A DNA stretch of 64,000 nt from Ruegeria pomeroyi (GTDB taxonomy: Bacteria > Pseudomonadota > Alphaproteobacteria > Rhodobacterales > Rhodobacteraceae), in NCBI RefSeq assembly GCF_021405525.1, contig NZ_JAGQAG010000001.1, positions 1,674,001-1,738,000 of the forward strand, given 5' to 3'. A program made the translations under genes and the position numbers. Position 1 is the stretch's first letter. Every line of letters starts with the position of its first letter. The notes beneath the pieces were generated by a model. The model was not told the origin of the DNA and searched no databases. It worked only from the letters and a program-made list of their open reading frames with translations. Shown here piece by piece: positions 1 through 64,000 of the stretch.

Positions 1-1
1 C

Positions 2-325
2 AACTGGAAACACGAATTGATGGCGGGCAGCCGCGACACGATCGAAGGGTTGCAGGACGGCACACGCAACATTCCCGACGTGGCCGACCGCGCCAGCGAA
101 GAAACGGACCGAGCGCTGGAACTCAGAACCCGTGACCGTCAGCGCAAGCTGGTTGCCAAGATCGATGCCGCGCTGCGACGCATCGACGAAGGTGAATACG
201 GTTACTGCCAGGTCACCGGCGACCCGATTTCACTCAAACGTTTGGATGCACGCCCGATCGCTACCATGACGCTCGAGGCGCAGGAACGTCATGAGCGCCG
301 CGAGAAAGTGCATCGCGACGATTGA
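2..325 (+). CDS. dksA: DksA/TraR family transcription factor, 5' end outside the window
   Basis: C-terminal part of DksA, the RNA polymerase secondary-channel factor that acts with ppGpp on rRNA and amino-acid promoters. The frame is already open at the first full codon and reads NWKHELMAGSRDTIEGLQ, so the N-terminal coiled coil begins outside the window and the TTG/ATG near base 17 are internal codons. The C-terminal globular domain reads EYGYCQVTGDPISLKRLDAR. Only the first of the usual four zinc cysteines is present; the others are replaced (T, A and similar), as is known for some alphaproteobacterial DksA proteins. The C-terminal helix ERHERREKVHRDD is intact. A strong terminator follows. 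Confidence 0.9.
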   Translation, partial: NWKHELMAGSRDTIEGLQDGTRNIPDVADRASEETDRALELRTRDRQRKLVAKIDAALRRIDEGEYGYCQVTGDPISLKRLDARPIATMTLEAQERHERREKVHRDD

Positions 326-352
326 CGTCGCGGCCTGCGACAATCAGCGGAA

Positions 353-381
353 ACGCCGGGGCCTTTCGCCCCGGCGTTTTT
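353..381 (+). terminator. Rho-independent terminator of dksA
   Basis: A perfect 10-bp stem (ACGCCGGGGC pairing with GCCCCGGCGT) with a CTTTC loop is followed by a run of T. It lies 27 bases after the dksA stop and just before the next gene, so the FAD monooxygenase is probably transcribed separately or by read-through. Confidence 0.9.
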
Positions 382-397
382 GCGTTAAAGGGGGCGC

Positions 398-1570
398 ATG
401 GGAATGTTCGGAACCAGGATCATAGTGGTGGGCGCCGGAATCGGCGGGTTGGCTGCGGCGCTGGCGCTCAAGGCGCGCGGCGCCGATGTCACCGTGTTGG
501 AACAGGCAAATGCCATCGAAGAGGTGGGCGCCGGTATCCAGGTCAGCCCCAATGGAGCCGCTGTCTTGGGTGCGCTGGGTCTGGGGGCGGATTTCGAGCG
601 GGCCTCGGTGCGCGGCCGGGCCGTGGTGCTCTCGGACTATCGACGTCCGGGCGAGGTGCTGCGGCTCGACCTGATGCGCCATGCGGGCAATCAGCGCTAT
701 GCCTTCGTGCACCGGGCCGATCTGATCGACCTGCTGGCCGGGGCGGTGCGCCGCGCAGGCGTGCATGTCAGGCTGTTGCAGAAAGTGGACCACGTCGACC
801 CCGGATCGCCACCTGTCCTGCATATGTGCAACGGGGCCCATCTGACCGCCGATCTGGTGGTGGGGGCTGACGGCCTGCACTCGCGCGCCCGTGCCGCGCT
901 GAACGGGGCGGGCAAACCTTTCTTCACCGGTCAGGTTGCGTGGCGCGCGACCGTACCCAACATGGTCGACCTGCCGGACGAGGCGCGAGTCTATATGGGG
1001 CCGGGGCGGCATCTGGTCTGCTACCCGCTGCGGGGTGGAAGCCTGGTCAATCTGGTCGCGGTGCAGGAACGCGCCGACTGGACCGCCGAAAGCTGGAGCC
1101 AGTCCGACGACCCCGCCAACCTGCGCGCCGCGTTTGCAGATTTCAGCGGCCTGCCCGCCGCCCTGCTGGCGCAGGTCAGCGCGCCGGGCCTTTGGGGGCT
1201 GTTCCGCCACCCGGTGGCGGAAACCTGGCATCGGGGCCGGGTCACTCTGGTCGGCGACGCGGCCCACCCGACGCTGCCTTTCATGGCACAGGGCGCCAAT
1301 ATGGCGCTCGAAGACGCCTGGGTGCTGGCCGATGAACTGGGCAAGGCGCCGGGGATCGAGCTGGGGCTGGCCGCCTATCAGGCCCGCCGTCAGGCCCGCG
1401 CCCGCCGGGTGATCGCGGCGGCAAACAGCAATGCCTGGAAATACCACCTGCGCAGCCCGTTGCGCGGCCCCGCGCATCTGGCCCTGTCACTTGGCGGCAG
1501 GCTGGCGCCCGCCCGCATGGTGCGCCAGTTCGACTGGCTCTACCGTCACGACGTGACTCAAGGCGTCTAA
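398..1570 (+). CDS. FAD-dependent aromatic monooxygenase (salicylate hydroxylase-like)
   Basis: A 390-residue class A flavoprotein monooxygenase, expected to hydroxylate an aromatic or related substrate with NAD(P)H and O2 in the cytoplasm. The N-terminal Rossmann motif VVGAGIGGLAAALAL binds the ADP part of FAD. The central GADGLHSRAR is the DG motif for FAD/NAD(P)H, and GDAAHPTLPFMAQGANMALEDA (read in two parts, GDAAHP and QGANMALEDA) is the flavin ribityl-binding motif near residues 285-306. Length fits the salicylate/6-hydroxynicotinate hydroxylase group. It stands alone with no degradation genes beside it, so the substrate cannot be named. Confidence 0.85.
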   Translation: MGMFGTRIIVVGAGIGGLAAALALKARGADVTVLEQANAIEEVGAGIQVSPNGAAVLGALGLGADFERASVRGRAVVLSDYRRPGEVLRLDLMRHAGNQRYAFVHRADLIDLLAGAVRRAGVHVRLLQKVDHVDPGSPPVLHMCNGAHLTADLVVGADGLHSRARAALNGAGKPFFTGQVAWRATVPNMVDLPDEARVYMGPGRHLVCYPLRGGSLVNLVAVQERADWTAESWSQSDDPANLRAAFADFSGLPAALLAQVSAPGLWGLFRHPVAETWHRGRVTLVGDAAHPTLPFMAQGANMALEDAWVLADELGKAPGIELGLAAYQARRQARARRVIAAANSNAWKYHLRSPLRGPAHLALSLGGRLAPARMVRQFDWLYRHDVTQGV

Positions 1571-1587
1571 ACGGCGCCCCTCTCTCT

Positions 1588-1645
1588 TCTTCTGTTCCGA
1601 AATACCTCGGGGGAGTCGCGCTTGCGCGACGGGGGCAGCGCCCCC
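1588..1645. repeat. Intergenic modular terminator-like element, copy 1
   Basis: Between the convergent monooxygenase and xthA genes. Read on the minus strand it is a GGGGGC-GCT-GCCCCC hairpin, a second hairpin (GTCGCGC/GCGCGAC), then CCCCGAGGTATTT...AACAGAAG. The same hairpin and a similar ATTT-containing box recur at 23.3 kb, and related forms at 25.8, 27.6 and 54.6 kb. It probably ends transcription from one or both sides. Confidence 0.6.
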
Positions 1646-1660
1646 AAACAACCGTGCGGC

Positions 1661-2467
1661 TCAGATATCCAGATCGACCCAGACCGGCACGTGATCGGAG
1701 GGCTTGTCCCTGCCTCGGACCTCCTTGTCGATGCCGCAATCGCGCATCAGGTCGGCGGCCTGCGGGGTCAGAAGGAAATGGTCGATGCGGATACCGTCAT
1801 TGCGGTTCCAGGCGCCGGCCTGATAGTCCCAGAACGAATAATGCCCCGGCCCCTGCACCCGTGCTCGGAAGGCTTCGGTAAAGCCCAGGTTCAGGATCCG
1901 GCGAAAGGCGGCGCGACTTTCGGGCCGGAACAGCGCGTCCTCGCGCCAGGCCTCGGGACGCTTGGCGTCTTCGGCTTGCGGGATGATGTTGTAATCCCCC
2001 GCCATCAGCGCCGGTTCCTCTGCCGCCAACAGCTCTGCCGCGCGGGTCCGCAGCCGCTCCATCCAGCGCAGCTTGTAGTCGTACTTGCCGCCCGGCACCG
2101 GGCTGCCATCCTCGGCCAGTTCGACCGGGTTGCCATTGGGCAGGTAAAGCCCGCAGACCCGCAGCGCCTGTTTGCCCACCACCGTGGCCTCGATCCAGCG
2201 CGCCTGTTCGTCGCTCTCGTCGCCCGGTAGCCCGCGCGAGACATCCTCGAGCGGAAGTTTCGACAGGATCGCCACCCCGTTGAAGCCTTTCTGGCCATGC
2301 GTTTCCACGTTATACCCGCGCTCTTCGAACAGATCGCGGGGGAAAGCCTCGTCCACCGACTTGATCTCTTGCAGCAGCACCACATCGGGTTGGGCGCTGT
2401 CCAGCCAGTTTGGAAGCGCCTCGGCGCGGGCCTTGATCCCGTTGATGTTGAACGTGGCGATCTTCAT
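1661..2467 (-). CDS. xthA: Exodeoxyribonuclease III
   Basis: A 268-residue Mg2+-dependent AP endonuclease and 3'-5' exonuclease of the EEP fold, acting in base excision repair. Seen motifs are the start MKIATFNINGIKAR, LLQEIKSVDE with the metal-binding Glu, GDYNIIPQAEDA, and the terminal SDHVPVWVDLDI with the catalytic Asp-His pair. The open frame extends 29 codons further upstream, but MKIATFNING is the conserved family start, so the internal ATG was chosen. It is a single gene, divergent from the repeat-protein cassette. Confidence 0.95.
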   Translation of the reverse strand: MKIATFNINGIKARAEALPNWLDSAQPDVVLLQEIKSVDEAFPRDLFEERGYNVETHGQKGFNGVAILSKLPLEDVSRGLPGDESDEQARWIEATVVGKQALRVCGLYLPNGNPVELAEDGSPVPGGKYDYKLRWMERLRTRAAELLAAEEPALMAGDYNIIPQAEDAKRPEAWREDALFRPESRAAFRRILNLGFTEAFRARVQGPGHYSFWDYQAGAWNRNDGIRIDHFLLTPQAADLMRDCGIDKEVRGRDKPSDHVPVWVDLDI

Positions 2468-2813
2468 GTCCGGGTCCCCCGTGCTGGCTTTGCCCCGATC
2501 TATCCCCGATCCCGGCGGCGGGGGCAAGCGATGCAAGAACCCGCAGATCGGCAAGTTCGGGCGAATCCGTCCCTCCGATTCGCTGTGAAGTTGCCGAACT
2601 TTCGCCCCAATTCGCTGAATTTTCGGGTTGTGGATAAAAATTTTTCAATGATTTCCGTGGCCTGCAATTTTGTTGAATGACTTATTTTTGCCTCATTTCC
2701 TTAATGTGGATAACTCATTATTTTGCAACGCATGATTGAAAAATATCTTTTCGAGAGCCGTCGGTCCTGCAACCGTGAGGGGGTCATCAACACCAACTCT
2801 GGGGGACAGACCA
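2468..2813. promoter_or_regulatory. AT-rich divergent promoter region
   Basis: A 346-base gap between divergent xthA and the repeat-protein gene. Bases about 2625-2750 are far richer in A/T than the surrounding DNA, with runs such as AAAAATTTTTC and CATTATTTTG, as expected for a promoter or for a nucleoid-protein binding site. A possible -35 box TTGCCT lies at 2688 with TAACTC 17 bases further on, a weak match. GGGGGA at 2801-2806 is a good ribosome binding site for the ATG at 2814. No gene is seen in the gap. Confidence 0.4.
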
Positions 2814-3281
2814 ATGACTGCCATGCTCAAGATCAACCAAATCCAAGGCGAAAACAAAGACGGTGCCAGCATGATGGATGGCGACGTAACGGAAATGTTC
2901 TCGTCCGGCTCCGCGCCGATAACCTCGGCACGCGCAATGATGGGCGAGGGTGTTCAGATGTTCTCGACCAGCTGCCAGGCCTCGGGCGCCGACACCGCCA
3001 CGGGCGAGGGCGTTCAGATGTTCTCGACCAGCTGCCAGGCCTCGGGCGCCGACACCGCCACGGGCGAGGGCGTTCAGATGTTCTCGACCAGCTGCCAGGC
3101 CTCGGGCGCCGACACCGCCACGGGCGAGGGCGTTCAGATGTTCTCGACCAGCTGCCAGGCCTCGGGCCGCGACACCACCACGGGCGAGGGCGTTCAGATG
3201 TTCTCGACCAGCTGCGAGAAAGTGGGCGCGGTTGCGGTCAAGCTGGGCGAAGGTACTCAGATGTTCTCGTCGGGCAGCTAA
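2814..3281 (+). CDS. Repetitive Cys/Met-containing protein with GEG-VQMFSTSC repeats, function unknown
   Basis: I do not recognise a characterised function. The 155-residue product has an N-terminal part of about 42 residues (MTAMLKINQIQGENKDG and onward) and then six units of about 20 residues. Four read (T/M)GEGVQMFSTSCQASG(A/R)DT; the fifth diverges after the Cys; the last is GEGTQMFSSGS and ends the protein. A related TEMFSSGS lies in the N-terminal part, so MFS(S/T) occurs seven times. There is one Cys per central unit (five in all) and no signal peptide or membrane helix. The start was set by the GGGGGA site; an upstream in-frame start would add 26 residues. It may be a multi-core peptide precursor or a metal-binding protein; both are inference. 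Two genes follow in the same direction. Confidence 0.75.
   Translation: MTAMLKINQIQGENKDGASMMDGDVTEMFSSGSAPITSARAMMGEGVQMFSTSCQASGADTATGEGVQMFSTSCQASGADTATGEGVQMFSTSCQASGADTATGEGVQMFSTSCQASGRDTTTGEGVQMFSTSCEKVGAVAVKLGEGTQMFSSGS
2941..3240 (+). repeat. Five tandem 60-bp coding repeats
   Basis: Five consecutive 60-base units encode the 20-residue repeat of the protein above. Units at 3001-3060 and 3061-3120 are identical; the first differs from them at two bases; the fourth differs only near its 3' end; the fifth keeps its first half and diverges after the Cys codon. Near-identity at the base level points to recent duplication or gene conversion. Unit length is an exact multiple of three, so copy-number change keeps the frame. 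Confidence 0.95.
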
Positions 3282-3340
3282 GCGAAGGCAAGACAGAGGC
3301 CGGGCGTTTGTTGGGCGCCGCGAAACAGGGGAGAATTCTC

Positions 3341-4417
3341 ATGTCGAACGTAATCCATCTGAACGCCCGGCGTCCAAGCTTCGGGCCCCTTCGGGGGCTC
3401 GCGGCACTGATCGAAGGTTTTGCAAGCCATCGCCGTTTTGGGGACGACGTATTCTGGCTCAAGGAGAACGCAGAGCTTCTGAATATATTGGAATGTACCG
3501 GCCAGGCGCCGGGCGAAGAGGCCTTGGCTCCGCATCTGACCTTTTACCGCGAGTTGCCTGAACGGCTGCGCTTCTTTCCCCAATACTATCGCTTCCTGTT
3601 GTCACTGTGCCTAGATCTGGAGGATCTGGGGATGACGGGCGAGATGGGCGTCGAACTGGCCGAATGGGTGGCCGGGCAGGGCTTACCCGAGGCCGAGCTA
3701 TCGGATCTGCAACGCGCCGAGGCGCGCCGCCTGCTGGCACGACGCGGCATCGAGTTTACGCCGCGCGACGCAGGTCTGACCGACCGCTTACATGATTTCA
3801 TCGCCCGCTCAGAAACCTTTGCTCTGCCCAACAAGAAGGCGGCCTATGAGCTGACCCATATCGTTTTCTACCTTTCCGAGTATGGGCGGCGTGCGCCGGA
3901 CCTACCTGCCGAGGCGCTTGTCAGCCTCGAATTTGCAGGTCTTTTGGCCTATCTCGAGCAAAATGCGGATCTTTTAGCGGAAATCTGTGTCGCAATGCGC
4001 TATGCTGGAGCGACGCCCTCGCCGATCTGGGAAGATTGGCTGGCGGGCGCGTTAGGGGGTTTTACCCTTTTTAGTGGAGCGCAGGCAGAGATGCGGGACG
4101 ATTATCACGAGTATCTGGTATGTGCCTGGGCCGGGTTGGCGGCAGGGCGAGGCGCGCCTGATCAGGCCGTGGCACAAGGCCCGGTCTCGTTCCATCGGGC
4201 GACCGACTGGGGCGGGCCGCTACGAGAGATTTCCGAATGCATCTATCGTATGGGCGCCGCACGCAGCGGTGACTGGGGCTCGATGCGTCCGCAAATCGCG
4301 GCGCAGTTGAGCGAGACCGGCCACGATATCCTGAGCGCGGCCGAGGCCAGCAGCCCCCGGTTTGACGCTTTCTTTGCCGGCTTTGCTCGCACTGGACTGT
4401 TACGGGTGGCGGTATGA
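3341..4417 (+). CDS. Uncharacterised mainly helical protein of the repeat cassette
   Basis: A 358-residue soluble protein of unknown function, 59 bases after the repeat protein. AGGGGAG precedes the ATG well. The sequence looks mainly alpha-helical with no signal peptide or clear membrane segment. Notable parts are YRELPERLRFFPQYYRF (69-85), YELTHIVFYLSEYG (169-182) and DDYHEYLVC (253-261); the conserved-looking His, Tyr and acidic residues could be a metal or cofactor site, but that is a guess. No YcaO, radical SAM, lanthionine synthetase or protease motif is seen. Its stop overlaps the next gene's start (ATGA), so these two are translationally coupled. It may process or bind the repeat protein. 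Confidence 0.75.
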   Translation: MSNVIHLNARRPSFGPLRGLAALIEGFASHRRFGDDVFWLKENAELLNILECTGQAPGEEALAPHLTFYRELPERLRFFPQYYRFLLSLCLDLEDLGMTGEMGVELAEWVAGQGLPEAELSDLQRAEARRLLARRGIEFTPRDAGLTDRLHDFIARSETFALPNKKAAYELTHIVFYLSEYGRRAPDLPAEALVSLEFAGLLAYLEQNADLLAEICVAMRYAGATPSPIWEDWLAGALGGFTLFSGAQAEMRDDYHEYLVCAWAGLAAGRGAPDQAVAQGPVSFHRATDWGGPLREISECIYRMGAARSGDWGSMRPQIAAQLSETGHDILSAAEASSPRFDAFFAGFARTGLLRVAV

Positions 4418-5304
4418 GGTCGGCCCTGACAGGGGGAGGGCTGGTTCTGGCCTACACCGCGGTGATCTCGTCGGCAGACGCGATCACCAAGCTCATCGCA
4501 CAAGGGTATGCGGCGCCACAGCTTTACGCGATCTCGGGGTTCATCGTTGCAGCGATCAGCCTCGCGGCGGCGCGGGGTAACCGGACGCGGGCGCTCAGAA
4601 CCGTCTGCCCCCGCGCCATGGCGCTGCGGGCATTGGCAACGGTGGTGGCCTCGCTCTGCTTCTTTCATACCTTCCGGCTGCTGCCTTTTGCAGATGTCTT
4701 TGTCTTTATCGGTCTGATGCCGATCGTGGCGGCGCTGATGTCGGGGCTGATGCTGGACGAACATGCCCGCCCGGCGGCCTGGGCCGCACTGGTGGCGGGA
4801 TTTGTGGGCGTGCTTTGCCTGATGCCGGGTGGCATAGGCGCCATCGGGGCGGGGCATCTCTGGGCGCTGGGCGGGGTGGTGACGGGCACCTTCTCTCTGA
4901 TCCTGTCGCGCTATATCGGCCGCCATGAAAGCAACGCGCTGGCGCAGGTATTCTATCCGAACCTGGCGCTGGGGCTCAGCATGGCGGCGGCGCTGCCCTT
5001 TGTCTGGGTGCCGATGCCGATGCTGGATCTGGCCTGGGTCGGGGCCTATGCAGCGCTGTTGTTCCTGGCGCGCTGGCTGCTGGTGATCGCGCTCAGGCTG
5101 CTGGCGGCCTATGTGGTCACGCCGCTGTTGAACCTGCAATTCGTCTGGATGGTGGCGCTGGGCGCGCTGGCCTTTGGCGAATGGCCCGCGCCGATGACCT
5201 GGCTGGGTGCTGCCATCGTGATGGTTTCGGGCCTCTATCTGATCTGGGATCAGATGACCCCAACGCGCGCGCAGGAGGAACTGAGCCTGCGCACCGATCC
5301 CTGA
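4414..5304 (+). CDS. EamA-type DMT transporter in the repeat cassette
   Basis: A 296-residue membrane protein with about ten hydrophobic segments in two EamA halves, the usual layout of drug/metabolite transporters. The N-terminus reads MRSALTGGGLVLAYTAVISSADAITKL, given here as the first membrane helix, and the second half has the HLWALGGVVTGTFSLILSR segment. These proteins move small metabolites across the inner membrane, usually outward. The ATGA overlap with the unknown gene upstream shows it belongs to that cassette, and suggests it exports or imports a molecule connected with the repeat protein. The substrate cannot be read from sequence. Confidence 0.85.
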   Translation: MRSALTGGGLVLAYTAVISSADAITKLIAQGYAAPQLYAISGFIVAAISLAAARGNRTRALRTVCPRAMALRALATVVASLCFFHTFRLLPFADVFVFIGLMPIVAALMSGLMLDEHARPAAWAALVAGFVGVLCLMPGGIGAIGAGHLWALGGVVTGTFSLILSRYIGRHESNALAQVFYPNLALGLSMAAALPFVWVPMPMLDLAWVGAYAALLFLARWLLVIALRLLAAYVVTPLLNLQFVWMVALGALAFGEWPAPMTWLGAAIVMVSGLYLIWDQMTPTRAQEELSLRTDP

Positions 5305-5307
5305 GGT

Positions 5308-5631
5308 TCAGATCGAGAACGAGGTGCCGCAGCCGCAAGAGGCGGTGGCGTTCGGATTGTCGATCACGAAACGGGCGCCGATCAGCTCTTCGGAAAAGTC
5401 GATGACGGCGTTTTCCAGAAACGGCAGCGATACCGCGTCGACCACCACCCGTTGACCCTGGCCTTCGAGCACCAGATCGTCGGACTTGGGTTCGTCCAAG
5501 GCGATCTCGTACTGAAAGCCGGAACAGCCGCCGCCTTCGACCGCAACGCGCAGCGCCTGGCCCTGATCCGCGGCGCCGATCTCGGCGAGCCGGGCAAAGG
5601 CGCGGTCAGTCACTTTGGGGGGCAGGCGCAT
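5308..5631 (-). CDS. erpA: A-type iron-sulfur cluster carrier
   Basis: A 107-residue HesB/IscA-family protein that carries Fe-S clusters to apoproteins. The three ligand cysteines are present: VEGGGCSGFQYEIALDE (Cys36) and ASCGCGTSFSI (Cys99, Cys101), with the C-terminal CGCGxSF typical of the family. The start MRLPPKVTDRAF fits family length; the much longer open frame upstream is antisense to dgt. It is divergent from dgt and ends 3 bases from the stop of the EamA gene. ErpA and IscA-like members are hard to separate without a tree, so the symbol is likely, not certain. Confidence 0.85.
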   Translation of the reverse strand: MRLPPKVTDRAFARLAEIGAADQGQALRVAVEGGGCSGFQYEIALDEPKSDDLVLEGQGQRVVVDAVSLPFLENAVIDFSEELIGARFVIDNPNATASCGCGTSFSI

Positions 5632-5706
5632 CGCGGTCTCCACGGTTTCTTTCCGGTGCAGCCTGCAATATAGAGGGGGCAGGGACAGGCGACAAGGACG
5701 AGACCA

Positions 5707-6864
5707 TTGAAAAGAGCGGGGTTTGCCTCGGATCCGGGCCGCGCGCGCGGGCGGCTGGTGGCCGAAGAGGAAAGCGGCTTTCGCTCCTGTTTCCAGCGTG
5801 ATCGCGACCGGATCATCCATGCCAGCGCCTTTCGCAGGCTGAAGCACAAGACCCAGGTCTTTGTCGAACATGAGGGTGACAGTTATCGCACCCGGCTGAC
5901 CCATTCGATCGAGGTGGCGCAGGTGGCGCGCACCATCGCGGGGGCGCTGGGGCTGAACCCTGAACTGACCGAGGCGGTGGCGCTGGCCCATGATCTGGGC
6001 CACACGCCCTTTGGTCATACCGGCGAGGATGCGTTGCACGCGCTGATGGAACCCTATGGCGGGTTCGACCACAACGCCCAGGCCATTCGCATCGTCACCC
6101 GGCTGGAACGGCATTACGCCGCCTTTGACGGGCTGAACCTGACCTGGGAAACCCTTGAGGCGATTGCCAAGCATAACGGCCCGGTCACGGGTGCGCTGCC
6201 CTGGGCGCTGGCGGAATGCAACGCTGCCTTTGATCTGGAACTGGCCACCCATGCTAGCGCCGAGGCGCAGGTGGCCGCCCTGTCCGACGATATCGCCTAT
6301 AACAATCACGACCTGCATGACGGGTTGCGCGCCGGGCTGTTCAGTGATGACGAGATCGCTGAACTGCCCATCGTCGGCGACTGTTATGCCGAGGTCGACC
6401 GCACCTATCCCGATACCGATGCCTATCGCCGGAGGCACGAGGCGCTGAGGCGGGTGTTCGGCGTGATGGTGGCCGATGTGATCGACACGTCGCGCGCGGC
6501 GCTGGCCGGGTCGGGGGCCGAAAGCGTTGAGGACATCCGCTATCTGGGCCGCCCGGTGATCCGGTTTTCGGATGCACTCTGGTCCGATCTGCGCCAGATC
6601 AGGGCCTTTTTGTTCACCCGCATGTATCGCGCGCCCTCGGTCATGGTGGTGCGCGAACAGGTGGCGCGGGTGGTCGAGGAACTCTTTCCGATCTATCTGA
6701 ACGATCCCCGGCAGATGCCGAAACACTGGCATGGTGAAATCGACGCCGCCCCGGACGAGACCGCGCTGGCGCGGATCGTGTCCGATTATGTCTCGGGCAT
6801 GACCGACCGCTTTGCCTTGCAGGACCATGCGCGGCTGACGGGAAGCGAACCGATACGGCACTGA
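5707..6864 (+). CDS. dgt: Deoxyguanosinetriphosphate triphosphohydrolase-like protein
   Basis: A 385-residue HD-superfamily hydrolase, type 2 dGTPase group, which splits dNTPs to nucleoside and triphosphate. HD metal ligands are seen in [10 protein letters not shown] and [35 protein letters not shown] is the conserved N-terminal signature of the family. The start is a TTG with AAGGACG upstream. The gene is followed 71 bases later by argS, an arrangement (erpA-dgt-argS) that I know from other Rhodobacteraceae. Confidence 0.92.
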
Positions 6865-6935
6865 CGCGCGCGCCGGGCTGCATTGACCTTGGCGGTTTGC
6901 GTGGTAAACCGCCAGTCAAGCAAAAGGATGCCGAG

Positions 6936-8681
6936 ATGAACCTCTTTACCGAGATGCGCGGCCTCGTTCTGGAGGCGCTGGACCAGATGCAGGCCGGGGG
7001 CGCGCTGCCCCAGGGTCTCGATTTCGCCAATGTGGCGGTCGAACCGCCGCGCGATGCCGCCCATGGCGACATGGCCACCAACGCCGCCATGGTGCTGGCC
7101 AAACCCGCCGGCCAGAAACCCCGCGACATCGCCGAGGCGCTGGCCACCCGGCTGGCCGCCGATGACCGCGTGGCCAAGGCCGAAGTGGCCGGGCCCGGCT
7201 TTCTCAACCTGACCCTGGCCGCCCCCGTCTGGCAGCGGGTCGTCGGCACCGTGCTGCAAGATGGCACCGCCTATGGCCGCTCGGACATGGGGCAGGGCAA
7301 GAAGGTCAACGTGGAATATGTCAGCGCCAATCCCACCGGCCCGCTGCATGTGGGCCACACAAGGGGCGCGGTGTTCGGTGATGCGCTGGCCAGCCTGCTG
7401 GATTACGCCGGCTATCAGGTGACGCGCGAATATTACATCAACGATGGCGGCACCCAGGTCGACGTGCTCGCCCGCTCGGTCTATCTGCGCTATCTCGAGG
7501 CGCATGGTCAGGCGGTGGAGTTTGCCGATGGCACCTATCCCGGCGAGTACCTGGTCGAGGTCGGTCAGGCGCTCAAGGACAAGGTGGGCGACGCCTATGT
7601 CGGCCAACCCGAAGAGGTCTGGCTGGAGGACATCCGCAACTTTGCCACCGATGCGATGATGGATCTGATCCGCGCCGATCTGGCCCAGCTCGGGGTTCAG
7701 ATGGATGTGTTCTATTCGGAAAAGTCGCTCTATGGCACGGGCCGGATCGAGGCGGCGATCGACAGTCTGCGCGCCAAGGGGCTGATCTATCGCGGCACGC
7801 TGGAGCCGCCCAAGGGCAAGCTGCCCGAGGATTGGGAGCCGCGCGAGCAGACCCTGTTCAAATCCACCGAACATGGCGATGACGTGGACCGGCCGATCAT
7901 GAAATCGGATGGCGCATGGACCTATTTCGCCCCCGATATCGCTTATCATTATGACAAGGTTTCCAGGGGCTTCGACGCGCTTATTGATGTGTTCGGTGCC
8001 GATCATGGCGGCTATGTCAAACGGATGAAGGCCGCCGTTTCGGCCCTGTCGGACGGGCGTGTGCCGCTCGACATCAAGCTGTGTCAGCTGGTCAAGCTGT
8101 GGAAGAATGGCGAGCCGTTCAAGATGTCGAAACGGGCAGGCAACTTCGTCACCCTGCGCGACGTGGTCGAGCAGGTTGGCCCGGATGTGACCCGCTTTGT
8201 CATGCTGACCCGCAAGAATGACGCACCGCTGGATTTCGATTTCGACAAGGTGCTGGAGCAGAGCCGCGAGAACCCGGTGTTCTACGTGCAATACGCCCAT
8301 GCGCGGGTGTCCTCGGTGCTGCGTCGGGCGGCCGAGGCGGGGATCGACACCTCGGATGCGGCGCTGCGCGCGGCCGATCTGGGCCTTTTGGGCCACGAGG
8401 CGGAACTGGCCGTCATGCGCAAGCTGGCAGAATGGCCACGCCTGGTCGAGATTGCCGCCCGCACCAACGAGCCGCACCGGATCGCCTTCTATCTCTATGA
8501 ACTTGCGGGAGATTTCCACGCGCTCTGGAATCGCGGCAACGATCTGGTCGAACTCAGATTCATCCAGGATGGCGATCAGGGCACAAGCCAGGCAAAAATC
8601 GCGCTGGCCCGTTCGGTGGCGGTTGTGATTTCAGCCGGTCTTGCTATTCTTGGCGTCACTCCGGCGGAGGAGATGCGGTAA
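6936..8681 (+). CDS. argS: Arginyl-tRNA synthetase
   Basis: A 581-residue class I aminoacyl-tRNA synthetase that charges tRNA-Arg. It has the N-terminal Add1 domain, the HIGH-type motif in [19 protein letters not shown], the KMSKR-type motif [10 protein letters not shown] and the C-terminal anticodon-binding DALR domain. The ATG after AAAGGATGCCG was chosen; 13 more codons are open upstream but are not typical of the family. It leads into the SPOR-nagZ-scpAB run. Confidence 0.96.
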
Positions 8682-8775
8682 CTCGATATAACACCGCCCA
8701 AACCGTCGGCCGAGGCAGTTTCAAGAAATTCCTTCGCGTGATCAACGAATTGCGCGACAGGGCAGTGAGGCGGAT

Positions 8776-9867
8776 ATGGCGAGTTTCGATTACACGGGTC
8801 ACGTGAACCCGAACCAGGTGCAGTATAGCTATCAGATGCCTGGCATGGGGCTGGACGTCGAGGACGAGGCCCTTGCCGAGGACATGGGCGAAGATTACGG
8901 TCATGCACCCGCGCGACCGGGTCTTGCCCGCGCGATCAGCGTGGCGGGTGCGGTCGGATCGTTGGCGCTGGTCGTGGGCATCGGTATCTGGGGCTACAAG
9001 CTGGTGATGCGCGATGTCAGCGGTGTCCCGGTCGTGCGCGCGGTCGAGGGGCCGATGCGCATCCAGCCTGACAAACCCGGTGGTACCCCCGCCGATCATC
9101 AGGGCCTTGCCGTCAACACCGTGGCCGCCGCGGGCAGCGCCGCGCCGCCCGCCGACCGTCTGGTTCTGGCGCCGCGCCCTGTGTCGCTGAGCGAAGAGGA
9201 CCTGCCGATGGACGAGTTGCGTCCGACCCCTGCTTCGCTTGAGGTCGATGCGGCCGATCCCGAAGCCGTCGAGGCGTTTCGCAATGGCGATATCGACAGG
9301 CTGGTGGCGGAACTGACCGAAGGCACCGCGCCGCTGGAAGCGCGCGAGAGCGCCCTGCTGGACGAGGGCGCCAGCCGCACCGCCTCGATCGAACAGCCCG
9401 AACCTTTGCCCGCCATCGACCCGGCCGACCTGCTGGCCGAGAACCCGCAACTTGCACTGGTGGACGAACCCGGCGTTGCCCGGTCGCTGCGTCCCCAGAC
9501 CCGGCCGCAGCGCTCGGTTCCGGCCGAGACCGAGGCACGAGCGGCCATGAACGCGGCAGTGACCGCCGCTGTTGGCGCCGCCACCGCGGTGGATCTGGAC
9601 CCGGCCAGCCTGCCGGTGGGCACACGCCTGGCCCAGCTGGGCGCCTATGACAGCCCCGAGATCGCGCGGGCGGAATGGGACCGGCTGAATGGCCGGTTTG
9701 GTGAATATCTCGACGGCAAGCAGCGGGTGATCCAGGAGGCCTCGAGCGGCGGGCGCACTTTCTATCGCCTGCGCGCCGCCGGGTTCGACGATCTTGCCGA
9801 GGCCCGGCATTTCTGCTCGGTTCTGGTGGCAGAGCGCGCCGACTGTATCCCGGTCACCACCCGGTGA
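8776..9867 (+). CDS. SPOR domain-containing envelope protein
   Basis: A 363-residue inner-membrane protein with a cytoplasmic N-terminus, one transmembrane helix near residues 55-75 (ISVAGAVGSLALVVGIGIWG), a long Ala/Pro/Glu-rich periplasmic linker and a C-terminal SPOR domain (VGTRLAQLGAYDSPEIARAE to the end). SPOR domains bind denuded glycan strands at the division septum. The stop overlaps the GTG start of nagZ, so the two are coupled, which fits a shared role in peptidoglycan metabolism. Confidence 0.88.
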   Translation: MASFDYTGHVNPNQVQYSYQMPGMGLDVEDEALAEDMGEDYGHAPARPGLARAISVAGAVGSLALVVGIGIWGYKLVMRDVSGVPVVRAVEGPMRIQPDKPGGTPADHQGLAVNTVAAAGSAAPPADRLVLAPRPVSLSEEDLPMDELRPTPASLEVDAADPEAVEAFRNGDIDRLVAELTEGTAPLEARESALLDEGASRTASIEQPEPLPAIDPADLLAENPQLALVDEPGVARSLRPQTRPQRSVPAETEARAAMNAAVTAAVGAATAVDLDPASLPVGTRLAQLGAYDSPEIARAEWDRLNGRFGEYLDGKQRVIQEASSGGRTFYRLRAAGFDDLAEARHFCSVLVAERADCIPVTTR

Positions 9868-10871
9868 GCTATGGCGCCACCATCCTCGATGCCGAGGGGC
9901 TGAGGCTTAGCGCCGATGAAAAGGCCCTGTTTCGCGAGGCCGATCCATTTGGCTTCATCCTGTTTGCCCGCAATGTCGACAGCGCCGATCAGGTCCGCGC
10001 GCTGTGCGCAGAGATGCGCGATGCGGTGGGCCGCGACTGCGTGATCACCGTCGATCAGGAAGGTGGCCGGGTGCAGCGTCTGCGCCCGCCGCTGGCACGC
10101 AACTGGCTCCCCCCGCTCGATCATGTGGCGCGGGCTGGCACAGGCGCCGAGCGCGCGATGTATCTGCGCGCCCGGCTGATCGCGCATGAGCTGCGCGCGG
10201 TGGGGATCGACAGCAACTGCGCCCCGATGCTCGATCTGGCGCGCGACGACACCCATCCGTTCCTGCGCAACCGCTGTTACGGCTCTGACCCGGAAACCGT
10301 GGCCCGGCTGGGCCGTGCCGTGGCGCAGGGGCATCTGGACGGCGGCGTGCTGCCGGTGGTCAAACATATGCCCGGCCATGGCCGCGCCACGCTGGACAGC
10401 CACCATGACCTGCCGCATGTGGCGCTTGCGGCCGAGGCGCTGGATAGCACCGACTTTGCCCCGTTTCGCGCGTTGAACGACATGCCGATGGGGATGACGG
10501 CGCATCTGGTCTATGACCGGATCGACCCGCGCCCCGCCACCATCTCGCCGGTGATGATGGCGTTGATCCGCGAACGGATCGGGTTTCAGGGCCTGATCAT
10601 GACCGACGATATCTCGATGAAGGCGCTGGCAGGCTCGATCGCCGACAAGACCGCACAGGCGCTGGCCGCCGGATGCGACGTGGCGCTGGTCTGCAATCAG
10701 ACCCTGGCCGAGCGCGCCGCCGCCGCCGGGGCTGCTGGCCGGATGCGTGCCGAGGCCCAGGCGCGGGCGGAACGGGCGCTGGCCTTGCGTCAGCCGCCGG
10801 GGGAACTTGACATCCCCGCCGCCGAGGCGGAACTATCTCGCCTCATGGGCGGGCAGGTGTATGACGGATAA
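9864..10871 (+). CDS. nagZ: Beta-N-acetylhexosaminidase
   Basis: A 335-residue glycoside hydrolase family 3 enzyme of the cytoplasm that removes GlcNAc from anhydromuropeptides during peptidoglycan recycling. It shows VDQEGGRVQRL, the KHMPGHGRATLDSHHDLP loop with the catalytic His-Asp pair, and MTDDISMKAL with the nucleophile Asp. Translation starts at a GTG overlapping the upstream stop (GTGA). The 3' end overlaps scpA by 11 bases. anmK, the kinase of the same recycling route, lies 14 kb away. Confidence 0.94.
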   Translation: MSYGATILDAEGLRLSADEKALFREADPFGFILFARNVDSADQVRALCAEMRDAVGRDCVITVDQEGGRVQRLRPPLARNWLPPLDHVARAGTGAERAMYLRARLIAHELRAVGIDSNCAPMLDLARDDTHPFLRNRCYGSDPETVARLGRAVAQGHLDGGVLPVVKHMPGHGRATLDSHHDLPHVALAAEALDSTDFAPFRALNDMPMGMTAHLVYDRIDPRPATISPVMMALIRERIGFQGLIMTDDISMKALAGSIADKTAQALAAGCDVALVCNQTLAERAAAAGAAGRMRAEAQARAERALALRQPPGELDIPAAEAELSRLMGGQVYDG

Positions 10872-11652
10872 CCTTTTCAGCGAAGAACCGACCTCGGTTA
10901 CCGACCGGCTGGCCGCCGAGGCGCTGATCGTCGATGTGGACGGGTTCGAGGGGCCGCTTGACCTGCTCTTGACCCTGTCGCGCACGCAAAAGGTGGATCT
11001 GCGCAAGATCTCGGTGCTGGAGCTGGCACGGCAATATCTGGCCTTTGTCGAACGCGCCAAGGCGCTGCGCATCGAACTGGCCGCCGATTACCTGGTGATG
11101 GCGGCCTGGCTGGCCTTTCTGAAATCGCGCCTGCTGCTTCCGCCAGACCCGGATGAGGACGGCCCCTCGGGCGAGGAACTGGCTGCGCATCTGGCCTTTC
11201 AGCTGGAGCGTTTGCAGGCGATGCGCGATGCCGCCGCGCGGCTGATGGGGCGCGACCAGCTGGGGCGCGACTTTTTCCGCCGGGGCAAGGGCGAGGATAT
11301 CGCCCGTATCCGCACCGTGACCTATTCCGCCTCGCTGCTGGACCTGATGCAGGCCTATGCCCGCATCCGCACCCGTGACGAATTCCGCCCCTTCGTGATG
11401 GATCGCGACAAGGTCTATACGATGGAACAGGCGCTGGAACGGATGCGCGGGCTGATCGGGTTCGCCGGCAGCTGGACGGACATGGCCAGCTATCTGCCCG
11501 AAGGCTGGGGCAAGGATCCGGTGCGCCGCCGCTCGGCCACGGCGGCGACCTTTGCTGCCTCGTTGCAACTGGTCAAGGAGGGCCATCTGGAAATCCGGCA
11601 AAGCGAGCTCTTCGCCCCGATCCACCTGCGCAAGAAAGATACCGAGACATGA
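10861..11652 (+). CDS. scpA: Segregation and condensation protein A
   Basis: A 263-residue kleisin that bridges the SMC heads with ScpB in chromosome condensation. FEGPLDLLLTLSRTQKVDL is the conserved N-terminal SMC-binding signature, and LAADYLVMAAWLAFLKSRLLLP follows it. The ATG was chosen inside the nagZ 3' end because the family starts near this point; the upstream 38 open codons are out-of-frame nagZ. The stop overlaps the scpB start (ATGA). Confidence 0.94.
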   Translation: MTDNLFSEEPTSVTDRLAAEALIVDVDGFEGPLDLLLTLSRTQKVDLRKISVLELARQYLAFVERAKALRIELAADYLVMAAWLAFLKSRLLLPPDPDEDGPSGEELAAHLAFQLERLQAMRDAAARLMGRDQLGRDFFRRGKGEDIARIRTVTYSASLLDLMQAYARIRTRDEFRPFVMDRDKVYTMEQALERMRGLIGFAGSWTDMASYLPEGWGKDPVRRRSATAATFAASLQLVKEGHLEIRQSELFAPIHLRKKDTET

Positions 11653-12305
11653 GTGACGCGCCCGAGGAAAGCACCGAAAGCCTGTTCGAGGCGCCGCCGC
11701 TGGCGGAACAGGAACGCATGGTCGAGGCGGTGCTGTTTGCCAGCCCCGACCCGGTGGGCGTGGGCGATCTGGCCGCGCGCATGCCCCATGGCAGCGACCC
11801 GGCCCGGGCGCTTGAAATGCTGCGCAAACGCTACGAGGGGCGTGGCGTACGGGTGGTGCAGGTGGGCGAGGGCTGGGCCATCCGCACCGCGCCCGACCTC
11901 GGCTTTCTGATGCAGAAGGAAACGGTCGAGACCCGCAAACTGTCGCGCGCGGCGATCGAGACGCTGGCGATCATCGCCTATCACCAGCCGGTGACCCGCG
12001 CCGAGATCGAAGAGATCCGGGGCGTCTCGGTCAGCCGGGGCACCATCGACCAGTTGCTGGAAATGGAGTGGATCCGTCTGGGCCGCCGCCGGATGACACC
12101 GGGCCGCCCGGTCACCTTTGTGGTGACGCCGCATTTCCTGGACCATTTCGGGCTGGAAAGCGCCCGCGACCTGCCGGGGCTGAAAGAACTGCGCGCCGCC
12201 GGGCTGCTGGAAAACCGCCCCCCGCCGGGCGCCTTGCCGATTGCCGAGGCCCGCGAAGAGGGCGAGGAGAACGAAGGCCAATCCGAGCTTTTTGAAGAAG
12301 ATTGA
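11649..12305 (+). CDS. scpB: Segregation and condensation protein B
   Basis: A 218-residue protein with two winged-helix domains that binds the ScpA linker as a dimer. The signature LSRAAIETLAIIAYHQPVTR with RGVSVSRGTIDQLLEMEWI is clear. The C-terminus is acidic (EAREEGEENEGQSELFEED). It is coupled to scpA by the ATGA overlap. Confidence 0.93.
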   Translation: MSDAPEESTESLFEAPPLAEQERMVEAVLFASPDPVGVGDLAARMPHGSDPARALEMLRKRYEGRGVRVVQVGEGWAIRTAPDLGFLMQKETVETRKLSRAAIETLAIIAYHQPVTRAEIEEIRGVSVSRGTIDQLLEMEWIRLGRRRMTPGRPVTFVVTPHFLDHFGLESARDLPGLKELRAAGLLENRPPPGALPIAEAREEGEENEGQSELFEED

Positions 12306-12373
12306 TGCCGAGGCCCTGAAATTTCCCAAATTCGATGCTATGTCTCTGCCCGGGCAGCAAAGAGGAAAAAATC

Positions 12374-12592
12374 ATGAACGTGAACCAGCTGATCGACATG
12401 ATCGTCCGCACGGTGGTGCGCCGGGCGGTGAATGGCGGCGTCAATGCGGGCTTTGACGCGATGTCGAATCTGGGGCGCAAATCGCGCAAGGCTCCGTCGC
12501 CGCAACACCAACCGGAACCCGATCCCGAGCGCGAGCGGATCCGTGAGATGCGCCAGGCGCGTCGCGCGGCTCGAAACGAACAAGAGCTGTAG
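12374..12592 (+). CDS. Small conserved-type hypothetical protein
   Basis: A 72-residue protein with a good AGAGGAAAAA ribosome site upstream. The N-terminal half is amphipathic (MNVNQLIDMIVRTVVRRAVNG), and the C-terminal half is highly charged with Glu/Arg repeats (ERERIREMRQARRAARNEQEL), probably helical. No signal peptide or membrane helix. Unknown function. It sits where many Rhodobacteraceae, as I recall, have tatA after scpB. It faces the DCD gene tail-to-tail, 10 bases away. Confidence 0.75.
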   Translation: MNVNQLIDMIVRTVVRRAVNGGVNAGFDAMSNLGRKSRKAPSPQHQPEPDPERERIREMRQARRAARNEQEL

Positions 12593-12602
12593 TGCCAGAG
12601 GG

Positions 12603-13682
12603 TTATTGGGGGGTCTTGAAGTGTTTCGACAGCTTCAGCCCCTGGCCCTGATAATTCGACGCGATGCCCGCGCCGTAAAGCTGCGTGGGCTGTTCGGCCA
12701 TCTTTTCATAGACCAATCGCCCAACGATCTGCCCGTGTTCCAGCACGAATGGCGCTTCGTGACAGCGCACCTCGAGCACGCCGCGCGAACCGGCGCCACC
12801 GGCCTGTGCATGACCGAAACCGGGATCGAAGAAACCCGCGTAATGCACCCTGAATTCGCCCACCATGGCCAGATAGGGCGCCATTTCGGCGGCATAGAGC
12901 GGCGGGATATGCACCGCCTCGCGGCTCACGAGGATGTAGAACGCACCGGGATCGAGAATGATGCGGCCATCTCGGCTGCGCACCTCCTCCCAGTATTCCG
13001 CCGGATCATAGGCGCCGATCCGCTCCAGGTCGATGACACCGGTATGCGGCTTGGCCCGATATCCCACGAGATCACTGCCCGGCAGGCGCAGATCGACCGA
13101 GAAGCCCAGACCGTCCTGAATGACGGCCGGGCCATCGACCAGCGGCATCTCGGCATGCAGCGCGCGCAGGGCGGTATCGTCCAGCACCGCCTGACCGCGC
13201 CGGAACCGGATCTGGTTCAGCCGCATGCCCGGTCGCACCAGCACGGAAAACGAGCGGGGGCAGATTTCTGCATAAAGCGGGCCGGTGTAGCCCGCAGGAA
13301 TACGGTCGAATTCGGTGCCGCCATCGGTGATGGTCCGGGTCAAGAGATCCAGCCGCCCGGTCGAGCTTTTGGCATTGGCAACCGCGTTGATTTCATCGGT
13401 CAGGGCCAGCGATTCCATCAGCGGCACCAGATAGACGCAGCCCTTTTCCAGAACCGCGCCCTGACTGAGGTCGATCCGGTGCATCTCGAACTCGGCCAGA
13501 CGGTCGGCAACGCTGTGGCCGGCCCCCGCCAGAAACGAGGCCCGGACGCGATACGCCACGGCGCCCAGGCGCAAATCCAGGCTGGCGGGTTGGATCTGTT
13601 CAGGCAGAACCGACGGTTCGGCACGGATTTCTCCGCCTGCGATCATTGCCTCGATCTGCTGGTTCGGGCACACGCCGTTCAT
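12603..13682 (-). CDS. 2'-deoxycytidine 5'-triphosphate deaminase, duplicated DCD type
   Basis: A 359-residue protein of the DCD/dUTPase superfamily, about twice the length of E. coli Dcd (193 residues). The N-terminal half reads IRAEPSVLPEQIQPASLDLRLG and contains AVANAKSSTGRLDLLTRTITDGG; the C-terminal half has IILDPGAFYILVSREAVHIPP and YAGFFDPGFGH. Deamination of dCTP to dUTP is the expected reaction. This long form is the alphaproteobacterial DCD-N type. It is preceded by tRNA-Pro on the same strand. Confidence 0.88.
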   Translation of the reverse strand: MNGVCPNQQIEAMIAGGEIRAEPSVLPEQIQPASLDLRLGAVAYRVRASFLAGAGHSVADRLAEFEMHRIDLSQGAVLEKGCVYLVPLMESLALTDEINAVANAKSSTGRLDLLTRTITDGGTEFDRIPAGYTGPLYAEICPRSFSVLVRPGMRLNQIRFRRGQAVLDDTALRALHAEMPLVDGPAVIQDGLGFSVDLRLPGSDLVGYRAKPHTGVIDLERIGAYDPAEYWEEVRSRDGRIILDPGAFYILVSREAVHIPPLYAAEMAPYLAMVGEFRVHYAGFFDPGFGHAQAGGAGSRGVLEVRCHEAPFVLEHGQIVGRLVYEKMAEQPTQLYGAGIASNYQGQGLKLSKHFKTPQ

Positions 13683-13743
13683 CCCGTTCCCTCCGCGGTC
13701 CAGAGGCCCTGGTCTGCCATTTTTTCGTTACGTCGGTGTGATT

Positions 13744-13820
13744 TGGTCGGGCTAGCAGGACTCGAACCTGCGACCTTCCGTCCCCCAGACGGACGCGCTA
13801 CCAGGCTGCGCCATAGCCCG
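13744..13820 (-). tRNA. tRNA-Pro (GGG)
   Basis: A 77-base tRNA with CCA encoded. The acceptor stem is CGGGCTA/TAGCCCG, the D arm AGCCTGGTAGCGC, the anticodon loop CTGGGGG (anticodon GGG, Pro) on the stem TCCGT/ACGGA, and the T arm GCAGGTTCGAGTCCTGC. It reads codon CCC. It lies at the end of the plsX-fabH-ihfA-MerR gene block. Confidence 0.96.
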
Positions 13821-13881
13821 ACGATGTGGTGTTCATACCGGTTTTCCCGGCAGGGGCAAGAGGAAAACATACCCTTTTTTC

Positions 13882-14628
13882 TTATCCCGCCTGCCGGTCC
13901 AGCCAGCTCTGCAACTTGGTGGCCAGAGGAAGGATGCCGGACTGCGCAGCGGCGGGCAGATCGTGGATTTCAGCAAGTGCCGTCAGCAGGCCCGGCTCTG
14001 CCTCGATGTCATCGTCGGCGGGGACATCGGCCACTTCGATGGCAAGCGGACGGGGCGGTGCGTCGGCCTCTTGTGGGGGGGTGTCTTCGACCGCATCCTC
14101 GGAGGTCTTGTTCTGAACAGGGTCCACAGCCGGCTCGGGCGCAGACAGAATCTCGACATCTCCGGGGGTCTCGTCCTCTTCGTCGTCCTCAGACGGGGCG
14201 GGGGACGAATCGGCGACGATCTTTTGCAGAACCTCGGTCGGGACAGGTTCGCCCAGGTCCATGTCGAACTGTATGGCGCTGTCCCTGTCAGAGGGCTGGG
14301 CATTGAACCGGACCACGTTGCCGCCACTTTGCGGGCTCGGAGAGGCCGAATCCTCCAGATCCTGCGACTGGCCCGAAACATGGGCGACGCCCTGTTCTCG
14401 CAACAGTTTCTGCACGCCCTTGATGGTCATGCCATCGTCATGCAGCAGCTTCTTGATGCCACCCAGCAACTGCATGTCCGCGGGCCGGTAATAACGGCGC
14501 CCACCGGCACGCTTGACCGGTTTGACCTGGCTGAACTTGCTCTCCCAGAACCGCAGTACATGGGCCTGCACCCCCAGCCATTCCGCGACTTCCGAGATGG
14601 TGCGAAAGGCGTCGGGCGATTTGCTCAT
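13882..14628 (-). CDS. MerR family transcriptional regulator
   Basis: A 248-residue regulator with an N-terminal MerR winged helix ([22 protein letters not shown], then [17 protein letters not shown]) and a following helix with [15 protein letters not shown]. The long C-terminal region is acidic and Pro/Ala-rich ([13 protein letters not shown]), with no cysteines for metal binding, so it is not a metal sensor of the classical type. It lies 18 bases after ihfA. This pairing is usual in Rhodobacteraceae. The target genes are unknown. Confidence 0.9.
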
Positions 14629-14646
14629 GAAAACGGACCCTTTGAT

Positions 14647-14949
14647 TTACTTGCGGTTTCCGGCGGCAACCCGCTCCTTCATCAGGTGCGAAGGGCGAAA
14701 GGTCAGGACCCGGCGCGGCTGGATCGGAACTTCCTCGCCGGTCTTGGGATTACGCCCGATCCGGGCGGATTTGTCCCGCACGCTGAAGGTGCCGAAGGAC
14801 GAGATTTTCACCTGTTCGCCGCGCACCAGCGCGTCGGACATGTGGTTCAGCATGCTTTCCACCAGCTGTGCGCTTTCATTGCGAGACAGGCCCACTTCGC
14901 GGAAAACCGCCTCGCTCAAATCCATCCTTGTGAGAGTTTTGTCGCTCAT
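14647..14949 (-). CDS. ihfA: Integration host factor, alpha subunit
   Basis: A 100-residue HU/IHF-fold DNA-bending protein that works as a heterodimer with IhfB. Markers are [35 protein letters not shown] and the beta-arm [20 protein letters not shown], with the Arg-Asn-Pro at the arm tip that inserts into the minor groove. The start MSDKTL after a GGGGGTC site was chosen; nine more codons are open upstream. Confidence 0.95.
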
Positions 14950-15033
14950 GCCGACCCCCTGTTGCTGACAAAGCATAGGGGGTCAGGAAATTCCCTGTCA
15001 ATATCAATGAATTGCAAAGCGCAGGATAGGCCG

Positions 15034-16005
15034 CTACCAGCGCAGAACCACCGCACCCCAGGCCAGGCCGCCGCCGATTGCTTCGGTCACGACCAGATCG
15101 CCGGTCTTGATCTGGCCGCGCGCCTTGCCCACCGACAGCGCCAGCGGAATCGAGGCGGCCGAGGTGTTGCCATGGTCCTGCACCGTCACCACGACCTTGT
15201 CCATCGGCAGGCCCATCTTCTTGGCGGTGCCCTGGATGATACGGATATTGGCCTGATGCGGCACGATCCAGTCCACATCGGCGCTGCTCAGCCCGGCCTT
15301 GCCCAGAGCGGTCTCGGCGGTCTGGGCCAGCTTCTCGACAGCGTGGCGGAACACCTGGTTGCCCTGCATGCGCAGATGGCCGGTGGTCTGGGTCGACACG
15401 CCGCCATCGACGTAAAGCAGGTCCTTGTAGCGGCCGTCGGAATTCAGATCGACCGACAGGATCCCCCGGTCCTGCGGGGTGCCTGCGGCCTCTTCATATT
15501 CCAGCACCAGCGCCCCGGCGCCATCGCCAAACAGCACGCAGGTCGAACGGTCGGTCCAGTCCATGATCCGGCTGAAGGTTTCGGCGCCGATCACCAGTAC
15601 CCGCTTGGCCTGACCCGACACGATCAGTGCGTTGGCGTTGCTCAGCGCATAGACGAATCCCGCACAAACCGCTTGTACGTCAAAGGCATAGCCATTGGTC
15701 ATCCCCAGCCGCGCCTGAACCATCGTGGCCGCCGACGGAAAAGTGAGGTCGGCGGTCGAGGTTGCCAGAACGATGGCATCCAGCTGGTCGGCGGTCATCC
15801 CAGCATCGGCCAGCGCGGCCTCTGCGGCACGGGTGGCAAGGTCCGAGGTCGTCTCGTCCTTGGCGGCGAAATGGCGCCGTTCGATCCCCGACCGGGTCCG
15901 AATCCATTCGTCGGTCGTATCCAGGGTTTTCTCGAATGCCGCGTTGGGAACGATCTGTTCGGGAAGATAGTGCCCGACACCTCTGACAACTGCGCGGCCT
16001 GCCAT
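15034..16005 (-). CDS. fabH: Beta-ketoacyl-ACP synthase III
   Basis: A 323-residue condensing enzyme that starts fatty acid synthesis from acetyl-CoA and malonyl-ACP. The catalytic triad is seen: Cys in DVQAVCAGFVYAL, His in VPHQANIRI and Asn in DHGNTSAASIPLAL. The N-terminal VRGVGHYLPEQIVPN and the GDGAGALVLE loop fit the family. It begins 5 bases after plsX, and the two are surely co-transcribed. Confidence 0.96.
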   Translation of the reverse strand: MAGRAVVRGVGHYLPEQIVPNAAFEKTLDTTDEWIRTRSGIERRHFAAKDETTSDLATRAAEAALADAGMTADQLDAIVLATSTADLTFPSAATMVQARLGMTNGYAFDVQAVCAGFVYALSNANALIVSGQAKRVLVIGAETFSRIMDWTDRSTCVLFGDGAGALVLEYEEAAGTPQDRGILSVDLNSDGRYKDLLYVDGGVSTQTTGHLRMQGNQVFRHAVEKLAQTAETALGKAGLSSADVDWIVPHQANIRIIQGTAKKMGLPMDKVVVTVQDHGNTSAASIPLALSVGKARGQIKTGDLVVTEAIGGGLAWGAVVLRW

Positions 16006-16010
16006 TTATT

Positions 16011-17126
16011 TTACCTGCTTTCTTGTTCTTCTGCCTGGGCCCCGGCTGGGGCTGGTTCATCTTGGGTAAGCGCGGCGGCGGATGCAACCCGGGCAGCCAG
16101 CCGCTCAGCAAAACCTGATTGCGCGAGAGTGAACGCAAGCTTGACCGCCGCAGAGATGCCGGTGGCATCGGCGCTGCCATGTGATTTGATCACGGTACCG
16201 TTCAACCCCAGGAATACGCCGCCATTCACGCGGCGCGGGTCGATCCGCTTGCTGAGCCGCTGGAGCGAGGTCACCGCGAGCAGCGAGGCCAGCCGCGACA
16301 GCGGCGAGTATTTGAAGGCCTCGCGCAACAGCGAGCCGATCATGCGGGCGGTGCCTTCGCCGGTCTTGATCGCAACATTGCCGGTGAACCCGTCGGTCAC
16401 GATCACGTCACAGCGCTTGCCGGGGATGTCGCTGCCTTCGACGAATCCTACGAATTCGTAATTGGCGCGTTCGGCATAATCGGCGATCAGGGCCTGCGCC
16501 TCTTTCAGCTCGGCCTTGCCCTTGTGTTCCTCGGTCCCGACGTTGAGCAGGCCGACACGGGGGCGGGGCAGGTTCATGCCGTTGCGGGCATAGGAGGCGC
16601 CCATCAGCGCATATTGCAGCAGGTCGCGGGCATCGGCGCGGATATCGGCACCCGCGTCCAGCAGCACGTTGAACCCCTGCGGATTGCCCGAGGGGAATAG
16701 AATCGCAATGGCCGGGCGGGTCACCCCCGGCAAACGCCGCAACCGCAACATGCTGAGCGCCATCAGCGCCCCGGTATTGCCGCAGCTGACCGCGCCGGCG
16801 GCTTCGCCACTGCGCACCGATTCCAGCGTCGACCACATCGAGGTGTTCTTGCCGTTGCGCACGACCTGGCTGGGCTTGTCCTCCATCGTGACCACATCGG
16901 CGCAATCACGAAAAACGACGCGTCCGTCCAGAACGCGCCGCTTGGCGACCAGCTTTCTCAGCCTGTCTTCGGGGCCGTGCAGAATGAACCCCACTTCGGG
17001 ATTCTTCTTTGCCGATTTCGCAATGCCTGCCACCACGACCGAGGGACCCGCGTCCCCGCCCATGGCGTCAACCGAGATGATGATCTGTCCGGACGCACTG
17101 CCGGTCTGATCGGGTTGAGCCGTCAT
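16011..17126 (-). CDS. plsX: Phosphate acyltransferase PlsX
   Basis: A 371-residue peripheral membrane enzyme that makes acyl-phosphate from acyl-ACP for phospholipid synthesis. It shows ISVDAMGGDAGPSVVVAG at the N-terminus, SCGNTGALMALSM in the centre, LLNVGTEEHKG, and VIVTDGFTGNVAIKTGEGTA. It lies 24 bases after rpmF and directly before fabH, the usual rpmF-plsX-fabH order. Confidence 0.96.
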   Translation of the reverse strand: MTAQPDQTGSASGQIIISVDAMGGDAGPSVVVAGIAKSAKKNPEVGFILHGPEDRLRKLVAKRRVLDGRVVFRDCADVVTMEDKPSQVVRNGKNTSMWSTLESVRSGEAAGAVSCGNTGALMALSMLRLRRLPGVTRPAIAILFPSGNPQGFNVLLDAGADIRADARDLLQYALMGASYARNGMNLPRPRVGLLNVGTEEHKGKAELKEAQALIADYAERANYEFVGFVEGSDIPGKRCDVIVTDGFTGNVAIKTGEGTARMIGSLLREAFKYSPLSRLASLLAVTSLQRLSKRIDPRRVNGGVFLGLNGTVIKSHGSADATGISAAVKLAFTLAQSGFAERLAARVASAAALTQDEPAPAGAQAEEQESR

Positions 17127-17150
17127 GCCGTGGCCTGCTCCAGATCGGGC

Positions 17151-17357
17151 TTAGGCCGCGTCTTCGTCCAGCTCGATCTCGTCGGCCTGGGCAACAACCT
17201 CGCGGTCGTCGTAGTGGCCGCAGGCGGCGCAGACGTGGTGCGGGCGCTTCAGCTCGCCGCAATTGCCACATTCGTTCGGGTTGGCAGCAACCAGGGCGTC
17301 ATGCGCACGGCGCATGTTGCGACGCGATTTGGATACTTTGTTCTGTTGGACAGCCAT
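17151..17357 (-). CDS. rpmF: 50S ribosomal protein L32
   Basis: A 68-residue ribosomal protein. [20 protein letters not shown] is the conserved basic start, followed by a zinc ribbon with [18 protein letters not shown] (four Cys, so the zinc-binding C+ form) and an acidic tail. The long frame reaching further upstream was rejected because L32 starts here. The 208 bases to the YceD-type gene probably hold its own promoter. Confidence 0.96.
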
Positions 17358-17565
17358 TGTCTCAACCTTTGTCTTAACTAAGGGCCGCAGACAGCGCCGC
17401 AGGCCGGTTTCATTCTTCGTTTCCCAGAAGGCGTGACGAGCGTTTAGGCCGCGGCCTTCGCATTGTCCAACCCTAAATCCGATTGAGCGCGCGAAAATAC
17501 TGCGATTCTCGCCACGTTCAAGGGGTTTTTCTGACCGCTCCCTATGGCAGGTTTCACCGCCCTTG

Positions 17566-18105
17566 TCATGAGTCTTTTTTGAGGGTTTCGCGCAGCGCGG
17601 CCAGCCCGGCAAAGGGGCGGGTTTCCTCGTCCGTCATTGCCTGTTTTCCCGGCTCGGTGAAGCCCGCCTGGCCTAGCTCGACGCCCTCTTTGCGGGGATA
17701 GGCGGGCAGATTCAGCGCGAGTGCCTCGCTCATTACGGCGTCCAGGTCGATGGTCGCGCGCAGCGGTTCGGCCTCGTCATCCTCGGTGGCCATTTCGGCC
17801 TCTTCCGCGTCCGGCTCGGTCCAATCGGCAAGAAACAGCCGGGTCAGCCGGGTGTCGATGCGGGTGGTGACCGGGTCCAGCGTGACGACGCAGGGCTGGA
17901 TCACGGTGGCGCCCAACTCGGCCTCAAGCCGCCAGTCCCGCTTGCCCTCGGCCCGGATCGTGCCGCTGAATCGCAGCTTGCGCAGGCCGTCCAGACCCAG
18001 ATCCTGGGCGATCTCGGCCAGTCGGGCAGGACCGGGGCGCAGGTCGAAGGCGGTAACGCTGTTTTGTGGCAGATCTGCGACCCGCAACACGGTTTCGTCG
18101 GACAT
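17566..18105 (-). CDS. YceD/DUF177 family protein
   Basis: A 179-residue protein of the family found upstream of rpmF in most bacteria, linked in E. coli and plants to 23S rRNA accumulation. Markers are the alpha-beta start [36 protein letters not shown] with a conserved Cys, and the acidic stretch [30 protein letters not shown] near the C-terminus is typical. The MSDET start was preferred over one 23 codons upstream because it fits the family and leaves room for a promoter opposite the BamE gene. Confidence 0.88.
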
Positions 18106-18189
18106 TGGTGCGCTTTCGTCTGTTGAACCGGAGCAAAGGTTTCTGTAATCGGGATAAAAGGCGCGCAAGGCCAAGGCAAGGGGGCAGGA

Positions 18190-18657
18190 ATGTCAAAGAC
18201 CGCAGGGCTGCTGAAACCGGTGTTCCGCATCGTGGCTATTGGCCTCACCGTCGGTGCGCTGACCGCCTGTACCGCCATCTACCGCAATCACGGCTATGTA
18301 CCCACTGCCGAGGAGCTGGCCGCGATCCAGGTCGGTGTCGATACCCGCGACAGCGTGGTCGAGGCCGTGGGCACCCCCAGTTCCTCGGGTCTGTTGAACG
18401 AAAGCGGCTATTACTATGTGGCCAGTCGCATGCGCCATTACGGCGCCCGCGCGCCGCAGGTTGTCTCGCGCGAACTGGTGGCGATCAGCTTTGACCAGCG
18501 CGGCGTGGTCCGCAATATCGAGCGCTACGGGCTGGAAGACGGGCGGGTCATCCCTCTGGAACGGCGCGTGACCAGCTCCAGCGTCGAGGACAAGACCTTT
18601 ATCCGCCAGCTGCTGGGCAACTTGGGCAGTTTCAACCCCGCCAACGTGATCAACTGA
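18190..18657 (+). CDS. bamE: BamE/SmpA-type outer-membrane assembly lipoprotein
   Basis: A 155-residue lipoprotein. Signal peptide residues 1-26 end in the lipobox LTAC (Cys27 lipidated). The body has the BamE fold features VGVDTRDSVVEAVGTPSSSG, then SGYYYVASRM and ISFDQRGVVRNIERYGLEDG. BamE is a small subunit of the beta-barrel assembly machine. It is divergent from the YceD-type gene and stands before the acyltransferase. The BamB-type lipoprotein of the same complex is at 41.8 kb. Confidence 0.88.
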   Translation: MSKTAGLLKPVFRIVAIGLTVGALTACTAIYRNHGYVPTAEELAAIQVGVDTRDSVVEAVGTPSSSGLLNESGYYYVASRMRHYGARAPQVVSRELVAISFDQRGVVRNIERYGLEDGRVIPLERRVTSSSVEDKTFIRQLLGNLGSFNPANVIN

Positions 18658-18743
18658 TCGGCAAGACCTGTCACCCCGGCGTCACATCTTGTGTGCTAGG
18701 GGTCGGCCCACTAGGTTTGACCTGTTCAGTGGAGGGCCGCGTG

Positions 18744-19484
18744 ATGCCGGATACCGTACTGTTGAGCAAAGGCCGCTATCGCGCGCGTCTGGCGCAGGGG
18801 CCTGCGGATATCGCCGCGGCTCAGGCGCTGCGGACACGGGCCTTTCGTACCGCGACACCCGACCGGGACCGGTTCGACTCTCTCTGCGACCACATTCTGG
18901 TCGAGGACATGCGACAGGGCGCTGCGCTGGTCTGCTGCTTTCGCATGCTGACGATGGAGGGTGGCGCCGAGATCGGGCGCAGCTATTCGGCGCAATTCTA
19001 CGAGTTGGCGGGGCTGCAAAGCTTCGAGGGCCGCATGGTCGAGATGGGCCGGTTCTGCATCCATCCCGATCATCACGACGCCGATATCCTGCGCGCGGCC
19101 TGGGGGGCTATGACCGCCTTTGTCGACCGCACCGGGGTGCAGATGCTGTTTGGCTGCTCTTCTTTCGCCGGGACCGAGACGGCCGATTATCTTGATGCCT
19201 TCGCGATGCTGAAGCACCGTCATCTGGCGCCCAAGCGCTGGCTGCCGCGGGTCAAGGCGCCCGACGTGTTCCGATTCGCCGCCCGCCTGCGGCGCAAGCC
19301 CGACGCCAAGAAGGCGATGCTGCGGATGCCGCCGCTGCTCAGGACCTATCTGCTGATGGGCGGCTGGGTCAGCGACCACGCGGTGGTGGACCGGCAGATG
19401 AACACGCTGCATGTGTTTACCGGGCTCGAGATCGGCGCGATCCCGCCCGCCCGCAAGCGGCTGTTGCGGGCAGTGGCGGGCTAG
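18744..19484 (+). CDS. OlsB/GlsB-type N-acyltransferase for aminolipids
   Basis: A 246-residue GNAT-fold enzyme of the OlsB family, which transfers a 3-hydroxyacyl chain from ACP to an amino acid. Seen parts are IAAAQALRTRAFR, DHILVEDMRQGAALVCCFRM and MVEMGRFCIHPDHHDADILR. In OlsB the acceptor is ornithine; a roseobacter homologue (GlsB) uses glutamine. There is no OlsA-type O-acyltransferase next to it, while ornithine-lipid olsB usually has one, so the GlsB role is possible. GGAGGGC precedes the chosen ATG, which follows an in-frame GTG by one codon. Confidence 0.78.
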   Translation: MPDTVLLSKGRYRARLAQGPADIAAAQALRTRAFRTATPDRDRFDSLCDHILVEDMRQGAALVCCFRMLTMEGGAEIGRSYSAQFYELAGLQSFEGRMVEMGRFCIHPDHHDADILRAAWGAMTAFVDRTGVQMLFGCSSFAGTETADYLDAFAMLKHRHLAPKRWLPRVKAPDVFRFAARLRRKPDAKKAMLRMPPLLRTYLLMGGWVSDHAVVDRQMNTLHVFTGLEIGAIPPARKRLLRAVAG

Positions 19485-19564
19485 GCTCAGGATTGTTGGG
19501 TCCTGAGCCTGGAGGGCACACAAGGGGCGTTGACGCCATGCGGGGCGCGGTTTAGCTGGCGGGC

Positions 19565-21373
19565 ATGGCACGTATTCCTCTGTTGCAGATGACCGGTATC
19601 TCGCTGACCTTCGGCGGCGAGCCGGTATTTTCCGATCTCGATCTGGTGGTTCAGCCGGGCGACCGCGTGGCGCTTGTCGGGCGCAACGGGTCGGGCAAAT
19701 CCACCCTGATGAAGGTGATGGCCGGGCTGGTCGAACCCGACGCGGGCGAGATCGTGATCCCGCCCGGCAAGTCGGTCGGTTACATGGAGCAGGACCCGAC
19801 CATGACCGGGTTTGCCACGCTGGGCGATTACGCCGCGAGCGGGCTGGAGCCGGGCGAGCTTTACAAGGTCGAGCGCGCCGGTGAGGGGCTGAAATTCGAC
19901 CCCGCCCGCGCGGTCGAGACCGCCTCGGGCGGCGAGCGGCGCCGCGCCGCGCTGGCCAAGCTGATGGCCGAGGCGCCCGAGCTGATGTTGCTGGACGAGC
20001 CGACCAACCATCTGGATATCGAGGCAATCGGCTGGCTCGAGCGCGAGCTATCGGCCACCCGCGCCGCCTTTGTCCTGATCTCGCACGACCGCGCCTTTTT
20101 GCGTGCATTGACGCGCGCAACCCTTTGGATCGATAGGGGAATGGTGCGTCGGCAAGAGCGCGGGTTCGAGGATTTCGAGGCTTGGCGCGACAAGGTCTGG
20201 GAGGACGAGGACACCGCCCGCCACAAGTTGAACCGGCTGATCAAATCCGAAAGCCGCTGGGCGGTCGAAGGCATCAGCGCCCGGCGCAAGCGCAACCAGG
20301 GCCGGGTGCGCGCGCTTCAGGCGTTGCGGGCCGAACGTGCCTCGCAGATCAAGCGTCAGGGCACGGCGGCGATGTCGCTGGATTCGGGTCCGAAATCGGG
20401 CCGAAAGGTGATCGAGGCGCAGGGCCTGACCAAGGCGTTCGATGGCAAGCCCATCCTGCGCGGGCTGGACCTGACCGTGCTGCGCGGCGACCGGGTCGCC
20501 TTTGTCGGTCCCAATGGGGTGGGCAAGACCACCGTGCTCAAGATGCTGCTGGGGCAGGTCGAACCGGACAGCGGCACCGTTCGGCTGGGCACCAATCTGG
20601 AGATCGCGGTATTCGACCAGACCCGCGCCCAGCTCGACCCCGAGATGAGCCTGTGGGACAGCCTGACCAGCGACCCCGAGATGCGCGTGTCGGGCAAGGC
20701 CGATCAGGTCATGGTACGCGGCCAGCCCAAACATGTGGTCGCCTATCTCAAGGATTTCCTGTTCGACGAACGCCAGGCGCGGGCGGCGGTGAAATCGCTC
20801 TCGGGCGGTGAAAAGGCGCGGCTGTTGCTGGCGCGGCTGATGGCGAAACCCTCGAATGTGCTGGTGCTGGACGAACCGACCAACGACCTGGATGTGGAGA
20901 CGCTCGACCTGTTGCAGGAGATTCTGGGCGATTACGATGGCACCGTGCTGCTGGTCAGCCACGACCGCGATTTCCTCGACCGCGTCGCCACTACCACGGT
21001 TGCAATGGAGGGGGATGGCCGCGCCGTGGTCTATGCCGGAGGCTGGACGGACTATCGCGCGCAACGGGGCGAGGATGCGCCGAAAGAAGATGTGAAATCA
21101 AAACCTTCTGCGCCAAAGGCAAAGCAAGAGGTGAAGCCGAAATCGGGCCTCACCTTCTCGGAAAAGCACCGGCTCGAGGCGCTGCCGGCCGAGATCGCCC
21201 GACTTGAAGCCGAGATTGCCAAGTTGCAGGAACTGATGGCCGACCCCGAGCTTTATACCCGTGAGCCGGTCAAGTTCCAGAAAGCGACCGAAGCGCTGGT
21301 GCAGCGGCAAGAGAAACTCTCTGCCGCCGAAGAGGAATGGCTGACGCTGGAAGAAAAGGCCGAGGCCGGGTAA
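19565..21373 (+). CDS. ABC-F family ATPase (Uup-like)
   Basis: A 602-residue soluble protein with two ATP-binding cassettes and no membrane part. The first has GRNGSGKST, ASGGERRR and LLDEPTNHLDI; the second GPNGVGKTT, LSGGEKARL and VLDEPTNDLDV. A basic linker (KRNQGRVRALQALRAERASQ) joins them, and the C-terminus (LEALPAEIARLEAEIAKLQE) is a predicted coiled coil as in Uup. ABC-F proteins act on the ribosome or on DNA. It starts 80 bases after the acyltransferase and faces the SDR gene. Confidence 0.9.
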   Translation: MARIPLLQMTGISLTFGGEPVFSDLDLVVQPGDRVALVGRNGSGKSTLMKVMAGLVEPDAGEIVIPPGKSVGYMEQDPTMTGFATLGDYAASGLEPGELYKVERAGEGLKFDPARAVETASGGERRRAALAKLMAEAPELMLLDEPTNHLDIEAIGWLERELSATRAAFVLISHDRAFLRALTRATLWIDRGMVRRQERGFEDFEAWRDKVWEDEDTARHKLNRLIKSESRWAVEGISARRKRNQGRVRALQALRAERASQIKRQGTAAMSLDSGPKSGRKVIEAQGLTKAFDGKPILRGLDLTVLRGDRVAFVGPNGVGKTTVLKMLLGQVEPDSGTVRLGTNLEIAVFDQTRAQLDPEMSLWDSLTSDPEMRVSGKADQVMVRGQPKHVVAYLKDFLFDERQARAAVKSLSGGEKARLLLARLMAKPSNVLVLDEPTNDLDVETLDLLQEILGDYDGTVLLVSHDRDFLDRVATTTVAMEGDGRAVVYAGGWTDYRAQRGEDAPKEDVKSKPSAPKAKQEVKPKSGLTFSEKHRLEALPAEIARLEAEIAKLQELMADPELYTREPVKFQKATEALVQRQEKLSAAEEEWLTLEEKAEAG

Positions 21374-21394
21374 GCCCGGCCACGGGCCAAAGGC

Positions 21395-22150
21395 TCAGCG
21401 CATCCGCAGGGCGCCGTCGAGGCGGATCACCTCGCCGTTGAGATAGCCCATCTCGACGATGAACCCGGCCAGACGGCCGTATTCGCGCGGGTCTCCCAGG
21501 CGGGCGGGATTCGGCACATCGGCGGCCAGACCTGCGCGCACCTCTTCAGGCAGGCCCATCAGCATCGGCGTCAGGAAGATGCCGGGTGCGATGGTCATCA
21601 CCCGAATCCCGGTCGAGGCCAGATCGCGCGCCATCGGCAGGGTCATGCCCACAACGCCACCCTTGGAGGCGGAATAGGCCACCTGGCCCTTTTGCCCGTC
21701 AAAGGCCGCGACCGAGGCGGTGTTGATGATCACGCCGCGCGCGCCATCCGGTTCGGGGTCGTTCTTTGCCATCTCGACGGCGGCCAGGCGCGCGACGTTG
21801 AAGCTGCCGACCAGGTTGATGTCGATGGTGCGCTGGAAGGCGTCCAGGGGATGCGCGCCTTCCTTGCCCACCGTCTTGATGCCATAGGCGATACCGGCGC
21901 AGTTCACCGCGGCGGTGATCTTGCCCATCTTCTCCATGGCGTGGGCGATGGCGGCGGCGACCGAGTCTTCGCTGGTCACGTCGGTCTGGGCAAAATGCCC
22001 GCCGATCTCGGCGGCGACCTTTTCACCGCGTTCGGCATCGCGGTCGAGGATAGTCACCTGCGCGCCGTTCTCGGCGAAATAGCGGGCGGTTGCCTCGCCC
22101 AGACCGGAGGCGCCGCCGGTGATCACGGCTGCGGTTGTGTCGAGTTGCAT
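21395..22150 (-). CDS. SDR family dehydrogenase, HSD17B10-like
   Basis: A 251-residue short-chain dehydrogenase/reductase. The cofactor motif is [12 protein letters not shown], with the Asp of ILDRDAE favouring NAD+. The active site is in [20 protein letters not shown] followed by KGG (Ser, Tyr and Lys). The overall form is that of 3-hydroxyacyl-CoA dehydrogenase type II. It is likely to act on a short acyl-CoA in branched amino-acid or lipid breakdown, but no such genes are adjacent. Confidence 0.9.
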
Positions 22151-22177
22151 GGGCCTCTCCCTGATATGAACATATGT

Positions 22178-23080
22178 TCAATAATCCGGGGCGGGGGCGT
22201 CTGTCCAGCTTTGTTGCATGCGCCTGCGGTCGAGCCAGGCCAGCGGACGCAACGTTTTGCCCATAGGCGGCCACCAGGCCCAGGTACCGCCAAGGGGGCG
22301 GGCGCGGGCGCCGGTGCCCAGCTTGAACCGGGTCAGGCCGGGGGTTTGTTCGGTCTCCACCGGGCCGAGGTCAAGCCGGGTCGCGCCTTGGGCGGCGAGC
22401 CATGTCATCGCTTGCCACATCAGCAGGGTCTGGGCGCTGGCGGCCCGGCCCGCCGGGGTGCTGTGGCCGATGTGATAGCTGGCCGCCGTGCCGTGACGCA
22501 GGATCAGCAGGCCCGCGATGGGGGAGCCGCTTTGGTGGGCTGTGAACAGCTGCGCCGCGCCGGGATTGGCGCGCGCATGGGCCAGCGTCAGGGCGATGGG
22601 CCAGTTGCGATAGCCGCGCGCGCGTTGTTGCGCGGCCTCGGCGGTGAGCAGCCAATGCGCGGGGTCCAGCGGCAGCGGGCCTTGGGTCACGCGCAAGCCC
22701 TGGCCGCGGGCATGGCGCAGGCGGTTGCGCCATTTCTGTTGCAGCCCCGCCATCAGATCGCCGGTGAGATCCAGTTCAGCCACATGGGCCGGGGTGATCA
22801 ATGGCACCGCCCCCAGCCGATCGAGACCCGGGCAGGCTGTGTCCGGGTTCATCAGGATCAGGCTGCGGCGCAACCCGGCGCGGGCGAGCAGGTCGGGCAG
22901 GGTCGGCGGGGCAAGCCGGGCACGGCTGAGCAGGGCGATGGGCAGCCCGCCAATGCGCCGTGTCAGCACCAGTGTTCCGTCATCCAGTCGCGCCGCCCGC
23001 TGGCCGCAAAGTGCCAGTGCGGCGGCGAATTCGGCGCTTTGCTGCAAGGGGGGCGCATCGGGGGCGGGGGTGTCGCACAT
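22178..23080 (-). CDS. GNAT/FemAB-like acyltransferase
   Basis: A 300-residue protein with the look of a GNAT-type (FemAB-related) transferase: KWRNRLRHARGQGLRV, then GSPIAGLLILRHGTAASYHIG, LLMWQAMTWLAAQGATRLDLG and GLTRFKLGTGA. The last two blocks match the acceptor fold of FemAB-type proteins. The substrate is unknown. The N-terminus is rich in Leu/Ala/Pro. The open frame runs 108 codons further upstream, but that part is low-complexity and crosses a terminator-like element, so MCDTP was chosen. Confidence 0.7.
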   Translation of the reverse strand: MCDTPAPDAPPLQQSAEFAAALALCGQRAARLDDGTLVLTRRIGGLPIALLSRARLAPPTLPDLLARAGLRRSLILMNPDTACPGLDRLGAVPLITPAHVAELDLTGDLMAGLQQKWRNRLRHARGQGLRVTQGPLPLDPAHWLLTAEAAQQRARGYRNWPIALTLAHARANPGAAQLFTAHQSGSPIAGLLILRHGTAASYHIGHSTPAGRAASAQTLLMWQAMTWLAAQGATRLDLGPVETEQTPGLTRFKLGTGARARPLGGTWAWWPPMGKTLRPLAWLDRRRMQQSWTDAPAPDY

Positions 23081-23085
23081 GGCGC

Positions 23086-23120
23086 CATTAACCGGTTCGA
23101 AACCTAAGACCGGGTTAATG
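23086..23120. promoter_or_regulatory. Inverted repeat in a divergent promoter region
   Basis: CATTAACC and GGTTAATG form an 8-bp perfect inverted repeat with 19 bases between, in the 45-base gap between the FemAB-like gene (minus) and a small ORF (plus). TTAACC resembles half of a CtrA site, but spacing does not fit the TTAA-N7-TTAA consensus. It may be an operator. Confidence 0.3.
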
Positions 23121-23125
23121 CGTGT

Positions 23126-23248
23126 ATGAAACGGGTATTTGGCCAGGGGATCGCCGCCCCGAGACCGACGCGGGCGGTCGCCGCCTTGCTGGCGGCGATC
23201 CTGTCCGCTGTGCTGCTGCTGGGTTTGGGGGGTATGGCCCTGTTCTGA
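23126..23248 (+). CDS. Possible 40-residue single-pass membrane protein
   Basis: A short open frame, MKRVFGQGIAAPRPTRAV followed by a hydrophobic stretch (AALLAAILSAVLLLGLGGMALF) given here as two parts of one helix. It has a positive N-terminus and one membrane span, the form of many small bacterial membrane proteins. The ribosome site is weak. It is followed directly by a hairpin element. It could be real or chance; there is no other evidence. Confidence 0.35.
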   Translation: MKRVFGQGIAAPRPTRAVAALLAAILSAVLLLGLGGMALF

Positions 23249-23263
23249 GCCCAGTCGGGGCAA

Positions 23264-23325
23264 GGGGGCGCTGCCCCCTCGGCCCTTGCGGGCCTCACCC
23301 CCGGAGTATTTGGGGCGAAATGAAG
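23264..23325. repeat. Intergenic modular terminator-like element, copy 2
   Basis: GGGGGC-GCT-GCCCCC hairpin, then GGCCC-TTGC-GGGCC hairpin, then CCCCGGAGTATTT...GCGAAATGAAG. The first hairpin is identical to that of copy 1 read on the other strand. The last box differs by one base from copy 5 at 54.6 kb. It lies before the 3' end of tyrS and after the small ORF. Confidence 0.6.
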
Positions 23326-23336
23326 GGGCGGTTGTT

Positions 23337-24584
23337 TTACGCCAGCTGTACCAGCGCGTGGCGTTTCTTGCCTGCGCTGAGCTTGATCGGTTGGGTGAGG
23401 TCACCCGCTTCGATCATCATCCCCGCATCGGTCAGCGGCGCGTCGTTCAGACGGGCGCCGTCCTCGGCGATGAGGCGCTTGGCCTCCTTGCCGGATTTGG
23501 CAAGGCCGGTCTTGACGATCAGCTGCACGATGGAGGCGGGCAGGTCGGCGGCGCCCAGCGTCAGCGTGGGCAGGTCGTCGCCGATGCCGCCCTTTTCGAA
23601 CACTTCACGGGCGGTGGCCTCGGCCGCCGCCGCCGCCTCGGCCCCGTGACAAAGGGCGGTGACCTCGTTCGCGAGGATCACCTTGGCGGCGTTGATCTCG
23701 GAGCCCGCCAGCGCGCCCAGGCGGTCGCATTCGTTCACCGGAAGCTCGGTATAGAGTTTCAGGAACCGGCCCACATCGGCATCGGTGGTGTTGCGCCAGA
23801 ACTGCCAGAATTCGTAAGGCGAGCGCATGTCGGGGTTCAGCCAGACGGCGCCGTCCTGGCTCTTGCCCATCTTCTTGCCGTCAGACGTGGTCAGCAGCGG
23901 TGAAGTGAGGCCATAGACCTCGTGATCGATCACCCGGCGGGTCAGGTCGATGCCGTTGACGATGTTGCCCCACTGGTCCGAGCCACCCATTTGCAGGATA
24001 CAGCCATAGCGGCGGTTCAGCTCCATGAAATCATAGGCTTGCAGGATCATGTAGTTGAATTCGAGGAAGCTGAGCGATTGTTCCCGGTCGAGGCGGGATT
24101 TCACGCTCTCGAAGCTGAGCATCCGGTTGACCGAGAAATGTCGCCCGATATCGCGCAGGAAATCGAGATAGTTCAGATCGGCCAGCCATTCGTCATTGTT
24201 GAGCATCAGTGCCGCGTTCTCGGCACCGCTGTCATAGTCGATATAGGCGGCAAAGACCTTGCGGATCCCCGCGATGTTCTCGTCGATCTGGGCGGGCGTC
24301 AGCAGCGGCCGCTCGTCGGCGCGGAAAGACGGGTCGCCCACCTTGGTGGTGCCGCCGCCCATCAGCGTGATCGGCTTGTGCCCGGTCTTTTGCAGCCAGC
24401 GCAGCATCATGATTTGAATGAGGCTGCCCACGTGCAGCGATTTGGCGGTGGCGTCAAAGCCGATATAGCCGGGCTGGCATCCCTTGATCAGCGCCTCGTC
24501 GAGGCCCTGATAATCGGTGCAGTCGGCGAGATAGCCGCGCTCCATCATCACCGCGATGAAATCCGATTTGGGATGGTAGGTCAT
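23337..24584 (-). CDS. tyrS: Tyrosyl-tRNA synthetase
   Basis: A 415-residue class I synthetase. [16 protein letters not shown] carries the HIGH-type motif (HVGS), and [12 protein letters not shown] the KMSKS-type motif. The C-terminal S4 domain ([22 protein letters not shown]) binds tRNA. The start [10 protein letters not shown] was chosen over one 10 codons upstream because it matches the family. It is divergent from anmK. Confidence 0.95.
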
Positions 24585-24646
24585 GTCTTGCCTCGGGGTT
24601 GGATTGCGGGGCACTTATAGGCGGCAGTTGAACAAAGGAAAAGGCC

Positions 24647-25759
24647 ATGAAGAGGGCCATCGGGCGAGAGGGGCCGGTCACGGCGCTGGGGGCGATGTCG
24701 GGCACGTCGCTGGACGGGGTCGATGCGGCGGTGGTCGAGACCGATGGTCTGGCGATTTTTGGGTTCGGGCCGGTGGGGTACCGCGCCTATTCGGCGGAGG
24801 AACGCAGCGTGCTGCGCGCCGGTCTGGGGCGTTGGGCCGGGCCAGAGGTGGAGGCGGCGGGCGATCTGGTGACGCGGGCCCATGCGCAGGCGCTGGCCGG
24901 GTTCGAGGACGTCGATCTGGTGGGCTTTCACGGACAGACCCTGGCGCATGAGCCGCGCGGGCGGGGTACATTGCAAGTTGGCGACGGCGCGTCCTTGTCC
25001 GCCGCCCTGGGGCGGCCGGTGGTCTGGGATTTCCGCAGCGACGATGTGCAGCTGGGTGGAGAGGGCGCGCCTTTGGCGCCGTTCTTTCATTTTGCCTGCG
25101 CCAAGTGGATCGGCGCGACCGAACCCTTGTGTTTTCTGAACCTCGGCGGGGTGGGCAACTTGACCTATGTGGATCCGGGTTTTGACCGGCCCGAGGTGCC
25201 CGGCGCATTGTTGGCCTTTGACACCGGTCCGGCCAACGCGCCGGTCAACGATCTGATGCAGGCGCGGCTGGGTCTGCCGATGGACGAGGGCGGCGCGGTG
25301 GCGCGGGGCGGGACTGTAGAGACCGGCGCGCTGGAGCTGTTCCTGGCCGAGCCCTATTTTGCAAGAATGCCGCCCAAGTCGCTGGACCGAAACGATTTTG
25401 CCGAGATGATCGGGCTGGTGTCCGAACTCAGCGACAGCGACGCGGTGGCGACGCTGACGGGTATGTGCGCGGCAGCGGTGGCGCAGGGGATGGAACATTG
25501 CCCGCGTCCGCCTGCGCGGGTGCTGGTTACCGGCGGCGGGCGGCATAACCCGGTGCTGATGGAGATGTTGCAGGTGTCCTTGGATTGTGCCGTCGAACCG
25601 GTTGAAAGCGTCGGGCTCGATGGCGACATGCTCGAGGCGCAGGCCTTCGCCTATCTGGCGGTGCGGGTGGCGCGCGGCCTGCCGACCTCGTGCCCCGGCA
25701 CCACCGGCGTGGGCGCGCTGGTGGGCGGCGGCATCGTCAGCCTGCCGGATGAGGCATGA
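24647..25759 (+). CDS. anmK: Anhydro-N-acetylmuramic acid kinase
   Basis: A 370-residue sugar kinase of the ASKHA fold that opens and phosphorylates anhydroMurNAc during peptidoglycan recycling. The signature [20 protein letters not shown] is at the N-terminus, with [38 protein letters not shown] and [15 protein letters not shown] further on. With nagZ at 9.9 kb it covers two steps of the same recycling route. Confidence 0.95.
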
Positions 25760-25774
25760 CGGGGTGCTGCTGCT

Positions 25775-25797
25775 GAAAAAATTCGTCGAATTTTTTC
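25775..25797. terminator. Bidirectional terminator between anmK and the EEP gene
   Basis: GAAAAAATTCG and CGAATTTTTTC form an 11-bp perfect inverted repeat around one T. The outer A and T runs give a U-tract in either direction, as fits the convergent genes on both sides. CCCCGGGAAAAATGTC...AGAAAGAAG follows at 25801, which resembles the last box of the modular element (copy 3). Confidence 0.7.
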
Positions 25798-25852
25798 GCC
25801 CCCCGGGAAAAATGTCCGAGCAGAAAGAAGCCTGTGCGCCGTTTGAGGGTTG

Positions 25853-26569
25853 TCAGTCCGGACGCGTGAGATCGGCCCAGACCGGCAGGTGATCCGAGGC
25901 GATGGGGGCGGGACGGTCGGCAAAGACGCCATGCGCAACGGCGCTCAGCTCCGCGCTGTGCGCGATCCGGTCCAAAGCGCCCAGCGGGCGCGGCGCCGGA
26001 AAGCTGGGCCGGGCCGGAAGGAAGCGCAGCATCGGCGCCAGATGGTCCAGCACAGGCTGGCGCGACCATTCGTTGAAATCGCCGGCCCAGACCGTGGGCA
26101 TCGGCGGCAGCCGCTCCAGATCGTGGGCGAGATGCACGATCTGGTCCCGGCGCGAGGCTGCGAGCAGGCCAAGATGCAGGCCCAGAACCCGCAGCGATCC
26201 GATTGGGGTATCGAACTCGACCCGTACCGCGCCGCGCGGCTCGAAACCCGGGAGGTCGTGATGGGCGCTCGCAAGCTGGGTGATGCCGGCGCCCTTCCAG
26301 ATCACTGCATTGCCGTGCCAGCCCAGTGATCCGGCGCCGCCCAGGTCCACCACGTTCCAGCCGGCCTCCTCCAGCACGAAATGCGGCAGGGCGGCGGGAC
26401 GCGGCGGCAGGCGTTTGTCGGCCTCTTGCAGTACTGCGATATCGGCGCCGAGCGCCCCCAGTACCTGAACGATACGGCGCGGCTGGCGGCGCAGGTCGAG
26501 GCCCACGCATTTCTGGATGTTGTAGCTGGCAAGGCGCAGCGTCGGGGCTATCGTCATCGGTTGCGTCAT
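25853..26569 (-). CDS. Endonuclease/exonuclease/phosphatase family protein
   Basis: A 238-residue EEP-fold hydrolase. Motifs are LASYNIQKCVGLD, VLQEADKRLPPR with the metal-binding Glu, GLHLGLLAASRRDQI, WAGDFNEWSR and the terminal ASDHLPVWADL with Asp-His. It is distinct from xthA at 1.7 kb and shorter. The substrate (nucleic acid, lipid or phosphoester) cannot be told. Confidence 0.85.
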   Translation of the reverse strand: MTQPMTIAPTLRLASYNIQKCVGLDLRRQPRRIVQVLGALGADIAVLQEADKRLPPRPAALPHFVLEEAGWNVVDLGGAGSLGWHGNAVIWKGAGITQLASAHHDLPGFEPRGAVRVEFDTPIGSLRVLGLHLGLLAASRRDQIVHLAHDLERLPPMPTVWAGDFNEWSRQPVLDHLAPMLRFLPARPSFPAPRPLGALDRIAHSAELSAVAHGVFADRPAPIASDHLPVWADLTRPD

Positions 26570-26668
26570 GGATCCTGTCCCCCGTCATGCGGCAGCGCGC
26601 GGCGGGGTGCAAGGGGCCGTTCGCGGGATCTGCTTGACATGTGCAGGACCCGGCCTTCCTGTGGGCGG

Positions 26669-27544
26669 ATGGAAGAGAAACGTCCCGTCGATGCGGCCGG
26701 AGCGGCCGCCCTGATTGGCATTGCCGCGCTGTTGGCCTTCAATCAGGTGGTGATCAAGATCACTGGCGGTGGCTTTGGCCCGCTGTTCCAGGCCGGGCTG
26801 CGCTCAACCCTGGCGCTGGTCTTTGTGCTGGTCTGGATGCGCCTGTTGCGCAAACCCATCGCATTTCCGCGCGCGGCCCTTATGGGGGCGCTGATCACCG
26901 GGCTGCTCTTTACCGTCGAGTTCATGGCGCTGTTTGCCGCGCTTGATCTGACCTCGGTCTCGCGAGTCTCGATCCTGTTCTATTCGATGCCGGTCTGGCT
27001 GGCGCTGGGCGGACATCTGCTGCTGCCTGGCGAACGGCTTTCGGGCATGCGGGTGCTGGGGCTGGTGCTGGCCATGGGCGGGGTGGTGCTGGCGCTGATA
27101 GAGCGCGATGCCGCACATGTAAGCCTTTTGGGCGACGTGCTGGCCATGTTTGCTGCCATGTGCTGGGCGGCGATCGCGCTGGGGGTGCGGCTGACACCGC
27201 TGGGTCAGGTACCGGCAGAGATGCAGCTGATGAGCCAGCTGGTGATCTCGGCGCCGCTGCTGCTGTTGCTGGCGCCGCTGACGGGTGAGACCCTGCGCAC
27301 GCCCGAGCTGCTGCATTGGGCCGGCCTGATGTTTCAGGCGGTTGGCGTGGTGGGCCTGGGCTTCCTGATCTGGTTCCGGCTGCTGGCCGTTTACCGGGCC
27401 AACGGCGTTGCCTCGTTCAGCTTTCTGTCGCCGGTGCTGGCGGTGATACTGGGCTGGCTGCTGTTGGGCGAGCAGGTGGGGCTTTTGGTGTGGCTGGCGC
27501 TGGGACTGGTGGCGGCGGGGATCGTGCTGATCAACAGGCGCTGA
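26669..27544 (+). CDS. EamA-type DMT transporter
   Basis: A 291-residue inner-membrane protein with about ten membrane helices in two EamA halves (LIGIAALLAFNQVVIKITGGG at the start, VASFSFLSPVLAVILGWLLLG near the end). The substrate is unknown. The ATG of MEEKRPVDAAG was chosen; an in-frame ATG ten codons upstream (MCRTRPS) is possible and neither has a strong ribosome site. It is the second of three such transporters in this window. Confidence 0.85.
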   Translation: MEEKRPVDAAGAAALIGIAALLAFNQVVIKITGGGFGPLFQAGLRSTLALVFVLVWMRLLRKPIAFPRAALMGALITGLLFTVEFMALFAALDLTSVSRVSILFYSMPVWLALGGHLLLPGERLSGMRVLGLVLAMGGVVLALIERDAAHVSLLGDVLAMFAAMCWAAIALGVRLTPLGQVPAEMQLMSQLVISAPLLLLLAPLTGETLRTPELLHWAGLMFQAVGVVGLGFLIWFRLLAVYRANGVASFSFLSPVLAVILGWLLLGEQVGLLVWLALGLVAAGIVLINRR

Positions 27545-27600
27545 GCTGGGCAGGGCATGGGTGCTGCCTCAGACAATGAGATCGAGGAGTTTTTCACCTC

Positions 27601-27628
27601 CACCGGAGTTCTTTTGAGCAAAATGAAG
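27601..27628. repeat. Intergenic modular element, copy 4 (partial)
   Basis: CACCGGAGTTCTTTTGAGC then AAAATGAAG, which resembles CCCCGGAGTATTT...GCGAAATGAAG of copies 2 and 5. It lies in the gap between the transporter and the enoyl-CoA hydratase. The flanking AGGAGTTTTTCACCT could form a weak hairpin. Confidence 0.4.
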
Positions 27629-27681
27629 GGGCTGGCCAGGTGGAGTTGCAGAGGGCATTCTGCGACCTGGAGGTAGAGTGC

Positions 27682-28452
27682 ATGATCGAGATGCCGCAGG
27701 AACCACTGGTGGGCAGGACACTGGAGGCCGGGGTTTTGACTCTGACGCTGGGCCGGGCGCCGGCCCATCCATTGTCGCGGGCGATGATCGAGGCGCTGCA
27801 TGAGACGGTGCGGCGAGCAATGGCAGATGACCGGGTCCATGTGATGGTGATTCACGGGCCGGGGCGCATCTTTTGTGCGGGCCACGACCTGAAGGAAATC
27901 GCGCGTCACCGGGCCGACCCGGACGAGGGGCGGGCCTTCGTCACCGACCTGTTTGAGGCGTGCAGCGCGCTGATGCTGGATCTGGCGCGCTGCCCCAAGC
28001 CCACCATCGCCATGGTCGAGGGGATCGCAACCGCCGCCGGTCTGCAACTGATGGCGGCCTGCGATCTGGCCTATGCCTCTCCTGCTGCGCGATTCTGCCT
28101 GCCCGGGGTGCAGAATGGCGGGTTTTGCACCACGCCCGCGGTGGCCGTGTCACGGGTGATCGGGCGCCGCGCGGTTACCGAGATGGCGCTGAGCGGGGCC
28201 ACCTATGACGCCGACTGGGCGCTAGCGGCAGGTCTGATCAACCGTATCCTGCCCGAGGCGGCCCTAGCGGCCTATGTGGCCGATCTGGCAGGCACGCTGG
28301 CGGCGCGCAACCAGGCACCGCTGCGGCGCGGGCTTGAAACGCTCCAGCGGCATCTGGAGCTGCCGCTGGAAGAGGCCTATGCGCTGGCAACCCCGGTCAT
28401 GGTCGAGCATTTCATGGACCCGGGCCGCCGCCATCTGGACTGGACCGATTGA
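27682..28452 (+). CDS. Enoyl-CoA hydratase/isomerase family protein
   Basis: A 256-residue crotonase-fold enzyme. The oxyanion-hole segments are VHVMVIHGPGRIFCAGHDLKE and ATAAGLQLMAACDLAYAS (each given in part). It lacks the clear Glu pair of classic hydratases in readily aligned positions, so isomerase or other crotonase activity is possible. GGAGGTAG lies at a good distance before the chosen ATG. No other acyl-CoA genes adjoin it. Confidence 0.85.
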   Translation: MIEMPQEPLVGRTLEAGVLTLTLGRAPAHPLSRAMIEALHETVRRAMADDRVHVMVIHGPGRIFCAGHDLKEIARHRADPDEGRAFVTDLFEACSALMLDLARCPKPTIAMVEGIATAAGLQLMAACDLAYASPAARFCLPGVQNGGFCTTPAVAVSRVIGRRAVTEMALSGATYDADWALAAGLINRILPEAALAAYVADLAGTLAARNQAPLRRGLETLQRHLELPLEEAYALATPVMVEHFMDPGRRHLDWTD

Positions 28453-28549
28453 GGCAAAACTCGCGCTTGCTAAGCGGTGCAGGGCGGGGCATCACCGCCC
28501 GGTAATGTGGGTAGGAGTAATACCGCCCAGTATCGGGCAGGGGTAGGGC

Positions 28550-29470
28550 ATGGACGAGCGCGGGCGTGGTATTCTGGCGATGATCGGGACCTGTCTGGTC
28601 TGGGGTCTTTCGCCGCTCTATTACAAACTGCTCGCGCATGTGCCCCCGCCCGAGGTGCTGTCGCATCGCACGTTCTGGTCTGTCCTGCTGTTCGGTGTCT
28701 ATCTGGCGATGCAGGGGCGGCTGGGAGAGTTGCGCCGCGCCTATGCCGGCCCGCGCCAGACCGGGCTGATTGCTTTGGCGGCGGTGATGATCTCGCTCAA
28801 CTGGTTCGTCTTCATCCTGTCGATCCAGCTAGGACACGCCACCGAGGCCTCGATGGGCTATTACATCTTTCCGCTGATCGCGGTGCTCATCGGACGGTTC
28901 TGGTTTGCCGAGCGGCTGAGCGGCGGACAATGGCTGGCGGTGGTGCTGGCGGCGCTGGCGGTGGCCCTGCTAACCTGGGGGCTGGGCGTGGCACCCTGGG
29001 TGGCGCTGATCCTGTCTTCCAGCTTTGCGCTCTATGGCGCGGTCAAGAAATTCCTGCCGCTGGGGCCGGTGATCTCGGTCACTGCCGAGATCGTGATCAT
29101 GATGCCGCTGTTCCTGTCGGTGCTGGCCTGGTTCCATCTGCGCGGGCAGGGGGCGTTTGGCGGCGATCTGACCACTTCTCTCCTGTTGATCGGGTCGGGG
29201 CCGTTGACGGCGATCCCGCTGATCCTGTTCAGCTATGCCGCGCGCCGGGTGCCGCTGTCGACGGTGGGCGTGCTGCAATATATCAACCCGACCCTGCAAT
29301 TCATGTGCGCGGTGGTGATCTTTGGCGAGCCCTTCACACGCTGGCACGGCATCGCCTTTGCGTTGATCTGGGGGGCGGTGGCGGTGTTCTCGCTGTCGCT
29401 GGTCCGTCAGGACAGGGCGGCGCGCAGGGCCGCCATGGCGGTTTCGGGCCTGTCGACCCAGGTCAGGTAA
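28550..29470 (+). CDS. rarD: RarD-type EamA permease
   Basis: A 306-residue membrane protein with ten predicted helices. The start (GTCLVWGLSPLYYKLLAHVP), HRTFWSVLLFGVYL, and the conserved RRVPLSTVGVLQYINPTLQF are typical of RarD. The role of RarD is poorly known; it is annotated as a drug or chloramphenicol-sensitive protein. Its last 64 bases overlap the LOG gene on the other strand. Confidence 0.9.
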   Translation: MDERGRGILAMIGTCLVWGLSPLYYKLLAHVPPPEVLSHRTFWSVLLFGVYLAMQGRLGELRRAYAGPRQTGLIALAAVMISLNWFVFILSIQLGHATEASMGYYIFPLIAVLIGRFWFAERLSGGQWLAVVLAALAVALLTWGLGVAPWVALILSSSFALYGAVKKFLPLGPVISVTAEIVIMMPLFLSVLAWFHLRGQGAFGGDLTTSLLLIGSGPLTAIPLILFSYAARRVPLSTVGVLQYINPTLQFMCAVVIFGEPFTRWHGIAFALIWGAVAVFSLSLVRQDRAARRAAMAVSGLSTQVR

Positions 29471-29958
29471 TCCGCAAGCGAGGCATCGGCAAAGCCCTGG
29501 TCCACCGTGCGCTCGATCAATGCGCGCAACGGGTCCCAGTAACCGTCCACATTCATCACCAGGATGGGCTTGTCATGCAGGCCCAACTGGCGCCAGGTCA
29601 GCGCCTCGAACAACTCGTCCAGCGAGCCGGGGCCGCCAGGCAGTACCACCACCGCGTCGGCATTCATGATCATGACCTTCTTGCGCTCGTGCATGGTTTC
29701 GGTGACGACGAAGGTGCTCAGATCGGTCTTGCCGACCTCGCGCCGCAGCAGGTGCACGGGGATCACGCCAAAGGTCTCGCCGCCGGCGGCCTGGGCGGCG
29801 CGCGCGACTTCTCCCATCAGGCCCACATCGCCGGCGCCATAGACCAGCCGCCAGCCGGCCTCGGCCAGCAGGGCGCCCATCCGGCGGGCCGCCTCGGCAT
29901 AGGCGGGCATTGCTCCGGCGCGCGATCCGCAATAGATACAAACGGATTTGACGGTCAT
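29407..29958 (-). CDS. LOG family protein
   Basis: A 183-residue protein of the lysine decarboxylase-like (LOG) family, whose members release free base from nucleoside 5'-monophosphates, for example cytokinin precursors. CIYCGSRAGAMPAYAEAARR and YGAGDVGLMGEVARAA are at the N-terminus. The active-site motif reads PGGPGSLDE (107-115), where the family norm is PGGxGTxxE, so Thr is Ser here; the Glu is kept. It overlaps rarD tail-to-tail. Confidence 0.88.
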   Translation of the reverse strand: MTVKSVCIYCGSRAGAMPAYAEAARRMGALLAEAGWRLVYGAGDVGLMGEVARAAQAAGGETFGVIPVHLLRREVGKTDLSTFVVTETMHERKKVMIMNADAVVVLPGGPGSLDELFEALTWRQLGLHDKPILVMNVDGYWDPLRALIERTVDQGFADASLADYLTWVDRPETAMAALRAALS

Positions 29959-30083
29959 GAGCGGCCTTTCCGGGATTCCGTGAACAGAGAGATGGGGCTC
30001 TGATATCGGGAACGGCGGGGCGGCTCAACCGTGATGGGACGGACCGGACCGTGAGTCTGATCCGTGAATGGGGAAGGACGGAC

Positions 30084-31682
30084 ATGGCAGGAGAAACCGG
30101 AACCGGGGGGCTTGGCGGTATTGGCTGGGCAGTCGTTGCGGGGGGCGTTCTGGTGGCCGGGGTGGCCGGGCTCTATTTTGGTGGGGTGATCGGCGGTAGG
30201 CAGGATCCGGCAGCGCCGGTTCCCGTTGTGGCCAATGCTCCACAAGCTTCTGAAGAAAAAGAGGAAAACCCCGCGGTTGCAGCGGTCGAGCCAGCGGCTG
30301 AAGCCAAGTCCGACCCCGTGCCAGAAGTCGCAGCCGCGCCTGCTTCGGAACCCGAGGCCACAGCCGAGACCGCCACGCCGGAACCGGAGGACACCGCCGA
30401 AGCAGAGAGCGAGGCCGCGCCCGAGGCGCCCGCGGCAGACCCGGTCGAAACCGCCGAACCGTCCGCCGCTCTTGGCACGCCAGTGCTGGACCAGATCTTT
30501 GTCGAGCCGGACGGCACCGCGCTGCTCTCGGGCAGCGCCCCCGCCGGGGCGCGAATCGCGGTGCTGCTGGATGGTGTCCCGCTGCATGAGTTCGAGGTGC
30601 CCCGCGACGGTAAATTCGCCGAGTTTCTGACGGTACCGTTCAGCGCCGCCGCCCGCGTTCTGACCCTGCGCGCCGCCCGCGACGGTCAAGAGGCGCTGTC
30701 GGGCGATTACATCGTCGCCGCGCTGCCCGCGCCGCAGCCCGAACTTGCCCAGGCCGCGCCCGAAGCGCAACCGGTCGACCCCGTCGAACCCGCGCCGGCG
30801 ACAAATGAAGCCGAACCGGCGCCCGCCACGGACACCGCGCGTGCCGCGGCACCCGCAGCGGACGCGGCTCAGACGCCCGTGATCGAAAGTTCCGAGGCGA
30901 CGACCGTCGCGCCCCAGCCGCAGTCGGAGCTGGTTGAGTCTACCGAGGCGCCCCAGCCCGCACCGCAGCCCACCTCACCGGAACAGACCGCCGCGGCAAC
31001 AGCGGATCCGGCCACGCCCGCCGCAACCGAACCGGCTGTCAGCGAACAGCCCGCCACCGAACAGACCGCCGAACAACAGACCGCCGAGGCGTGGCAACCC
31101 GACGCTGCAACCGAGGAGCCGGCCCGCGTGGCGGTACTCCGTTCGGATGAGAGTGGGGTGGAACTGGTCCAGCCCACCGAACAGCCCAAGACCGCAGAAC
31201 CGCTGCGCGTGGCGCTGGACACGATCGGCTATAACGATGCGGGCAATGTGCGCCTTGCGGGCCGCGCCAATGTCGGCTCCCTGGTCCGGGCCTATTTCGA
31301 CAATCGCGCGGTGGCCGACATGACCGCCGATGCGCTGGGCAAATGGCGCGGCGAGATCGTGGATATCGCGCCCGGTGTCTATACGCTGCGGCTGGACGAG
31401 TTGGATGCGCAGGGGGCGGTGCTGAGCCGGCTGGAAACCCCGTTCAAGCGCGAGGCGCCCGAGGTGCTGCGCCCGGCCCAGCCTGCGGCAGAGCCGGGCA
31501 CCACGCCCCAACAGCCACCGGTGCGCGCGGTCACCGTGCAGAAGGGCGATACGCTCTGGGCGATTTCACGCGAGCGCTATGGCGATGGCGTGCTCTACGT
31601 CAAGGTGTTCGAAGCCAACCGCGACGCCATCCGCGACCCCGACCTGATCTATCCCGGCCAGGTCTTTACCGTGCCCGAGTAA
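30084..31682 (+). CDS. LysM domain-containing envelope protein
   Basis: A 532-residue protein with an N-terminal membrane helix ([20 protein letters not shown], about residues 14-33), a very long Ala/Pro/Glu-rich linker, an Ig-like part ([20 protein letters not shown] and again [20 protein letters not shown]), and a C-terminal LysM domain ([18 protein letters not shown]). LysM binds peptidoglycan, so it probably tethers the inner membrane to the wall. The ATG after GGGAAGGACGG was chosen over a GTG 11 codons upstream. Confidence 0.85.
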
Positions 31683-31753
31683 GCGGCGGCCTTGTGCCGC
31701 CGCGCCCGGCAGGCTACCCCGAACCGACGCTCTGACCGCAACGAGGGTACGTG

Positions 31754-33580
31754 ATGAGACGACTGGCACACACCGCCCCGGCGGATCAGACCGCATCCGC
31801 CGAGCGCCGCTCGGGCTGGCGCACCCTGCGCCGGGTGGCGCCCTATCTCTGGCCCGAGGGCGAGGGATGGGTGAAACGCCGCGTGGTGGCGGCCTTGGCG
31901 ATGCTGGTGCTGGCCAAGCTGATCGCGGTCTATACCCCCATCCTCTACAAGGGCGCGGTCGACGCGCTGGCGGGCGAGGGCGTGCCGCCGCTAGCACTGG
32001 GCGCGGTCGGGTTGACCGTTGCCTATGGCGTGGCACGGATGATGACAGTGGGGTTCCAGCAGTTGCGTGACGTGCTGTTCGCGCCGGTTGGGCAAAGGGC
32101 GCTCAGGGCGCTGGCGCTGGAGACCTTTCGCCATATCCACCGGCTGTCGATGCGCTATCACATCACCCGCAAGACCGGAGGGCTGAGCCGGATCATCGAG
32201 CGCGGGGTCAAGGGGGTCGAGTTCCTCTTGCGCTTCATGCTGTTTTCCATCGGGCCGCTGATCCTGGAACTGGTGCTGGTGGCGGCAATCCTGATGTACC
32301 TGTTCGATGTCTGGTATCTGGCCGTGGTGGTGGGAACCATCGCGCTTTATATCTGGTTCACCTTCGCGGTGACCGAATGGCGGGTCAAACTGCGCCGCGA
32401 GATGAACGATCAGGATACCGAGGCCAACCAGCGCGCCATCGACAGCCTGCTGAATTTCGAGACGGTCAAGTATTTCGGCGCCGAGGAACGGGAGGCGAAC
32501 CGCTATGACCAGTCGATGCAGGCCTATGCCAGCGCGGCGCTCAAGACCTCGTATTCATTGGCGTTTCTCAACTTTGGCCAATCTTTCCTGATCACCTGCG
32601 GCCTGATCGGGGTCATGGTGCTGGCAGCGCTGGGGGTACAGGCGGGGCAACTCACCGTGGGCGATTTCGTCATGGTCAACGCCTATATGATCCAGATCAC
32701 CGTTCCGCTCAACTTTCTGGGCACCGTCTATCGCGAGATCCGGCAGGCGCTGGTCGATATGGGCGAGATGTTCGACCTGCTGGAACAGCCCGCCGAGGTC
32801 AGCGACAAAGTGGACGCCGCGCCGCTCGAGGTCAGTGGCGGCGCGATCACGTTGACGGATGTGAGCTTCGGCTATGAGGCGGATCGCGAGATCCTCAAGG
32901 GCGTGACACTCGACGTGCCGGCGGGACAGACCGTGGCCATCGTTGGGGCCACCGGCTCGGGCAAGTCGACCATCGGGCGGCTGTTGTTCCGGTTCTACGA
33001 TGTGACCGGCGGCGCGCTGTGCATCGACGGGCAGGACATCCGGGATGTGACCCAGACCAGCCTGCATGACGCCATCGGCGTGGTGCCGCAGGACACGGTG
33101 CTGTTCAACGACACGATCCGTTACAACATCGCCTATGGTCGCGAGAACGCCACCCAGGCCGATGTCGAAGCGGTGGCGCGTGCAGCCCAGATCCACGACT
33201 TCATCGCCTCGCTGCCCGAAGGGTATGACACCAAGGTGGGTGAGCGCGGGCTGAAACTGTCGGGGGGAGAGAAACAGCGGGTGGGCATCGCCCGCACCCT
33301 GCTCAAGAACCCGCCGATCCTGCTGCTGGATGAGGCGACCAGCGCGCTGGATACCGAGACCGAGCAGGAGATCAAGGAAGCGCTGGCCCTTGCGGGCGAG
33401 GGGCGCACGGTGATCACCATCGCCCATCGCCTCAGCACCATCGCCGAGGCCGACAAGATCGTGGTGCTGGAAAAGGGCGAGATCGTCGAGCAGGGCACCC
33501 ATGACGCGCTCTTGTCGCGCGGCGGGCGCTATGCCCAGCTCTGGACGCGCCAGCAGGCGGGCGAGGACGAGGCCGCCTAA
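31754..33580 (+). CDS. Atm1-type ABC exporter
   Basis: A 608-residue half-transporter of the ABCB7/Atm1 group with a fused permease (six helices) and ATPase. The permease has HITRKTGGLSRIIERGVKGV, which is characteristic of the Atm1 type; the ATPase has GATGSGKST, LSGGEKQR and ILLLDEATSALD. Family members move glutathione-derived compounds for cytosolic Fe-S assembly or metal detoxification. A GTG lies one codon before the chosen ATG. It is 69 bases after the LysM gene. Confidence 0.9.
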   Translation: MRRLAHTAPADQTASAERRSGWRTLRRVAPYLWPEGEGWVKRRVVAALAMLVLAKLIAVYTPILYKGAVDALAGEGVPPLALGAVGLTVAYGVARMMTVGFQQLRDVLFAPVGQRALRALALETFRHIHRLSMRYHITRKTGGLSRIIERGVKGVEFLLRFMLFSIGPLILELVLVAAILMYLFDVWYLAVVVGTIALYIWFTFAVTEWRVKLRREMNDQDTEANQRAIDSLLNFETVKYFGAEEREANRYDQSMQAYASAALKTSYSLAFLNFGQSFLITCGLIGVMVLAALGVQAGQLTVGDFVMVNAYMIQITVPLNFLGTVYREIRQALVDMGEMFDLLEQPAEVSDKVDAAPLEVSGGAITLTDVSFGYEADREILKGVTLDVPAGQTVAIVGATGSGKSTIGRLLFRFYDVTGGALCIDGQDIRDVTQTSLHDAIGVVPQDTVLFNDTIRYNIAYGRENATQADVEAVARAAQIHDFIASLPEGYDTKVGERGLKLSGGEKQRVGIARTLLKNPPILLLDEATSALDTETEQEIKEALALAGEGRTVITIAHRLSTIAEADKIVVLEKGEIVEQGTHDALLSRGGRYAQLWTRQQAGEDEAA

Positions 33581-33623
33581 GCTGCCCCTAGCGCCATGGA
33601 AGCGTCATTTGTCCTTCACAGTG

Positions 33624-35276
33624 ATGCCCTTTTCGCGCGATAGCTATGACGCGCCCGTGGGTTGCGGGCGCGCTACGAGGATCGACGCGGCGTTGCGGCA
33701 CCAATTTTATAAGCTGACGGTTCTTTTTGCTCTGGAGATGCTGGCCATCGTCCTGATCTTTCAGATTTTTTCCTCGGTCGAATGCCGCCTGACCGAAATC
33801 GAGACCGCCTGCCGCGCGCTGCGCAGCGCCACCATCCGTATCCTCTGTGTCGGCATCGGTCTGGGCCTGTTCATCTGGTTCCGCCCGCATCTGCGCCGCC
33901 GTCTGATAAGCGCCGCCGACACCGCCGATAGCGAGGCGCGGCGCTGGTGGGCGGTGCATCTGATCGGGTTGGGCCTGATTTTTGTGCCCTGGCTCAGGGC
34001 GGATCCGGCCAGTCTGAACGCAGATTTCCAGGCGCACCTGACCACGCTGCTGGCGGGGGCGGTTCTGGCGACAACGGGCGCGCTGTTCCTGCTGGTGCCG
34101 CGCCGCCAAATGTTCGGTCTGCTGCGTGAGGGTGGCGCAGGTCTCGCGCTGGTGGTGCTGGTGGCGGCGTTGATCCCTGATCTGGCCGATGCGCTGGCGC
34201 CGTTCTGGTGGGCATTTCGCGGCCTGATCCTGGCCACCTTCTATGGGGTGGCGGTGGTGCTGGCGGCACTGGGCTTTCACGTGGTGCTGACGCCAGAGGT
34301 GGCCACCATTGGTACCGAGGACTTTTTTGTCGAAATGGCGGGCACCTGTTCGGGGATCGAGGGTTTTGCCCTAACCACCGGATTTTTCGTGATATACTCG
34401 GTTCTGATGCGTGACACGCTACGCTTGGGCCGGTTCTGGTTGATCGTTTTTCCGTTGGCATTGCTGGTCAGCTGGGTGTTCAACGTGTTGCGCATCGCTG
34501 CGCTGATCGCCATCGGGGCACGGATTTCTCCGGAATTGGCGGTGAACGGGTTTCACAGCTTTGCCGGCTGGCTGTTCTTTACCCTGTTGGCGCTGGGGGT
34601 GATCTGGGTGGTGCAGTCGCGACCTTCGTTGCACCGGGCGAGTGTTGTGGCACCGAGGTCAGAGCCGCGCACTGCCTTTCGCCATGACACCAATGCGGCG
34701 CTGATCGCGCCATTCATCGTTTTCATGCTGTCGGGCCTGCTGGTGCAGAGCCTCTGGCAATCTCCGGCGCTTGGATATCCGCTTCAGGTCGCTTTGATGG
34801 CCGTGGCACTGTGGCTGTTCCGCAAGCCGCTGCTCGCTTTCGACCGGCGGTTGGACCCCATAGCCCTTTTGGCCGGGGTGGCGGTGGGAGTGGGCTGGCT
34901 CCTGACCTTTCGTGGCGGCCCTGCACCTGCGGGTCTGTCAGACCTGACCGGCGCGGCGCTGGCGGGCTGGGTGTTGTGCCGAATCCTCGGCACAACTTTG
35001 TTGGTGCCGGTGATCGAAGAAGCATTCTTCAGAGAATATTTATTACGGCTGCTGAATGGCCCGGCACCGTGGCAGAGGGCGCTGGCGGTGGTAGTCACCA
35101 GCCTTTCATTTGCTCTGCTGCACGGACGGGTGGTCGAGGCTGGATTGGCTGGTCTTATCTTTGCCTGGATCGCTATGCGAAAGGGACGTCTGAGCGACGC
35201 CGTCGCGGCTCACGCAGTCGCCAATGGCATTATCGCGCTGACTGCGCTGATCACCGGCAACTGGTCGTTGATCTGA
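33624..35276 (+). CDS. xrtE: Exosortase E fused to CPBP protease, VPEID-CTERM type
   Basis: A 550-residue membrane protein of two fused parts. Residues about 30-330 are an exosortase with catalytic Cys242 (MAGTCSGIEGFAL), Arg290 (FNVLRIAAL) and His311 (NGFHSFAG). Residues about 360-550 are a CPBP (CAAX-like) protease with Glu465-Glu466 and Arg470 (VIEEAFFREYLL), His500 (FALLHGRV) and His530 (AVAAHAVANG). It is expected to cut and attach C-terminal sorting signals at the inner membrane. The substrate gene lies 9 bases away, tail-to-tail. The frame is open back to 33501 over the ABC gene, so the start is uncertain; GTG at 33621 is also possible. Confidence 0.93.
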   Translation: MPFSRDSYDAPVGCGRATRIDAALRHQFYKLTVLFALEMLAIVLIFQIFSSVECRLTEIETACRALRSATIRILCVGIGLGLFIWFRPHLRRRLISAADTADSEARRWWAVHLIGLGLIFVPWLRADPASLNADFQAHLTTLLAGAVLATTGALFLLVPRRQMFGLLREGGAGLALVVLVAALIPDLADALAPFWWAFRGLILATFYGVAVVLAALGFHVVLTPEVATIGTEDFFVEMAGTCSGIEGFALTTGFFVIYSVLMRDTLRLGRFWLIVFPLALLVSWVFNVLRIAALIAIGARISPELAVNGFHSFAGWLFFTLLALGVIWVVQSRPSLHRASVVAPRSEPRTAFRHDTNAALIAPFIVFMLSGLLVQSLWQSPALGYPLQVALMAVALWLFRKPLLAFDRRLDPIALLAGVAVGVGWLLTFRGGPAPAGLSDLTGAALAGWVLCRILGTTLLVPVIEEAFFREYLLRLLNGPAPWQRALAVVVTSLSFALLHGRVVEAGLAGLIFAWIAMRKGRLSDAVAAHAVANGIIALTALITGNWSLI

Positions 35277-35285
35277 AGCGTGCGT

Positions 35286-35540
35286 TTAGCGGGTCTTGCG
35301 GCGGCGCAACTCGCGCGCAAGCAGCAAGCCTGCCGCAACGGCTGCGAGGGCCAACGCCCCGGTGGACGCGTCGATCTCAGGTACAGCGGAACTGGTGCCA
35401 CCACTACTGCCGCTCCCGCCGCCATAGCTCCAGCCACCCCACCAGTGCGACCATCTAAAGGTCTGCGCGGACGCGGTTTGTGTTGTCAGAACCAGTGCCG
35501 AGAGAGCGGCACTCGCAACAGCGAAACTCTTACTGAACAT
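35286..35540 (-). CDS. VPEID-CTERM sorting domain protein
   Basis: An 84-residue secreted protein. Residues 1-26 form a signal peptide with an AxA site (TQTASAQ). The middle is Gly/Ser/Trp-rich (SHWWGGWSYGGGSGSSGG). The C-terminus has the sorting signal VPEIDASTGAL, then a membrane helix and the basic end RRRKTR. This tripartite end is that of VPEID-CTERM proteins handled by exosortase E. GAAGGAAA precedes the ATG. The mature part is only about 26 residues, so it may be a surface peptide or an anchor. Confidence 0.92.
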   Translation of the reverse strand: MFSKSFAVASAALSALVLTTQTASAQTFRWSHWWGGWSYGGGSGSSGGTSSAVPEIDASTGALALAAVAAGLLLARELRRRKTR

Positions 35541-35797
35541 TGTGCTGGTTTCCTTCTCATGCCGGATCATATCAATGTTGAGGGAAAGAATGCTATTTTG
35601 CCTCAATCTTTGCAAGATTTTGCCATGTTTCGAGATGGTTTTTCCGAAATTCGCAGAGAAACTGGAAACGATCGCCCCTGAAAGCTGAGGATTGCGCCCA
35701 ATTTGTGGTTAGTTGCTGGTCTCAGGCTCGCGGTCGGGTCGGTTTTTCGAGCGGAGTAGCAGCGTTACACCGACAGCGACTCGCCGCGCACAGGCGC

Positions 35798-38700
35798 TTA
35801 TTCCGCGGCCTTAAGCGGCTGCTCCGACGCGATCTGCGGCGGCGTGGGGGCAAGCATCGGGTCCCAGATGATCTCGGTCGCCTTCAGCCGCTTGGCCGAG
35901 CGGCGCAGGATCATATCGCGGGCGATGCGGCTGGAGCGTCCTGCTGTGATCCGTGCCAGGCCGCGCCCGATCATCACCAGATAGGTCGAGGTCCAGACCC
36001 TGAGCGCCAGCAGAGACGGCGTCACCACAAGTGTCAGCACGGTTGCGATGCCCAGGCCGAACACCACCGCCGTGGCCAGCTGTTTCCACCACAGCGCGGT
36101 GGGGCTGTCGATGGAATAGCCGCCATTGATGAAATCGAGGCTGAGCCCGAACATCATCGGCGTCAGACCCGCCATGGTGGTGATCGTGGTCAGCAGCACT
36201 GGACGGATCCGCGCCTCGGCGGTGCGCACGATGGCTTCGATCCGGGGCATGTAGCGGCTGTATTCCTGATAGGTGTCGATCAGCACGATATTGTTGTTCA
36301 CAACGATCCCGGCCAGCGCGACGATGCCGGTGCCGGTCATGATCACCGAGAAGGGCTGGCCCATCACCATCATGCCGATCAGCACGCCCGTGGTGCTGAG
36401 GATCACCGCCAGCAGCACCAGCACCGAGTTGTAGAAGCTGTTGAACTGCGCCAGCAGGATGATGAACATCAGTCCCAGCGCAGCAGCAAAGGCCTTGGAC
36501 AGGAATTCCTGGCTTTCCTTCTCGTCCTCCTGATCGCCGGTCCATTCCCATTCCACCGCCGGGCCGAACGGGTCGGTCTCCAACCACTGGGTCAGGGTGA
36601 GAATACGCTCGTTGGCATTGATCGGTGCAAAGCGTGCGTTGCCGGTGTCGACGGCGTCGCGTGCGGCGGCGGCGCTTTCGAAGCCGCCAATGCTCACGAT
36701 CTGGAACAGTGCGCCATCAGCGGGGCGGGTTAACACCTCGCCGGTTGGCGTCACCCCTTGCGGCAGCGCGCGCAGCACGGCCAGTTCCACCTGCGGATCG
36801 TCGGCAGAGACCAGTTTGAACAGGCCCGGCTCCACATCCGCCTTGACGTCGAAATAGCGTTTCTGATCGACGCGGTTGATCTTGGCCAGTTTCTCGACCG
36901 GTTTGCGGCTGATGAAGTTCGACAGCGGCACCAGCCCCTCGGGCGTGCGTACCTTGAGCGTGTCGAGCGTGCTCAGCACCCGGTCCTTTTCCGGCAGGCG
37001 GACGCGGATCTCGATCTCGTCATCGGCATCGGCGGGGCGGTATTCGCCCAGCAACACGCCGCGCGTGACCAGCTGCACCATGGCGCCCACGGTGGCCACA
37101 TCGGCGCCGAAGCGGCCCGCCTTGGCCACGTCCACGTCGATCTGCCAGTCGATGCCGGGCAGGGGGAGGTTATCGTCGATCTTGATCAGGCCTGCCGTTT
37201 CTTCGAATTTCGCGCGCGCTTGGCCGGTGGTGGCCAACAGCGTGTTCCAATCGTCGCCCTTGATGCGCAGATGGACGGGCTTGGCTGAGGCCGGGCCACG
37301 GCCCAGCGCTTCGATCTCGGCCACCATGCCGGGCAGTTTTGCCAGTTCGTTGCTCAGCTGTTCCAGCACGAAATCGCCGTCATATTCGGCGGCAACCACC
37401 TCTTCCTCGAAACCGAGCCAGGCGCTCAGCCGGCTACCCAGCCAGCCGCTCAGCGGGTGGGTCTCGGTTGGGCGGTCTTCCCACGGGATGATCTCGAACT
37501 GGATCTGGCCGACGGTATCGGCGGGCGCCTGGGCGCCGCCGTTGTTCTGGTTCAACCCGCCTTCGCCTGCAAAGGCAAACACGTTGACCACCGCCGGATG
37601 GGCCGCGATCACCTCTTCGGCCTGGCGCACCAGAACGTCCTTTTCAGCCAGCGACAGGTTGCCCCGCGCGCGGACATAGGTGGTGGCCTGTTCCGGTTCG
37701 CTTTCGACAAAGAATTCGACCCCCAGAGAGCGCTCGGGGAAGATGACGAACACCACCTGATAAACGGCGAAGAACACCACAAAGATCGAAACGATGGGCA
37801 TTACCGGGTTGCCGGCGATGAACTTGATCACATGGCCAAAGGGCGTGTGCCCGCCGGGGGCGGGGACACGACGCTGGGGCATCTCGATCCGGGCCGCGCC
37901 CAGCGTGACCGAGGCCGCAAAGGCCGACATGAGGAACAGCACAGCGCCGACAAGCGTCCCGCCCGGCGCTCCGGTCGGCAGCAGATAGGCGGGGTTCAAC
38001 AGCTGCATCGCACCCAGGAACATGCCGTAGAGCGCGGGCGGAACCAGGGCCGCGCGCACCACCCAGGGCGTGCGCGCGCGCAGCCAGTCGGACATGCGGT
38101 TGAACACGCGGCTGATGCGTCCCGAAACGCCGCCCATGACCGGCAGATAGATCAAAGCCACCACCAGCGAGGCTGACAGCACGAAGATCAGCGTGACCGG
38201 CAGCATCCCCATGAACTCACCCGGCACGCCGGGCCAGAACAGCATCGGCAGAAAGGCGCAGAGTGTGGTCGCCGTGGACGAGACCACCGGCCAGAACATC
38301 CGCTGCGCCGCTTCGACATAGGCATGCATCGGGCCGATGCCGTCCTTGATCCGCTTGTCGGCATATTCCACCACCACAATGGCCCCGTCGACCAACATGC
38401 CCACCGCCAGGATCAGACCGAACATCACGATGTTCGAGATCGACACGCCCATCGCCGCCAGAAAGGCGAAACACAGCAGGAACGAGGTCGGGATGGCAAA
38501 GCCCACCAGCAGGGCGGCGCGGCTGCCCAGACTGGCCAGCACCACGATCATCACCAGCGCGATCGCGGTCAGGACCGAGCCTTCGAGCTGGCTGACCATC
38601 GAACCGACGACCCGGCTCTGGTCGTTCGAGGTGCCCATCTGAACGGCGGCCTGCAATTCGGGCGGCCAGGCGGCGCGGGCCTTGGCCACGGTCTCCTTCA

Positions 38701-39592
38701 CCTGTTCGACCGTGTCGATCAGGTTGAAGCCCTTGCGCTTGACCACTTGCAGCGCGACGGTGTTCTCGCCGTCAAACCGTGCGGTGCCCTTGCGGTCTTC
38801 GAAGGTGTAATTGATCTGCGCCAGCTCGCCCAGCCGCACCACCCGGTCGCCATTGACCTTGATCGGCAGGTCATAGACATCGCGTGCAGTTTTGAACGAC
38901 GAGGGGATCTTGACCGCGAAGGCGCCCTGTTCGCTCTCGATCTCACCCGCCGCGATCAACTGGTTGTTGTTCTGCACCACGTTGATCAGCTCGAGCGCGG
39001 TGACGTTATAGGCCTCGAGCCGCAGCGGGTCGATGATCACCTCGAGCATTTCGTCGCGATTGCCAGCAATCCCGGCTTCGAGCACCGAGTCGAGCGATTC
39101 CAGATCGTCCTGCAAGTCTTTGGCAACCCGCGCCATGGTACGCTCGGGCACCGAACCGGTCAGGTTGACGATGACGATAGGAAATTCTGAAAAGTTGATC
39201 TCGGTCAGCGTATATTGCTCGGCCCCGTCGGGGAAACTGGCCTGGGCGGTGTTCATCGCGTCGCGCACATCGGCGGTGATAGCGGTCTTGTCCCAGCCGA
39301 ACTCGAACTCCAGCGCCACGCCGGCATAGTTCTCGGCAGCGGTGGCCGACATCTTCTTCAGCCCGTCCAGATCGGCCAGCTCGGTCTCCATCGGCTTGAC
39401 CAGAAGGCTTTCGCTATCCTCGGCGGAAATGCCGGGAAAGCTGACCGAGACGAACAACGCCGGGATCTCGATATCCGGCTCGCCCTCCTTGGGTAGGCTC
39501 ACATAGGCAAAGCCGCCGATAAGCAGAGAGATGGCGATAAAGGCCAGAACCATCCGCGCCCGGGACGCGGCCCAGTCGACGATGCCGGTCAT
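35798..39592 (-). CDS. RND efflux transporter, permease subunit
   Basis: A 1264-residue inner-membrane proton-driven pump of the AcrB/HAE superfamily, longer than the usual 1020-1050. The TM4 motif is GMLVDGAIVVVEYADK, with one of the two usual Asp residues replaced by Gly. Residues about 500-590, between TM6 and TM7, hold an insert with two further hydrophobic segments (about 512-535 and 545-567). The C-terminal half repeats the TM pattern (GIVALAGIVVNNNIVLIDTY). It overlaps the adaptor gene by four bases (ATGA). Confidence 0.93.
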   Translation of the reverse strand: MTGIVDWAASRARMVLAFIAISLLIGGFAYVSLPKEGEPDIEIPALFVSVSFPGISAEDSESLLVKPMETELADLDGLKKMSATAAENYAGVALEFEFGWDKTAITADVRDAMNTAQASFPDGAEQYTLTEINFSEFPIVIVNLTGSVPERTMARVAKDLQDDLESLDSVLEAGIAGNRDEMLEVIIDPLRLEAYNVTALELINVVQNNNQLIAAGEIESEQGAFAVKIPSSFKTARDVYDLPIKVNGDRVVRLGELAQINYTFEDRKGTARFDGENTVALQVVKRKGFNLIDTVEQVKETVAKARAAWPPELQAAVQMGTSNDQSRVVGSMVSQLEGSVLTAIALVMIVVLASLGSRAALLVGFAIPTSFLLCFAFLAAMGVSISNIVMFGLILAVGMLVDGAIVVVEYADKRIKDGIGPMHAYVEAAQRMFWPVVSSTATTLCAFLPMLFWPGVPGEFMGMLPVTLIFVLSASLVVALIYLPVMGGVSGRISRVFNRMSDWLRARTPWVVRAALVPPALYGMFLGAMQLLNPAYLLPTGAPGGTLVGAVLFLMSAFAASVTLGAARIEMPQRRVPAPGGHTPFGHVIKFIAGNPVMPIVSIFVVFFAVYQVVFVIFPERSLGVEFFVESEPEQATTYVRARGNLSLAEKDVLVRQAEEVIAAHPAVVNVFAFAGEGGLNQNNGGAQAPADTVGQIQFEIIPWEDRPTETHPLSGWLGSRLSAWLGFEEEVVAAEYDGDFVLEQLSNELAKLPGMVAEIEALGRGPASAKPVHLRIKGDDWNTLLATTGQARAKFEETAGLIKIDDNLPLPGIDWQIDVDVAKAGRFGADVATVGAMVQLVTRGVLLGEYRPADADDEIEIRVRLPEKDRVLSTLDTLKVRTPEGLVPLSNFISRKPVEKLAKINRVDQKRYFDVKADVEPGLFKLVSADDPQVELAVLRALPQGVTPTGEVLTRPADGALFQIVSIGGFESAAAARDAVDTGNARFAPINANERILTLTQWLETDPFGPAVEWEWTGDQEDEKESQEFLSKAFAAALGLMFIILLAQFNSFYNSVLVLLAVILSTTGVLIGMMVMGQPFSVIMTGTGIVALAGIVVNNNIVLIDTYQEYSRYMPRIEAIVRTAEARIRPVLLTTITTMAGLTPMMFGLSLDFINGGYSIDSPTALWWKQLATAVVFGLGIATVLTLVVTPSLLALRVWTSTYLVMIGRGLARITAGRSSRIARDMILRRSAKRLKATEIIWDPMLAPTPPQIASEQPLKAAE

Positions 39593-40830
39593 TCAGAAGC
39601 CTCCCGCCAGGTCGGTTCCACGGTCACGCCCTCGGTCACGAAATCCTGACCGACCACGATCACATTGGCCTGTTCGGGCAGGCCGGTCACCCAGATGCCG
39701 GTCGGGGTGTCGCGCACCAGTTCAACCGGGACAAAACCCACCTTGTTCCCCTCTTCGACGGTACGCACGCCCAACTCACCCTCGTTGTTCAGCGTCAGCG
39801 CCGATTGCGGCAGCCGGTGCGCCTTGGCGCCGTCGGACGAGATCGCGATTGTCGCGGTCTGGCCATCGCGGATCAGCAGTTCGGGATTGGCGACGGTGAT
39901 CTCGACCTCGAAGGTGCGGGTGGTCGCGTCCGCCGAGCGGCTGAGGAATGTGACACGACCCTGCACCTGAAGCCCGGTGGCCAGTTCGGCCCCGGCCAGC
40001 GCACCGACCTGCACCCGGTTCACCTCGGTCTCGGGGATGAAGCCCACCACCTTGATCGGGTCGAGCTGGATGATGGTGGCGCAAAGCGCGCCGGGTTGCA
40101 GCAGGCTGCCCAGCTCGGCGGTGTCGCTTTCCAAGAGGCCCTGAAACGGGGCCTCGATGGTCAGTCGGTCAATCTCGCGCTGGGCGGCGGCCACGGCGGC
40201 GGTGGCGGCCTCGATGCTGGCGCGGCTGGTTTCCAGCCCCGCCTCGGCGGCCTTGATCCCGGCCTCGGCTGACCGGACCGCGGCCTCGGTCGATACGCGG
40301 CGGGTTTCCGAGGCATAACCGGTCTCGGCCAGTTTCTGAGCGGCATTGTCGTTGATGCGCGCCTCTTTCAGCCGCGCCTTGGCCTCGTCCAACCGCGCCT
40401 CGGCCTCGGGCATCGAGCTTTCGGCCTGCGCCTTGCGCGCGCGCGCCTCGGCCAGGCTGGCGGGGCGGGTGCCGGGGTCGAGTTCACACAGCAGATTGCC
40501 GGCCTCGACAAAGCTACCCTTGCGCTTGGGTTCCGAAATTACTGCTCCGGTGGTCTCGGCCCGTACTTCGACCTGGCGTATGGCGCGGGTCTGGCCGCGC
40601 AGCACCACCGCGCTGTCGATCTCGGTCGCCTGCGAGCGGAGCACGACCACTCCGATAGCAGCAGTATCGGCAAAAGCGGCACCGGCGGTATCAGCGGCAG
40701 GCGGACTGGCCGTTACGGCCTGACTGGCGGACTCGGCTTTCGCAAAGACCATCAGTGTCTCGCGTTCGAAAACCATCATGTAAAGTGTGACGGTTACCAA
40801 GATTGCCGTTAGGAAGGGTACCAGTCGCAT
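39589..40830 (-). CDS. RND efflux transporter, periplasmic adaptor
   Basis: A 413-residue membrane fusion protein. An N-terminal helix (RLVPFLTAILVTVTLYMMVF) anchors it. The lipoyl/hairpin part runs through EVRAETTGAVISEPKRKGSFVE and a long coiled coil (KAQAESSMPEAEARLDEAKA), followed by beta-barrel segments (ITVANPELLIRDGQTATIAI). It links the permease to an outer-membrane channel that is not encoded nearby. The ATG was chosen; a TTG lies one codon upstream. Confidence 0.92.
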   Translation of the reverse strand: MRLVPFLTAILVTVTLYMMVFERETLMVFAKAESASQAVTASPPAADTAGAAFADTAAIGVVVLRSQATEIDSAVVLRGQTRAIRQVEVRAETTGAVISEPKRKGSFVEAGNLLCELDPGTRPASLAEARARKAQAESSMPEAEARLDEAKARLKEARINDNAAQKLAETGYASETRRVSTEAAVRSAEAGIKAAEAGLETSRASIEAATAAVAAAQREIDRLTIEAPFQGLLESDTAELGSLLQPGALCATIIQLDPIKVVGFIPETEVNRVQVGALAGAELATGLQVQGRVTFLSRSADATTRTFEVEITVANPELLIRDGQTATIAISSDGAKAHRLPQSALTLNNEGELGVRTVEEGNKVGFVPVELVRDTPTGIWVTGLPEQANVIVVGQDFVTEGVTVEPTWREASE

Positions 40831-40919
40831 CAAATGCCTTTCTTCAGTCCGACCCGGGTTAAATACGCATCCCGAGCCGTTTGCGCAGAGACATGGGGTT
40901 TCCGTAACGTCTTGTCCAT

Positions 40920-40938
40920 ACTGAACCGCTCAGTTCAT
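40920..40938. promoter_or_regulatory. Possible TetR-type operator upstream of the RND genes
   Basis: ACTGAACCGCTCAGTTCAT has TGAAC and GTTCA arms around six bases, the kind of site bound by TetR/AcrR-family repressors. It lies 90 bases before the adaptor start, in the 238-base gap to the divergent YfgM-like gene. No TetR gene is in the window. A CCCCATTGGGG palindrome lies about 15 bases further on. Confidence 0.4.
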
Positions 40939-41068
40939 TTGATTTTTCACCCCATTGGGGCAAATGGGCAAGAAAAATGCAAGTCTGCCGCCTCTTGGCT
41001 TGCCGCGTGGCGCGCGGTATGAGAGGCCGGAACCGGAAAAGGTCAGGACAACAGGGCAGGGGCCAGGC

Positions 41069-41740
41069 ATGAGCGACACCGACAGTTTCATTGACGAGGT
41101 CACCGAAGAGGTTCGCCGCGATCGCATGTTCCTGCTGCTCAAGCGCTGGGGCTGGATCGGCGGGCTGGCGGTGCTGGCCATCGTCGGCGGCGCGGGCTGG
41201 AACGAGTATTCCAAGGCCCAGGCGACCGCCAAGGCAGAGGCCCTGGGCGACGCGGTGATTGCGGCGTTATCCTCCAACGATGCCGCCGCTCGCGCCGAGG
41301 CGCTCGAGGGGATTGAACCCGACAGCACAGGTGGTGCGGCGGTTCTGGCGCTGCTGTCGGCGGCGGCCGAAACCGGCAAGGGTGACAAGACCGCTGCCAT
41401 CAGCCGGCTTGAGAGCCTTGCAGTGCAAGGTGATTTACCTTCGATCTATCGCGAGATTGCTTCGTTCAAAGCGTTGCTTTTGCAGGCCGACACTCTGTCT
41501 GTGGGCGACCGCCGTCAGCGTTTCGAGGCCCTGGCGCTGCCCGGCGCACCGCTGCGCCTTCTGGCGCTGGAACAACTGGCGTTGATCGACATCGCCGAAG
41601 GCGACACCGAGGCCGCACTGGCCCGGCTGCAATCCATTCGCGAGGACGCCGAGGTCAGCACAGACTTGCAACAGCGCGCAACTCAGTTGATGGTGGCGCT
41701 GGGCGCCGAACCCGCACCGTTGCCCACCCGCCAGGGTTGA
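41069..41740 (+). CDS. YfgM-like membrane-anchored protein
   Basis: A 223-residue protein with a cytoplasmic N-terminus (SFIDEVTEEVRRDRMFLLLK), one membrane helix (WGWIGGLAVLAIVGGAGW), and a periplasmic part of repeated helices like TPR units (EQLALIDIAEGDTEAALARL). It stands before bamB and der, as yfgM does in E. coli, where it links the Sec translocon to periplasmic chaperones. The ATG after GGGGCCAGGC was chosen; the frame is open 38 codons upstream. Confidence 0.82.
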   Translation: MSDTDSFIDEVTEEVRRDRMFLLLKRWGWIGGLAVLAIVGGAGWNEYSKAQATAKAEALGDAVIAALSSNDAAARAEALEGIEPDSTGGAAVLALLSAAAETGKGDKTAAISRLESLAVQGDLPSIYREIASFKALLLQADTLSVGDRRQRFEALALPGAPLRLLALEQLALIDIAEGDTEAALARLQSIREDAEVSTDLQQRATQLMVALGAEPAPLPTRQG

Positions 41741-41803
41741 GCCCGGGACACGGACAGCGCCGCGCGGCGGCAAAGAGAAAACGAAAGACAGGCGAATTCG
41801 ACC

Positions 41804-43120
41804 ATGGTGACCAGCTCTTTCTCCCGGTTTGGGGCATCCCTGATGGGCAGCGCGCTGCTGCTGCTCTCGGCCTGCGCCGAACCTGAGGTGATCCTGCCCG
41901 GTGAGCGTGAGGATATCCGCGCCGGGGCTACCGACAAGGCTGTCAACCAGGGCCGCGCCATCCGCCTGCCGGCACAACAGGCCAACAGCACCTGGGCACA
42001 GGCGCCGGGCACCGAGGCGTTCCGCACCGCGCATCCCGCCCTGCGCAGCTCGCCGCAACTGATTTGGTCGACCCCGATTGGCTCGGGCGACGAGAGACGC
42101 CAGCGCATCACCGCCGATCCGGTGGTGGCGGGCGGATTGATCTATACGCTCGACAGCGCGGCGCGCGTTTCGGGCGTGACCCCGGGTGGCGGGCTGGCCT
42201 GGCAGACCGATCTGGTACCGCCGGGCGAGGACGAGGGACAGGCCACCGGCGGTGGCATGGCCTATGCCGATGGCATTCTCTATGTCTCGTCCGGCTATGG
42301 TCTGTTGACCGCGCTCGACGCCAAATCCGGCGCGGTGCGCTGGCAGCAGAAGCTGAACGCCACCGGTTCGGGCACGCCGACCATCCGCGACGGGCTGCTC
42401 TATCTGGTGGCCGGAGACGATACCGGCTGGGCCATCAACATCAAGGACGGGCGCATCGCCTGGCAGGTTCAGGCCACGCCCAGCGTCGGCAACGTCCTGG
42501 GCGCACCGGCGCCGGCGATGACCTCGGACCTGGTGATCTTTGCCTTTGGCTCGGGCGACCTGATCGGCAGCTTCCGCCAAGGCGGGGTACGCCGCTGGGG
42601 CGCCTCGGTTTCGGGACAGCGCAAAGGCCGGGCGGCGGCGCGGATCGGCGATGTCACCGGCAGCCCGGTGATCCAGGGGTCGACCGTCTACGCGGGCAAC
42701 CATTCGGGTCGCACCGTGGCGTTTCGCGCCGACAATGGCGAGCGGCTCTGGACCGCGACCGAAGGCGCGCTGGGACCGGTCTGGCCGGCGGGTGACAGCG
42801 TGTTCCTGGTCAGCGACCGCAGCCAGATCGTCCGCCTCGACGCCAGCGACGGCAGCGTGATCTGGGCGCAGGACCTGCCCGGTTTCGTCAAGGACAAGCC
42901 CAAGAAGCGCGGCGCCAGCTATGCCCATTACGGCCCGGTTCTGGCCGGTGGGCGGGTAATCGTCGCCTCGAATGACGGCTACCTGCGGCTCTACAACCCC
43001 GAGGATGGGGCGATGATCAGCCGGGTCGAGGTGCCGGGCGGGGCCACCACCGGGCCGGTGGTGGCGGGCAATACCCTTTATGTCGTTGGGACCAAGGGCC
43101 AACTGCACGCTTTCCGTTGA
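41804..43120 (+). CDS. bamB: BamB-type beta-propeller lipoprotein
   Basis: A 438-residue outer-membrane lipoprotein with a lipobox LLSAC near residue 24 and an eight-bladed PQQ-type propeller (GLLTALDAKSGAVRWQQKLN, DTGWAINIKDGRIAWQVQA, SQIVRLDASDGSVIWAQDLP and others). It is a subunit of the BAM complex. It sits 63 bases after the YfgM-like gene and before der, matching the yfgM-bamB-der order of other proteobacteria. Confidence 0.9.
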   Translation: MVTSSFSRFGASLMGSALLLLSACAEPEVILPGEREDIRAGATDKAVNQGRAIRLPAQQANSTWAQAPGTEAFRTAHPALRSSPQLIWSTPIGSGDERRQRITADPVVAGGLIYTLDSAARVSGVTPGGGLAWQTDLVPPGEDEGQATGGGMAYADGILYVSSGYGLLTALDAKSGAVRWQQKLNATGSGTPTIRDGLLYLVAGDDTGWAINIKDGRIAWQVQATPSVGNVLGAPAPAMTSDLVIFAFGSGDLIGSFRQGGVRRWGASVSGQRKGRAAARIGDVTGSPVIQGSTVYAGNHSGRTVAFRADNGERLWTATEGALGPVWPAGDSVFLVSDRSQIVRLDASDGSVIWAQDLPGFVKDKPKKRGASYAHYGPVLAGGRVIVASNDGYLRLYNPEDGAMISRVEVPGGATTGPVVAGNTLYVVGTKGQLHAFR

Positions 43121-43169
43121 CGCGTGGACGCGCTATAGGGCGCGTCTGAGTCTAGAAAAGTAGAGTGCC

Positions 43170-44642
43170 ATGTCTCTGACCCTCGCCATCGTGGGGCGGC
43201 CCAATGTGGGCAAATCCACCCTGTTCAACCGTCTGGTCGGCAAACGGCTGGCGCTGGTCGACGACCAGCCGGGCGTGACCCGCGACCTGCGCGAAGGGCA
43301 GGCGCGGCTGGGCGATCTGCGCTTTACGGTGATCGACACCGCGGGGCTGGAAAACGCCACCGACGACAGTCTGCAGGGCCGGATGCGGCGGCTGACCGAG
43401 CGGGCGGTGGACATGGCCGATATCTGCCTGTTCATGATCGACGCCCGTGCTGGCGTGACCCCCAATGACGAGATCTTCGCCGATATCCTGCGTCGCCGCT
43501 CGGCGCACGTGATCCTGGCCGCCAACAAGGCCGAGGGCGCGGCCGCCGATGCCGGCGTGATCGAGGCCTATGGGCTGGGGTTGGGCGAGCCGATCCGGCT
43601 CAGCGCCGAACACGGCGAGGGGCTGAACGATCTCTATGCCATCCTGATGCCGCTGGCCGACAAGATGGAGAAGGCCGCCGAGGAGCAGGCGCCGGAAACC
43701 GACGTCGACCTCGACCCCGAGGGTGAAGAGGATGACGCCGAGGGCGGCGTGCAGGAGGCTCCCGTTATCACCGCAGACAAGCCGCTTCAGGTTGCGGTGG
43801 TGGGCCGTCCCAATGCGGGAAAGTCGACCCTGATCAACCGCATCCTGGGCGAAGAGCGTCTGCTGACTGGTCCCGAGGCGGGGATTACCCGTGATGCCAT
43901 CTCGCTCCAGATCGACTGGGACGGCACGCCGATGCGGATTTTCGACACCGCCGGCATGCGCAAGAAGGCCAAGGTGCAGGAAAAGCTGGAAAAGCTCTCG
44001 GTCTCGGACGGGCTGCGCGCGGTCAAGTTTGCCGAGGTCGTGGTGGTGCTGCTCGACGCGGCCATCCCCTTTGAGCAGCAGGACCTGCGCATCGCCGACC
44101 TGGCCGAGCGTGAAGGCCGTGCGGTGGTGATCGCGGTCAACAAATGGGATGTCGAAGAGAACAAACAGGACAAGCTGCGCGAGTTGAAGGAAAGCTTTGA
44201 CCGGCTCTTGCCGCAGCTGCGCGGTGCGCCGCTGGTCACCGTGTCGGCCAAGACCGGGCGCGGGCTCGACCGTCTGCATGCCGCGATCCTGCGCGCCCAT
44301 GCGGTCTGGAACCGCCGCATTCCCACCGCCGCGCTGAACCGCTGGCTGATCGGCATGCTGGAACAGCACCCGCCGCCCGCGCCGCAGGGCAAGCGGATCA
44401 AGCTGCGCTACATGACCCAGGCCAAGACCCGGCCGCCGGGATTCGTGGTGATGTGCAGCCATCCCGACAAGATGCCCGAAAGCTATTCGCGCTATCTGGT
44501 CAACGGTCTGCGCGCCGATTTCGACATGCCGGGTACGCCGATCCGCCTGACACTGCGCGGGCAGGGGGACAAGAACCCCTACAAGGGCCGGCGCAAGAAG
44601 AATGCCGGCGCCCTGACCAAGCACCTCAAGTCGCGCGGCTAG
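43170..44642 (+). CDS. der: Ribosome biogenesis GTPase Der (EngA)
   Basis: A 490-residue GTPase with two tandem G domains, needed for 50S assembly. The first has [20 protein letters not shown] and NKAE; the second [20 protein letters not shown] and NKWD. The C-terminal KH-like domain ends with [18 protein letters not shown]. An acidic linker ([19 protein letters not shown]) separates the G domains. It follows bamB by 49 bases. A hairpin lies 39 bases after it. Confidence 0.96.
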
Positions 44643-44680
44643 GTCGCAGACGCATGCCAGCATGCGATGCTTATTGTCGC

Positions 44681-44701
44681 AGCGGGTGACAAATACCCGC
44701 T
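44681..44701. terminator. Hairpin after der
   Basis: AGCGGGT and ACCCGCT form a 7-bp perfect stem around GACAAAT. A smaller hairpin (CGCATG-CCAG-CATGCG) is 15 bases before it. There is no T-run, so the role as a terminator is unsure. The rest of the 179-base gap to the desaturase holds no other visible site. Confidence 0.4.
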
Positions 44702-44821
44702 TGCGGCGCTATCACTATGTACGCAAAGGTTTCTTTGTCGCGGCGCGCTTGTCATTCCTGCGTCGCGCACCCAAGTCGTCTGTTGCAAGAGAACCCGGCC
44801 ATCCGAGGGAGCGGTGCGGAG

Positions 44822-45805
44822 ATGGATCTGAGAGCATACACACGTCAATACGCGGTGCAGGACAACCGGCTTGCCGCTTTGAGCTATTTCGGGACATTCG
44901 CGGTTTATTTCACCGCGCTCTCTCTGGCGATCACCCATGTGGATCGCTGGTATGTGCTGGTGCCCGCCGGGGTGGTCTTTGCCTTTGCCGCTGTGCGGCT
45001 CTACGTTCTTCAACATGATTGCGGCCACCATTCCCTGTTCGAGACGCGCACGCAGAACGAACTGGCCGGTCACGTCCTGTCGCCCTTCACATTTGCGCCC
45101 TTCGAGGTGATGAAGCAGAACCACAACCTGCATCATGCGGGGGTGGGCAATCTGGAACACCGCGAGACCGGCGAGATCCACACCATGACCCTGCGGGAAT
45201 GGCGGGGGGCCGACTGGCGCACGCGGCTCGCCTATCGGCTTTATCGCAACCCGTTCATCCTGATCCCGCTGGGGGCGGCGTTCACCTATTTCATCCGCTA
45301 CCGCTGGCCCAAGAACGCGACCCGGTTCGGGGCGCGCGGGGTGCTGCTGCACAATCTTTCCATTGTCGTCTTTCTGGCCCTGCTCTGGGCGCTGGCGGGG
45401 ATGACCGGTCTTTTGGTCTGGCTGGGCTTTTCCTTTCTGGGCGGGATGATCGGGGTGTTCCTCGTCTATCTCCAGCATAATTTCGAGGACACCTATTGGG
45501 ACCGCCGCCCCGATCTGGACCCGCAGCTGGCGGCGTTGCAGGGGTCGTCGGCGCTGGATTTCGGCTGGTGGTTCGATATGGCCGTGGCCTGTATTACCCT
45601 GCACGATATCCATCATTTCAACGCGCGCATCCCGTCCTATCGGCTGCGGGCCTGCCATTACAACCTGCCGCCCGAATACGCGCCGCGCCGCATCCGCTTT
45701 ACCGAGGCGGTCGCCGCGCTGAACCTCAAGCTCTGGGATGAGGACGCCCGTTGCCTGGTGCCCTTTCCGAGACGCGCGGACGTGGTCGAGACGGTGACCG
45801 GCTAG
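44822..45805 (+). CDS. Fatty acid desaturase
   Basis: A 327-residue membrane di-iron desaturase with the three histidine boxes HDCGHHS (about 66-72), HNLHH and HDIHH, and about four membrane helices between them. It probably puts a double bond into an acyl chain of membrane lipid or carotenoid. The form with WGWW-type DFGWWFDMAVACITLHDIHH is that of the DesA-like group. The frame is open 35 codons upstream, but the ATG after GGGAGCGGTGCGGAG fits better. Confidence 0.88.
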   Translation: MDLRAYTRQYAVQDNRLAALSYFGTFAVYFTALSLAITHVDRWYVLVPAGVVFAFAAVRLYVLQHDCGHHSLFETRTQNELAGHVLSPFTFAPFEVMKQNHNLHHAGVGNLEHRETGEIHTMTLREWRGADWRTRLAYRLYRNPFILIPLGAAFTYFIRYRWPKNATRFGARGVLLHNLSIVVFLALLWALAGMTGLLVWLGFSFLGGMIGVFLVYLQHNFEDTYWDRRPDLDPQLAALQGSSALDFGWWFDMAVACITLHDIHHFNARIPSYRLRACHYNLPPEYAPRRIRFTEAVAALNLKLWDEDARCLVPFPRRADVVETVTG

Positions 45806-45898
45806 ACCACGTATGCCGCAAAAAGGGGGCACGGAAGAAAGACAGATTGTGTATACAACGAGTAATCTTTGACAAACGGGAGGCAAAGGAAGTTTGAC

Positions 45899-46540
45899 AT
45901 GACCCCTGTCAAGAAGATCGAGGGCGTTGGCCCGGCATTGGCAAGAATGCTGGCCGAGAACGGGTTTGACAGTGCCGAGGCGGTTGCCGCCGCCAGCATC
46001 GAACGGTTGATGAACCTGCCGCGCATCGGCGCGCTCAGGGCCAAGGCCATTCATGCCGCGGCGCAGGCGCTGGTATCGGCGCCTCCGTCGAAAACCGCCG
46101 CACCGGCTGCCAGCCCCGCACCGGCCCGCAAACCGGCAGGGCGAACCTCTCGCACGCGCCGCCCGGTTGCCGGGCGCGGCGCAACGGCAAAGAAGTCCGA
46201 CCCTGTCCGGGCCAAACCCGCCACCGCGGCCCCCCCGCAGTCGGCACCCGCCAAGCCCGCGTCCCCCCGTGACGAGGCAAGCGAGGCCGAGGTCCGGGCG
46301 GGCGAGGCAGCGGCCCTGGCCGAACAGGCCGAGGCCGACGCCAAGGCCCGCAAAAAGGCCAAGGCAGCGGCAAAGGCAGAGAAGGCCAAGCAGAAGAAAA
46401 AGGATTTCGAAGAGAAAATCCGCAAGGCCGAAGCCAAGGTCAAGAAGAAGTCGGACAAGAAGAAGTCCGGCAAGAAGAAGTCCGGCAAGAAAAAGGACGA
46501 CAAGGACAAGAAGAAGGCAAAGAAAAAGGCGAAGAAGTAA
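45899..46540 (+). CDS. Helix-hairpin-helix protein with lysine-rich tail
   Basis: A 213-residue protein. Residues 1-62 form an HhH-type fold (MTPVKKIEGVGPALARMLAE, then LMNLPRIGALRAKAIHAA), the part that in other proteins binds DNA in a sequence-independent way. The middle is Ala/Pro-rich, and the last 60 or so residues are nearly all Lys, Ala, Glu and Asp (KKKSDKKKSGKKKSGKKKDD), like histone H1 tails. It may be a nucleoid protein. GGAAG stands before the ATG. The function is not established. Confidence 0.7.
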   Translation: MTPVKKIEGVGPALARMLAENGFDSAEAVAAASIERLMNLPRIGALRAKAIHAAAQALVSAPPSKTAAPAASPAPARKPAGRTSRTRRPVAGRGATAKKSDPVRAKPATAAPPQSAPAKPASPRDEASEAEVRAGEAAALAEQAEADAKARKKAKAAAKAEKAKQKKKDFEEKIRKAEAKVKKKSDKKKSGKKKSGKKKDDKDKKKAKKKAKK

Positions 46541-46551
46541 CTTCTTCGCCT
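46527..46551. terminator. Hairpin with the HhH stop codon in its loop
   Basis: AGGCGAAGAAG and CTTCTTCGCCT pair perfectly over 11 bp around the TAA stop codon. No T-run follows. It lies between the convergent HhH gene and serS, and a second palindrome (CCTGAGATCAGCTCAGG) covers the serS stop. Confidence 0.5.
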
Positions 46552-46579
46552 CGTTCCGGTCTGGTGTGGTGCCCTGAGA

Positions 46580-47872
46580 TCAGCTCAGGGTGCCGTCCGT
46601 GTTCAGCGTCAGCTTGCCGCCCAGATAGGGAGCCAGCGCCTGGGGCAGGGTGACCGAACCGTCCGCGTTCTGGCCGTTCTCCAGCACCGCGATCAGGCAG
46701 CGGCCCACCGCCAGGCCCGAGCCGTTCAGCGTATGCACGAATTGCGGTTTGCCGCCGTCGGCGGGTTTGAACCGCGCATTCATGCGGCGGGCCTGGAAAT
46801 CGCCGCAAGTCGAGACCGAGCTGATCTCGCGATAGGTGTTCTGGCCGGGCAGCCAGGCCTCGATGTCATATGTGCGCCGGGCGCCGAACCCCATGTCGCC
46901 GGTGCACAACACGATGGTGCGATAGGGGATCCCCAGTGCCTCGAGAATGCCCTCGGCGCAGCGCAGCATGCGTTTCTGTTCAGCGTCCGAGTGATCGGGA
47001 TGGGTGACCGAGACCATTTCGACCTTTTCGAACTGGTGCTGGCGCAGCATGCCGCGGGTGTCCTTACCGGCCGAGCCCGCCTCGGAGCGGAAGCACAGCG
47101 AATGGGCGGTATAGCGGCGCGGCAGATAATCCTCGGCAATGGTCGAGCCATTGACGATATTGGTCAGCGACACTTCGGAGGTGGGGATCAGCCACCAGCC
47201 CTCGCGGGTCTGATAGCTGTCTTCGCCGAATTTCGGCAGCTGGCCGGTGCCATACATCATCTCGGACAGGACCAGCACCGGACCGTTCACCTCGGTCAAC
47301 CCGTTCTGTTCACCATGGGTGTCGAGCATGAATTGCGCCAGCGCCCGGTGGATACGGGCCACGGCGCCCGAGAGCAGCACGAACCGCGCGCCCGACAGTT
47401 TGGCGGCGGTCTCGAAATCCATGCCGTCCTGAACCGAGGCAAGGTCGAAATGTTCCTTGGGTGCGAAATCCATCTGGCGCGGGGTACCCCAGCGGTGCAG
47501 TTCCACGTTGTCTGCCTCGTCCGCCCCTTGCGGGACGTCCTCGGCGGGCAGGTTGGGCAGGCCCGCCAGCAGGTCGGTCAACTGGGTGTCCAGCTCCTTG
47601 GCCTCGGCCTGCATCGCGGCGATCTCGGCCTTTTTCTCGGCCACCAGCGCGCGTAGGCGCTCGAATTCGGCCTCGTCACCGCGTGCCTTGGCGGCGCCGA
47701 CTTCCTTGCTGGCCTTGTTCTGTTCGGCCTGAGCGGTCTCGGCAGCCAGGATCTTGCCCCGGCGGGCTTCGTCCAGGGCCAGGATGTCCGACGACACCGG
47801 CGCGCTCCCACGGCGCGAAAGCGCGGCGTCGAATGCGGCGGGGTTCTCGCGGATGGCGCGGATGTCGTGCAT
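46580..47872 (-). CDS. serS: Seryl-tRNA synthetase
   Basis: A 430-residue class II synthetase. The N-terminus [18 protein letters not shown] begins the long coiled-coil arm that reads tRNA-Ser ([20 protein letters not shown]). Motif 2 is [20 protein letters not shown], and motif 3 lies near [19 protein letters not shown]. The start was chosen at the family N-terminus; 25 more codons upstream are open. Confidence 0.95.
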
Positions 47873-47966
47873 GGGTCTGGTCCTTGGACTGGGTGATTCA
47901 CTGGCCCGGTTATGCACCATCCGCGCGCCGGGGTGTAGCGCCCCCACCGGCTTGCGGACAGAGAAA

Positions 47967-47991
47967 GGGGCCGGGTGTTGCTCCCGGCCCC
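47967..47991 (-). terminator. Terminator of the SET-domain gene
   Basis: On the minus strand, GGGGCCGGG and CCCGGCCCC form a 9-bp perfect stem around a seven-base loop, followed by TTTCTCT. It lies 21 bases after the SET gene stop. Confidence 0.75.
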
Positions 47992-48012
47992 CGGTTGATC
48001 TTGCGGCCCGAC

Positions 48013-48429
48013 TCAGCTGAAGGCGACGCGGGGGGCCGCGATCTTGTGGCGCGGCGGCTGCATGTGGATCACGCCGGTCAGGAAATCGGCATAGTCGCAG
48101 GTCAGCTCGGTGCCCGCCGGAATATCGGTCAGCGCCACGCCCCAGATCCCATCCGAGAAATCCAGATTGGGATACATCGAATGGTTCATGAACCGGCCCT
48201 CGTCGCTTTCCAGGATGAGGTATCCGGGCCGGTTGATATCTGGATAGCTGTATCGCTCCAGGAATTCCTTCACATGCGGTTCGACATTGTCGAGCTTGCT
48301 TTCGGGAAAGGTGATGTCGAGCATCTTGTCATGGCGCCAGACCTTGTCGCCCCGGGCGATGTCGTCATGGCAGAATACCCCCAGCCCTTCGATTTCGGAG
48401 GGGGCGAGATAGCAGCGCACCATCATCAT
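48013..48429 (-). CDS. SET domain-containing protein
   Basis: A 138-residue protein with a compact SET fold. Markers are [29 protein letters not shown] (the NHS motif of the active site) and [11 protein letters not shown], where Tyr is the catalytic residue. SET proteins methylate lysine using SAM; bacterial substrates are mostly unknown. Three ATG codons stand in a row; the first was chosen since GAAGGAAC is seven bases upstream. A 245-base gap to the MscS gene holds a GC-rich hairpin and no gene. Confidence 0.85.
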
Positions 48430-48674
48430 GCGCCTGTTCCTTCTGTAAAGGATGGCCGGGCCGCGTTCCGGTCTGGGATAAGGGGGGCGTACTCCCTGCC
48501 TCCCCGCGCGCCGCGGCGCGCGCATCGCAACAAGGCACCGATTCGATGACTGTTGCAATGAATTTCATTTGGGCCCTCGAGAAAGGCCGGTATCCGTTCA
48601 GGCCCTGGTCAAAATAATGTCCGTCACCGGGTTGCAGCGAGTTTTCCAGCCGGCTTCCAAACCATCCCCGACGG

Positions 48675-50300
48675 TCAGGCTTGGTCGGCTTCTGACGCCT
48701 CGTGGGCCAGTTTCCCGCTCCATTTTTCAGTCGGAATCTTTGGCACCTCCGGATCCGCTTCATAAGATGGCGTCATGATCTGAACACCGTTTTCGGTGAA
48801 TACGTCAAAGATATTGCGGTGCAGCTCCGACTTGATGCGCGGAATGTTCGAGCCCCGAGTCGTATGAGCGTTGATCTCATAGTTGACTGCGTAATCCGCC
48901 AACGCCGTCCAGAGCACAAATGGTTCCGGGCGCATCCTGAGGCCGTCGGTGCGTCGCGCCGCTTCGATCAACATCGCCTCGACCTTTTCCGCAGGTTCCT
49001 CGTAGCCGATTCCAACAGTCGTATGCAGAATCACGCCGCTGCTCTCCGAGTGCTTGGTGTAGTTGACGACCTCGGAATTCAGCAGCTGGGCGTTGGGAAT
49101 CGAGATCAGTTCGTTCTTTGTCGAGCGTAGATGCGTTTCCATCAGCTTTATTTCGACGACATCCCCAAGATGATCTCCGATCTGAATGCGATCCCCGATC
49201 GACGTGGACCGGCGGTAGATCACGAAAAGTCCAGAGATCAAATTGTTCATCACCGAGTTCGATCCAAGCGACAGCATCGCGCCTACGAGAATGGTCAGCC
49301 CCTGAAACGCGGCAGATTCGGACCCGGGAATGTAGGGAAACGAAAACACCAACGCGATCAGGATCAAGGCCGCTCTTATGAGGTTGAAAGTGGGGATGAC
49401 CCAGTGACGTTCGAAGTTTCCGATTTCGAAACTTCCCGCCTCGACCGCTTCGAAGAAGATGCGCAGGCCGCGAATGATATACTGGGTGACTGCCGCGATG
49501 ATCAGAAGCGTGACGAGATTGGGAAGATAGTTAATGAACCCGAGGACGATGTTCAGAACCGGCCGTGTCACATAGGTCAGCAGCAACTGGGCGACATAGC
49601 GCGTTTCGGCAAACGACAGCAGAACGAACGAAAGATAATAGTAAACACCCAGGAAAAAGATCACCAACAGGATGAAGCTGATCCCGAACCGGATCAGTGC
49701 GGCAATGGCATCGGCGCGGACATGTGCCTTGGTGGCGGATTCGACTTCGGCCAGGTTTCGGTGAACCAGCTTGGTGATACGAGTGTTGAGGAAGCGACGC
49801 AGAAGGGCACCCAGAAAGGTGAAAAGCGCAAAGGCCAGCGTCCAGCCCATGGCATAGATCGCCCCTTCGATCCTGGCTTCGTCTGATCGCTCGGATCTGT
49901 AGGTCAAGATCGCGTCGTTGATGACCTTTGCTTGAACATCGGTCAAAAGTTCTATGTCGATCTTTTCAAGAGAGGCGTCGGCTTGCGTAACGGTCAGGAT
50001 TTCGACGCCATCGGCATAGATGACATAACCAAAGCGCTCTTTTCTCTTTTCAATGTCGACGGTTGCGGAATCGGATGCCGTGGCGACCTGTACAAGTCGT
50101 TCATGAACCCTGAGCGCGCGCCGTTCAGCAGGCAAACCAGTCACGCCGCGCAGCAGGAACAGTTGGGACCCGTCAAGGATCACCGGGGCCTGAAATATTC
50201 CCTGAGAGGATTGAGCCGGTGCCGACGTTTCCTGAGCTGAAACCAAGGAAGTACAGAGGTACTGGATAACAAGTACTGCTATCACCAACAGTCGATACAT
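48675..50300 (-). CDS. MscS family mechanosensitive channel
   Basis: A 541-residue membrane protein. A signal peptide (residues 1-22, VSAQ end) leads a periplasmic part with LRVHERLVQVATASDSATVD, then about five to six membrane helices. The channel signature is LVGAMLSLGSNSVMNNLISG, followed by the beta domain (DRIQIGDHLGDVVEIKLMET). The base composition is less GC-rich than neighbours, with different codon use, so transfer is possible. It opens under membrane tension in hypo-osmotic shock. GAGGAAA precedes the ATG. Confidence 0.88.
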   Translation of the reverse strand: MYRLLVIAVLVIQYLCTSLVSAQETSAPAQSSQGIFQAPVILDGSQLFLLRGVTGLPAERRALRVHERLVQVATASDSATVDIEKRKERFGYVIYADGVEILTVTQADASLEKIDIELLTDVQAKVINDAILTYRSERSDEARIEGAIYAMGWTLAFALFTFLGALLRRFLNTRITKLVHRNLAEVESATKAHVRADAIAALIRFGISFILLVIFFLGVYYYLSFVLLSFAETRYVAQLLLTYVTRPVLNIVLGFINYLPNLVTLLIIAAVTQYIIRGLRIFFEAVEAGSFEIGNFERHWVIPTFNLIRAALILIALVFSFPYIPGSESAAFQGLTILVGAMLSLGSNSVMNNLISGLFVIYRRSTSIGDRIQIGDHLGDVVEIKLMETHLRSTKNELISIPNAQLLNSEVVNYTKHSESSGVILHTTVGIGYEEPAEKVEAMLIEAARRTDGLRMRPEPFVLWTALADYAVNYEINAHTTRGSNIPRIKSELHRNIFDVFTENGVQIMTPSYEADPEVPKIPTEKWSGKLAHEASEADQA

Positions 50301-50477
50301 GGTTGGTTTTCCTCGTTGCTTCTGCTTTGACTATACTCGCATGAGACAACCTGACCAGTGGGCAGTATCGGCAAAAAATCCGCTTTCGCGCTTGACTTGC
50401 AAAGCGGTGGTTCTGCGCATAGGTTCCCGGAAATTTCGCGGGGCCGCTCCCCGCCACTCAGCACAAAGGAATGTCCC

Positions 50478-50762
50478 ATGGATGGTGGCGCAATCGCCCA
50501 GTTTCTCCCGCTTATCCTGATCTTCGCGATCATGTATTTCCTGTTGATCCGGCCGCAGCAGAAGAAGGTCAAGGAACATCAGGCCATGGTCAGCGCCCTG
50601 CGTCGCGGCGATCAGGTGATCACCCAGGGCGGGCTGATCGGCAAGGTCGCCAAGGTCAAGGAAGACGGCGAGCTTGAGGTCGAGATCGCCGAGGGCGTCA
50701 AGGTGCGCGTGGTCAAGTCCACCATCGCGCAGGTGCTGAACAAGACCGAACCGGCGAAGTAA
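50478..50762 (+). CDS. yajC: Preprotein translocase subunit YajC
   Basis: A 94-residue single-pass inner-membrane protein of the SecDF-YajC complex. The helix is FLPLILIFAIMYFLLIRPQQ, followed by KKVKEHQAMVSALRRGDQVI and GGLIGKVAKVKEDGELEVEI, the usual cytoplasmic beta part. The ATG after AAAGGAATGTCCC was chosen. It heads yajC-secD-secF and is divergent from the MscS gene, so its promoter is in the 177-base gap between them. Confidence 0.95.
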   Translation: MDGGAIAQFLPLILIFAIMYFLLIRPQQKKVKEHQAMVSALRRGDQVITQGGLIGKVAKVKEDGELEVEIAEGVKVRVVKSTIAQVLNKTEPAK

Positions 50763-50790
50763 GCCGACCGAGGCGAAAAAAGGCAGGGTC

Positions 50791-52452
50791 ATGCTGCAAA
50801 TAGATACCTGGAAACGGGTCCTGATCTGGCTTGTCTGTATCGGCGGGCTGGTTCTGGCCCTGCCGAACGCGTTCTATACCCGCGTTGAACAGAGCAACGA
50901 CGCCCGCGCCGCGATCGAGCTGCGCGGCGAAACGCCCGAACTGACGGCGGCGGCGGGGCAGTGGCCCGGCTGGATGCCGTCCTCGCTGGTCAATCTGGGG
51001 CTCGACCTGCGGGGCGGTGCGCATCTGCTGGCCGAGGTGCGGGTGTCCGATGTCTATGCCGCCCGGATGGACGCCATGTGGCCCGAGATCCGCAACGCCC
51101 TGCGCGATGCGCGCGGCACGGTGGGCACCATCCGCAAGCAGCCCTCGAAACCGGACGAAATCCGGGTCAAGATCAGCCAGCCCGAAGGCATGAGCCGCGC
51201 GCTGGAACTGGTGCGCGGGCTGGCCCGCCCGATCCAGACCCTGACCGGGGCCGGATCGAACGATATCGAGGTACGCGGTGAGGGGGACGAGATCGTCGTG
51301 ACCCTCAGCGAGGCCGAGCGCCTTGCCACCGATGACCGCACCGTGCGCCAGGCGCTGGAAATCGTGCGCCGCCGCATCGACGAGGTCGGCACCCGCGAAC
51401 CCACCATCCAACGTCAGGGCGCCGACCGCATCCTGATCCAGGTGCCCGGCATCGGCAGCGCCTCGGAACTGAAAGAGATCATCGGCACCACCGCACAGCT
51501 GACCTTCAACCCGGTTGTCTCGCGCGGCACCGATGCCAATGCCCGTGTCGGCGTGGGCGAGAAACTGGCGCCGTCGCTGGATCAGGAGGGCGTGTTCTAC
51601 ACCATCGAATCCGCCCCCGTGGTCACCGGCGAGGAACTGGTCGACGCCCAGCCCGCCTTTGACCAGAACGGCCGCCCGGCGGTCAACTTCCGCTTCAATA
51701 CCTCGGGCGCGCGCAAGTTTGGCGATTACACCCGCGACAATGTCGGCGCGCCCTTTGCCATCACGCTGGACGGCGAGGTGATCAGCGCCCCGGTCATCCA
51801 GAGCCACATCCCTGGCGGCTCGGGCATCATCACCGGCAATTTCACCGTCGAGGAAAGCACCAATCTGGCGGTGCTCCTGCGCGCCGGCGCCCTGCCTGCG
51901 GGGCTGGAATTCCTTGAGGAACGGACCATCGGCCCGGAACTGGGGCAGGACAGCATCGACGCGGGCAAGGTCGCGACCGTGGTCGCATTCGTGGCGGTGC
52001 TGGGCTTCATGTGGGCCAGCTATGGCCTGTTCGGCATCTTCGCCAATATCGCGCTGGTCGTGAACGTGGGCCTTCTGTTTGGCCTGTTGTCGGTGATCGG
52101 CGCCACGCTGACCCTGCCGGGCATCGCGGGCATCGTTCTCACGGTCGGCATGGCGGTGGACGCCAATGTGCTGATCTTCGAGCGGATCCGCGAAGAGCTG
52201 AAAACCGCCAAAGGCCCGGCACGGGCCATCGAACTGGGGTACGAAAAGGCGCTCAGCGCCATTCTGGACGCCAACATCACCACCTTCATCACGGCGGTGA
52301 TCCTGTTCGCCATGGGCTCGGGTCCGGTTCGGGGTTTTGCCATCACGCTGGGGCTGGGCATTCTCACCTCGGTTTTCACCGCGATCTTTGTCACCCGCCT
52401 GTTGGTGGTGACCTGGTTCGAACGCCGCCGTCCCAAGACGATCGAGGTCTGA
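50791..52452 (+). CDS. secD: Protein translocase subunit SecD
   Basis: A 553-residue inner-membrane subunit that uses the proton force to complete export. Conserved regions include LVNLGLDLRGGAHLLAEVRV, DEVGTREPTIQRQGADRILI, and the six-helix RND-like domain with GIAGIVLTVGMAVDANVLIF and ERIREE. The start is 28 bases after yajC; secF begins one base after the stop. Confidence 0.95.
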   Translation: MLQIDTWKRVLIWLVCIGGLVLALPNAFYTRVEQSNDARAAIELRGETPELTAAAGQWPGWMPSSLVNLGLDLRGGAHLLAEVRVSDVYAARMDAMWPEIRNALRDARGTVGTIRKQPSKPDEIRVKISQPEGMSRALELVRGLARPIQTLTGAGSNDIEVRGEGDEIVVTLSEAERLATDDRTVRQALEIVRRRIDEVGTREPTIQRQGADRILIQVPGIGSASELKEIIGTTAQLTFNPVVSRGTDANARVGVGEKLAPSLDQEGVFYTIESAPVVTGEELVDAQPAFDQNGRPAVNFRFNTSGARKFGDYTRDNVGAPFAITLDGEVISAPVIQSHIPGGSGIITGNFTVEESTNLAVLLRAGALPAGLEFLEERTIGPELGQDSIDAGKVATVVAFVAVLGFMWASYGLFGIFANIALVVNVGLLFGLLSVIGATLTLPGIAGIVLTVGMAVDANVLIFERIREELKTAKGPARAIELGYEKALSAILDANITTFITAVILFAMGSGPVRGFAITLGLGILTSVFTAIFVTRLLVVTWFERRRPKTIEV

Positions 52453-52453
52453 C

Positions 52454-53422
52454 ATGCGCCTGAAACTCATTGCTGACGATACGACGTTCGATTTCTTCAA
52501 GCGCTGGCGGGTCTGGCTGGGCATCTCGGCGCTGATGGTCGTGATCGGCTTTGCCTCGTTCCTGATCCAGGGCCTGAATTTCGGTATCGACTTTCGCGGT
52601 GGCACCACGGTGCGCACCGAAAGCACCCAGGCCGTGGATGTGGGCGCCTATCGCGGCGCGCTCGACCCGCTGGGGCTGGGCGATGTCTCGATCACCGAGG
52701 TGTTCGACCCCACCTTCGGCCCTGACGAGAACGTGGCCATGATCCGCATCCAGGCCCAGGACGAGGCCGAGGCGGTCAAGGCCGAGACCATCGCCAAGGT
52801 GCAGGACGCGCTGCGCGGCGTCGCCCCGGACATCAAGTTCGTCTCGGTCGAATCGGTCGGCCCCAAGGTGTCGGGAGAGCTGATCCAGACCGCGATTCTG
52901 GCGGTGGGTCTCGCGATCCTGGCGGTGCTGGTCTATATCTGGCTGCGCTTCGAATGGCAGTTCGCCCTGGGCGCCGTGGCCGCGCTGGTGCATGACGTGG
53001 TGCTGACCATCGGCATCTTCTCCGAACTTCAGATCCGCTTTGACTTGGCCATCATCGCCGCGCTGTTGACCATCGTCGGCTATTCGCTGAACGATACCGT
53101 GGTGGTGTTCGACCGGGTCCGCGAGAACCTGCGCAAATACAAGCAGAAGGATCTGAAAGAGGTCCTGAACCTCTCGATCAACGAGACGATGAGCCGGACC
53201 CTGATGACCTCGATCACCACGCTGCTGGCGCTGATCTCGCTCTACGTGCTGGGTGGCGACGTGATCCGCGGCTTTGTCTTTGCGATGATCTGGGGCATCG
53301 TGGTGGGGACCTATTCCTCGATCTTCGTGGCCTCGACCATCCTGCTGTGGCTGGGGGTCAAGCGCGACTGGTCCAAGCCCACCAATACCTCGGGCAACCA
53401 GTTCGCCGATATCGACGCCTGA
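52454..53422 (+). CDS. secF: Protein translocase subunit SecF
   Basis: A 322-residue partner of SecD. It shows FGIDFRGGTTVRTEST, ALVHDVVLTIGIFSELQIRF, SLNDTVVVFDRVRENLRKYK and LNLSINETMSRTLMTSITT. The last two are the SecF signature motifs. It begins one base after secD and ends 69 bases before the TauE gene. A stem-loop lies in between. Confidence 0.95.
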   Translation: MRLKLIADDTTFDFFKRWRVWLGISALMVVIGFASFLIQGLNFGIDFRGGTTVRTESTQAVDVGAYRGALDPLGLGDVSITEVFDPTFGPDENVAMIRIQAQDEAEAVKAETIAKVQDALRGVAPDIKFVSVESVGPKVSGELIQTAILAVGLAILAVLVYIWLRFEWQFALGAVAALVHDVVLTIGIFSELQIRFDLAIIAALLTIVGYSLNDTVVVFDRVRENLRKYKQKDLKEVLNLSINETMSRTLMTSITTLLALISLYVLGGDVIRGFVFAMIWGIVVGTYSSIFVASTILLWLGVKRDWSKPTNTSGNQFADIDA

Positions 53423-53436
53423 GAACTGGCGCCATT

Positions 53437-53477
53437 CCCGATCCCGTCTTGGCGCTAGAGGCGCGGTCGGGATCGGG
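53437..53477. terminator. Stem-loop after secF
   Basis: CCCGATCCCG and CGGGATCGGG form a 10-bp stem with a 21-base loop. No T-run follows, so it may be a pause or mRNA stability site. It separates the secretion genes from the TauE/SafE gene. Confidence 0.4.
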
Positions 53478-53491
53478 GCAGGCTGCCCGCA

Positions 53492-54247
53492 ATGGAACCG
53501 CTCCTCGCCCTTTCCACTCCTGAAATCGCCCTGCTGATCGGAGCGGCCTTTCTGGCCGGCTGCACCCGCGGCTTTGCGGGTTTCGGTACTGCGCTGATCT
53601 ATCTGCCGCTGGCGGGGATCGTGCTGGGGCCGGTGGCCGCGATCACCACGCTGGTGCTGACCGATATCGTCGGTCCGCTGCCGATGCTGCCGCGTGCCGC
53701 CCGGCATGTGGACAGGGGCGATCTGGCGCGGCTATTGCTCGGGGCGGCGGTGGCCCTGCCTTTGGGGCTCTACATGCTGTTTCTGCTCGAACCGGGGCTG
53801 TTCCGCCTGCTGGTCTCGGGCGTGTCGCTGACCATGCTGGCCGGGCTGGTGCTGGGCTGGCGCTATCACGGCGCGCTGCGACCCGGTGCCGTGACCGCCA
53901 CCGGCGCCGCCTCGGGCTTTCTGGGAGGGGTGGCGGGCCTGCCCGGTCCTCCGGTGATATTTGTCTATATGGCCAGCCCCAAACCGGCGGCGGCGATCCG
54001 GGCCAATATCACTTTCTACCTCTTCGGCTATGACTGGATGGTGCTGGCGATGATGGGGCTGGCCGGGCGGCTCGATCCGGCCTGGATCGTCACCGGACTG
54101 GCGCTGATCGTGCCGAATATGCTTGGCACGATGCTGGGCGCGGCGCTATTTGTGCCGGGATACGAGCGGGCCTATCGCCTTGCCGCCTATGGGCTGATCC
54201 TGGGCGCGGCGCTGGCGGGGCTGCCATTCTGGACCCTGGGAGAGTGA
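53492..54247 (+). CDS. TauE/SafE family sulfite/organosulfonate exporter-like permease
   Basis: A 251-residue inner-membrane protein with seven to eight helices. GAAFLAGCTRGFAGFGTALIYLPL is the first TSUP block, and ATGAASGFLGGVAGLPGPPVIF the second. TSUP members move small anions such as sulfite or sulfoacetate; the substrate here is unknown. Its stop overlaps an in-frame GTG of the next gene. Confidence 0.88.
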   Translation: MEPLLALSTPEIALLIGAAFLAGCTRGFAGFGTALIYLPLAGIVLGPVAAITTLVLTDIVGPLPMLPRAARHVDRGDLARLLLGAAVALPLGLYMLFLLEPGLFRLLVSGVSLTMLAGLVLGWRYHGALRPGAVTATGAASGFLGGVAGLPGPPVIFVYMASPKPAAAIRANITFYLFGYDWMVLAMMGLAGRLDPAWIVTGLALIVPNMLGTMLGAALFVPGYERAYRLAAYGLILGAALAGLPFWTLGE

Positions 54248-54249
54248 CC

Positions 54250-54603
54250 ATGCGCCTGACCGAAGTGACCTATTCCGGTGCCCGCCCGGTCGATGGCTAC
54301 GGGCCGGGTTTCTTTCGCATCGGCGGCGAGGTTCATCAAGGCGCGCTGCTGACCGGCCCCGACGGTCCCGGTCCCTGGGCCGGTTATCAGGATACAGCCC
54401 CGCTGCTGGCGCTGGCGGGGAAGGTCGATGTGCTCTTTATCGGCACCGGTGCCGAGGTTGCCCATATCCCGCAGGCCCTGCGCCAGAGCCTCGAACAGGC
54501 CGGACTGGGGGTCGAGGTGATGACCTCGCCCGCCGCCTGCCGCACCTATAACGTGCTCCTGGGCGAGGGCCGTCGCATCGCGCTTGCCGCGCTCCCGGTC
54601 TGA
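54250..54603 (+). CDS. Mth938-like domain protein
   Basis: A 117-residue single-domain protein (DUF498/Mth938 type) with FFRIGGEVHQGALLTGPDGP, VDVLFIGTGAEVAHIPQALR and MTSPAACRTYNVLLGEGRRI. Its mitochondrial relatives (NDUFAF3) help assemble complex I; bacterial roles are not settled. GGGAGA stands six bases before the ATG; a GTG two codons upstream overlaps the TauE stop. A role next to secretion and ccm genes is not clear. Confidence 0.85.
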   Translation: MRLTEVTYSGARPVDGYGPGFFRIGGEVHQGALLTGPDGPGPWAGYQDTAPLLALAGKVDVLFIGTGAEVAHIPQALRQSLEQAGLGVEVMTSPAACRTYNVLLGEGRRIALAALPV

Positions 54604-54610
54604 CCCTGCG

Positions 54611-54661
54611 CTTCATTTCGCCACAAATACTCCGGGGAGCGCGAGGGGCGGCGCCCCTCGC
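54611..54661. repeat. Intergenic modular element, copy 5
   Basis: On the minus strand it reads GCGAGGGGC-GCC-GCCCCTCGC (perfect 9-bp hairpin), then CCCCGGAGTATTT...GGCGAAATGAAG. The last box is one base different from copy 2. It lies between the Mth938-like gene and ccmA, both on the plus strand. Confidence 0.6.
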
Positions 54662-54742
54662 TCCCGTCCGCAAGGCGCAAAGCGTCCCCGATGCGGCAAA
54701 TCCCGCCTTTTGCCCCCCGCGCCAATGGGATAAGCGAGGAGC

Positions 54743-55357
54743 ATGACACTCACCGTCACCGATCTTGCCATTGCCCGCGGCGGCATTCCCGTGCTCGAGG
54801 GGCTGAACTTCGCGCTCGCCCCTGGCCGCGCGCTGATCCTGCGCGGCCCCAATGGCGCGGGCAAGACCACGCTGCTGCGCACGCTGGCTGGGTTGCAACC
54901 GCCGCTGGCAGGCCGGATCGAGGGCGCCGAGGACCGGATCGCCTATGCCGGCCATTCCGACGGGCTGAAACCCACGCTCAGCGTGACCGAGAACCTGATG
55001 TTCTGGGCTGCGGTCTTTGGGGGGCGCGACATTGCCCCGGCGCTCGATGCCTTTGCGCTGGGGGAGCTGGCCGAGCGCCACGCGGGCAACCTGTCGGCGG
55101 GTCAGAAACGGCGGCTGGGTCTGGCGCGGCTTCTGGTGACCGGGCGCCCCATCTGGATGCTGGACGAGCCCACCGTCTCGCTTGACCGCGACGCGGTGGC
55201 GATGTTCGCCGATGCGGTGCGCGCGCATCTGGGGCAGGGCGGGTCGGCCCTGATCGCCACCCATATCGACCTGGGACTGGAGGCGGAGGTTCTGGATGTC
55301 GGCCCCTATCGCGCCCGCCCGGCGCCGCTTGACGACCCGGATGGAGATTTCCTGTGA
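54743..55357 (+). CDS. ccmA: Heme exporter ATP-binding protein CcmA
   Basis: A 204-residue ABC ATPase of cytochrome c maturation. It has [32 protein letters not shown] (signature variant SAGQK) and [13 protein letters not shown]. It works with CcmB to release holo-CcmE from CcmC. Its stop overlaps the ccmB start by four bases. Confidence 0.95.
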
Positions 55358-56010
55358 TCGCCCTGTTGAAACGCGACCTGGTGCTGGCCTTTCGGGCCGG
55401 GGGCGGCTTTGGCCTGGGGCTGGCGTTTTTCCTGATCGTCACCGTTCTGGTGCCGTTTTCGGTGGGGCCGCAATCGGCGCTCTTGTCCTCGATTGCGCCG
55501 GGGGTGCTGTGGCTGGGGGCGCTTCTGGCCTGCCTCCTGTCGCTCGACCGCCTGTTGGCGCTCGATTGGGAGGACGGCACGCTCGACCTGCTGGCCACCG
55601 CGCCGCTGCCGCTGGAATCGGTGGTGACGATGAAGGCGCTGGCCCATTGGCTGACCACCGGCCTGCCGCTGGTGCTGGCCGCGCCGGTGCTGGGGGTGCT
55701 TCTGAACCTGCCCGCCCCCGGCTTTGTCTGGCTGGTGGTCTCGCTCTTGCTGGGCACGCCGGCGCTGAGCGTGGTGGGCACGTTCGGCGCCGCGCTGACC
55801 GTGGGGCTGAAGCGCGGCGGGCTGTTGCTGTCGCTGCTGGTGCTGCCGCTTTATGTGCCCACGCTGATCTTTGGCGCCGAGGTGGCGCGGCGCGGGGCTG
55901 CGGGGATGGAGGTGGCCACGCCGCTTCTGATGCTGGCGGGGATCACCGCCGCCGCCATCGCTCTGCTCCCCTTTGCCAGCGCCGCCGTCCTCCGCGTCAA
56001 TCTGCGTTGA
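55354..56010 (+). CDS. ccmB: Heme exporter protein CcmB
   Basis: A 218-residue inner-membrane permease with six helices. Marks are [40 protein letters not shown] and the family's [14 protein letters not shown]. It pairs with CcmA. Translation is coupled to ccmA by the overlap (GTGA, a GTG start). Confidence 0.94.
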
Positions 56011-56055
56011 CGCAAGTCAATTGAGAACCGCCCCGCTTCGCACTAGATAGGACCC

Positions 56056-56829
56056 ATGACGATATCGACGAGACTCAACGCGCTCTGGGAATATGCCAAC
56101 CCGCGCAAGTTCCTGGCCCTGACCGAGCGGGTCCTGCCCGCGCTGTGGGTGCTGACTGCGGTTACCCTTGTGGGTGGTCTGGTCTGGGGCTTTTTCTTCA
56201 CGCCTGACGATTACAAGCAGGGGTCCACCGTCAAGATCATCTATATCCATGTGCCCTCGGCCTTTCTGGCCACCAGCGTCTGGTTCATGATGCTGGTGAC
56301 CTCGCTGGTCTGGCTGATCCGGCGCCACCATGTCAGCGCGCTGGCCGCGCGCGCGGCGGCGCCCGTGGGCACGGTGATGACGCTGATCGCGCTGATCACC
56401 GGGGCGATCTGGGGCCAGCCCATGTGGGGCACCTGGTGGGAATGGGACCCGCGCCTGACCTCGTTCCTGGTGCTGTTCCTGTTCTACCTCGGCTACATGG
56501 CCCTGTGGGAGGCGATCGAGGATGGTGATACCGCCGCCGACCTGACCTCGGTCCTGTGCCTTGTCGGCTCGGTCTTTGCGGTGCTCAGCCGCTATGCGGT
56601 CTATTTCTGGAACCAGGGCCTGCATCAAGGGGCCTCGGTGTTGCGCGCGGGCGCGGTCAGTGGCACCGATACCGAGGAGAAGGTGAGCAATGTCTATGCC
56701 TATCCGCTGCTTCTGTGTCTGCTGGGTTTTGGCCTGTTGTTCGTGACGCTGGTCTTTTACCGCACCGGAACCGAGATCCGGGCGCGCCGGATCAAGGCGC
56801 TGATGGCACGCGAAAGGGCAAACGGATGA
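56056..56829 (+). CDS. ccmC: Heme exporter protein CcmC
   Basis: A 257-residue six-helix protein that presents heme to CcmE. The tryptophan-rich WWD motif is WGTWWEWDPRLTSFLVLFLF, flanked by conserved His (IHVPSAF and ASVLRAG regions). It begins 45 bases after ccmB and its stop overlaps the start of ccmD. Confidence 0.95.
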   Translation: MTISTRLNALWEYANPRKFLALTERVLPALWVLTAVTLVGGLVWGFFFTPDDYKQGSTVKIIYIHVPSAFLATSVWFMMLVTSLVWLIRRHHVSALAARAAAPVGTVMTLIALITGAIWGQPMWGTWWEWDPRLTSFLVLFLFYLGYMALWEAIEDGDTAADLTSVLCLVGSVFAVLSRYAVYFWNQGLHQGASVLRAGAVSGTDTEEKVSNVYAYPLLLCLLGFGLLFVTLVFYRTGTEIRARRIKALMARERANG

Positions 56830-56984
56830 TCCCCGATCTGGGCAAATATGCCGCCACGGTGCTGAGCGCCTATGGCGCCTCGCTGGTGCTGCTGATCGGT
56901 CTGGTGGCGCTCAGCCTGCGGCGCGGCCGCAAGCTGCGCGCCGAGATGGAAAAGATCGAACAGAGGATGTCGCGCAATGGCTAG
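56826..56984 (+). CDS. ccmD: Heme exporter protein CcmD
   Basis: A 52-residue single-helix protein. MIPDLGKYAATVLSAYGASL leads into the helix, then a basic and charged tail (LRRGRKLRAEMEKIEQRMSR). CcmD helps release holo-CcmE. The ATGA overlap with ccmC and the overlap of eight bases with ccmG support the call. It is too short for many gene finders. Confidence 0.92.
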   Translation: MIPDLGKYAATVLSAYGASLVLLIGLVALSLRRGRKLRAEMEKIEQRMSRNG

Positions 56985-57516
56985 GATTTCGCCGCTGATG
57001 GTGGCGCCGCCGCTGATTTTCGGCGCCTTCGTTCTGCTGGCCGCCGTCGGCATGTTCCGCGACGATCCCGAGGCGCTGCCCTCGGCGCGCGAGGGGCAAG
57101 CGGCGCCGCCGCTGGTGCTGACCGCCTTTCCCGGCGCACCGGGCTTTGACGATGCCACCCTGCGCGACGGCAAGGTGAAACTGGTCAATTACTGGGCCAG
57201 CTGGTGCGCGCCTTGTCGGGCCGAACATCCCAGCCTTGAAAAGCTCGCGGGCGAGGGCATCCCGATCTACGGCATCAACTACAAGGACAAGGTGGAAAAC
57301 GCGCAGGGCTTTCTGGACGAACTGGGCAATCCCTTTGTCGCGCTGGGCCGTGACGAGCAGGGGCGCACCGCCCTTGACTGGGGCGTCTACGGCGTACCCG
57401 AGACCTATGTAATTGCAGGCGACGGCACCATCATGCTGCGCTTTGCCGGGCCGATAACTGAAAGGGTGATCGACAGCACCATCCGCCCGGCGCTGGAAAA
57501 GGCTGCGGCGAAATAG
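56977..57516 (+). CDS. ccmG: Thiol:disulfide interchange protein CcmG/DsbE
   Basis: A 179-residue membrane-anchored thioredoxin with an N-terminal helix (MVAPPLIFGAFVLLAAVGMF) and the active site WASWCAPCRAEH. The conserved GVYGVPETYVI has the cis-Pro. It reduces the apocytochrome c heme-binding cysteines. ccmE, ccmF and ccmH are not in the window. The gene is the last of the ccm run and is followed by decayed mobile DNA. Confidence 0.94.
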   Translation: MARISPLMVAPPLIFGAFVLLAAVGMFRDDPEALPSAREGQAAPPLVLTAFPGAPGFDDATLRDGKVKLVNYWASWCAPCRAEHPSLEKLAGEGIPIYGINYKDKVENAQGFLDELGNPFVALGRDEQGRTALDWGVYGVPETYVIAGDGTIMLRFAGPITERVIDSTIRPALEKAAAK

Positions 57517-57736
57517 GCGTGTGGTTTCACCTGTTTCTGACATAAGGGTTACGGTTGGTTGCCCCCCGCTACTTGCCCTAGGAGAGTATTCTCCGCATGC
57601 GGCTTCGCGAGATGGAGCATTGATCTCTCACCGTCAAAATGGCTCGGTGCTACCGTCGCCTCTGTATCCCTAGGGTCAGGATGCTTTGATTTTGAGTGGG
57701 CTGCATGATTCACGGCCGGGCAAACGGAGCGGTGAC

Positions 57737-58103
57737 ATGAGCGACCTTTGTTGGCGTACCGACGAGCAAATGGCCAGGCTCGCCCCTTTTCCCGAAGTCG
57801 CATGGCAAGTACCGGATCGATGACAGGCGGGTATTGAGCGGGATTATCTTTGTCAATCGCAATGGATTGCGCTGGCGAGACGCCTCGGAAGCTTTGGGTC
57901 ACACAAGACGGCTCTCCAGCCGGTGGAGGCGTTGGAGCGAGAAGGGCATATTCGCGCGAATTATGGTCGGTTTGGCCGCCGAGCACGGAGAAGAGAAGAC
58001 AATATTAATAGACGCAACCGCTCTCACGGCACACCGCACCGCGACCAGTATGGTCGCGAGAAAGGAATGCCGCAGCAGTCGTTTTTCGCGCGAAAGTCGC
58101 TGA
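57737..58103 (+). pseudogene. IS5-type transposase remnant, frameshifted and truncated
   Basis: From ATG the frame reads MSDLCWRTDEQMARLAPF, then loses frame near 57782-57790 by a net two-base loss (or one gained). In the next frame it reads KSHGKYRIDDRRVLSGIIFV, NRNGLRWRDASEALGHTRRL, ATALTAHRTATSMVARKE and then stops. The order of motifs fits the N-terminal half of IS5/IS427-type transposases; the C-terminal DDE part is missing. No full terminal repeats are seen. The region 57517-57736 upstream holds no gene and probably the left end of the same element. Confidence 0.75.
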
Positions 58104-58194
58104 TTTGCGAAGAACGACCTCTCCATGTTTTCTTGATGACCTGTGCTCGGTACTTGGTGCCAGATTTGTTCTTGCGCTCTACGATAGTGCCCAT
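58066..58194 (-). pseudogene. Integrase N-terminus remnant
   Basis: A minus-strand frame with a strong AAGGAG site reads MGTIVERKNKSGTKYRAQVI followed by KKTWRGRSSQISDFRAKN, then stops after about 60 residues. The start matches the N-terminal arm-binding part of phage-type tyrosine integrases (MGTI-R-RK-K-G-YRAQ). The body is missing, cut where the IS5-type remnant begins. It points away from dusA, whose start is 140 bases off. Confidence 0.55.
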
Positions 58195-58333
58195 TATTTC
58201 CCACTCCTTGTTTTTGGCAGTCCAATAATATGGGCCTCTCGTATGCCAAGCTGCTAGTGGGTATGCAAAGAACTAATAAACGTCGGAAAATCCCGCAAAA
58301 TAGGGTTCAATAACGTGGTCGCGAAGTTCAACG

Positions 58334-59335
58334 ATGGTGGCTGAAAAGACAGAAAACTCCTTGGTTTCCAAGGCGGCCCGCCTGTCTGTCGCACCCATGA
58401 TGGACTGGACGGACCGGCATTGCCGTTACCTGCACCGGCTGCTGAGCCGCGAGGTGTTGCTTTATACCGAGATGGTGACCGCGCCGGCCCTGGTGCGCGG
58501 GGGGGCGCTTCATCTGTTGGAGTACAGTCCTGAAGAACACCCGGTGGCCCTGCAACTGGGCGGCTCGGACCCCGAGGAGCTGGCGCAGGCGGCGCGGTTG
58601 GGGGCCGAGGCGGGGTATGACGAGATCAATCTCAACTGCGGCTGTCCCTCGGACAGGGTGCAGTCAGGGACATTCGGCGCGGTGCTGATGAAACATCCCG
58701 GGCTGGTGGCCGAGTGTGTCGCCGCCATGCGCGCGGCGGTCGATGTCGAGGTGACGGTCAAATGCCGGATCGGGGTCGACGATCAGGACCCCGAGACCGT
58801 GCTGCCCGATTTCCTGGAACAGATCGCCGGGGCAGGGTGCCAGCGGGTCATCATCCATGCGCGCAAGGCCTGGTTGCAGGGGCTGAGCCCCAAGGAAAAT
58901 CGGGATATTCCGCCGCTCGATTACGATCTGGTGCACCGGATGAAGGCGCGCTTTCCCGAGATGCATATCTCGATCAATGGCGGCATCGACACGCTCGCGG
59001 CGGCGCGGGCGCATCTGGATGCGGGGCTGGATGGGGTGATGATCGGGCGGGCGGCCTATCACCAGCCCGCCGATATCCTGTGCCAGGCCGATCCGCTGAT
59101 CTATGGCGCAGGCAAGGCCAGCGACCCTGTGACGGTGGTGCGCGCCATGCTGCCCTATATCGAGGCGCATCTGGCCACGGGCGGGCGGCTGCATCAGGTG
59201 ACCCGGCACATGCTGGGCCTGTTTGCCGGGCGCCCGGGGGCGCGCGGCTGGCGGCGGATGCTGTCCGAAGGCGCGGTGCGCCCGGGCGCCGGGCCGGAAC
59301 TGGTCGAGGCGGCGCTGGAACAGGTCACCGGGTAA
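58334..59335 (+). CDS. dusA: tRNA-dihydrouridine synthase A
   Basis: A 333-residue FMN enzyme that reduces U20/U20a in tRNA. Marks are SVAPMMDWTDRHCRYLHR, LQLGGSDPEELAQAARLG, INLNCGCPSDRVQSGTFGAV with the catalytic Cys, KCRIGVDDQ, HARKAWLQGLSPKENR and INGGIDTLAAA. The N-terminal 14 residues are variable. The 5' part is a known site of integration of prophages and islands, and a decayed integrase lies just upstream. Confidence 0.95.
   Translation: MVAEKTENSLVSKAARLSVAPMMDWTDRHCRYLHRLLSREVLLYTEMVTAPALVRGGALHLLEYSPEEHPVALQLGGSDPEELAQAARLGAEAGYDEINLNCGCPSDRVQSGTFGAVLMKHPGLVAECVAAMRAAVDVEVTVKCRIGVDDQDPETVLPDFLEQIAGAGCQRVIIHARKAWLQGLSPKENRDIPPLDYDLVHRMKARFPEMHISINGGIDTLAAARAHLDAGLDGVMIGRAAYHQPADILCQADPLIYGAGKASDPVTVVRAMLPYIEAHLATGGRLHQVTRHMLGLFAGRPGARGWRRMLSEGAVRPGAGPELVEAALEQVTG
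58391..58438 (+). other. Possible attachment site in the 5' part of dusA
   Basis: The bases coding for APMMDWTDRHCRYLHR are the segment of dusA where integrative elements are known to recombine. No second copy of this sequence is seen in the window, so the outer end of the former element is lost or lies elsewhere. Confidence 0.3.
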
Positions 59336-59366
59336 GCGCCGCGACCTTGGGAAAAGGGAGGATGCA

Positions 59367-59783
59367 ATGATTGCCTATGTCACTGTTGGCGCCGATGACA
59401 TCGCTGCCGCGAAACGGTTCTATTCGGCCTTCCTGCCGGCGCTGGGCTATGGTCTGAAAGAAGGGCCCGAGGGCCTCAGCTATGCGCTGCCGGTGGCGCC
59501 GGGACAGTCGCCTGTCTTTCCGGATTTCTACGTCAAACCGCCCTTTGACGGTGGTGCGGCCTCGGCGGGTAACGGCGCCATGGTTGCCTTTGAGGCCAGC
59601 AATCAGGCGCAGGTGCGAGCGTTGCATGCCGCGGCCCTTGTCGCGGGCGGCGCGGACGAGGGGCAACCGGGGTTTCGCCCCGATTACGGGCCGCGGTTCT
59701 ATGTGGGCTATCTGCGTGATCCGCAGGGCAACAAGATCGCGCTGTTTTCCAGCAACCCGGCAGAGCCCGGACGGGACGGGTAA
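59367..59783 (+). CDS. VOC/glyoxalase-type protein
   Basis: A 138-residue protein of the VOC fold: MIAYVTVGADDIAAAKRFYS at the start, MVAFEASNQAQVRALHAAAL in the centre, YVGYLRDPQGNKIALFSSNP at the end. The usual metal His/Glu pattern is not complete, so it may bind rather than turn over its ligand. GGGAGGAT precedes the ATG. It stands 31 bases after dusA and may be co-transcribed. Confidence 0.8.
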   Translation: MIAYVTVGADDIAAAKRFYSAFLPALGYGLKEGPEGLSYALPVAPGQSPVFPDFYVKPPFDGGAASAGNGAMVAFEASNQAQVRALHAAALVAGGADEGQPGFRPDYGPRFYVGYLRDPQGNKIALFSSNPAEPGRDG

Positions 59784-59795
59784 CGCCCGGAGGCG

Positions 59796-60251
59796 TCAGC
59801 GCAGGTGATAGCCGCGAAACTCCTTGACCGTCGACAGGCTGAGCAGCGTCTTCATCTGAGACACTGCCGGTATCGCCGACAGCGAGCTGCGGTAAAGCGC
59901 CTCGTAATCGGCGGGGGAATGCACACAGACCCGGATCAGGAAATCGAACTCGCCGGTGATCATGTGACATTCCAGGATCTCGGGCATCGACAGGATCGCC
60001 TTTTCAAAGGCCTCCAGGTCCTCGCGCCGTTGCGAATTCAGTTTCACCTCGATAAAGACCTGCACCTCCAGCCCCACGGTCTGGCGGTCGATCTGGGCAG
60101 CATAGTTGCGGATGATGCCCTCTGCCTCCATCAGCTTGACGCGCCGGTGACACGCCGATAACGACAGCCCGATCCGCTCGGACAGGGCCGACATCGAGAT
60201 CTGGCCGTCCTGCTGCAAGACGGAAAGAATCTTCTTGTCTAGGCTATCCAT
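59796..60251 (-). CDS. Lrp/AsnC family transcriptional regulator
   Basis: A 151-residue regulator. The N-terminal winged helix is LDKKILSVLQQDGQISMSAL, followed by GLSLSACHRRVKLMEAEGII. The C-terminal RAM domain (FEKAILSMPEILECHMITGE, FDFLIRVCVHSPADYEALYR) binds an amino acid. It is divergent from the stress protein and AGCS symporter genes, which suggests that it senses alanine or another symporter substrate. The frame runs 26 codons upstream; the MDSLDKK start fits the family. Confidence 0.9.
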   Translation of the reverse strand: MDSLDKKILSVLQQDGQISMSALSERIGLSLSACHRRVKLMEAEGIIRNYAAQIDRQTVGLEVQVFIEVKLNSQRREDLEAFEKAILSMPEILECHMITGEFDFLIRVCVHSPADYEALYRSSLSAIPAVSQMKTLLSLSTVKEFRGYHLR

Positions 60252-60252
60252 C

Positions 60253-60323
60253 GGAAATTTTCTCACTTCGTCATTCAGATTAGGATTTTTTCCGAAAATT
60301 TTCCGACTGACAAGGAATTTTCG
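60253..60323. promoter_or_regulatory. Three related A/T-rich motifs in the Lrp promoter
   Basis: GGAAATTTTC at 60253-60262, GAAAATTTTC at 60294-60303 and GGAATTTTCG at 60314-60323. All have the AATTTTC core and lie between the Lrp start and the stress-protein gene. The first is directly at the Lrp ribosome-site region, so binding could repress Lrp itself. The gap is 147 bases in all. Confidence 0.4.
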
Positions 60324-60397
60324 AAACAAATCGCCTGATCTGTGGTGTACTTTACAAGTGCGTCAGAAAGACGCGCAGCATTCCCAGGGAGGAAGAC

Positions 60398-60832
60398 ATG
60401 ACAACCAAATTCGTCGTCGGCTACGACGGCAGCGCGGCGTCCCGCAGGGCGCTCGACTTCGCCATGGAGCGGGCAAAGGCCGGGGGAGCCTCGATCATCG
60501 TCGCACATGTTCTGGAATGGTCGCCCTACTCGTTCCTGACCCCGACCGAGATCGAAGAGCGCCACAAGCGCCGTGCCGAGGAAATGGCGCGCGCTGAAAC
60601 CGCGATCCTGGCGCCGCTCAAGGCGGAACTGGCCAGCAGCGGCGTCGAGGTCGAGACCGCGATCCGCTACGGGCAGGTCGCCGACACGCTGTGTGACATC
60701 GCCACCAAGAGCGGTGCGGCACAAATCTTCATCGCACGTCAGGGTGAAAGCGGCCTGGCCGCGCGTGTTTTCGGCTCGGTTGCCGGAACGCTCGCACAAT
60801 GCGCCCCCGTGCCTTGCACGATCGTGCCGTAA
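60398..60832 (+). CDS. Universal stress protein
   Basis: A 144-residue UspA-fold protein. The N-terminus KFVVGYDGSAASRRALDFAM and C-terminus IARQGESGLAARVFGSVAGTLAQ, then VPCTIVP, show the ATP-type nucleotide site (G-x2-G-x9-G(S/T)). It lies 23 bases before the symporter gene. Such pairs of stress protein and transporter are common in marine bacteria, where the stress protein may tune the transporter. Confidence 0.9.
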   Translation: MTTKFVVGYDGSAASRRALDFAMERAKAGGASIIVAHVLEWSPYSFLTPTEIEERHKRRAEEMARAETAILAPLKAELASSGVEVETAIRYGQVADTLCDIATKSGAAQIFIARQGESGLAARVFGSVAGTLAQCAPVPCTIVP

Positions 60833-60855
60833 ACGGCCAACAGACGAGGGATATC

Positions 60856-62400
60856 ATGAACACATCCATCAAAGCCGCGGCACTGGCCGCGCCCGTGGCC
60901 ATGCTGAGTGCGGCACCGGTCCTTGCCCAGTCCATCGACGAGAAGGTCAATCAGATCTTCGCAAGCTCGACCGGTTGGTTCGTCAATTTCATCTTCAGCC
61001 CCTTTCCCGGCACTTCCTTTCCCTGGATCGTGATGTGGCTGGTGATCGCCGCTACGGTGTTCACGCTCTATTTCGGGTTCATCCAGTTCCGGGCGTTTCC
61101 GCATTCCATCTCGCTGGTCAAGGGCGACTATTCCGACCCCAATGATGCGGGCGAGGTCAGCCATTTCCAGGCGCTGGCCACCGCGCTGTCGGGTACCGTG
61201 GGTCTGGGCAACATCGCCGGTGTGGCCGTTGCCGTGGGCATCGGCGGTCCGGGCGCGACCTTCTGGATGATCCTCGCCGGCCTGATGGGCATGGCGTCGA
61301 AATTCACCGAATGTACGCTTGGTGTGAAATACCGCAACGAATATGCAGACGGCACCGTTTCGGGCGGCCCGATGTATTACATGACCAAGGGTTTTGAAGA
61401 GCGCGGCATTCCGGCGGGCAAGTTCCTGGCCATCCTGTTCTCGATCTTCTGTATCCTGGGCGCCTTTGGTGGCGGCAACATGTTCCAGGCCAACCAGGCG
61501 CATGCGCAGATCACCAATGTTGTGGGTGAGTTCCCGGGCTGGATCACCGGTCTGATCTTTGCCGGTATCGTCTTTGCCGTGATCGTCGGCGGCCTGAAAT
61601 CCATCGCCAGCGTGACCGAAAAGGTTGTGCCGTTCATGGGCGTGCTCTATGTGGCCACCGCGCTGGTCATCATCCTGATGAACGCGGACATGATCGGCTG
61701 GGCATTCGGCCAGATCTTTGCCGGCGCCTTTACCGGGCTGGGCATTGCCGGTGGCATGGTCGGCGCGCTGATCCAGGGCTTCAAGCGGGCCGCCTTCTCG
61801 AACGAGGCGGGCGTGGGTTCGGCTGCCATCGCCCACTCGGCGGTGCGCACCAAGGAGCCGATCACCGAAGGCTTCGTGTCGCTGCTGGAGCCGTTCATCG
61901 ACACCGTGGTGATCTGCACCATGACCGCGCTGGTGATCATCATCACCGGTCAGTTGGTCAGCGATCCCAATACCGGCCTCTACCTGCTGGACGAGGGCGC
62001 AAGCACCATCCAGACCGTGGACGGCAACAAGGGCGTGGCTCTGACTTCGGCGGCCTTCTCCTCGGCCTTCCCGTTCTTCAAGTACATCCTGGCCATCGCG
62101 GTGATCCTGTTTGCCTTCTCGACCATGATCAGCTGGTCCTATTACGGCCTCAAGGCCTGGACCTTCCTGTTCGGCGAAGGCCAGACCAAGGAACTGGTGT
62201 TCAAGGTGATCTTCTGCATCTTCGTGGTGATCGGCGCGTCGGCCAGCCTGGGCCCGGTCATCGACTTCTCGGATGCGGCGATCTTTGCCATGGCGGTTGT
62301 CAACATCATCGCACTCTATCTGCTGATGCCGATCGTCAAGAAAGAGCTCGACTCCTACCTGTCGCGGCTCAAGTCGGGCGAGATCAAGAAGTTCAGCTAA
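60856..62400 (+). CDS. AGCS family sodium:alanine/glycine symporter
   Basis: A 514-residue Na+-coupled amino-acid symporter. Signature regions are ALSGTVGLGNIAGVAVAVGI, GPMYYMTKGFEERG, AFGGGNMFQANQAH and FSNEAGVGSAAIAHSAV. About eleven membrane helices follow the N-terminal part, whose first 25 residues look like a signal peptide (VLAQ end). ATG with ACGAGGG upstream. It probably moves alanine or glycine and could be under the Lrp regulator. A strong terminator follows. Confidence 0.92.
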   Translation: MNTSIKAAALAAPVAMLSAAPVLAQSIDEKVNQIFASSTGWFVNFIFSPFPGTSFPWIVMWLVIAATVFTLYFGFIQFRAFPHSISLVKGDYSDPNDAGEVSHFQALATALSGTVGLGNIAGVAVAVGIGGPGATFWMILAGLMGMASKFTECTLGVKYRNEYADGTVSGGPMYYMTKGFEERGIPAGKFLAILFSIFCILGAFGGGNMFQANQAHAQITNVVGEFPGWITGLIFAGIVFAVIVGGLKSIASVTEKVVPFMGVLYVATALVIILMNADMIGWAFGQIFAGAFTGLGIAGGMVGALIQGFKRAAFSNEAGVGSAAIAHSAVRTKEPITEGFVSLLEPFIDTVVICTMTALVIIITGQLVSDPNTGLYLLDEGASTIQTVDGNKGVALTSAAFSSAFPFFKYILAIAVILFAFSTMISWSYYGLKAWTFLFGEGQTKELVFKVIFCIFVVIGASASLGPVIDFSDAAIFAMAVVNIIALYLLMPIVKKELDSYLSRLKSGEIKKFS

Positions 62401-62420
62401 CTGGCTGAGGCTTCGATGAA

Positions 62421-62447
62421 AAGGGCGGGGGAAACCCCGCCCTTATT
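62421..62447 (+). terminator. Terminator of the symporter gene
   Basis: AAGGGCGGGG and CCCCGCCCTT pair perfectly over 10 bp around GAAA, with a short T-containing tail (ATTAG). It is 21 bases after the stop. Confidence 0.85.
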
Positions 62448-62825
62448 AGTTGTAGGTAAGGTATGCGCCCTGAATGCCTCTGTTGCCAAGGATTGTGTTT
62501 TCGATCGTAAACTCGCTCCGGCCCCGTGGCTCCAGCGCCAGGCCATCGTCTACTCAAAAAGTCTGGTTTGCGGACGAAACAGTCCTGAGCTGACACGCCA
62601 ATGCTCTTGCAGCAATACACTGCATTTGCGGCGGCATCCTTTCGGTGATGCCACACATTTCACCGAACCGGACCACCAATCTTGCCATTTCCAGTGGATC
62701 TTCAAATAAACCTACTCTGCAGATTGAATTCTGCGATCGCGATATGGGGTAGGTCGACCAACCACATGGCCCGGCCTGGTCCTGTAGCTTCATGCAGTGG
62801 GATACAGTTTAGAAAGGTCCCGGCT
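62448..62825. other. 378-base region without a clear gene
   Basis: Between the symporter terminator and the amidohydrolase stop. The base composition is lower in GC than the flanks. Short open frames exist on both strands (for example, one reading GLFEDPLEMARLVVRFGEMC on the minus strand), but none has a good ribosome site or a recognised match. It could be decayed coding or mobile DNA. Confidence 0.4.
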
Positions 62826-64000
62826 CTAGTGAGTTTGAGGGTTCAATGTCCGCAAAAAAGCGGCAAGAGCTGCAATCGCCGAACCCATGTCACCCGCGGA
62901 GGCAAATTCTTCGGGTTTGTGGCTGACCCCGTCACGGCACCTGACAAACAACATGGCGATCGGGCAAAGGTCGGCCAGGGCAGATGCGTCATGGGTCGCA
63001 CCAGATGGCAGAAGCGGGCTATGTTCTTCGGCCTGCCGGGCGGCTTGGAGCAGCTGCGCGGACAGCGCGCCGTCGCATGGCTGGGCAACCTGGGAATACG
63101 TCCTTTCGGCCTTTATTGTCAGCTGTTTTTGCGCTGCCAGTTCCTGGGCATACCGGTGCAGTATTGCGCCGGTATTGCGGCGGGTCGCGTCGTCAGGCGA
63201 CCGGAATTCGGCAGTCAGGGTCACGCGGCGCGGCACGGCGTTAACGACGTTTGGTTCGACGGATACCGCACCGACAGTCGCGCGCAGGTCGGGGATGGTT
63301 TGCCCCAACCGGTCAACTTCGGTGACGATGGCGGCTGCTACGACAAGTGCGTCGCGACGCCCGGACATGGGCAGCGTGCCTGCGTGGCCAGTTTCCCCGG
63401 TTACCACGATCTGGTGGCGCTCAATCCCGCAGATCGCGGTGACGACGCCAATGGCCTGCGCCGCGTCTTCAAGAACCGGACCCTGCTCGATATGTGTTTC
63501 AACAAACCCGATCACGTCTGCGGGGTCGCGCCTCAGTGCGCCGATCCGGTCGGGGTTCAATCCAAAAGAGGTCATCGCGTCGCGCAAGGTGACGCCCTTT
63601 GCATCCTGCATCGACAGCACCGCTGGGTCGAAGGTTCCCGCCAGCGCACGGGATCCGACCAATGCCGTTGGAAAACGGACGCCCTCTTCATCCGCAAAGG
63701 CAAGCGCCTCGACGGAAAACGGCAGATGCACCGCATCCGCGCGCAGTTTTGCAAGCGCCAGAAGAGGGAGCACGACTCCCATTATCCCGTCATAAGCGCC
63801 GCCTTCCCGCACCGAATCCTGATGTGACCCCATCAAGAGGGTTTTCGAGCCCGGCGGGCCTTCGTACCTGCCGACCAGAGTTCCGGCGTCGTCGAGAGTG
63901 ACGGTCAGGGCTGCCGCTTCCATATGTGACCGGAGCAGATCGCAAGCCGCGCGATGTTCGGACGTAAATGGCAGGCGGGTCACGCCCGGACCGGCTTCCG
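62826..64000 (-). CDS. M20-type amidohydrolase (allantoate/carbamoyl-amino-acid hydrolase-like), 5' end outside
   Basis: C-terminal 390 residues of a zinc-dependent hydantoinase/carbamoylase-family amidase. Markers are GSHQDSVREGGAYDGIMGVV (metal His and Asp), ALAFADEEGVRFPTALVGSR (Glu pair), VETHIEQGPVLE, GETGHAGTLPMSGRRDAL and LPSGATHDASALA. Reading further in from the edge gives EAGPGVTRLPFT, which is the conserved N-terminal block of the family, so the GTG at 63983 is internal and the true start lies beyond the window. It releases ammonia or carbamate from ureido compounds. Confidence 0.9.
   Translation of the reverse strand, partial: EAGPGVTRLPFTSEHRAACDLLRSHMEAAALTVTLDDAGTLVGRYEGPPGSKTLLMGSHQDSVREGGAYDGIMGVVLPLLALAKLRADAVHLPFSVEALAFADEEGVRFPTALVGSRALAGTFDPAVLSMQDAKGVTLRDAMTSFGLNPDRIGALRRDPADVIGFVETHIEQGPVLEDAAQAIGVVTAICGIERHQIVVTGETGHAGTLPMSGRRDALVVAAAIVTEVDRLGQTIPDLRATVGAVSVEPNVVNAVPRRVTLTAEFRSPDDATRRNTGAILHRYAQELAAQKQLTIKAERTYSQVAQPCDGALSAQLLQAARQAEEHSPLLPSGATHDASALADLCPIAMLFVRCRDGVSHKPEEFASAGDMGSAIAALAAFLRTLNPQTH

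Follow-up and report, generated by a model that had tools for sequence, protein, structure and literature searches.

The repeat gene and its upstream region

The window, i.e., the whole 64,000-nt (64-kb) stretch of Ruegeria pomeroyi DNA analysed here, harbours a three-gene cassette in which a gene encoding a repeat protein is situated first, followed by a DUF6902 gene and an EamA transporter gene. The features of the locus are the following.

2629..2637, plus strand: perfect DnaA box (TGTGGATAA), first of a pair (exact match)
2705..2713, plus strand: perfect DnaA box (TGTGGATAA), second of the pair, 76 bp on and in the same orientation (exact match)
2768..2776, plus strand: conserved upstream element TGCAACCGT (GTGCAAGCGT in relatives), 46 nt before the start codon (motif conservation)
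2814..3281, plus strand: probable multi-core precursor peptide, 155 aa, seven core units (ORF translation, TRF, core parse)
2898..2912, plus strand: core copy 1, FSSGS (translation)
2961..2975, plus strand: core copy 2, FSTSC (translation)
3021..3035, plus strand: core copy 3, FSTSC (translation)
3081..3095, plus strand: core copy 4, FSTSC (translation)
3141..3155, plus strand: core copy 5, FSTSC (translation)
3201..3215, plus strand: core copy 6, FSTSC (translation)
3264..3278, plus strand: core copy 7, FSSGS, up to the stop codon (translation)
3341..4417, plus strand: DUF6902 protein, 358 aa, probable maturase, relative of DUF6895 (PF21843, E 9.2e-158)
4414..5304, plus strand: EamA-family (DMT) transporter, putative exporter, overlapping the end of the DUF6902 gene (PF00892, E 1.7e-13)

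Further annotated neighbours between 398 and 8678 encode an FAD monooxygenase, exonuclease III and an ErpA-like protein (both on the minus strand), a dGTPase, and ArgS. The ErpA-like protein reaches the general TIGR00049 cut-off and scores 110 bits against the ErpA equivalog, for which 117 are needed.

The repeat gene stands out as a tandem array of a 60-bp unit (4.6 copies, 98% match, TRF score 520), compared to a score of 89 for the next-best array of the window. This repeat architecture is real and far beyond chance. The units have the form G[DE]xxx-M-F-xxxx and are arranged as an N-terminal GDVTEMFSSGS, five GEGVQMFSTSC, and a GEGTQMFSSGS which forms the exact C-terminus. The first-pass annotation had described a 155-residue protein built of six GEG-VQMFSTSC repeats. 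Translation of the plus-strand ORF confirms the length, and the Cys-containing unit is indeed present, in five copies; the count is to be corrected to seven units, two of them Cys-free. The Cys-free versions reported for the N-terminal part and the C-terminus were recovered as an MFSSGS unit at each end and, in agreement with the same annotation, neither a signal peptide nor a membrane helix is visible by eye.

The protein had also been said to match no known family. For the window protein, one sub-threshold match each was obtained in Pfam (E 0.068) and NCBIfam (E 0.07), in line with that statement. PADLOC and PHROGs gave zero matches for the repeat protein and for the DUF6902 protein, and an anti-phage or phage function was therefore rejected for both. 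When six relatives of the repeat protein were scanned against Pfam, one of them, L140 with 20 near-identical units, exceeded the cut-off for Herpes_UL35; as no single stretch passes alone, this match is considered a repeat artefact. The repeat may conceivably be the one named DUF6749. In the open-access literature searched, no paper was found on DUF6902 or DUF6749, nor on a multicore RiPP in the Rhodobacteraceae.

The two TGTGGATAA sites, which we take to be DnaA boxes, are the only exact matches in the window, where 0.10 would be expected. Of the upstream regions, 77 were of sufficient length for this test; 48 contain one or more exact sites in this orientation and the remaining 29 none, compared to 0.12 on average in base shuffles. 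Two sites were observed in 25 of the 77, in 18 cases exactly 76 bp apart, the window included. None is present in 16 cassette-free stretches (see below). Pairs with a gap of 60-74 nt occur nine times in 149 genomes of the same family, eight times at the cassette, and in the window's own genome at this locus alone. Judged from these occurrences, a predicted DnaA-box pair precedes the repeat gene and belongs to the cassette, its position in the promoter region being that of the boxes of DnaA-regulated genes.

The element at 2768-2776 is probably part of a promoter or leader, as suggested by its conservation: GTGCAA[GAT]CGT with at most one mismatch was found in the last 90 nt of 47 of the 77 upstream regions. 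The conserved block between 2738 and 2790 comprises GAAAAA and TTTTGCAA, followed by GTGCAAGCGT at a distance of about 45 nt from the start. By eye, the flanks of the GTGCAAGCGT motif look capable of forming a hairpin in L065, L066, and L073. A sigma-54 promoter was dismissed for this element by eye, since the spacing does not fit. RNA families were not detected near 2500-3400, and two sub-threshold sRNA matches are located elsewhere (285-385).

Occurrence of the cassette and the DUF6902 protein

With an alignment of 30 DUF6902 proteins as query, the GTDB contig set yielded 346 relatives, and the analysis proceeded with the best 80. A repeat ORF is located upstream of the DUF6902 gene in all 80 fetched loci (the best 80 of 346); 77 of these ORFs were picked by script and those of L081 and L084 by inspection, and that of L099 is a fragment at the contig start. 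In total, three of the 80 repeat ORFs are cut by a contig start (L099, L082, and L106). A repeat conserved in no relative had been named as the outcome that would speak against the first-pass annotation; the same architecture recurs in each of these 80 loci. A gene for a putative precursor beside a gene for a putative modifying enzyme, both conserved jointly, corresponds to the arrangement of RiPP pathways. EamA was seen in 60 of the same best 80 loci.

Among 149 genomes of the same family, repeat matches were obtained in 37 and DUF6902 matches in 45. All 37 fall within the 45, and in each of them both genes are adjacent by coordinates; Fisher tests of this co-occurrence count genomes as independent, which genomes are not. 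On inspection, diverged repeats were also recognised upstream of DUF6902 in G071, G041, G056, G099, G115, and G075. As for the remaining two DUF6902 genomes, the gene is truncated at the end of the contig in G139, and no repeat is present in G039. Of the 149 genomes, 35 contain a close EamA relative (E up to 1e-50), always directly downstream of DUF6902, i.e., in 35 of the 45 genomes with and in 0 of the 104 without DUF6902. Since close relatives are missing in 10 of the 45, EamA is not essential to the cassette. Of 299 genomes drawn across the phylum, four contain DUF6902, all of them members of the window's family, and no DUF6902 match was found in plasmid records.

Neighbourhoods of relatives were compared with window genes only. 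Both xthA and erpA are present in 15 of 16 stretches taken from genomes that lack DUF6902, at a distance of 36-79 bp in six, 183-508 bp in six, and more than 1 kb with other ORFs in between in three. Neither DUF6902 nor EamA occurs in any of the 16 examined stretches, and thus the cassette is gained and lost as a block.

The Pfam match of the DUF6902 protein is full-length (525.2 bits, cut-off 27, profile positions 1-351 of 351). Its residues 28-233 additionally match PF21836, DUF6895, with 86.3 bits (cut-off 23.8), and HHalign of the two family alignments gave a probability of 92.7 (E 4.3e-7). By these sequence comparisons, DUF6902 is a remote relative of DUF6895. HHalign pairs six Tyr/His/Asp/Glu residues, arranged as Y-x3-H, D-x3-E, and Y-H (Y169, H173, D210, E214, Y255, and H256 in P0002), which are invariant in 49 of 49 DUF6902 and 7 of 7 DUF6895 alignment rows. 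More distant DUF6902 rows keep them as well, except for Phe instead of Y169 in G099 (L155) and their loss in G039 (L152). Due to the exchange in G099, which does carry a repeat gene, the six residues are not all strictly invariant. They may constitute the active site.

The two exceptional loci deserve a description of their own. In L155 (1100-1510), the precursor is extremely reduced, with two units and the core MMCCS, and its DUF6902 is the Y169F variant. In L152 (1431-2525), the DUF6902 homologue lacks all six residues and has no repeat gene upstream; it is a decayed or repurposed copy.

The AlphaFold2 model of DUF6902 is of high confidence (pLDDT 89.3, pTM 0.89) and mostly helical. A search of the PDB with the sequence yielded no solved structure and two matches with E of about 0.5, and a fold search with the model gave a best E of 0.07. 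A member of DUF6895 is, by the title given in the reference list of PMC13352647, a lasso-peptide epimerase (Shi et al., ACS Catal. 2026).

Nine places with DUF6895 outside DUF6902 were recovered, above the cut-off or via tblastn, and seven of these were inspected. In all seven, a small ORF of 65-143 aa precedes the DUF6895 gene on the same strand. Motifs of the type [GA]-[PRG]-[WY]-[YFV], sometimes twice, occur in ORFs of L165 (5104-5304 and 5506-5703), L164 (7440-7871), L163 (4852-5262), L167 (7747-7953), and L168 (7548-7904). A leader-like LxxSGIx(D/N) stretch is, by eye, common to the ORFs of four of the seven places. Possibly, these ORFs are precursors of another peptide group.

Identity and diversity of the core pentapeptide

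The core of the unit is a pentapeptide, F-x-[S/T]-x-x. Units were anchored on the flank only in a free-core parse of 79 proteins with 529 units, from which L099 was left out and L123, with one unit, was dropped. All cores are identical within the protein in 70 of the 79. The other nine contain more than one core type, among them the window protein and, due to a parsing artefact, L098; two core types are found in the window protein and three Ruegeria relatives. Within proteins, identity at core positions 1-4 amounts to 0.99, 0.96, 0.96, and 0.96, compared to 0.43, 0.82, 0.47, and 0.41 between proteins.

A comparison of the first with the last core copy across these 79 proteins gave 118 identical codons, 190 synonymous, and 8 non-synonymous differences, and synonymous core-codon differences are present in each of the 79. 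An earlier parse of 77 proteins constrained core positions 1 and 2 and thereby inflated identity there; the result held without the constraint. In that constrained parse, pairs with diverged linkers, which are not independent of one another, show 969 synonymous versus 32 non-synonymous core codons and 780 synonymous versus 2919 non-synonymous linker codons. The last core is the C-terminus of the protein in 71 of the 77. Several copies of one core separated by variable spacers are thus observed, as in multi-core precursors. Due to the synonymous differences in all 79 proteins and the diverged linkers, recent duplication or gene conversion is excluded as the sole cause of core identity. Since the cores are identical within proteins despite synonymous codons and different between species, selection acts in favour of a short peptide in many copies.

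Between species the core is diverse, with 25 types of majority core among 81 proteins. On a quick DUF6902 tree of these proteins, at least 31 core changes are required, compared to a mean of 56.5 and a minimum of 52 for shuffled labels, which indicates that cores follow descent yet change often. An example is given by the close sisters L066 and L068 with seven TSGS and six SSGS, respectively: the whole array has switched, every core copy having Thr codons in L066 and Ser codons in L068 at the switched position. Ser and Thr predominate (position 1: T in 44 and S in 31; position 2: S in 71 and T in 9 of the 81). Cys is found in 10 of the 81 majority cores, and lineages differ in whether it occupies core position 1, 2, 3, or 4.

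A core spacing of 8 residues was noted in L089, L120, other Shimia-group loci, and L076 (MFTSGLVQMFTSGL, TALFTSGS), seemingly the shortest that is tolerated.

Interpretation of the cassette

We consider it likely that the gene encodes a multi-core precursor of a RiPP-like short peptide, forming a cassette with a maturase and a transporter. Taken singly, the repeat protein is very likely a multi-core precursor and DUF6902 quite likely its maturase. The first-pass annotation had likened the design to multi-core precursor peptides or, alternatively, to repeat-type metal binders. The former is in good agreement with a modifying-enzyme homologue that always adjoins, a core that is uniform within the protein and varied between species, copies separated by synonymous and not by non-synonymous changes, and a last copy that usually coincides with the C-terminus. 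The latter would account for the regularly spaced Cys and Met per unit in the window and its nearest relatives, but not for the rest of the family: a Cys ligand conserved in each unit is lacking, as 10 of 81 majority cores contain Cys, at any of the four positions. Metal binding was therefore rejected as the family function, and we hold a repeat-type metal binder to be hardly probable at all.

As the main alternative to the precursor reading, the repeats could fold into a beta-solenoid, in which stacked identical residues form a ladder that binds a surface, ice, or a partner, with DUF6902 as chaperone or partner. Solenoids commonly display such ladders, and the identity of the cores would then stem from stacking. 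For the repeat protein alone, AlphaFold2 pairs strands in each unit and draws a beta-rich repeat (pLDDT of about 65-87 in the repeat part) at low overall confidence (pLDDT 65), but this value is reached by the best of five models only, the others ranging from 58 to 29, and the model has no PDB match better than E 0.3. Furthermore, cores lie 8 residues apart within arrays of 19-21 residues in 10 of the 80 extracted entries (three of them mis-picked ORFs), some precursors consist of two units only, no secretion signal is visible by eye, and the homology of DUF6902 to a peptide-modifying family would be left unexplained. A solenoid, and stacking as the origin of core identity, are thus very unlikely in our view. 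Extremely improbable is a role of the locus as DNA, where the DnaA-box pair would titrate or load DnaA and the coding repeats would be secondary. The boxes are unique in the window, and nearly all spaced pairs in the 149 genomes are found at this cassette; however, precursor and DUF6902 persist in those 29 of 77 loci whose upstream regions lack an exact box in this orientation, and the cores are under very strong coding selection.

A different question concerns the chemistry, if DUF6902 is the maturase of the precursor. Cyclisation, proteolysis, or another cofactor-free step on Ser, Thr, or Cys is possible, with a chance clearly below even. Such a step would suit the Ser/Thr-rich core positions and is consistent with the all-helical DUF6902 fold that is unlike any PDB entry, due to which the chemistry is not readable from structure. 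On the other hand, among families of published function the closest one is, by the title of the paper, an epimerase, and the shared set of six consists of acid-base type residues with no visible cofactor site. Epimerisation as the DUF6902 reaction has a chance that falls a little short of even. The link derives from one paper title and remote homology, and homologues may catalyse other reactions.

Under the precursor reading, the sequence of events would be as follows. The precursor would be translated, its frame being open, conserved, and selected, and DUF6902 would act on each F-x-[S/T]-x-x copy. The reaction would most likely be L-to-D epimerisation via the conserved Tyr/His/Asp/Glu/Tyr/His set, as proposed from the homology to DUF6895; this is the weakest chemical step. 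A peptidase would cut before the conserved Phe or the preceding residue and, on the other side, behind core residue four, where an x-Pro pair usually follows; these putative sites are placed where conservation stops and on the basis of the last core being the C-terminus. One precursor would thereby release several identical short peptides, and the window lineage should yield two products, one derived from the five FSTSC copies and the other from the two FSSGS copies. The product may then be exported by the EamA transporter, for which the chances are about even. The lineage specificity of the cores points to a signal or to a bioactive peptide with a target, although signalling as the purpose of the peptide is rather doubtful.

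Precursors of cyanobactins likewise contain several core copies with spacers in between and are encoded beside a modifying enzyme. The window cassette, with a modifying-enzyme homologue next to the array, differs by a very short core of about five residues, by parsed copy numbers of up to 20, and by one non-homologous putative maturase, and no cyanobactin-type protease or cyclase, nor any other dedicated protease, was found among the annotated neighbours of the cassette. Yeast alpha-factor is made from a multi-copy peptide pheromone precursor and resembles the repeat protein in its identical short peptides, divergent spacers, and lineage-specific sequences; in contrast, the present protein is bacterial, has no visible signal sequence, and is encoded beside an enzyme. 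We know of no receptor for the core peptide.

The closest likeness is given by the DUF6895 enzyme titled a lasso-peptide epimerase (Shi et al., ACS Catal. 2026; PMC13352647), with which DUF6902 shares the six positions and, in the seven inspected loci, the adjoining precursor-like ORF. In contrast to DUF6895, DUF6902 is a Pfam family of its own, found in one bacterial family only, and it is paired with a repeat protein whose leader differs. The genes expected in lasso-peptide pathways, for a leader peptidase and a lasso cyclase, are absent among the annotated neighbours between 398 and 8678. MslH, the epimerase of the lasso peptide MS-271 (reference list of PMC13352647), is comparable as a standalone enzyme acting on a ribosomal precursor; according to its title it is metal-dependent, and PDB searches with DUF6902 gave no link to it in sequence or fold.

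A likely role is thereby proposed for two uncharacterised families, with DUF6902 as a peptide maturase and an uncatalogued repeat protein as its substrate, the repeats of which provide a ready-made assay. The synonymous-only divergence of the core copies is a clean evolutionary pointer to the place of the peptide product. The cassette recurs in abundant marine bacteria, with 346 relatives in one genome collection, and two or three genes suffice. Altogether, a small repeat protein whose many-copied peptide varies by lineage, encoded beside a probably peptide-modifying enzyme and a transporter, suggests an undescribed family of ribosomal signals or natural products in marine roseobacters. It is tempting to go further and to speculate on a new roseobacter RiPP class, in which a multi-core precursor, a DUF6902 epimerase, and a DMT exporter would give rise to peptides of about five residues with a D-residue, lineage-specific and switching as whole arrays, with expression tied to replication via the DnaA-box pair and a pherotype-like signal in Gram-negative marine bacteria; in this complete form the proposal is unlikely. 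If the peptides are signals, their lineage-specific cores would represent a rare example of Gram-negative bacteria that signal with small peptides, and if they are bioactive, they would offer very short and easily varied scaffolds.
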